DNA from: a virus
Strand: one strand, 5' to 3'
IMG/VR virus record: IMGVR_UViG_3300022752_000332
Span: 1-26,482 of that record
DNA: 26,482 nucleotides
This document shows positions 1 through 26,482 of the stretch, one piece after another. The notes under the pieces were generated by a model, which was not told the DNA's origin, did not search any database, and worked only from the letters and a program-made list of their open reading frames with translations. Numbering within the stretch: the stretch's first letter is position 1; each line of letters opens with the position of its first letter. Both the position numbers and the translations under genes were made by a program.

Positions 1-1512
1 CGGGACAGCAACATCGCTGTTTGCTGATATCGTTCCGGTGGAATCAATCAATAAGCGCTGAGTGCCATTAGTTGAGATGGCTACTTGGTCGGCGCCAGGA
101 CTATAAATGCCGGTGTTGGTGTCGCCGGTAAATGTGATGGTGGGCGTGCCCTGTGCGCCAAGCGCGGCGCTGAAAATGCCGGTGGTGGTGACTGTCTGAC
201 TGCCAAAGTCTGGGCTGATCTTGGTGCCAGCGATGGCGGCTGATGCGTTGATGTCTGCGTTCAGGATCGTGCCATCCAGAATCATCGTGCTGGTGACGGT
301 CCCGGTGTCGCCAGCAGTAATTGCAGTGCCGCTGATCTTGGTTTTGTCGATTGCAGCAGATGCGTTGATGTCAGCGTTGAGGATGGTTCCATCCAGAATC
401 ATCGTGCTTGTAACTTTGCCGCTACCAATGGCCGCCACGCCAGAAGAAGTGATTGTGATATCGCCGGAAACCTTGCCAAAGGCATAGTCCGTGATGCGCG
501 TGGCAGCAGCCTTGCGATTGGTGCCAGCCCCACCATCGTCAACAATAAATAAATCAGCATCGGCCAATGCAGCGCCAATATCAGTGCCGCCGTCAATATT
601 TAGCGCCGATAATGAAACTTTATCAGCAGTGGAAATAGTATCAAGCTTGGTGTCTGCAATTGCCGCGCTAGCACTAATTTCAACATTACTAATCGTGCCA
701 TCAACAATATTGCCGCTTGCAACAGTAATAGTAGTGGGCAATGCACCAGTACCCAACTTTGTCAACGTAATTGCAGCGGCACTATTAATATCAGCATCGA
801 CAATGGTGTCATTGGCGATCATTGTGCCGGTAACCGTACCACTGTCTCCAGTGGTAATTACAGTGCCCGTAACGTTGGGCAATGTAATGGTACGATCAGC
901 AGTGGGATCGACCACTGTAAGCGTCGTTTCAAAGCTATCGTCCGTTGTTCCTTCAAAAGAAAGACTTCCGCTAGGGCTAATTATCACCGCACCAGTAACG
1001 GTGCCTCCTGCCTTGGGCAATGCCGCATTGGCTAAATCGTAGGCGCTTTTAACTGCCGTAGAAGAAGCAATGGTGGTAGAAGAAGACGTGGAAGTACTAT
1101 CGCTAACTTTGCTCTGCAAACCAGAAGGCGTTACGACGCGCACATTATCAGTGCCAGCTTGTGTTTCCGCATCAGTGGCAAGCTCAACCAAACCAATGGT
1201 GCTCGTAGTGCCAGACGGCGTAAGGTTGACAAAAGCAGCGCCGTTGTAATATTTCAGACCATTTGTTGTCAGGCTATTATCCACCCATAGTTCACCAGTG
1301 GAATTGCCTGCGCTACCAGCCGGGCTCGCATTAGGAGCAGTGGTGCCCACGTGAGCAGGACCCACTTTGACAATATTGCTTGCACTGTCTTTAAAGAACA
1401 ATGCAGGGGTGCCAGATGCAGTGTTAATAGCAATCTGACCATCTGCCAAGCCCGATGCAGTGGGGCGCTTATTGGCAGTAGAAGAACGAAGATGCTTAAG
1501 AATGGAAGCCAT
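1..1512 (-). CDS. Tail fibre protein, 3' end cut by window edge
   Basis: A reading frame runs without a stop from ATG at 1512 to position 1 (504 codons), so the C-terminus is outside the window. It should be a structural fibre that contacts the host surface. The N-terminus MASILKHLRSSTANKRPTAS and the following GLADGQIAIN...TPALFFKD block form a module known from cyanophage tail fibres. The middle contains repeats of the type GTVTSTMILDGTILNADIN. Close to the window edge is TFTGDTNTGIYSPGADQVAI, which in known fibres often precedes a C-terminal domain or chaperone. No good Shine-Dalgarno site precedes the ATG; translation may be coupled to the small gene ending at 1553. The N-terminus sets the start. 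Receptor specificity cannot be read here. Confidence 0.85.
   Translation of the reverse strand, partial: MASILKHLRSSTANKRPTASGLADGQIAINTASGTPALFFKDSASNIVKVGPAHVGTTAPNASPAGSAGNSTGELWVDNSLTTNGLKYYNGAAFVNLTPSGTTSTIGLVELATDAETQAGTDNVRVVTPSGLQSKVSDSTSTSSSTTIASSTAVKSAYDLANAALPKAGGTVTGAVIISPSGSLSFEGTTDDSFETTLTVVDPTADRTITLPNVTGTVITTGDSGTVTGTMIANDTIVDADINSAAAITLTKLGTGALPTTITVASGNIVDGTISNVEISASAAIADTKLDTISTADKVSLSALNIDGGTDIGAALADADLFIVDDGGAGTNRKAAATRITDYAFGKVSGDITITSSGVAAIGSGKVTSTMILDGTILNADINASAAIDKTKISGTAITAGDTGTVTSTMILDGTILNADINASAAIAGTKISPDFGSQTVTTTGIFSAALGAQGTPTITFTGDTNTGIYSPGADQVAISTNGTQRLLIDSTGTISANSDVAVP
218..870 (-). repeat. In-frame repeats inside the tail-fibre gene
   Basis: Two closely similar copies lie at about 218-297 and 335-414, offset by 117 bases (39 codons, in frame). 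A more diverged copy lies at about 779-868 and a partial one near 666-722. Each encodes a version of DGTI.NADINASAAI..TKI with a preceding GTVTSTMI. They look like beta-structured shaft repeats of the fibre that spread by in-frame duplication, not like a regulatory or mobile repeat. Confidence 0.6.
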
Positions 1513-1552
1513 GTGCCTAAACCAAAAAGGTGGCGATTAAGTCTTCAACATT

Positions 1553-1717
1553 CTAATAATATTCACCTTCGTCTATCTCTGCGTTCATATCATTAATCAC
1601 ATGGTCAATGTCAGCCCATGCCGTGTAATAAAAGGCCGAAGCCGTTTTTACTAGCACTTGTCCTCTGTCCCCGTAGGGAGGAATTTCTTTGCCGGCATAG
1701 ACAAATTTTTCATGCAT
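1553..1717 (-). CDS. Small 54-aa protein between two tail-fibre genes
   Basis: A short frame from ATG 1717 to TAG 1553 encodes 54 aa. It starts MHEKFVYAGKEIPPYGDRGQ, is rich in aromatic residues in the middle (ASAFYYTAWADIDH), and ends acidic (MNAEIDEGEYY). The start is supported by GAGGA seven bases upstream of the ATG, one of the better ribosome binding sites in this part of the window. It begins 22 bases after the upstream fibre gene stops and ends 40 bases before the next fibre starts, so it is probably co-transcribed with them. I do not recognise a family. Its position suggests a fibre accessory such as an adaptor or assembly factor, but that is inference. Confidence 0.6.
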   Translation of the reverse strand: MHEKFVYAGKEIPPYGDRGQVLVKTASAFYYTAWADIDHVINDMNAEIDEGEYY

Positions 1718-1739
1718 TGGTCAGTCCTCGACATTGGCT

Positions 1740-4358
1740 TTAATAAGAGCCATCGTCAACTGTGCCAATGCTCATCTCGCCAGTGCCAGACGCCACTGCA
1801 ATTTCCGTGGAGGCGCGAACAATGCCAGCAGTGGAGAGATTAGCAATTTGTGCTCGTGCCCACAATATTTCATTTAAATCTTCCTGGCTGGCCACGCCAG
1901 AAGCCACGGGGATTAAAGCGCTACCATCTACCAGCACGTCTTGGTCGCCAACGCCAGCCACAGCACTGCTCAGCGTCACTTTCGTCCAAGTGGAACCAAC
2001 GCCTTCTGATAACACCCAGTTACCAATGGCAAGGTTTTCATTGGGAGCCGGCGTTGTGCCCACCCCCGAAGACGTACAAATGAGATAGACGCCGTTATTG
2101 CTGGTGTTGGGGCTAGACAGTGGCTGTCCAATGGTCAGGCCAGCTTCAATGCCATAACTGTTAATACTTTGAACAACATTGCCAGAAGCGTTATACGTGC
2201 CGCCAAAACGTAAGTTAATTTGCGTGGGGCTGCCATAACCAAGGTTGAGCCAATAGCCCTCTGGCGTTGGCGAGACGGCTCCCACCCAGATGTAGGCCGA
2301 GCGGTCATTAGGGTTGATCCACCACTGACCGGCAAATTCTGGCATTGGAGCACTTTCGCTAACCTGGGCAATACCATAGTCAGCCAGTTGCGAAGCCGTA
2401 ACGCTATTTGGCGCAAGGAAAGTGCTGGAGAATGTGCCAGTGGCAATTTTGCTTGCGTCCAATGGCGGAATATCGCTCGCACTTAAAACCAATGCAGCAG
2501 ATACAATATGTCCCTGCGCGTCAATAGTCACTGGACCGGCATAAACGCCAGCAGTGGTTGCATTACTGTGTTGAATGGTGCCAGGGCTGCCCATTTGCAA
2601 GCCAGCACCAGGAAGCACGGCACCAACAGTGCCTGCGGTGGCAAGGGGCAGATCGGCGGCTGCTAAGTTTCTGAAGGTAGGTGTGGATGGCGATCCAGAA
2701 ACAGGACCAGCAAACACGCGATTAGCAGTTTGATTGTCTAAACCAGTGGTAATTTGAGCGGAAAAATTATCCGCATACGCCACGGAAAAAGTGAGAGGCG
2801 TGGAATCGTTGAAAGTAATGTCATTAATTGCAGCCTGCCGTTGCCATGATGCACCATTCCACGTATATTCATAACCAGTGGACGTGTCGAAGAATTGCTG
2901 GCCAGTGAATGTGCCATTCGCCACTGGTGCATTGGCTTGCACCACTGTTGAAGAACTATTGGCAAGCTTGATGGCCGTAACGCCACTATTAACCAACTGA
3001 GCGCTGCCAACTGCGCTATCGGCAATCTTTGCCAGCGTTACAGCATCATCAGCAATGTTGACAGTATCAATGGCGCTAGCAGTGAACTTCCCTACGCCAA
3101 TGGTGCCAGAGGCGATCTTCGCATTGATAATAGCGCTATCAGCAATGTTGGCAGTAAGCACGCCGCCAGTGCTGATTTGCAAACCACTAATCGTGGCGCT
3201 AGTAATTTTCGTGCCAGGAACGTCCCCGTCAGAAAGATTGAGCTTGGCATAGGCAATCGTGGCATTGGCAATTTTGTCGTTAGTAACGGCAGCGCTTCCC
3301 AGGGCGGCAGTGTCAACAGCACCTGCAGCAAATTTTGCGTTAGTAATGCCACTCGTGGCTAATGCCGCAGTGGTAACCGCTTCTGCTCCAATCTTCGCGG
3401 CAGTAACGGCGCTAGCAGCAATAGTGGCTGTCGTCACTGCATTGGTGTCGATCTTGCCAGCCGTTACGCCACTAGTAACAATCTTTGCAGCCGTAACAGC
3501 ACTATCAGCAATAGCGCTGGTCCCAACGGCAGAAGCAGCAAGTTGAAGGCCACTAATTGTTGCGCTAGTAATCTTGGAGCCAGGAACACTGCCGTCCGCA
3601 AGATTTAACTTGCCATATTCAATGGTAGAAGCAGCAATTTTTGCATTGGTAACTGCTAATGCTCCAAGAGCAGCGGTATCAACAGCGCCAGCCGCAAACT
3701 TAACGCTAGTAATTCCGCTAGCTGCCAATGCAGCAGTATCCACTGCTCCTGCGGCAAACTTAGTGGCATCAATGGTGGAAGCAGCAATTTTGGCGCCAGT
3801 AACTGCACTGTTGGCGATTTTGGCAGTTGTTACATTGCCATCAAGAATTTTGATGGTGGTAATTGCATCACTGGCAATGCCAGAAGCCGTGAGGCCGCCA
3901 CTTTGAATTTTTGCATCAGTAATGGCATTGGCTGCAATCTTGGCAGTGGTTACGGCGCTATCCGCAATGCCAGCAGTGGGCATTACCACTTGCTGATAAC
4001 TGCCTGCTGAATAAATATAAAAATTTTGATCAGTGGAGCGGAACCATCCCTTTCCAGTAAAGTTATTTGCGCCAGGGGAAGTGCTGGCTGAAACAATAGA
4101 ACTATTATCGTTTAACTTGGCGGCAGTAATTGCTGCATCGGCCAATGCAGCCGTGCCAATCTTGGTGGTACTATTTTGATCAAGCTTGATTAAGTCAATG
4201 CTGCCATTAGTAATTAGTGCAATACCAGCTTCTACTAGCGTGGCAGCACGAATTTTCTTGGTTTCACTGGCACTAATATCAACAATCGGCAGTTCATCAT
4301 TTGCCGCCAGCGAGCCAGCAGCAAGAAGATTTAGCTGCGAAATTGTTTGGTCTGCCAT
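1740..4358 (-). CDS. Tail fibre protein with AVTAAKI repeats
   Basis: 872 aa. The N-terminus MADQTISQLNLLAAGSLAAN followed by DELPIVDISASETKKI is a recurring start of cyanophage structural and fibre proteins and probably anchors the protein to the tail tip. Residues about 130-470 are a long run of roughly ten-residue repeats such as SAVTTAKIAANAITDAKI and FAAGAVDTAAL, expected to form a beta-helical or coiled trimeric shaft. A 59-residue segment is duplicated (residues 214-272 and 336-394). Residues about 480-510 (TFTGQQFFDTSTGYEYTW) and 670-800 look like globular domains, and the end (STAGIVRASTEIAVASGTGE) is typical of fibre C-termini. It sits just downstream of the tail tip and tube-like genes, as expected for an adhesin. 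The host receptor is unknown. Confidence 0.85.
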   Translation of the reverse strand: MADQTISQLNLLAAGSLAANDELPIVDISASETKKIRAATLVEAGIALITNGSIDLIKLDQNSTTKIGTAALADAAITAAKLNDNSSIVSASTSPGANNFTGKGWFRSTDQNFYIYSAGSYQQVVMPTAGIADSAVTTAKIAANAITDAKIQSGGLTASGIASDAITTIKILDGNVTTAKIANSAVTGAKIAASTIDATKFAAGAVDTAALAASGITSVKFAAGAVDTAALGALAVTNAKIAASTIEYGKLNLADGSVPGSKITSATISGLQLAASAVGTSAIADSAVTAAKIVTSGVTAGKIDTNAVTTATIAASAVTAAKIGAEAVTTAALATSGITNAKFAAGAVDTAALGSAAVTNDKIANATIAYAKLNLSDGDVPGTKITSATISGLQISTGGVLTANIADSAIINAKIASGTIGVGKFTASAIDTVNIADDAVTLAKIADSAVGSAQLVNSGVTAIKLANSSSTVVQANAPVANGTFTGQQFFDTSTGYEYTWNGASWQRQAAINDITFNDSTPLTFSVAYADNFSAQITTGLDNQTANRVFAGPVSGSPSTPTFRNLAAADLPLATAGTVGAVLPGAGLQMGSPGTIQHSNATTAGVYAGPVTIDAQGHIVSAALVLSASDIPPLDASKIATGTFSSTFLAPNSVTASQLADYGIAQVSESAPMPEFAGQWWINPNDRSAYIWVGAVSPTPEGYWLNLGYGSPTQINLRFGGTYNASGNVVQSINSYGIEAGLTIGQPLSSPNTSNNGVYLICTSSGVGTTPAPNENLAIGNWVLSEGVGSTWTKVTLSSAVAGVGDQDVLVDGSALIPVASGVASQEDLNEILWARAQIANLSTAGIVRASTEIAVASGTGEMSIGTVDDGSY
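3177..3719 (-). repeat. Segmental duplication inside the tail-fibre gene
   Basis: Two 177-base copies lie at 3543-3719 and 3177-3353, offset by exactly 366 bases (122 codons). The proteins share KFAAGAVDTAALG, then AVTN.KIA..TI.Y.KLNL, then DG.VPG.KITSATISGLQ. Between and around the copies are shorter degenerate units with the xKI pattern. This is an in-frame block duplication that lengthens the shaft, on top of the short repeats. Confidence 0.75.
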
Positions 4359-4408
4359 CTTACCGTATTAATGCCATTAAAAGAATTCTAACCGTTGCCA
4401 TCTCTCGA

Positions 4409-5284
4409 TTAATCATTCACTTCCAACAGCAGACTATCCACATCAAACTCCTTAAGAAGAATACGACCACCATCCTGCAGGCGCAGTTCACTTTCAGACT
4501 TGCCCACTTTTAATTGAATTTCACCAGTGGAAAGGAAATCCATGGAAACACTAATAATCCTATCGGCCCCCACCTCCACGCCAGCTCTTGTTATCACTGC
4601 GTCCAACGAATAAAACACGTCTAAATCGCTTCCATAAACCAGTTCATTGGTGAGAAACAATTCAGCCTTAAATCCACTGCCAATTTCCACTCGTTGAATT
4701 AATTGCAATAGCAATAGCGATGTTTCCTGCGATGCACTCACTTCTAAGTTGAAAAAAGCGTCAATACTTCCACTTCCGCTAATAAGGCCAGCGCTATATT
4801 GTTGCTTAAATTTGTCGCTCAACGAAGTGGTTTCAATGGCCTCTCGTTCCGTCTGAAATTCAAAACTTGTTACGCTTCCCAGCGTTTCAAAATTAGTATC
4901 TTCAATTTCAACAGTAATTGGCAACGGACTGCCAGTAAAAACTTCTAACGGCAATTCCGCATTCCTATTATTATTCACTGCATCTTCAAACGTCCGAAAA
5001 AACCTAAGGCCACCATATAAATTCACGTTGACATAGGCCGCCAACGATTCTTGCACTTGCAATACATTTGGCCAAACTGAAGCAGGAAAACATAATAGCT
5101 TTCGCGCATCGCCAGTAGAAATGACAATGCGATCACCAGTGAGAAGATTTTCTAGGCTCCCGTCAAAACCGAGCCTATTCAAAACAGTATTAACATCACT
5201 TGGGCCAATTTCGCTCGTAAATGATACCACCTGCGAATTTCTTCGCAAGCGAATGTAACCAGTATGGCCAGCAAAAAATGTCAC
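4409..5284 (-). CDS. Tail-tube-like structural protein (long paralogue)
   Basis: 291 aa with a GTG start at 5284, only a few bases after the preceding gene stops. Residues about 130-285 follow the pattern of siphovirus tail-tube proteins: SVTSFEFQTEREAIETTSLS, then a YSAGLISGSGSIDAFF segment, then ITRAGVEVGADRIISVSMDF and a closing STGEIQL. The same pattern occurs in the gene at 5289-5771, and both proteins also begin similarly (FFAGHTGYIRL here, FYTGRSGSLSF there), so they are paralogues. Residues about 15-125 are an extra domain absent from the shorter copy. Its place after the tail-tip gene suggests a distal tail ring, tip collar or fibre attachment protein built from a tube fold. The exact role is inference. 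Confidence 0.5.
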   Translation of the reverse strand: MTFFAGHTGYIRLRRNSQVVSFTSEIGPSDVNTVLNRLGFDGSLENLLTGDRIVISTGDARKLLCFPASVWPNVLQVQESLAAYVNVNLYGGLRFFRTFEDAVNNNRNAELPLEVFTGSPLPITVEIEDTNFETLGSVTSFEFQTEREAIETTSLSDKFKQQYSAGLISGSGSIDAFFNLEVSASQETSLLLLQLIQRVEIGSGFKAELFLTNELVYGSDLDVFYSLDAVITRAGVEVGADRIISVSMDFLSTGEIQLKVGKSESELRLQDGGRILLKEFDVDSLLLEVND

Positions 5285-5288
5285 AAAA

Positions 5289-5771
5289 TCAGCTCAGCAC
5301 TTCCACGAAATCGCCGTCCATTGTAAATTGAACGGGAACAGTGGAAAGTTCTCCAGTGGAGACAGCCACGCCAGCAGACGTAATGTATCCCCAAAATTTA
5401 ATATCGTCCGAAGCGCCGCCGCCAGTATTAAGTTCAAAAAACAAACGATCAGCTTCGGTAATATTGCCAGTTTTCATAATGCTATTAACCAACAAATCGA
5501 CAAATGAATATTTTGTTGACGGCTCACTACCTTCCAGGCGATAGTAGATAAGTGTTGCGCTGCCCGTGGCCCCCTTAATGCCAGGCGTAAATGTATTGAC
5601 GCCACTATCAATGGAATTGGTGGAAATCAGCTCAACAGTAGTATCTAACGACCAATCACGAATTTTGGCAACTTCCCGCACGTTCGACGGAGCTGTCAAT
5701 GCACTAGACGGAGAAGTGCTATCAGTGGTGCCAAAGGAAAGGCTGCCAGAGCGCCCCGTGTAAAATGCCAT
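5289..5771 (-). CDS. Tail-tube-like structural protein (short paralogue)
   Basis: 160 aa, starting at ATG 5771 behind an AAGGA sequence that lies unusually close to the start. It shows the tail-tube pattern: VAKIRDWSLDTTVELISTNS, then FTPGIKGATGSATLIYYR, then YITSAGVAVSTGELSTVPVQ and a short C-terminal strand. The family (lambda gpV-like or HK97-type tube folds) makes hexameric rings stacked along the tail. It lies after the tail-tip gene and not before the chaperones, and another tube candidate occupies the usual region (17845-18426). It may therefore be the real tube in a rearranged module, or a tube-derived distal protein. Structure prediction or virion proteomics would decide. Confidence 0.5.
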   Translation of the reverse strand: MAFYTGRSGSLSFGTTDSTSPSSALTAPSNVREVAKIRDWSLDTTVELISTNSIDSGVNTFTPGIKGATGSATLIYYRLEGSEPSTKYSFVDLLVNSIMKTGNITEADRLFFELNTGGGASDDIKFWGYITSAGVAVSTGELSTVPVQFTMDGDFVEVLS

Positions 5772-5808
5772 GGTCCTTGATCAACAATAATTACATTCTA
5801 TACATAGT

Positions 5809-8800
5809 CTATTCTGGTCGTCCATCAATTAAGAACAGTCCGGCCACTGTTTCTGTGATTCCCCTGGAAATCATGGATAAACCGTTGCTGTCCGTAGCAT
5901 GGTAAACCGCTCGCACTGTCACTTCTCCCTCCTCGTCCATTTGAACTTCTGTCACGCGAAATATTCTTTTGTTTGTCACAACAGTGCCAACGACAAATAA
6001 ATTGCCCACATAGTTTTGAAAAGCATTGGTATTGCCGCCAATGCTTGCCCGATTATTCCCGATGGTTACGCCAGTAAAAGATTGCGTGGAAGATGCGCCG
6101 CCATTAGGCGAATAAACAAGCATTGAATAGGAAGAACCATTGGGAATAGAAGAAGCAATTGGCATGTTTAAAAATCCGCCATCTTCAATGATGCCTGTAT
6201 AAATGCCATCCCATTGGTTATGAGCCAATTCCACATAAATATAGGCTCCCGGAAACACGGGACTATCTGTCGGAAAAGTTTTAAATTCAATGGCACGTTG
6301 CGAATAACGTTTGCTATTGCACAAAAATTTACCAAGCTTAATCGCCTGGTCTTTACGAGTGACAAAAGCAGAGGCATCAACTGTCTTGCGTGATGCCCCA
6401 TCTTCCACGGTATCAGCTAATTGCACGTCAACAGTGGCATTCACATTAAAGACGCTTTCGTCGTCTGTTTTTCTATAAACAATGGTGGCAATAATGTCTT
6501 GCGTGTTTTCACCGTAGTCAATAAATTCTTCCTTAAATGATTCTTCAATAATGTTGCCCTGATTGAATAGCGCAGAGATGGACAAGCTGCGTGTAATTGC
6601 ACCAGTATTAGCAATATATGGAACAGCCGGAACCAACACATCTTGACCGCCCACTTTTGCCAGCTCTAGCAGGCTAAATGCTGCATTTTGCGACCAAAAT
6701 TCTCGCCAGGAAGATTGATCGGCAATCACTCCATCCATGAACAATGAATTGGCTTCGCAGAATTTTTTACTTTTTGCTAATTGTTCCAAATCTACAGAGT
6801 GAATGGAAGCGTGACGGCCAATGCCGTCTTGAGCGTCAAGGACAGTATCAATAAAAATATCGGGCGCTGTATTCGCATAGCCATTGGCGCTGTCGGAAAG
6901 ATATTGGTATCCTGGCTGCCCCCAGGCAATGCCATTTACAGTGCCTGACGTGCGAAGCAAACGGCTAAGGCGTCCTTGCGTGGCAAATACTGTAAACGAA
7001 CGCAAATCTTGCACGCTCTTGCCTGAATACATATTCAGGCCAACGAGGGAAACGTTGTCGTATAGCCCAGCGTAGTTGCTATAACTATCTACAATTTGCT
7101 CGGTAACGGCTGCTAGTGATAATTCAGGACCATTGTCAAACGAAAACTGTATTTGCGAATCAGAAGTATTGCTAAAAACGTCCCATTCATTCAAGCCAGG
7201 AGGTTGTTGATTGACGGGAGGGAAAAATGGTGCAGGCTGTATAGTTCCCGTAAAATAAAAATTTGCACTTCCGTATAAATTAGTGTTGATTGTTAGCTGT
7301 TGCTCGCTGCCAGTATTTTCCAAATAGCAAAATTTAATTTGCCCGTCACTTCCTCGTAACTGCGGCACTCTTAATGCTTCTGCAGTGACATCGTAAACGG
7401 GCTCAAATTTAAACTGCCAATAATCAGCACTTTCCACGCCAGATGTTTGGCTATCAAATTTTAAATAAACAAAATTCTCAATGTCAGCAGATCGTCTAAT
7501 GACAAAAACTGCTGGCGCATAACTATAGCTACTTTGAGAAGATTTCTTTAGCCTGACAATAAACATTGAAGAACGATGCTTTAAACCATTATCTGCACTT
7601 AAATATCCAGAGCCACGACGTTCAGTGCCATATTGCTCCTGGCGACCACTAACCCTCTTGAAAACTCGTGCCTTAATCGAAAAATCAACAATATTGCACG
7701 CTGAAACAGTGCTATACGATGCCTCTTCAATTCGTACAATTGCTTTTGTGCTGAAATAATCTTCAGTTCTAGTTCTAAAGGCTGTTGGACCTGCCACGGC
7801 ATCAAGGTCCACGTATGATTGCAGCGCATCAATTTCGCTTTGAGTGAGCGATCTAACGTCTCGATGCCCCCATTCAGTGGGATAGGTGCGAGTATTGCCT
7901 TCGTAAATTCTTTCCGTAACCTCTCCATATTCATTTCTGATTTCCCGCCAAACGCCGTCCTCCACATAGTCTGTCTGCCAACCAGTTTCTACATAATTGC
8001 GAATTGTTCGACGCGCTAAAATTGTTGCCGCATCATCACTTTCGCTATCTTCGTCCAAAATTGGGCGAATGGCAGCCTCTGCACGGAGAAATTGCTGGCG
8101 GCGTTCATATAAAAAAGTGCCTTCAACAGTGGTATTAAAAATTGACTGGGAATTTACATCCCCTGCATTGGTTGCACCATAATCAACAGAATTGATGCGT
8201 CCAGCCTCAATGGAGCGAAGATTAACGTTCATCGCACCATCTGTCACATCAGCTCTGTCTGCTGAAATTACTTTCGCTTTAATTGAGCCAATCTTAAACA
8301 AGCCCGAATTGTCAAAAACTGATGCAAGCGCTCGCCGTGATTCTTTGGCCTCTTCCGTGGCTAGTCCTTCCTGGGCATTGCCGGCTTGCGCTAATGACAC
8401 TACAAAAGAAGTGTTGGCGCCATAATTGACCAATGAAGAATAACCAGCACCACCTGCCGCCTGCATTGAAATGCCATTGTTGGCACTTTCAAAATCTCCG
8501 GCTTGATTCCTAATGTATAGTTGAACGTTAATTGGCACTGCGCCATAAATGCCAAATTGATTTGCAGAAGTAGGAGAATAACAATGGCTAAATCCTTCAA
8601 ATGTACCAAATGTATATCGACGTATTAAATAAGGATTGGCGCTGGCATTGCCAATAGTGGTTGGATCGCTTACATTAATGCCATTAAATGGTGGCCTCAC
8701 TTGTTGATTTTGTAAGGCTCCTGTATAATTTGACGCAAAATACACCCAATAATTTTGAGCAACAAGACTTTCTAAAGCCGTTTGCCCAAATGCGCTTTTT

Positions 8801-9303
8801 TGTTCACTAATTCTTCCAATGCCACCAGCGCATAAAACAAAAAGCAATCGCACCAGTTGACTATTGCCGTAGCTCAACAATGCAGACCAAATTAAAGACG
8901 TGGCAAGACGCACGCCACCTTCGGGATTGGTGTCAGTATTTGTATAGACGAGATTAATGGGATCTCCGTAGGCGGCCAATTGTTGTTGGCTATCAAAACC
9001 AAACCGAGGGGCAAAAATTTCATCTCGCGTGGCAGCAACACCACCGCCGCCTTGCGGAGCAATCTTGGGAGCCTGTGGCTGAGGCGCGATTAATGCGGCC
9101 ACCACTTGGAAGATGATGCCAATAACAGTTAAGACAATGGCAACCACATCCCAATTTCTGGCGTCTAAAACAGTTCCTTCTTTCGGATCGCTGTAAATAT
9201 GCTGCTGGGCAACAAAGTCTAAATATTCTTCTTTAGTGACTCCCAAGGCATCAATTAATTGATACTCATACGGAAGAAGCTTGTCGCGTGATTGACTGTT
9301 CAT
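5809..9303 (-). CDS. Tail-tip (gpJ-like) host-specificity protein
   Basis: 1164 aa, starting at ATG 9303, which overlaps the stop of the preceding gene (TAATG). Residues about 51-74 are strongly hydrophobic (WDVVAIVLTVIGIIFQVVAA) and are followed by a Pro/Gly/Gln-rich linker, resembling the membrane-like segment of lambda gpI and suggesting an I-J fusion. The C-terminal third has the tail-tip J pattern: SKKFCEANSLFMDGVIAD, FSLLELAKVGGQDVLVPAVP, a segment around NQGNIIEESFKEEF, then DAFVTRK-type and FPGAYIYVEL elements. The family forms the distal hub that closes the tube and triggers DNA passage. The order M/L-like, NlpC-like, J matches lambda. The middle of the protein is not recognisable by eye. 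Confidence 0.85.
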   Translation of the reverse strand: MNSQSRDKLLPYEYQLIDALGVTKEEYLDFVAQQHIYSDPKEGTVLDARNWDVVAIVLTVIGIIFQVVAALIAPQPQAPKIAPQGGGGVAATRDEIFAPRFGFDSQQQLAAYGDPINLVYTNTDTNPEGGVRLATSLIWSALLSYGNSQLVRLLFVLCAGGIGRISEQKSAFGQTALESLVAQNYWVYFASNYTGALQNQQVRPPFNGINVSDPTTIGNASANPYLIRRYTFGTFEGFSHCYSPTSANQFGIYGAVPINVQLYIRNQAGDFESANNGISMQAAGGAGYSSLVNYGANTSFVVSLAQAGNAQEGLATEEAKESRRALASVFDNSGLFKIGSIKAKVISADRADVTDGAMNVNLRSIEAGRINSVDYGATNAGDVNSQSIFNTTVEGTFLYERRQQFLRAEAAIRPILDEDSESDDAATILARRTIRNYVETGWQTDYVEDGVWREIRNEYGEVTERIYEGNTRTYPTEWGHRDVRSLTQSEIDALQSYVDLDAVAGPTAFRTRTEDYFSTKAIVRIEEASYSTVSACNIVDFSIKARVFKRVSGRQEQYGTERRGSGYLSADNGLKHRSSMFIVRLKKSSQSSYSYAPAVFVIRRSADIENFVYLKFDSQTSGVESADYWQFKFEPVYDVTAEALRVPQLRGSDGQIKFCYLENTGSEQQLTINTNLYGSANFYFTGTIQPAPFFPPVNQQPPGLNEWDVFSNTSDSQIQFSFDNGPELSLAAVTEQIVDSYSNYAGLYDNVSLVGLNMYSGKSVQDLRSFTVFATQGRLSRLLRTSGTVNGIAWGQPGYQYLSDSANGYANTAPDIFIDTVLDAQDGIGRHASIHSVDLEQLAKSKKFCEANSLFMDGVIADQSSWREFWSQNAAFSLLELAKVGGQDVLVPAVPYIANTGAITRSLSISALFNQGNIIEESFKEEFIDYGENTQDIIATIVYRKTDDESVFNVNATVDVQLADTVEDGASRKTVDASAFVTRKDQAIKLGKFLCNSKRYSQRAIEFKTFPTDSPVFPGAYIYVELAHNQWDGIYTGIIEDGGFLNMPIASSIPNGSSYSMLVYSPNGGASSTQSFTGVTIGNNRASIGGNTNAFQNYVGNLFVVGTVVTNKRIFRVTEVQMDEEGEVTVRAVYHATDSNGLSMISRGITETVAGLFLIDGRPE

Positions 9304-9695
9304 TAGTCCGCCCAGAAGTAATATTTTGGTTGCACAAAAGACAATGGTGCTGCTACTACCATTTTGCTAGGTGCTAAAAACAAGCAATTACCATCATCCG
9401 CCACAACGGCCATGGCCAATAGTGAATTGGCTCCAGGAAGATAAAAAACGGCACCGGGACGAGGCTCTTTAATTCGTTCGCCAAACTTTAATAACCACTT
9501 TAAGATTTTATAAATCGTTAGCTCGTTTTCACTGTAATCTTCATACACCCATGGGTAGGAATCCTCCAAATGCTTGAGGCCCAGCCTTTTCCTTACTTCC
9601 ATGCACAAAAGCCAACAATCCGTGAAACCGCGCCCGTCGCTGGGATGTGCTGCGTATTGATGCCTCAAACCAATTAAATCGCTGTAGTCAATCAT
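9303..9695 (-). CDS. NlpC/P60-like tail protein (gpK position), apparently degenerate
   Basis: 130 aa between the L-like and J-like genes, where lambda-type phages encode the gpK peptidase. Residues 21-36 (GRGFTDCWLLCMEVRK) match the catalytic-cysteine helix of NlpC/P60 proteins, with Cys27 as the candidate nucleophile. The second half has PGAVFYLPG and a strand pair LAMAVVADDGNCLFLAP. Active family members have a His where this protein has LLAMAVVAD, and the only His residues here are near positions 11, 17 and 42. It may be a structural plug without hydrolase activity, or it may use a different His. The ATGA overlap at 9692-9695 couples it to the upstream gene. Confidence 0.6.
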   Translation of the reverse strand: MIDYSDLIGLRHQYAAHPSDGRGFTDCWLLCMEVRKRLGLKHLEDSYPWVYEDYSENELTIYKILKWLLKFGERIKEPRPGAVFYLPGANSLLAMAVVADDGNCLFLAPSKMVVAAPLSFVQPKYYFWAD

Positions 9696-10231
9696 CGCAA
9701 CGATACGCTGGCACTCAATGGTAATAATCCTACCAAGCTTCTATTGAGCTGTCGTGCTGGAAACTGAGTGCCCACACTATCCATTGCGCTTCTAAAGCGA
9801 AGTTCAATGCTGGTATCAGAAAATGCAGCTCCAATGCCCACATATCTTTCTTGATAAGTTTTCACTGCAACAAAGCTTGCATTGAGCCATTGCGTGGTCA
9901 ACACAAGACGGCTTAGTCGATTGCCATTTCCTTGCTCAACAAGACGCACTGCCACTTCAATATTTGGAAACAAAACCTGCAATAATGTATTGTCACCGCC
10001 AAGATTGCTGACTGTGCCTTCCGCCCTGAAAGGAGCAAATGCATATTGCTGCCCATCGAAAATTTTGGTTTCGTTTACAAAGAAATTTTGATAACGATGG
10101 TAAATAGTATTTGGCGATTCCCCTAGCGTAATCGTATCAGTTTGGTTTAAGCCAGCAAGACTTTGCGCCGTAAGAGAACTTTCGGTCATTGCCAATAAAT
10201 TAAAATATTGAACAATTCTTAAAGTGCTCAT
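9692..10231 (-). CDS. Minor tail protein (gpL-like position)
   Basis: 179 aa, starting at ATG 10231 with a 4-base ATGA overlap with the gene before it and another with the gene after it. It contains YAFAPFRAEGTVSNLGGDN, then VLFPNIEVAVRLVEQGNGNR, a pattern seen in proteins encoded just upstream of NlpC/P60 tail proteins in phages with a lambda-like tail tip. The assignment to the tail-tip complex rests on gene order (tape measure, this pair, NlpC, J) and that short pattern. I see no Cys cluster like the iron-sulfur site of lambda gpL, so a direct equivalence is not shown. Confidence 0.55.
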   Translation of the reverse strand: MSTLRIVQYFNLLAMTESSLTAQSLAGLNQTDTITLGESPNTIYHRYQNFFVNETKIFDGQQYAFAPFRAEGTVSNLGGDNTLLQVLFPNIEVAVRLVEQGNGNRLSRLVLTTQWLNASFVAVKTYQERYVGIGAAFSDTSIELRFRSAMDSVGTQFPARQLNRSLVGLLPLSASVSLR

Positions 10232-10668
10232 TGTGCAAACTCGGCCACAAGCTTGACGCTAATTGTACTTAAATTACGATAGGTGCTTTCCACTTCAGGG
10301 GCACTTTCGTAAAACCAAAGCATTGTTCCAGCATTGCCGCTGCCAATACCAGCTTGTTGCAAAATGATATAAGGATCGCCGGCTTTTAATTGAGAAAAAG
10401 TATTAGACGAACTATCAAGACCAGCAAGTGTTTCGTCTGAAAGAGCAAAGCCTTCAGTGTTGCCACGCTGCCCATGGTAATGAGCATAAATAAGGGACAA
10501 AACAGTTTCGCTCACGTTTTCAAAGGCGAGTTCCAATGTGGCGCCAAATGGTCGATTGCCAAAGCTGCGACGAACTGTCTTGCCTGATAATGAGCGATAA
10601 ATCTTGGTGGGATATTCTCCAAGCGTAAAGCTACGGCTCGTGGGCTTGATAGAGGGAAAGTTGGCCAT
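10228..10668 (-). CDS. Minor tail protein after the tape measure (gpM-like position)
   Basis: 146 aa. It has FTLGEYPTKIYRSLSGKTVR, then RPFGATLELAFENVSETVLS, then YAHYHGQRGNTEGFALSDET, and ends in beta strands (YRNLSTISVKLVAEFAQ). It begins 5 bases after the tape-measure stop, where lambda-type phages encode gpM, a small protein that joins the tape-measure C-terminus to the tail tip. The role is inferred from position; I did not recognise a named family. The ATGA at 10228-10231 couples it to the next gene. Confidence 0.5.
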   Translation of the reverse strand: MANFPSIKPTSRSFTLGEYPTKIYRSLSGKTVRRSFGNRPFGATLELAFENVSETVLSLIYAHYHGQRGNTEGFALSDETLAGLDSSSNTFSQLKAGDPYIILQQAGIGSGNAGTMLWFYESAPEVESTYRNLSTISVKLVAEFAQ

Positions 10669-10673
10669 GATGA

Positions 10674-13600
10674 TTAAATGCCAATCCTCCGGCGAGTATT
10701 AGGACTCTGTTGAAGCTTGTCAATGGCTAAATTGGCTCCTTGCCGTGCTCCGTCTTTCGTGGCAAGCCTGCGTGTTTCCATCATAGCTTGCTCTAATTGC
10801 TCCCTACTGACATATTCCACATTATTGATGGTGGTGGTTTCAAAGTTCATGGACAATACTGGAGAAGCCATTCCGCCGCCATTGGAACTGCCACCCATTT
10901 TGTCGCGAATGCTATCGCCCTGCATTTGCACGGGGATGGATCGGCCATCAGGCAGCGGCACAATAGCTTCGTTGTACTTGCCCTCGCCTACAAGGCCAAG
11001 AGTGGGGCCTTGAACCATTCCTCCATTAGCGAATGCCCTTGCCGGGAAAGGCTTCCAGCCGCCAGTGGCAATGCCACCATTTGCGCCAAATAATTTACCA
11101 AATCCTAAAATGCCGCCGCCAACTCCCATCAAGATGCTGCCAATGCCGCCCAAAACGCTAGAAGTGTCTCCTTTCTCAATTTGTTTAATGCCGGCAACAA
11201 TGCTCATGGCGGCACCAGCAAGCATGCCCACGCCTTGTACAACGCCCCCTAATGAGCCAAGAAGGCTCGATCCATTTTCACTGGCTTGCCTGGCGGCTTC
11301 AGCCGTTTGAACCGCAGCATTAACTGACGTGGCGGAAAAACCGTTGACGGCCTCACTGAATCCTGTTAATGATGGCGTGGCATTTTGCAAGCTTGCTGAA
11401 ATATCACCAATTTCCTGAGAAAAACCAGCCAAACTTCCGCCGCCACCAAAACCAACGTTCGTATTCATTCCTTGCATTGTTGATTGCATGCCAGGTGAAA
11501 GGATGTTGGTGTCAAAAATATTGTTCATCGGTCCGCCTTGACTTGATGCCGCTGGACCTCCAGTGCCATTGCGAATGGCAGCCGTATCGTCTTTAATTGC
11601 TTTTTGAATTTCTTTTGATCTTTGCAATTCCTCTAATTGCGCTTGAAGTTTATCAATGGTCTCTTTTCGCGTTTCATCTTCCGTTTTAATTCCAAATATC
11701 TTGCTTAGTGTTTGCTCCATAAAATTTTCCATTGGCTTTAACGCAAAATCTAAAAACATAGTTATAGCCTGATCCGCAAGTTTTTCTTGCATTTGCTGTA
11801 AAGCCTCAACAGCGTCGGTGCCCTGAATAATGGCTTTAACCATTTCCTTGTATGAACCAATTGTTCCATTTGTTATTTCCTTAATGCGGCTTGCCGTTTC
11901 TTGCTGACGCTTTAAAGAATCAGCATTTTTCAATGTGGCAATAGTATTTTCCAGTTGAGCAATTGTAAATTGCCTCATGTTTCCTGTGGCGCTTTCAATT
12001 GCTGCGCCGTATCCATTTACTGAAATTTGAGCTTTGTTAAATTCTTCTGCTTGCGCCTTGGTTAATGTTTTGCCCTCTTGCTGCATTTTTAAATATTTAT
12101 CAACGGTTTTAAGGTTTTGCTCAAAATCGTCGCGCAATTGATTCAACATTTCCGCTCCTTTGCTTCTTGCCATAAACAGTTCTTCTTCCATTTGAATGGC
12201 TTCTCTCGGAATCCCTTGCATCTCCATGGAATGTCTCATCGCAAGCAATTTATTTTGTAGTTGCAATTGTGCTACTGGAAAAATAGCATCAAAATTAGTC
12301 TTAATAGTTAATGCATATTTTTTGGTTGCTTCGTCAAGCGCAATGGTAGAAACAAGTGTCTTGGATAATGCGGCCTGCCTCGCGGTTTCTCCTGCCACAA
12401 CGTCCCTACGTTCGCTGCCGGAAACTGGACGATTAAATGCCGCCCCACCAACGATCTCACCCTCCCTGACAGTGCCTTCCGCAGTGCGTCCTTGTATTGG
12501 AGCGTATGCGGGGATGTTTTTACCCGCACGAGGAGGACGGCTTCCGGGTGCAACACTGCCAGCCGCCTGAGTAACAGCCTGCTCAGCTTTAATAATTGTC
12601 CCCTGATATTCCATCAAAACATCAGACAATTCCTTCGCTAATTTAATGCGAGATTTTTGAATATCATCTGCTCCCGACTCTTCATACGCAAACTGCATAT
12701 CAATTAATTTTTTGCGATGCTCAAACAATAAATTGGCACGTTCAATATCGCCTTGAGTGCGTGCCTTGGCCAATTGATCGGCTAAATTTTCAAGGCTTTC
12801 AAGATTTTGAACTTTGGTTTCGGTATCAGTGTCACTGCCAAACCCTTGCGTTTGTTGCGCAAGTTTTCCCTGATTGCGTATTGCATTTTGAATATAAGCG
12901 TCTCCTTTTTGCGATGCTTTCGTGAAACTGGCAACGTTTTGGTCAATTTTTCGGCTTACTTCGCCCAGGTCTCCTTCAAGAATTTTGTAACCGTTGGATA
13001 CTTTGCGCAATGAAGTTGCGCTAATTAATCCAAGCTCAACAAATTGTCCTGCAATTTTTTTGGTCAATACAATACCGTCGGAGATCGCCCCCCTGTCGCT
13101 AAATACTGCATTTGCCCGAGATTTCGGAAGATCAGCAATAGTTTTTTGTAATTCTTTATAAGTTTCAAGCCTATCTTTAATGTCTCCAACCTTTTCTTTT
13201 GTACCAAGAACATCTCCCAACTTACTCGACGATTTGGCTAAATCTTCCATCGACTTGGCATCCCCTGAAATCGCAGACAATTGTCCCCTTAAATCCATGA
13301 TTCTTCCCACAAGGGCGCTAATTGCAACAAGCGCAACTCCGACAATTGTTCTTATCACTACCGTTCGCATTGCCACGCCAAAAGCTTCAGTGGCAGCAGT
13401 AGCCTGAATCATTGCAATTCGATATCCCACGGTTCCAGCCGACAATCCCTTCAATGCCGCAGTCGAAGCAATTGATTGAGAAGCCAATGTAAATAAATTT
13501 CCCGCAAATTGAGCAATTGATGCAATTGCTGCTCCCAATGCACTGCCAGCCAAGGCTCTGACTGCCGTGGTGACCAGCAACACTTGAGCGTAAGTCGCCG

Positions 13601-15692
13601 CCAGTTGGCCTACTATTGGCAGTGCCAAAAATCTACTAACTTGCAATGCTAGAGCGCCAAATAAACTAATAATTGGCATAAGTTGCCTCGCTACAGTTGC
13701 AATATTTTGACCAATTCCAGATATCGCAGGTACAAGCGTTTTTAGAATATCCGCAAATTCTTGGGCTGCTGGAGTGGTTGCTTTTTGGCCCTTGAAATAT
13801 GCATTAATTCCATCAGTTGCAGCCCTTAATGTATTGACAAATGGCAGCATCACCGAATTTAATACGCTAATGGCAGCGGGTTCAAAACTTTCATACAAGC
13901 CTTGAATTGAATTTTGCATCCGATTGATTGCACCCTGAAATGTTTTGGCTGCACCTTCGGCTCCAGGACCAAACTCCTTATTCATTTGAATGGCAACATT
14001 GCGAAGCAATTCACGCATTGCCCCTCCTTTGTATACGCCGTCTTCCAATGCTTTGCTAAATTTCTGAATGGCATCTGGCCCTTTGAATCCTGCAGCCTCG
14101 GCAAAAATGCCCATGGCGCCAGGCAGCACGTCGCCCAATTGCCCCTTCAATTCTTCACTCATCACCTGGCCTTTACTTGCCATCTGAGCAAAGGCATAAT
14201 TAACGCGATCAACCTTGTCTGCGCTGAGCCCAAAAGTGGCAGCAGCTTTGCTAATTCCTAGGAATAAGTTTTGAATTTCTCCAGCGCCAAATCCGGCGGG
14301 CTGCATGGATGCAAATAATTTCGCAAAACCATCCCTTGCAGATTGAAGAGGAATATTGTACCTTTCAACTGCTGCCAAGATAAATTCGTTCGCATCGGCG
14401 GCGGCTGTAGCACTACCAGTAATGCTTTTTAATGTATTTCTAAAACTTTGCAACTGAGCAACTGCATTGCCGACTTGCCCTGGAAAGTCTTGTATAAAAG
14501 CCAATGCTTTGTAGGCTTGACCAAACAACAGCACTTGTTTGGTGGCGAAGCCAAATTCACTGCCAAGCTCGCGAATGGTTCCTGCGCCGGGAAGATTAAC
14601 GCCTCCCATGGCACGACCAAAGCCTCCCATGCCAAAACCACCACCACCGCCAGCACCGCCGCCAGTACCGCCATCGGGAGGAACAATGCCGCCTCCGGGA
14701 CCGCGACTAAGAGGTGGCGGAGGAGGATTGTTTGTCATTGCTCGTGACCACGCCGCAAATCCGCCAGGCATGCCGCGAACGCTACTTACCATGCGAGGTT
14801 CATATCCCTGCGCTCCCATGGCCCAGGGTTCAACGCTGCCATGAGGCAAAGGCCCAATCGGAGCCGTGTAACCGCCGGAACCACGAGCAAACACTCGATT
14901 TATCCTTGGACCGCCACGAGCAGCCATATTAATATCGCCAACGGAAGCAAGTTCAAGCTTCATTAAGGCAACAATTTTTTTGATTTCAGCAATAGCTTTG
15001 CCCTTGAATTCTTTTAATCCATTTAGAAAACCAATTTCCAGGCCATCAGCACTAAATTCGCCAAGCTGTTTAAATATTTTGGAGGGCGACGCAATGCCGG
15101 CTGCGCCTTTAAATGCATCAATAAAAAATTTGGCTCCCTCTCGCCCATTTTCTTTTAGCTTAGGATCTAAGCCATTTGCAAGTCCCTGAGCTATGTCTCG
15201 CGTGATTGCAGGCACGCCACTCATTATTGAAGCCCGCAATTCTTTAATTGTCCCCCTTCCGACATCTGCCATAGGAATCTTGGCCTTTGCCATTCCTTGA
15301 TACAAAGCCTCTAGCGCAGGCTTTGTTGCTCTGTTAAGCATTGCCGAGAAAGAGCTTGCGTCTACTGTGCCAGCACCTTGTCCGGCAGCGGCTCTATTTG
15401 CAATTCCCTTATTGTTCTGAACAGCATTATTCAACCCTTGCAATGCCTTTGCAAGGGTGCCAGCATTTTTGATTTCCGCTGCTATATTCGTTGCAACCTC
15501 AAGACGATATGTCCTCTTGCTGATGTTTTTTTCTAATGCATTAAGCTCTTTCTGTATCTCAAGACGATCAAACTTTACGCTAATCGGCAATTTATAGCCA
15601 GCAGCGGCCTCTCCAAGGCCCGCTAATTGCGTCCTAAAAAATGCCAGGTCAAGACTTACCTTAAGCTTCAGTTCGGCGTCTTGACTTGCCAT
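10674..15692 (-). CDS. Tail tape measure protein
   Basis: 1672 aa, the longest gene in the window. Tape measures set tail length and leave the tube with the DNA. Residues about 370-620 hold the conserved tape-measure domain, including QMASKGQVMSEELKGQLGDV followed by LPGAMGIFAEAAGF. A low-complexity linker at about 321-364 is rich in Pro and Gly. Residues about 200-226 contain ASPSKIFKQLGEFSADGLEI. Hydrophobic segments occur near residue 800 (IVGVALVAISALVGRIM), and there are coiled-coil regions in the second half. The C-terminal part ends with FANGGMVQGPTLGLVGEGKY and IVPLPDGRSIPVQM, a common tape-measure motif. It directly follows the chaperone pair, as usual. The start at ATG 15692 has only a weak ribosome binding site. 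Confidence 0.95.
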   Translation of the reverse strand: MASQDAELKLKVSLDLAFFRTQLAGLGEAAAGYKLPISVKFDRLEIQKELNALEKNISKRTYRLEVATNIAAEIKNAGTLAKALQGLNNAVQNNKGIANRAAAGQGAGTVDASSFSAMLNRATKPALEALYQGMAKAKIPMADVGRGTIKELRASIMSGVPAITRDIAQGLANGLDPKLKENGREGAKFFIDAFKGAAGIASPSKIFKQLGEFSADGLEIGFLNGLKEFKGKAIAEIKKIVALMKLELASVGDINMAARGGPRINRVFARGSGGYTAPIGPLPHGSVEPWAMGAQGYEPRMVSSVRGMPGGFAAWSRAMTNNPPPPPLSRGPGGGIVPPDGGTGGGAGGGGGFGMGGFGRAMGGVNLPGAGTIRELGSEFGFATKQVLLFGQAYKALAFIQDFPGQVGNAVAQLQSFRNTLKSITGSATAAADANEFILAAVERYNIPLQSARDGFAKLFASMQPAGFGAGEIQNLFLGISKAAATFGLSADKVDRVNYAFAQMASKGQVMSEELKGQLGDVLPGAMGIFAEAAGFKGPDAIQKFSKALEDGVYKGGAMRELLRNVAIQMNKEFGPGAEGAAKTFQGAINRMQNSIQGLYESFEPAAISVLNSVMLPFVNTLRAATDGINAYFKGQKATTPAAQEFADILKTLVPAISGIGQNIATVARQLMPIISLFGALALQVSRFLALPIVGQLAATYAQVLLVTTAVRALAGSALGAAIASIAQFAGNLFTLASQSIASTAALKGLSAGTVGYRIAMIQATAATEAFGVAMRTVVIRTIVGVALVAISALVGRIMDLRGQLSAISGDAKSMEDLAKSSSKLGDVLGTKEKVGDIKDRLETYKELQKTIADLPKSRANAVFSDRGAISDGIVLTKKIAGQFVELGLISATSLRKVSNGYKILEGDLGEVSRKIDQNVASFTKASQKGDAYIQNAIRNQGKLAQQTQGFGSDTDTETKVQNLESLENLADQLAKARTQGDIERANLLFEHRKKLIDMQFAYEESGADDIQKSRIKLAKELSDVLMEYQGTIIKAEQAVTQAAGSVAPGSRPPRAGKNIPAYAPIQGRTAEGTVREGEIVGGAAFNRPVSGSERRDVVAGETARQAALSKTLVSTIALDEATKKYALTIKTNFDAIFPVAQLQLQNKLLAMRHSMEMQGIPREAIQMEEELFMARSKGAEMLNQLRDDFEQNLKTVDKYLKMQQEGKTLTKAQAEEFNKAQISVNGYGAAIESATGNMRQFTIAQLENTIATLKNADSLKRQQETASRIKEITNGTIGSYKEMVKAIIQGTDAVEALQQMQEKLADQAITMFLDFALKPMENFMEQTLSKIFGIKTEDETRKETIDKLQAQLEELQRSKEIQKAIKDDTAAIRNGTGGPAASSQGGPMNNIFDTNILSPGMQSTMQGMNTNVGFGGGGSLAGFSQEIGDISASLQNATPSLTGFSEAVNGFSATSVNAAVQTAEAARQASENGSSLLGSLGGVVQGVGMLAGAAMSIVAGIKQIEKGDTSSVLGGIGSILMGVGGGILGFGKLFGANGGIATGGWKPFPARAFANGGMVQGPTLGLVGEGKYNEAIVPLPDGRSIPVQMQGDSIRDKMGGSSNGGGMASPVLSMNFETTTINNVEYVSREQLEQAMMETRRLATKDGARQGANLAIDKLQQSPNTRRRIGI

Positions 15693-15728
15693 CTTAATTT
15701 ATACGGCTACTTTCCCTTTATTCTATAA

Positions 15729-16705
15729 TCATTGCTCCTGATTACGTCCAGCAAAGGCTTTCATTTCATCAGCCATTAACGCAATCACCCTTCCGTCCAT
15801 TTTGCGAGTCTTCATTAATCGCTGAAGAACAATCAAACTTGCATCTGTCAAGCCACTATCTTTCTTGATTGATTTTGTGTCAAAGGGCAGAAAGTCCTCT
15901 GGCTTCACTTTCGACTTCTTGCCCGCCATCATTCCAGCGGCCATTGCGCCAAACTTAGCAATAGCAATGCTTTGCACGTTGTATTTGGCTATATCATGCT
16001 TATCCAAGTATTTCAATGCACGCTTTACATCCTCAATGGGCTGCAAACCAAATTGATCTGCATTCCATCGAGGATCATGCATATCTGACGATGAAAGGCG
16101 AAAATAAATTTCGTTCCAATCCGTCAGATTTTTTAATTGCCTCCTAGCAAGACTTTCTTGCTGTTCAGCTACTGAGGAGAATTCCTCTTCGTCGCTTTTT
16201 TTGCCGTTACTGCCTCCTGCGCTTCAGCAGCTTGTTCAGCAGTGATAAACTCCACTACTTTGGCCACGTATTTACGCGGCAACGCCTTGGTATCCTCTAA
16301 TTCCCAATCAGCAAGATCCTGCCAATCACCATCAACCATGCCTTGCCCACGAGAGCGAATGAAGGCCGTAACCATGCGGGCATTGGTGCTTTCCATGGAT
16401 GATCCGCTAGTAATCATGCTCAGCGTTTCTTCCGTATAGTCCGCCAGCAGTTCCGCTTCAGTGATGGAGCCACCGCCACCTTGCAACAGATTGAATGCTT
16501 CGTCAAGGCCAATGCCCTTGGCTGATGCAATGCGTTTGGCAAGTTGCACGGCACGAATGGTTGCCTGGCTTTGCAGCTTACTAATTTCCTCTTGCTCAAT
16601 AGCCTCAGCAACTAACCAGCCGCCATATTTCTTAAGGCGCAGATCCGGCAGCAGTTCAAAGTAGTCTTCAGCTTTGGTCTGAACTAGGAAGCTGTATTTG
16701 CTCAT
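15729..16705 (-). CDS. Tail assembly chaperone GT, made by -1 frameshift
   Basis: Predicted 325-aa product that starts like G at 16705, slips back one base on AAAAAAA at 16202-16196 and continues in the other frame to the stop at 15729. The downstream frame is open from the slip site to the stop (155 codons). It first gives SDEEEFSSVAEQQESLARRQ, then LKNLTDWNEIYFRLSSSD, then MHDPRWNADQFGLQPIEDVK. The ATG inside that frame (16082) has no ribosome binding site, so fusion explains this frame better than separate initiation. In lambda the G and GT proteins coat the tape measure during tail assembly, with the T part recruiting tube subunits. Position just before the tape measure fits exactly. Confidence 0.8.
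16169..16705 (-). CDS. Tail assembly chaperone G
   Basis: 178 aa from ATG 16705 to TAG 16169. A TTG two codons upstream is possible but the ATG is preferred; neither has a strong Shine-Dalgarno sequence, and the start overlaps the end of the 87-aa gene. The protein is helical, with a middle segment LLQGGGGSITEAELLADYTE and a charged Ala/Glu/Lys-rich tail (EQAAEAQEAVTAKKATKRN). It is the zero-frame product; a fraction of ribosomes should shift near its end to make GT. Its place between neck genes and tape measure, with the frameshift, identifies it. Sequence similarity to lambda gpG is not evident by eye. Confidence 0.8.
   Translation of the reverse strand: MSKYSFLVQTKAEDYFELLPDLRLKKYGGWLVAEAIEQEEISKLQSQATIRAVQLAKRIASAKGIGLDEAFNLLQGGGGSITEAELLADYTEETLSMITSGSSMESTNARMVTAFIRSRGQGMVDGDWQDLADWELEDTKALPRKYVAKVVEFITAEQAAEAQEAVTAKKATKRNSPQ
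16174..16202 (-). promoter_or_regulatory. -1 ribosomal frameshift signal of G/GT
   Basis: On the minus strand, zero-frame codons GCA AAA AAA contain the slippery heptamer A AAA AAA (16202-16196). After an 8-base spacer, a perfect 5-bp hairpin GAGGA/TCCTC with the 4-base loop ATTC lies at 16187-16174. Slippage by -1 opens the frame that carries the T part, without any stop before 15729. This is the standard arrangement of tail chaperone frameshift sites. The efficiency cannot be judged from sequence. Confidence 0.8.
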
Positions 16706-16931
16706 GGTCAAGGATGTTTAACAATGCGTTGAAGACTTTCACTCGTTCGTTTGAAGAGCGAAATTCCTTGGGAATTTCAACCAGCATTGAATGATTTTCG
16801 TTAGAAAGTCTAACAGTCTCCTCGCGGCAAGAAATAAGACACAAGATGCCGGCTTCTAACGCTGTGCCGTCAATGTCATTATTAATGGCATGAACAGCAC
16901 TATCGGCGCTCCATAAATAGTCAATTTTCAT
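16668..16931 (-). CDS. Small hypothetical protein in the neck/tail operon
   Basis: 87 aa from ATG 16931, overlapping the previous stop as ATGA (16928-16931); the end overlaps the start of the G gene by 38 bases. It begins MKIDYLWSADSAVHAINNDI and includes a Cys-containing strand ILCLISCREETV and a helical C-terminal half. I do not recognise a family. The tight coupling on both sides suggests a real tail-operon gene. Short proteins upstream of chaperone G occur in other phages, but a role cannot be assigned. Confidence 0.6.
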   Translation of the reverse strand: MKIDYLWSADSAVHAINNDIDGTALEAGILCLISCREETVRLSNENHSMLVEIPKEFRSSNERVKVFNALLNILDHEQIQLPSSDQS

Positions 16932-17383
16932 TTGTTTAATGCTGTGCGTATGCGAGATCGTAGCGCCTTGCTTGCGCCACTACCATCAAAGAGATCACGC
17001 TGCTGGAACGCGTCAGTCCACTGCCTAGGCTCCAAGTTGGTTGACAGCCCCTCATGAACATACCAAGCGTAAAAGCCGCCACTGTCATTCTTGGCGTCCC
17101 AATTCCATGAGGCAGTAATATCATTGCCCCCTTGCGTAATCTTAAAACTATCCCTGCCGCTGAGATACAATTCACCAAGGTCATAAATATTACGAGGATT
17201 GCCTGCCAGTTCACCACTTTTTCTTCGCGTCGGTTCTCCAGAATACTTCCATTTATCCTCTAAAAATTGATCGCGAAAATAATCATTCACATCAAAGCGA
17301 GTCCAAGTTTCAAAGGCCTTGGCCAGTTTTTCTTCTAAAATTTTTCCATTGATAATGCTTCCGCCAACAATGACGCCGCTCAT
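16928..17383 (-). CDS. HK97 gp10-like neck/tail protein
   Basis: 151 aa using ATG 17383, which overlaps the preceding stop as ATGA. A longer frame from 17431 would overlap the upstream gene by 52 bases and is less likely. The protein shows the gp10-like pattern: a helical N-terminus (ILEEKLAKAFETWTRFDVND), then GELYLSGRDSFKITQGG, strands ending in FYAWYVHEGL, then PRQWTDAFQQ. Family members are small neck or tail-completion proteins near the head-tail joint. Its place beside the putative terminator protein agrees. The C-terminal part after PRQWTDAF looks like a helix with a basic end. Confidence 0.6.
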   Translation of the reverse strand: MSGVIVGGSIINGKILEEKLAKAFETWTRFDVNDYFRDQFLEDKWKYSGEPTRRKSGELAGNPRNIYDLGELYLSGRDSFKITQGGNDITASWNWDAKNDSGGFYAWYVHEGLSTNLEPRQWTDAFQQRDLFDGSGASKALRSRIRTALNK

Positions 17384-17790
17384 GATGCAATCAATGGTCG
17401 AAGAATTAAATCGGGAATCATAAACCGGCAACGCTCATAGGCAATATCATCGCCTGGGGAAAAGCGAGGCGTAGCATCAGGAAACCGCCTTACCATTCTG
17501 TCCATTGCCGTAGAAATGGTTTTATCGCTAGGCGTATATTGCACCAAAATTACTTCCCAAATTTGCGTTACCTTCGTCGTTCCGCCCAATGGAGACCTAG
17601 AAACAAGCTCCGGGAACTGACGCATTGTCACTTCCAGCCCCTTCACTTTCCATTCTTTTGGCACACTTTGTTGCCCCACTACGTACACCGCCGGCAACGT
17701 AGAACCATTCGGCAATGTATAAGTGCCAATTAAATTGGGCGATGCGGAAAGCAATTCCGTGACAGTCTCTCTAAGCTGCGAAATATTCAC
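17380..17790 (-). CDS. Putative tail terminator / completion protein
   Basis: 136 aa starting with GTG at 17790; no ATG lies near. The pattern LRETVTELLSASPNLIGTYT, then an Ala-Val-Tyr strand and WEVILVQYTPSDKTISTAMD, then RFPDATPRF fits the small alpha/beta tail-terminator group (lambda gpU-like), which caps the finished tail tube. The call depends mainly on gene order between tube candidate and gp10-like protein. Its only plausible Shine-Dalgarno sequence (GGGGAGG, ending 10 bases before GTG) lies within the 3' side of the terminator hairpin at 17794-17820, so its expression may be limited. Confidence 0.5.
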   Translation of the reverse strand: MNISQLRETVTELLSASPNLIGTYTLPNGSTLPAVYVVGQQSVPKEWKVKGLEVTMRQFPELVSRSPLGGTTKVTQIWEVILVQYTPSDKTISTAMDRMVRRFPDATPRFSPGDDIAYERCRFMIPDLILRPLIAS

Positions 17791-17793
17791 AAT

Positions 17794-17820
17794 AAAAAAG
17801 CCTCCCCGTAAAGAGAGGCT
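17794..17820 (-). terminator. Intrinsic terminator after the putative tail-tube gene
   Basis: On the minus strand AGCCTC (17820-17815) pairs with GAGGCT (17804-17799) around a 10-base loop, and the stem is followed directly by TTTTT (17798-17794). It lies 24 bases after the stop of the gene at 17845-18426. Such partial terminators after highly expressed structural genes lower expression of downstream genes. The T-run ends 3 bases before the GTG start of the next gene. Confidence 0.75.
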
Positions 17821-17844
17821 AGCAAACTTTCAATGGAAAGTGAA

Positions 17845-18426
17845 TCAGCTATTGGGAGCAGTCGGAATGATCGAGCCAGTCTCAGAAGCATTCTGGTGAA
17901 TGCCAATGCGACCACGGCTCATTAAATCAAACGTCACTTCAACAAGATTATCAGCAGGATAGCTCTCGTTATAGTTCATCACGCGACCAACATAGGCCAC
18001 GCGATCATAGTAATAAGTGGTGCCGCTAACGCCCAGTTGCTTGTTAATTTCCACATACACTTCAGCGTTCTTGTCATAACGCCCAGTGGCAATCACCTGG
18101 AAAGCTTCGTCAAAGCTATTCGGGACGAAAGTGGTGCCGTCAACATCCTTCTGGAAGTAAGATGTGATGGAAGCAGTGGCAGCGCTAGTGACGATCACGC
18201 TATCCGAAAAGCCGCCGCCACCCAGCAGGTAAAATTCAGTGTTGCCATCATTGAAGGCAACAGAGGCCGTAGTAGCAGCTTGCAAAGTGTAAAGCGTGGG
18301 AGCGCCGCTCACAGTGAAGGTAGCGCCGCTTTGCGTGATGACTGGACGGCCAGAAGCCGTAATAATAGAGCCAACGCGCACAATCACGTCTTGGCTCTTT
18401 ACCAGTTCAGTGGGATGGTAGAGCAT
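17845..18426 (-). CDS. Putative major tail (tube) protein
   Basis: 193 aa from ATG 18426, with GAGGA upstream. It starts MLYHPTELVKSQDVIVRVGS and is rich in small and beta-forming residues. The C-terminal half has YDKNAEVYVEINKQLGVSGT, a Tyr-rich turn, YVGRVMNYNESYPADNLVEV and FDLMSRGRIGIH, which resembles the end of siphovirus tube proteins. The strong terminator right after the gene fits a protein needed in many copies. Against this, it lies before the terminator protein and the gp10-like gene, whereas tube genes usually come after them, and two other tube-like genes exist at 4409-5771. A decoration or neck role remains possible. Confidence 0.5.
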   Translation of the reverse strand: MLYHPTELVKSQDVIVRVGSIITASGRPVITQSGATFTVSGAPTLYTLQAATTASVAFNDGNTEFYLLGGGGFSDSVIVTSAATASITSYFQKDVDGTTFVPNSFDEAFQVIATGRYDKNAEVYVEINKQLGVSGTTYYYDRVAYVGRVMNYNESYPADNLVEVTFDLMSRGRIGIHQNASETGSIIPTAPNS

Positions 18427-18460
18427 GAGAGGAAGTCCTCAGCGATGAAAGGGAAAGTGA

Positions 18461-18850
18461 TTAAGCGTTGTCCACGCTTCCTTTGCCAATTAGTCTAAAA
18501 ATTCCCCTAATTGGCGTGCCGAGGAACTGCCAATAATGAATAGCAATTTCCTCGTTAGGCAATAATTCAAAGCGACCTTCTCTTCCATTGATGGTGGCCC
18601 TAGCGGAATCGCCAGGCGTCACTCCAGACAATGCAAGAGGAGACGTGAGTCTCCCTTCCATGTACACTGCTGTTTGATCAGCCCCAAGGAGATAATCAAA
18701 CCTAGGATCGCGCTTTTGTCTTAACGATGCGTAATATGTGACGCCTGTTGCAGCCGCCACATAATTACCAGTTTCGCCATCAAGCACATAGCCTGAAGCC
18801 ACAGACCATACCAGAGTGGCATTGGCAAGTGGTTCCAGGAAGTTGCTCAT
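18461..18850 (-). CDS. Putative head closure (stopper) protein
   Basis: 129 aa from ATG 18850, overlapping the connector stop as ATGA. It contains VTYYASLRQKRDPRFDYLLG, GDSARATINGREGRFELLP and WQFLGTPIRGIFRLIGKG, an arrangement of beta strands like small head-closure proteins that follow the adaptor and seal the portal channel. No specific family motif was recognised; the call follows from its place directly after a DUF4054-type adaptor and before tail genes. Confidence 0.45.
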   Translation of the reverse strand: MSNFLEPLANATLVWSVASGYVLDGETGNYVAAATGVTYYASLRQKRDPRFDYLLGADQTAVYMEGRLTSPLALSGVTPGDSARATINGREGRFELLPNEEIAIHYWQFLGTPIRGIFRLIGKGSVDNA

Positions 18851-19158
18851 ATGACAAAGCCAACGGCAGTAGAGGGAAGAGAATTTAAAAGTCGCTTGAA
18901 CTCTTGACCATACTGAGAGGCGTCAAGCCCCTCACCATAAACCTTGCCATCAGTGGCACCAATTTGAATGCCCATTTGTGCAAGTTGTACGGCAATAATA
19001 TGGGCCGCTAAAAACTTAACGGCCCTATCAGTTTGATCCCCAAAAACATCCGCTGATGCATCATATGCCGCTTCCGCAAGGGCTCCATTCACAATCCCCG
19101 ATGGATGGGGAGAGAATTCAGGAAACCTTTCTAGAAAATTGGCATAAGTGACGGCCAT
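18847..19158 (-). CDS. Head-tail connector (DUF4054-like adaptor)
   Basis: 103 aa from ATG 19158, two bases after the preceding stop. It begins MAVTYANFLERFPEFSPHPS and has a helix with FLAAHIIAVQLAQMG; the FPEF element and the A-A-H-helix are typical of DUF4054-type adaptor proteins, which attach below the portal and link head to tail. Length and gene order (capsid, small protein, adaptor) agree with the family. Confidence 0.7.
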   Translation of the reverse strand: MAVTYANFLERFPEFSPHPSGIVNGALAEAAYDASADVFGDQTDRAVKFLAAHIIAVQLAQMGIQIGATDGKVYGEGLDASQYGQEFKRLLNSLPSTAVGFVI

Positions 19159-19160
19159 GA

Positions 19161-19547
19161 TTAAGCTTTTCCAACGCGGATGGCTTCAATGCGTTTAGCA
19201 ATGGCATTTCTCACGCGAATACGGCCTTCAATCTTTTTCCAATCAGCCAAACGATCAGCATCATGGATGAGTTCAATGGCACGAATGGCTTGAGTGAGAG
19301 GCAGCTCAGAAAGACTTTGAACAGTTTCTGGCAGATCCTCTACCAGTACTTGCTCTTTCATTTCCTCAATGGCACCAATGGCCATGAGCTTCTTCACTGC
19401 AATGTTCTCTTTCGCTTCGCTCCATTTCTCGTCAGGAATTTCCTGGTTAAGTCCTGGAACTAGCTGAATCAAGCCAGTTTTGGTGATAATGCCAAACCCT
19501 GCTTCACGCGGGGGATTTTCAAGTTCGGGACGATAAGCAATCAGCAT
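19161..19547 (-). CDS. Hypothetical protein between capsid and connector
   Basis: 128 aa from ATG 19547. It begins MLIAYRPELENPPREAGFGI, followed by a short strand region TKTGLIQLVPGLNQEI and a mostly helical, charged remainder (SEAKENIAVKKLMAIGAIEE; LTQAIRAIELIHDADRLADW). The basic C-terminus ends IEAIRVGKA. Small helical proteins directly after the capsid gene are common in phages and may be head or head-completion proteins. I do not recognise a named family. A 55-base gap before it contains no convincing terminator. Confidence 0.65.
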   Translation of the reverse strand: MLIAYRPELENPPREAGFGIITKTGLIQLVPGLNQEIPDEKWSEAKENIAVKKLMAIGAIEEMKEQVLVEDLPETVQSLSELPLTQAIRAIELIHDADRLADWKKIEGRIRVRNAIAKRIEAIRVGKA

Positions 19548-19602
19548 TGTTCAAAAGAAACAATTGCAAATAGCTTAACGTCCCTTTCTTGATTAACTAT
19601 CC

Positions 19603-20505
19603 TCAAGCATTAGCTTGAACGTAAATCACGCTCTTGGGATAGTACAGGGCCACGCCACCAACGCGAGCATGGGCGGGAACGATGAATTCCAGACCGCGCT
19701 GCTGAGGGGGGAACAGCTCCAGGGGCTGAGGGATGTGCAGTTGCACTTTCTCAGGATCACGCTTGTACACAACCATACGGTTGGTGTTTAGCACGCTGTT
19801 ATCGGCATCCAGTTGGTTGATGGGCTCAACGTTGCGGATGTAAGGATTGGTACGCAGGAAATACTCCAGCACGGTCACATCCGAAGAATCGGAGTTCCGG
19901 GTGGTGCTCACCTTGCTGTAATCTTCCCATGCCATCAGGATGGTATCGGGCTGTTCCTTCATCTTGGAACCATTGATGATGGCAGTCACGCCATAGTTCA
20001 GCAGTTCCAGCATTTCCTGGGCAGTGGCAGTGCTGAACCATTTGTCGGCAGCGACCACATCCACGGTGGAATTATTGAAGAAACCAGTCAGACCCACGGT
20101 GCTCTCACCGAAGAAAGCGAGATCTTCCACTTTTTCTTCGTAGGCACGACGCACGGCAGCAGCACGACGCTGCTCCAGGGCGATGTTGGCCATTTGGGCA
20201 GCACGCAGTTCCTGCACGGTGTAGCCGAAGCTGCCGCCGAAGGAACGGATGTTGATGCTCTTTTCGGTCTGAGTGATGTCGGCACGAGGCAGATCATCAG
20301 CAGCGTCAGCGATCAGTTTAAACTCACCAGTGGCATCCATGATGCGGTAGGTGAAGGTCTGAGCGCCAGGACCGGCTTCAGAAGTTACGGGCAGCACAGT
20401 CGGATATTTGATATCCGCATACTGCACTTCAAACACTTGGGGGCGGATGAACTCAAGCTGACGCTCAAGAAACAGACCCGCTTCATCCATACGGAATTCA
20501 GACAT
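19603..20505 (-). CDS. Major capsid protein (DUF2184-like)
   Basis: 300 aa from ATG 20505, behind AGGAGG with an 8-base spacer, one of the best ribosome binding sites in the window. The sequence contains DADITQTEK-type and NIRSFGGSFGYTVQELRAAQ elements, then RRAYEEKVEDLAFFGESTVG with LTGFFNN, and later TILMAWEDYSKVSTTRNSD and PAHARVGGVALYYPKSVIYV. These match the DUF2184 type of HK97-fold capsid protein. It follows the protease-scaffold and decoration genes, as in a standard head operon. No obvious N-terminal scaffold extension is present, which fits the separate scaffold. Codon use is visibly richer in G and C third positions than in the tail genes, consistent with high expression. Confidence 0.9.
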   Translation of the reverse strand: MSEFRMDEAGLFLERQLEFIRPQVFEVQYADIKYPTVLPVTSEAGPGAQTFTYRIMDATGEFKLIADAADDLPRADITQTEKSINIRSFGGSFGYTVQELRAAQMANIALEQRRAAAVRRAYEEKVEDLAFFGESTVGLTGFFNNSTVDVVAADKWFSTATAQEMLELLNYGVTAIINGSKMKEQPDTILMAWEDYSKVSTTRNSDSSDVTVLEYFLRTNPYIRNVEPINQLDADNSVLNTNRMVVYKRDPEKVQLHIPQPLELFPPQQRGLEFIVPAHARVGGVALYYPKSVIYVQANA

Positions 20506-20520
20506 TGGTAGGGCCTCCTA

Positions 20521-21081
20521 TCAAGAATCAGCAGAGAGGGTGAAGCTCGGACCATTCAGCTCCAGCAGGGCAATGCCGCTGCTAGTAGTGGAGGTGAGGA
20601 AACGAGCGTTGGCCAGACGGACGGTTTTGCCGGAAGCAAAAGCGTGCGAGAACTGACCAGCTTTGCCGGTGCCGCTTGCCGAATACAGCACGCGAACGAC
20701 AGACTTGGGGGTGACGGCGCCAGTCACGTAGACGGCCACAGCACCTTGGTTCACCACGTTCATAGCCTGCTGGTTCTTCACGCCAGGACGGCTGTTGGAA
20801 TCCAGAGCGGTTTCGTCCACATAGGTGAGAGCATTGATGCCCAGCACAGTGTCAGAAGTGCCAGAAATGGTAATAGCGGAGTTGGCAACAGTGCCAGCGT
20901 TGTTATAGACCACCACGTTACCGAAAGGCAGCACAGCGCCAGTTTCGTTGATCGAGGTGGAGATGGTGTTTTCGCGGATGTCAGACAGACCGCCTTCCAG
21001 ATAGGCAGTATGAGTCAGGGCATAAGCCTGCTGCACACCACCAGCGGAGGCAGTGCCCGAGGCGGAGAAAGAAACGGCCAT
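20521..21081 (-). CDS. Capsid decoration / cement-type protein
   Basis: 186 aa from ATG 21081, two bases after the preceding stop and behind AAGGAGG. It is Ala/Ser/Thr/Val-rich and beta-structured: ASAGGVQQAYALTHTAYLEG, then VVVYNNAGTVANSAITISGT, a central VDETALDSNSRPGVKNQQAM, and VVNQGAVAVYVTGAVTPKSV. The pattern (initial label-like stretch, then a barrel with NQGAVAVYV) resembles head cement and decoration proteins encoded between protease-scaffold and capsid genes. These bind the outer shell and stabilise it. Good ribosome binding site and codon use suggest many copies. Confidence 0.65.
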   Translation of the reverse strand: MAVSFSASGTASAGGVQQAYALTHTAYLEGGLSDIRENTISTSINETGAVLPFGNVVVYNNAGTVANSAITISGTSDTVLGINALTYVDETALDSNSRPGVKNQQAMNVVNQGAVAVYVTGAVTPKSVVRVLYSASGTGKAGQFSHAFASGKTVRLANARFLTSTTSSGIALLELNGPSFTLSADS

Positions 21082-21083
21082 AA

Positions 21084-21704
21084 TTACTTAGCCTCCTTGG
21101 AGATGGAAAGGGGCTTCTTCCATGCGTTTTGCAGAGTCTCCATATAGGAAGACGGTGCGCTCATGGGAGAAGCAATGGAAGCCACGGCTTTGCGCAGCTC
21201 ATCAGTGGTAGCAGAATCATCGCGGGACGATTCGGCCAGGGTGTCAAACATGGCCTGAACATAGTCATCAGACTTTTCAGACAGATCGACGCTATCGCCA
21301 CGCACGGCTTTGATGGCGTCCACCATCACCTCGCGGGCTTCTTTGCCGCTGAACTCATAAGCGGCATCCAGAACAGGCTTAGCCTTTTCAATCAGAGCAA
21401 GACGCTCTTCAATCATGGAATCAAGATTGATTTCCTTGGCGGCAGCCAGTTCAGTTTTCAGCTCTTCGACGTGCTCGGCCAGAGCATCGGCACGACCCTC
21501 AGCGGAATCGCACTTGCCCTGCATTTCCTTAGCCATGGCATCCATTTCGGACTTCATGGAATCGGCAGCGGCCTGCAGCTCGTCGTATTTTTTCTTCATG
21601 TCCTCGTAGGACATTTTGGCGTCTTCACGTTCTTTGGTGATCGCAAGAGCAACGCTCTCCGTCACTTCAAACTCGGCGCCATCGAAAACGACCTTTGCAG
21701 TCAT
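21084..21704 (-). CDS. Nested in-frame scaffold protein
   Basis: 206 aa from ATG 21704, in the same frame as the protease-scaffold gene. The start is preceded by AGGAGAC (21717-21711) with 6-7 bases to the ATG, a much better site than that of the full-length gene. The product begins MTAKVVFDGAEFEVTESVAL and continues as a coiled coil (MKKKYDELQAAADSMKSEMD and similar) with an acidic middle. This copies the logic of lambda, where scaffold Nu3 is made from an internal start in protease gene C. Scaffold subunits are needed in excess over protease, which the stronger internal site would provide. Confidence 0.7.
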   Translation of the reverse strand: MTAKVVFDGAEFEVTESVALAITKEREDAKMSYEDMKKKYDELQAAADSMKSEMDAMAKEMQGKCDSAEGRADALAEHVEELKTELAAAKEINLDSMIEERLALIEKAKPVLDAAYEFSGKEAREVMVDAIKAVRGDSVDLSEKSDDYVQAMFDTLAESSRDDSATTDELRKAVASIASPMSAPSSYMETLQNAWKKPLSISKEAK

Positions 21705-22280
21705 TAGATGGTCTCCTGTATTAGAGATTAGGGATGGATCGGCTGCATCTTGACGATCAAGATGGAGCTTCACTTGCGGGCCAGCGCGGCCCCGACGAAC
21801 AATAGCGATGTGATTGCCGATGATCTCCTTTTGGATGCCATCGTAATTTTCGCCATTTTCTGTAACGCCAGGCGTGGGATCATAATTCACCCTGTAGCCA
21901 GCGCTTACCTCACGAGCATCTCCCCGCATGATTCGTTCAATGGCGTCCTTATCAGTGATTGTCATCACTGCTTTAACGAAACCATTGTCGTAAACAATTT
22001 CAGTGCCGCTAAAGCCTACTTGGTAGTCTTTAGTGTTATCGGCATCAAGAAGAACAGGGGGATGTTCAGAAGTGATTGCCTTGCCCGCAAACGAAGCAAG
22101 ACTCTCGGGAGACGCCACTTCCGTTTCTGGACGATACTCTCGCCGCACTGAACCATCAGCATCTGTATAGAGCTGAATACCAGTGCGAGCAATCGAAGCC
22201 CACGCCCGAAGGTAACCCTCTGGCGTCATTTCGTATTTCTCGATTGGCGAGAAATCGTACCGACAAGATGTGGTGCTCAT
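21084..22280 (-). CDS. Prohead protease (DUF2213-like) fused to scaffold
   Basis: 398 aa. Residues 1 to about 170 follow the DUF2213 phage protease pattern: YLRAWASIARTGIQLYTDAD, the stretch TSEHPPVL, then GFVKAVMTITDKDAIERIMR, GDAREVSAGYRVNYDPTPGV and QKEIIGNHIAIVRRGRAGPQ. The expected roles are trimming of scaffold and head proteins during maturation. Residues 193-398 are a long charged coiled coil typical of scaffolds, ending with a basic segment. A methionine at residue 193 has its own strong ribosome binding site, giving a nested scaffold. The first ATG has no clear Shine-Dalgarno sequence; ATG at residue 18 is an alternative. Catalytic residues of this family were not assigned by eye. 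Confidence 0.85.
   Translation of the reverse strand: MSTTSCRYDFSPIEKYEMTPEGYLRAWASIARTGIQLYTDADGSVRREYRPETEVASPESLASFAGKAITSEHPPVLLDADNTKDYQVGFSGTEIVYDNGFVKAVMTITDKDAIERIMRGDAREVSAGYRVNYDPTPGVTENGENYDGIQKEIIGNHIAIVRRGRAGPQVKLHLDRQDAADPSLISNTGDHLMTAKVVFDGAEFEVTESVALAITKEREDAKMSYEDMKKKYDELQAAADSMKSEMDAMAKEMQGKCDSAEGRADALAEHVEELKTELAAAKEINLDSMIEERLALIEKAKPVLDAAYEFSGKEAREVMVDAIKAVRGDSVDLSEKSDDYVQAMFDTLAESSRDDSATTDELRKAVASIASPMSAPSSYMETLQNAWKKPLSISKEAK
21711..21717 (-). promoter_or_regulatory. Internal ribosome binding site for nested scaffold
   Basis: The minus strand reads AGGAGAC, 6 bases before an in-frame ATG at 21704. It lies at the junction between the protease domain and the coiled coil, exactly where an internal start is useful. 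Few other starts in the window have a comparable site. Confidence 0.65.
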
Positions 22281-22300
22281 GCTTATACTTTACCAAAAAT

Positions 22301-22312
22301 TTGTTATTACAA
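22301..22312. promoter_or_regulatory. Near-palindrome, candidate operator
   Basis: TTGTTATTACAA matches its reverse complement at 10 of 12 positions. It lies in the 63-base gap between the divergent HTH gene (22344) and the head operon (22280), where an operator would be expected. It also overlaps weak promoter-like hexamers on both strands. A single site of this size in AT-rich DNA could occur by chance. Confidence 0.3.
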
Positions 22313-22313
22313 T

Positions 22314-22337
22314 AAAAAAGCCTATTCAATTTAGACT
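22314..22337 (-). terminator. Probable intrinsic terminator before the head operon
   Basis: On the minus strand AGTCTA (22337-22332) pairs with TAGGCT (22324-22319), one G-T pair included, around a 7-base loop, and five further T residues follow. It would stop transcripts from the glycosyltransferase side after they have crossed the HTH gene in antisense. The T-run and flank are identical over 15 bases to the terminator at 17794-17820. Confidence 0.45.
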
Positions 22338-22343
22338 AGCTTT

Positions 22344-22625
22344 ATGATGTTTTTGGCGAAGAGCAGCGCAGATGTTCTTAAGATGCCGTATCAGCAGGCT
22401 CGCTTGCTCATCGCCCAACGAGTGAAAGAAGCCCGTTTAAACAGCGGGCTTTCCCAAAAGGATGTAGCCGAAGCTCTGCATATCAGCCAAAGTTCTTATT
22501 CACGCATTGAGCGTGGTGCTGTTCCGCCAGACTGCGTGCAAATTCGCGCTCTTAGTGGCCTCTATGGAATAAGCGTGTTGTGGCTCATGGGCTACCCATC
22601 ATTCATAGCCCATTCCAGGCACTAA
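22344..22625 (+). CDS. XRE-family HTH transcriptional regulator
   Basis: 93 aa on the plus strand, the only complete gene in that direction. Residues about 20-75 form a Cro/CI-type DNA-binding domain: RVKEARLNSGLSQKDVAEAL, then HISQSSYSRIERGAVPP, with the helix-turn-helix near 36-58, followed by LSGLYGISVLWLMG. There is no second domain, so it may act alone like Cro or as a small local regulator. The start is uncertain: ATG 22344, 22347 and 22383 are all possible and none has a clear ribosome binding site. It diverges from the head operon and its stop codon overlaps that of the gene at 22622-22930 tail to tail. It may control the head promoter, itself, or both. Confidence 0.85.
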   Translation: MMFLAKSSADVLKMPYQQARLLIAQRVKEARLNSGLSQKDVAEALHISQSSYSRIERGAVPPDCVQIRALSGLYGISVLWLMGYPSFIAHSRH

Positions 22626-22930
22626 TCCTCGTCGTCATCGCCGCGAAGATCATTGAGCTGGCTCTCAATGCCTTCCATAATATATGCCTTGGCCATTGCC
22701 TCAATTTCAAACGTAAGAAACTTAGTCGGCTCAAAATGAAGATCCGGCTTTTCATAGACGCTCATCACATAAATATGAGTTTCGTCTAGCCGGCCATTCT
22801 TAAAGCATTGCTTTTCAACCAGTTCCCACTGCGAAGTGTTGCGATGTTCGTTGGCTGAAAGAATCGCCAAAGCCTTTAACAAACCAATGCCTTCATCTTC
22901 TTCTTCGATGACACGCACGTATTCGCTCAT
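22622..22930 (-). CDS. Acidic hypothetical protein
   Basis: 102 aa from ATG 22930, overlapping the preceding stop as ATGA. It starts MSEYVRVIEEEDEGIGLLKA, continues ILSANEHRNTSQWELVEKQC and THIYVMSVYEKPDLHFEPTK, and ends with a very acidic tail (LNDLRGDDDED). The arrangement of helix, strands and helix suggests a small folded protein. No family was recognised. Its end shares four bases with the end of the HTH gene on the other strand. Confidence 0.65.
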   Translation of the reverse strand: MSEYVRVIEEEDEGIGLLKALAILSANEHRNTSQWELVEKQCFKNGRLDETHIYVMSVYEKPDLHFEPTKFLTFEIEAMAKAYIMEGIESQLNDLRGDDDED

Positions 22931-23561
22931 TGGTCTTTTTGACGACTTTCTACCATCTTAATGATGCGATTGGCCCAGGCCCTACCGGCATCACCTCCCC
23001 ATAGCAACCATGCAATATATCCAGCATCATCTTCGCCGCCGCTTTTGTTTTTCTCATGGCGAGAAAAGAATGCGGCCATGCGCTTAATTGTGGCGAAACT
23101 TACAGCTCCGCCGCCCGACAAATCACTAGCCCTCGCCACGCCGCTGCCAATGCCCTGCTTGCCCGCCTCTTGCGTGGTTAAACCGCCTTTGCCGTGCTTC
23201 TTGCGAAGCTCTAGGCCGCGACGGGCAGCGCTTCTAACGCCAGCAGGAGGGGAGAAGCTTTCTGCGTCGCCCCTCAGCGCTTTTTTCCGCAGGAGCCATC
23301 CTCCATTTCCCCTTCTTCCATACCCTCTTCCTCTTCTTCTTCTCCAATGAGGGTCATGAAATAGTTGTCCCAATATTCATCGCTTTTGCCCTGACGGCTA
23401 AGGCCAGCTTCGGAGAGGGCAATTGCAATCGCCTGCTTCCGATTCTTCACAGGCTTTTTGTCGCTGCCCTTCAGAGTGCCAGCTTTAAACTCGCGCATTA
23501 CTTTGGCCACCTTGGCCTGCTTTTGTTTCGTGGTCATGGCATTGATGCTTTCTTTAAGCAT
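22927..23561 (-). CDS. Predicted frameshift fusion: DUF6496-like region plus WLLWGGD phage domain
   Basis: Predicted 211-aa product that starts at ATG 23561, shifts by -1 at A AAA AAG (23286-23280) and continues to the stop at 22927. The second part reads SFSPPAGVRSAARRGLELRK, GGLTTQEAGKQGIGSGVARA, VSFATIKRMAAFFSRH and YIAWLLWGGDAGRAWANRI. This is a conserved domain found in many phages and prophages near head genes, of unknown biochemical role. The downstream frame has no ATG, GTG or TTG between the slip site and well inside this domain. The upstream ATG in that frame (23373) would add an Arg/Gly stretch that is only the out-of-frame reading of the acidic tail of the first protein. Frameshifting is therefore the best explanation; an assembly error is the main alternative. 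Confidence 0.6.
23230..23286 (-). promoter_or_regulatory. Candidate -1 frameshift signal with pseudoknot
   Basis: On the minus strand, zero-frame codons GGA AAA AAG contain A AAA AAG (23286-23280), the heptamer also used in E. coli dnaX. After a 4-base spacer, GAGGGG (23275-23270) pairs with CCCCTC (23252-23247). The loop bases GCTTCT (23258-23253), directly next to that stem, can pair with AGAAGC (23235-23230), giving a classical H-type pseudoknot of two 6-bp stems with 11-base loops. The zero-frame stop TGA is 3 bases after the heptamer. Confidence 0.6.
23274..23561 (-). CDS. DUF6496-like small protein (zero-frame product)
   Basis: 95 aa from ATG 23561 to TGA 23274 (a TTG start two codons earlier would overlap the preceding stop). 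It has a basic N-terminal half, KQAKVAKVMREFKAGTLKGS followed by KKPVKNRKQAIAIALSEAGL, which matches the small DUF6496-type family. A Glu-rich tail follows (GEEEEEEGMEEGEMEDG). The function of the family is unknown; the basic part could bind nucleic acid. The slippery sequence lies at its last codons, so it would be the more abundant product if frameshifting occurs. Confidence 0.65.
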   Translation of the reverse strand: MLKESINAMTTKQKQAKVAKVMREFKAGTLKGSDKKPVKNRKQAIAIALSEAGLSRQGKSDEYWDNYFMTLIGEEEEEEGMEEGEMEDGSCGKKR

Positions 23562-23563
23562 AC

Positions 23564-24280
23564 TCAATGAATAAATCCTATCGGCGCCGTTTCAATGTTC
23601 ATGCCAGGAAAGAATTTATCACGATACAAAACCAAGCCAGTCAACAGGCGCTCAGCAATAAAAGCGATGGCTCGCTTGTCATAACCTTCAATAGAAAGAA
23701 AATGTTCTTTATGTTTCTCCCAAATAGGCAATAAGCAAACAAATAAAGTGGTCATAAATTGTTTGTAATATTGCTTCGGGCCGCGAGCCATGTTGCAACC
23801 AATGAATAAATTTTGTGCCCACAATTTATCAATTTCCTCTCGCGTAAATGCCCAAGCACCAGTATCAGCAAGTTCGCGGGTGATGGCAGGAGCGTCAAAG
23901 TCTGAATGGCCGCCATGAAACTGTTGCTCTAAAGTGCAGCTAAAAACGGCAGGCTCTGGCACATATAGCGTATCTTCGGCATACCATTTGTCCCTGGGCT
24001 CAAGCCAATTACGACGATATTGGGCATTGCCAATGTTCGCCTCTTCAGCATTTAATAGCATCCAATGCACGCAAGATAATTCCCCCCATCGCCTATTTAA
24101 AGAAGAAAGAAAAGCTCCTTCATCATCAAAAACATAACCTTGTTCACGCAATACCCTGCGTTCTGCATCGACGATATTCCACGCGCCCCCCATAATTGGA
24201 ACAACGCGAGATTGTGCTTCATAGCGCACTTTCTCGTTTTGAATGCACACTGCATAAATGGTGCAATCAGACGGTTGCAT
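23564..24280 (-). CDS. DUF4422-like glycosyltransferase
   Basis: 238 aa from ATG 24280, overlapping the previous gene by 14 bases. The pattern follows DUF4422 glycosyltransferase-like proteins: GGAWNIVDAERRVL, then RRWGELSCVHWMLLN (residues about 63-77), then NIGNAQYRRNWL (about 82-93), and LYVPEPAVFSCTLEQQF. The family is associated with capsule and surface polysaccharide synthesis. Here it may modify virion proteins or host surface sugars. Compared with the usual HYRR motif, this protein has QYRR. Acceptor and donor are unknown. Confidence 0.65.
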   Translation of the reverse strand: MQPSDCTIYAVCIQNEKVRYEAQSRVVPIMGGAWNIVDAERRVLREQGYVFDDEGAFLSSLNRRWGELSCVHWMLLNAEEANIGNAQYRRNWLEPRDKWYAEDTLYVPEPAVFSCTLEQQFHGGHSDFDAPAITRELADTGAWAFTREEIDKLWAQNLFIGCNMARGPKQYYKQFMTTLFVCLLPIWEKHKEHFLSIEGYDKRAIAFIAERLLTGLVLYRDKFFPGMNIETAPIGFIH

Positions 24281-24983
24281 ACACTTCCCTCGCAGCCCAC
24301 ATCTCGTTGTAATTATTTACGCTTTTGGCGCCAAGGCCCGTAAGATCGCCACCGCCGGCGGGTTTGCTCCAAGCCATAATCGTGCCATCAGGCAAGACAA
24401 ATGCTCGATTCTTTTGCTCATGCGTGGGCGTCAGCTCCAAATAATCGCCATAGACAAAATCGGGCTGGCTTCCATTGTTTGCCAATGCCTTGCCAAGAAG
24501 CGTAGGACCAGTGGGGCACAATGGCGTGATGCCATAATATTGTTCCACGCAGTTAGCCACAATCATTTCAATGGCAGTTTGCAAAGCCTCATTGTTGGGC
24601 TGTGAATACAAAACCGTAGTGGCGCAAGCCCAGCTTGTATAACTAAACCGTTGGATGTCGCGGAAAGCTAAAAATTTAATGCGATCTCCCACGTCCACAG
24701 CATTAACAGCCCGAACAGCAATGTCGAAATACCAGCCGCCAAAATGATTGAGGAGACAGAACCGCCCAAGATCAGCTTTATACGAAAAAGGACGTAACGA
24801 ATCGTAAGCCCATAAAACGTGCCCACCATAAACAGAAGCAATGAAATCACGGAGCTGTTCATTGTTGTAAATAGTGTGGTTGGCCTTGGGAAAAACTGAA
24901 TCAATAGTGCTAGTGGCATATTGAAGAAATGGAGAAAGTTTTTCTTCCGGATTGGTAGTTAGAAAGATTTGGGAGATTTCCAT
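24267..24983 (-). CDS. GT32-like (DXD-type) glycosyltransferase, motif altered
   Basis: 238 aa from ATG 24983. Residues 68-89 match the sugar-binding signature of the capsular/mannosyl (GT32) transferase group: YKADLGRFCLLNHFGGWYFD, followed by IA. The family signature normally ends in a D-x-D that holds the metal and sugar nucleotide; here it reads D-I-A, so the second Asp is missing. A later segment CPTGPTLLGKALANNGS fits the fold. It is the middle of three glycosyltransferase genes. It may be inactive, use another acidic residue, or be a relaxed relative of DUF4422. Confidence 0.7.
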   Translation of the reverse strand: MEISQIFLTTNPEEKLSPFLQYATSTIDSVFPKANHTIYNNEQLRDFIASVYGGHVLWAYDSLRPFSYKADLGRFCLLNHFGGWYFDIAVRAVNAVDVGDRIKFLAFRDIQRFSYTSWACATTVLYSQPNNEALQTAIEMIVANCVEQYYGITPLCPTGPTLLGKALANNGSQPDFVYGDYLELTPTHEQKNRAFVLPDGTIMAWSKPAGGGDLTGLGAKSVNNYNEMWAAREVYATV

Positions 24984-24988
24984 GGTGA

Positions 24989-26203
24989 TTAAACGATTTT
25001 CGCGGGAGTGCCAAAGCCTTTAAATTCCTCCTCTGGCTGTTTTGCCAACACTGCTTCAACTGTTTTCAGCATCTTTTGCGTAATATCTGGCCAAGTAAAT
25101 TGTTCAATGCACTCCTTGCACCATTGTCCATCAGCCTTAAGCTTGTCACGATCTTCGTAATACGCCGTAAGCAAATTAGCCAAACTGTCTGGAGATGGCT
25201 GTCCGCGATCAAGGCCATAGTTGCGATCTACTTCCCAGCTTTCAATGGCAATCCTTGGCACATCACTAAAGATTTCTTTACAGCTCGTATGATCTGGCAC
25301 CAATTGCGCCACGCCAACAGCAGCATGCTCAGTATTGACAAGCCCCCAACCCTCGCCAATGCAAGTGTTAATGCCAATATCAGCGGAGTTATAGACCATA
25401 TTTAATTGCCCAATAGTCAAGCAATTGGCAGTGGAGAAATGCGGGCTTGTCAAAATAAGTTTGCCGGTGGCATCATATCCCTCGTCACGTGCCACACGCT
25501 TGAACAGCGGAACCAAGTCCCAGCCCATATCTTTGCTGCCCATGTTTAGCCACAAACGTGCATCAGGCTTATCTTTGGCGAATTTAATAAAGCCTTTAAT
25601 TGTTAAATCAATGCGCTTACGTGGCTGGTTCCTGTTGCCATTGAAAACAATAAAGGCATCTTGTGGCACGCCCAAGCTTTCTCGGCATTCTTCCTTGTCC
25701 AATGGAAAAAATTTGGTGAAGTCAGTGCCATGAGGAATGATGCCTACTTCCTTCTTGTAGCCAATCTTGCGGATTTCCTCTGCGCCAAATTCCGTGTAAG
25801 TGGCAATGCCATCCCAAGCATCAATGGGAGTCAGTAATTCAGGGAAAATGCCGTAACTGTCAATGGGAGTGTAAACAAAGAATTTAAAGCCAAGCTTTTC
25901 CTTGAGTTCCTTTACGGCGTCCCACAATGTGATGGCCACCCACACATCATTCGTCACCCACACAAGATCAGGCTTAATGCGCTGCACTAAGTCCGCAATT
26001 CGATGGGAGCCAAACGGATCGGTGCCATGGAGCATGGCCGGATAGGTGTCGTATTTACGCGCCTCCTCGTGCGGATCGCCGTGGTAATTTACGGCCAATA
26101 CGCTCACTTCATGGTGCTCGGCCAGTGCGGGAAGCAGGTTTTCGGCTACGCGGCCAAAGCCAGTTTCTACAAAAGCGTCGCCGCAATAAAGAATTTTTGC
26201 CAT
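24989..26203 (-). CDS. GT4-like glycosyltransferase (GT-B fold)
   Basis: 404 aa from ATG 26203. The N-terminal domain starts MAKILYCGDAFVETGFGRVA, the typical Gly-rich opening of GT-B enzymes. The C-terminal domain has VGIIPHGTDFTKFFPL (about 153-168), FNGNRNQPRKRIDLTIKGF (about 187-205), and the nucleotide-sugar site CIGEGWGLVNTEHAAVG. In this site Glu284 and Glu292 form the E-x7-E pair of retaining GT4 enzymes. The protein should transfer a sugar from a nucleotide donor, in the cytoplasm of the infected cell. The substrate cannot be read. It is the first gene of the leftward block and starts 62 bases from a divergent gene, so a promoter is likely between them; I see no convincing one. Confidence 0.85.
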   Translation of the reverse strand: MAKILYCGDAFVETGFGRVAENLLPALAEHHEVSVLAVNYHGDPHEEARKYDTYPAMLHGTDPFGSHRIADLVQRIKPDLVWVTNDVWVAITLWDAVKELKEKLGFKFFVYTPIDSYGIFPELLTPIDAWDGIATYTEFGAEEIRKIGYKKEVGIIPHGTDFTKFFPLDKEECRESLGVPQDAFIVFNGNRNQPRKRIDLTIKGFIKFAKDKPDARLWLNMGSKDMGWDLVPLFKRVARDEGYDATGKLILTSPHFSTANCLTIGQLNMVYNSADIGINTCIGEGWGLVNTEHAAVGVAQLVPDHTSCKEIFSDVPRIAIESWEVDRNYGLDRGQPSPDSLANLLTAYYEDRDKLKADGQWCKECIEQFTWPDITQKMLKTVEAVLAKQPEEEFKGFGTPAKIV

Positions 26204-26265
26204 GACAGAACAAGAATCTTCGACATCATAAGCCGCGTTTATACTATGGGCGCAGGGGAATGATC

Positions 26266-26482
26266 ATGCAACTATCGCCAAGCTCAGTACGATTTTGCAT
26301 TAGCACCTGCCAAAAGTTTTCGGCACATACGCTGCCCGTTATCGTGCCATCGCTCTTGGGGGCTGGCATTGCCAAGGAGAACATTCTCATTGTCAACGGC
26401 GGCTATGAGGAATCATTGGCCTTTGCGGACCACGATGGCATTGCAATGCTATTGACGCCGCAAAATTCATTTGAATATACGC
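26266..26482 (+). CDS. Plus-strand gene of unknown function, 3' end outside window
   Basis: The frame is open from ATG 26266 to the window end (72 codons). AGGGG lies 7 bases before this ATG; an in-frame ATG at 26260 is less well placed. The protein begins MQLSPSSVRFCISTCQKFSA, then VPSLLGAGIAKENILIVNGG and DGIAMLLTPQNSFEYT. This alpha/beta opening with a Gly-Gly turn and an NSFEYT element somewhat resembles glycosyltransferase-like proteins, but too little is visible. A TATACT sequence at 26240-26245 could be the -10 element of its promoter; no good -35 is seen. It diverges from the GT4 gene. Confidence 0.5.
   Translation, partial: MQLSPSSVRFCISTCQKFSAHTLPVIVPSLLGAGIAKENILIVNGGYEESLAFADHDGIAMLLTPQNSFEYT

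What the first reader, a model, noticed from the sequence alone, without database searches (positions are those of the whole stretch)
23230..23286. A second programmed -1 frameshift outside the tail chaperones, with a predicted pseudoknot
Two phage ORFs of unknown function (DUF6496-like, and the WLLWGGD domain) overlap by 100 bases in different frames. At the end of the first is A AAA AAG, the heptamer used in dnaX, three bases before its stop. After a 4-base spacer come two nested 6-bp stems that form an H-type pseudoknot. The second ORF has no start codon between the slip site and its conserved domain. The longer reading from 23373 begins with Arg/Gly codons that mirror the Glu-rich tail. 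All of this is directly visible. That phages make a basic DUF6496 protein and a minority fusion carrying the WLLWGGD domain appears not to be described, as far as I know.
Basis: partly seen in the sequence, partly recalled or inferred. Interest (0 to 1): 0.85.

Follow-up and report, generated by a model that had tools for sequence, protein, structure and literature searches.

The report
Conserved frameshift in a phage head-module gene
A widespread group of (probably cyanobacterial) phages appears to make two proteins from one gene: ribosomes either stop after a short protein or slip back one base at a conserved site and add a second domain, one that other phages attach to the machinery that builds the virus head.

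Summary
The -1 frameshift is real by every comparative test I could run; no protein was measured. The window carries A AAA AAG at 23286-23280 (minus strand), three bases before the DUF6496 ORF's TGA. In 96 related loci (89 distinct sequences) the heptamer lies exactly 45 nt before the second domain. It is A AAA AAG (83), G GGA AAG (10) or C CCA AAG (3), the three AAG-ending sites reported as highly shift-prone in E. coli. A stop follows at +3 in nearly all. Isolate S-CBS4 has it too, annotated as two genes.

What is conserved is a simple 8-bp hairpin 5 nt downstream: 98% of pairs form, one pair covaries C-G/A-U/U-G, against 66% expected from synonymous recoding.

In 27 further loci the two domains are one continuous ORF without the signal. 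The tree needs at least six switches between the two designs, so the fusion protein is what selection keeps.

The second domain has no Pfam family or solved relative. In other phages it is the N-terminal part of prohead proteases and protease-capsid fusions, and also occurs in portal proteins. Most likely the frameshift sets how many DUF6496 molecules carry a head-docking domain. That role is inferred.

The parts
23274..23537 (-). 0-frame gene: DUF6496 protein, 87 aa from ATG 23537, basic body and Glu-rich tail; stop TGA 23276-23274 (an in-frame TTG at 23567 would give 97 aa)
   Evidence: Pfam PF20106 E 3.7e-9 at residues 14-54 of the 97-aa reading; coordinates and pI
23280..23286 (-). slippery heptamer A AAA AAG
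   Evidence: same position in 96 loci as A AAA AAG, G GGA AAG or C CCA AAG
23274..23276 (-). 0-frame stop TGA, 3 nt after the heptamer
   Evidence: TGA or TAA at +3 in 89 of 96 loci, TAG at +0 in 5
23267..23274 (-). 5' arm of the conserved stimulatory hairpin (AGGGGCGA)
   Evidence: alignment A1 columns 13-20; 98.0% of cells paired
23248..23255 (-). 3' arm of the conserved hairpin (TCTCCCCT; one C/U mismatch in the window)
   Evidence: alignment A1 columns 32-39; column 18-34 covaries; synonymous-recoding null
22927..23280 (-). -1-frame part: 117-aa helical domain with the WLLWGGD motif, reached only through the shift; stop 22929-22927
   Evidence: model pLDDT 89; phrog_2859 E 9.9e-16; no Pfam hit in 70 members; substitutions by codon position 1114/606/4045
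22622..22930 (-). next gene, 102-aa acidic protein, ATGA overlap with the end of the -1 frame; counterpart in S-CBS4 is gp020
21084..22280 (-). context: separate DUF2213 / phrog_530 head maturation protease, followed by cement and major capsid genes

Best explanation
This is a programmed -1 ribosomal frameshift. Ribosomes reading the DUF6496 gene meet A AAA AAG, with a 5-nt spacer and an 8-bp hairpin behind it. Some terminate two codons later and give the 87-aa DUF6496 protein. The others slip back one base, re-pairing both tRNAs, and continue for 117 codons to a 203-aa fusion. The added domain is one that other tailed phages build into prohead proteases, protease-capsid fusions and portal proteins. 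The most likely role is to fix the ratio of plain to head-docking DUF6496 molecules during prohead assembly, in the way lambda G/GT fixes a ratio for the tail. Shown by comparison: the site, its geometry, the stop, the hairpin, selection on the -1 frame and the alternative continuous fusions. Inferred: that the shift happens in infected cells, its efficiency, and the head-assembly role. The confidence given is for the frameshift; the head-assembly role alone is about 0.5.
For: Heptamer at a fixed 45 nt from the domain in 96/96 loci, only the sequences A AAA AAG, G GGA AAG and C CCA AAG, with the preceding codon coding several amino acids but always ending in the needed base. These three are the ones a review names as highly shift-prone in E. 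coli (PMC5009743). Stop TGA/TAA at +3 in 89/96; Leu codon never CTC/CTT, and Arg codon AGG in 95/96 against 14% of Arg codons in the domain. Hairpin 98.0% paired, covariation score 0.183 against 0.104 shuffled, collapsing when slid by one column; synonymous-recoding null 66% (max 69%), in-frame fusions 77%. No possible start codon at all in 38/89. Third-position excess 1114/606/4045. 27 continuous fusions without the signal, at least 6 switches forced by well-supported branches and 9-11 in bootstrap trees. Isolate S-CBS4 carries AGA AAA AAG GGC TAA plus the hairpin. Domain N-terminal to Peptidase_S78_2, Peptidase_S78 and capsid domains; structural matches to prohead protease, XkdF and portal proteins.
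Against: No expression data. The head role rests on domain company and gene order, not on an assay. Lineages with a continuous fusion show no second DUF6496 copy in the contig pieces available, so the short protein is not indispensable everywhere. Two relatives (L114, L139) have a one-base difference that breaks the arrangement; error or decay not resolved. The switch count comes from 288 nt and recombination could inflate it.
Confidence: 0.93

Rival explanations
1. Transcriptional slippage: RNA polymerase adds or skips an A in the A run, and standard translation of the altered mRNA gives the fusion.
For: Runs of six to eight A occur in most loci, and L075 has A7 and is in frame.
Against: 13 of 96 loci use G GGA AAG or C CCA AAG, with only three A in a row, at the same place with the same stop and hairpin. 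Phasing to the 0 frame and the hairpin 5 nt downstream are ribosomal features.
Confidence: 0.03
2. The second ORF is an independent or coupled gene, started near the first ORF's stop by reinitiation.
For: S-CBS4 gp019 is annotated from a GTG; 29 of 89 loci have a start-type codon at that position.
Against: That codon is GTT, GTA or another Val codon elsewhere and lies inside the conserved domain; 38 of 89 have no start at all before the core. Reinitiation does not explain the heptamer, its turnover, or the continuous fusions.
Confidence: 0.02
3. A sequencing error or a decaying gene split by one base.
For: The site is a homopolymer run in most loci; L075, L114 and L139 may be such cases.
Against: 89 distinct sequences with identical geometry, isolate S-CBS4, strong purifying selection, heptamers without long runs.
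Confidence: 0.01
4. The frameshift is real but serves something other than head assembly, such as a nucleoid or host-takeover protein, or simply limits a costly domain.
For: Both domains are basic (pI 10.9 for the DUF6496 body, 10.3 for the domain), as nucleic-acid binders often are; a PaBG homologue is labelled putative DNA-binding; DUF6496 also occurs after an antitermination gene.
Against: The domain's usual company is prohead protease, capsid and portal; the pair lies just before protease, cement and capsid genes; a stand-alone DUF6496 gene abuts a portal gene in a Vibrio phage.
Confidence: 0.4

Closest known systems
Lambda G/GT tail-assembly-chaperone frameshift
   Same: dsDNA tailed phage; -1 shift near the end of a short morphogenesis gene adds a C-terminal domain; G GGA AAG is also used by HCTV-5 g-t (PMC5009743)
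   Different: Different genes with no tail link; head-side locus; this window has its own candidate tail-chaperone slip at about 16200; most sites here are A AAA AAG with a conserved 3' hairpin
E. coli dnaX frameshift
   Same: A AAA AAG followed after a short spacer by a stem-loop
   Different: There the shifted product is the truncated one; an upstream Shine-Dalgarno stimulator is part of dnaX (own knowledge) but was not found consistently here
Phage capsid frameshifts: T7 gene 10A/10B and phage A2 major head protein
   Same: -1 shift at a head gene giving a C-terminally extended minor form (cited in PMC10885494 and PMC5009743)
   Different: Here the 0-frame protein is DUF6496, not the capsid protein, and the added domain is one otherwise found on prohead proteases and portals
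phrog_2859 / N-terminal region of XkdF-type and S78-type prohead proteases
   Same: Same domain family by sequence and predicted fold
   Different: There the domain is encoded in frame with protease, capsid or portal; here it is behind a frameshift on DUF6496
csoS2 of alpha-carboxysomes
   Same: -1 frameshift giving two forms of a shell-assembly protein (PMC5009743)
   Different: Unrelated proteins; the frameshift product there is the shorter form

Membership tests
Programmed -1 ribosomal frameshifting | X XXY YYZ heptamer in the 0-frame phase inside the ORF overlap | tested here: met
   96/96 loci, three heptamers
Programmed -1 ribosomal frameshifting | Downstream stimulatory RNA structure a few nt after the heptamer | tested here: met
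   8-bp hairpin, spacer 5 nt, 98% paired with covariation
Programmed -1 ribosomal frameshifting | Both frames under protein-level selection and no other way to start the second | tested here: met
   Codon-position bias and absence of starts; DUF6496 conserved in the 0 frame
Programmed -1 ribosomal frameshifting | Transframe protein observed | not testable with these tools
   Needs reporter assay or proteomics
H-type pseudoknot-stimulated frameshift | Conserved second stem between hairpin loop and downstream sequence | tested here: not met
   GCTTCT/AGAAGC 69% paired, covariation near shuffle level; longest loop-downstream helix mean 5.6 against 5.7 in shuffles
Lambda-type tail assembly chaperone frameshift | Location between major tail protein and tape measure; chaperone homology | tested here: not met
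   Locus lies before protease, cement and capsid genes; DUF6496 and phrog_2859 hits only
DUF6496 (PF20106) | Profile match above the curated cut-off | tested here: met
   37.2 bits against cut-off 24
Prohead-protease-associated domain (phrog_2859) | Sequence and fold match | tested here: met
   E 9.9e-16; Foldseek E 5e-8 to an entry named prohead protease
Prohead-protease-associated domain (phrog_2859) | Actual presence in prohead or virion | not testable with these tools
   No proteomics available

The most novel reading that the evidence does not exclude
A head-side counterpart of lambda G/GT: a frameshift sets how many copies of a DUF6496 assembly factor carry a prohead-docking domain, and phage lineages have repeatedly switched between this dosage control and a permanent fusion.
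Probability: 0.4. Interest if true: 0.78.

Novelty: new variant of a known kind. Interest (0 to 1): 0.64.

Why it matters
Phage frameshifts are known mainly from tail chaperones and a few capsid genes. This one lies in a different gene pair, is present in many uncultured phages and at least one isolate, and is missed by annotation, which lists two hypothetical proteins. It gives two unnamed families a joint product, ties an uncatalogued domain to prohead proteases and portals, and offers a natural experiment: the same fusion made by frameshift in some lineages and by a continuous ORF in others. That makes the question of why a phage keeps a ratio directly testable.

Tried and rejected
Pseudoknot: searched all loop-downstream helices and counted the proposed second stem; no support. 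Upstream Shine-Dalgarno stimulator as in dnaX: only 46 of 89 loci have even a 4-nt match 6-16 nt upstream, and the Glu codons produce such motifs by themselves; not claimed. Single-sequence folding energy: mostly not unusual (z -0.1 to -2.7), so the structure argument rests on the alignment. Solved structures: no sequence relative of the domain, only two marginal chance-level hits for the fusion, and no fold match reaching Z 5 for the domain or the natural fusion; this does not show the fold is new. Second DUF6496 copy in fusion lineages: none seen in the available contigs. Literature: no paper names DUF6496 and none found describes this frameshift; the library holds only open-licence papers. 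L075 was first counted as a fusion, then set apart because it differs from L125's clade by one A in the run.

Full report
Observation. The window is a 26,482-base IMG/VR virus contig. On its minus strand the DUF6496 gene (ATG 23537, stop 23276-23274; Pfam PF20106, 37.2 bits) ends GGA AAA AAG CGC TGA. A second ORF, open from 23373 to 22927, overlaps it by 100 bases in the -1 frame. A shift at A AAA AAG would give ...DGSCGKK-ALRGDAESFSPP..., 203 aa in all. Correctly phased heptamers of the types A AAA AAG, G GGA AAG, C CCA AAG and A AAA AAA occur twice in 7,724 codons of the minus-strand genes: here, and near the end of the ORF at 16169-16711, a probable tail-chaperone gene.

Comparative test of the site. 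Three scans of viral contigs plus the window, S-CBS4 and three other phage records gave 131 distinct loci. In 96 of them the second domain lies in the -1 frame of DUF6496 and the heptamer is exactly 45 nt before the domain start. The heptamer is A AAA AAG in 83, G GGA AAG in 10 and C CCA AAG in 3. These are the sites that a review of recoding names as highly shift-prone in E. coli (PMC5009743). The codon that supplies the first base of the heptamer varies (GGA, AGA, GAA, AAA, GCA, TCA; CTG, GCG, ATG, TCG, TTG; TCC, TGC) but always ends in the needed base. The 0-frame stop is TGA or TAA at +3 in 89 loci and TAG at +0 in 5. The Leu codon of ALRGD is never CTC or CTT, and the Arg codon is AGG in 95 of 96, although AGG is 14% of Arg codons in the domain. 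Isolate Synechococcus phage S-CBS4 has AGA AAA AAG GGC TAA and is annotated as two hypothetical proteins, gp018 and gp019. A contig binned as a Rhodobiaceae genome (L402) has the same arrangement.

RNA structure. On the ungapped alignment of 89 distinct sequences an 8-bp hairpin with an 11-nt loop starts 5 nt after the heptamer. 98.0% of cells pair, column 18-34 is C-G in 38, A-U in 34 and U-G in 6, and the pattern collapses when one arm is slid by one column. If codons are redrawn synonymously, 66% of cells pair on average (maximum 69% of 300 draws), or 82% with the Leu and Arg codons held fixed. The second stem of the proposed pseudoknot pairs in 69% of cells and its covariation is near the shuffle level; loop-to-downstream helices are no longer than in shuffles. 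I therefore conclude a hairpin, not a pseudoknot. In the window itself one of the eight pairs is a C/U mismatch.

Expression of the second ORF. In 38 of 89 sequences there is no ATG, GTG or TTG in the -1 frame before the domain core; the only recurrent one after the slip, at codon 14 (29 of 89), lies inside the domain and is the GTG annotated as the start in S-CBS4. Substitutions against the window fall 1114, 606 and 4045 on codon positions 1, 2 and 3, as expected of a translated, constrained frame.

Natural fusions. Twenty-seven loci, not counting L075, encode DUF6496 and the domain in one continuous ORF, with no heptamer and with varied Arg codons at the junction. Their hairpin pairing is 77%, and only one of 25 distinct sequences forms all eight pairs. 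On a maximum-likelihood tree of the domain the fusions are not one group: well-supported branches force at least six changes, and bootstrap trees need 9 to 11. The heptamer type also changed several times. The tree rests on 288 nt, and recombination could inflate the count. Records with the fusion show one DUF6496 copy only, so those phages apparently do without the short form. The constant element is the fusion protein; the frameshift adds the short form.

What the domain is. It has no Pfam family in any of 70 members and no relative in solved structures. AlphaFold2 gives a confident all-helical model (pLDDT 89, pTM 0.82). Structural neighbours in predicted viral proteins are named prohead protease, XkdF and portal. 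By sequence the domain is N-terminal to Peptidase_S78_2 in Limnohabitans phage DC31 and its relatives, and to Peptidase_S78 plus capsid in Roseobacter phages and their relatives; records in the phage collection label matches as portal, prohead protease and major capsid protein. In this window the protease (phrog_530) is a separate gene, followed by cement and capsid genes. A stand-alone DUF6496 gene abuts a portal gene in Vibrio phage vB_VpM-pA2SJ1.

Mechanism and standing of each step. Shown by comparison: site, phase, stop, hairpin, selection, alternative fusions. From established knowledge: tandem slippage at such heptamers with AAG in the A site. Inferred: that the shift occurs in infected cells, its efficiency, and that the fusion docks DUF6496 to the prohead so that the shift sets a ratio, as for lambda G/GT. 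I put the frameshift at about 0.95 and the head-assembly role at about 0.5. That the hosts are cyanobacteria is inferred from S-CBS4 alone.

Novelty. The signals are classical; the gene pair, the product and the repeated exchange between frameshift and permanent fusion are not described in the papers I could search. I file it as a new variant of a known kind.

Noticed in passing
window 15729-16711 (minus strand): Probable tail-chaperone pair with A AAA AAA (GCA AAA AAA GCG) at about 16200 near the end of the first ORF; a candidate second frameshift of the classical kind.
   Followed up: partly
window 23564-26203 (minus strand): Three glycosyltransferase-like genes (DUF4422, DXD-type, GT4-type) lie directly upstream of the frameshift pair; S-CBS4 has a group I glycosyltransferase between portal and the pair.
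   Followed up: no
window 22344-22625 (plus strand): A short HTH regulator on the opposite strand sits inside the head module; S-CBS4 has a transcriptional regulator at the same place.
   Followed up: no
L132 around 782-2506: DUF6496 follows in frame, without a stop, a long upstream protein with many Cys motifs; possible three-part fusion that ends at a C CCA AAG frameshift.
   Followed up: partly
L083 1329-2123; L084 3998-4774: A prohead protease of XkdF type matches a PHROG named DNA methyltransferase (phrog_1530), and relatives are annotated in Vibrio phages as ParB or DNA methyltransferase; these look like misannotations.
   Followed up: partly
L114 and L139 near the junction: One-base differences break the -1 relation (L114 has five A where its near-identical sister L120 has six).
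   Followed up: partly
L339, L345, L375, L399: Other accessory domains (DUF5824-like, TUDOR-like) sit near the helical domain on the protease or capsid protein, suggesting an exchangeable set of prohead-linked domains.
   Followed up: no
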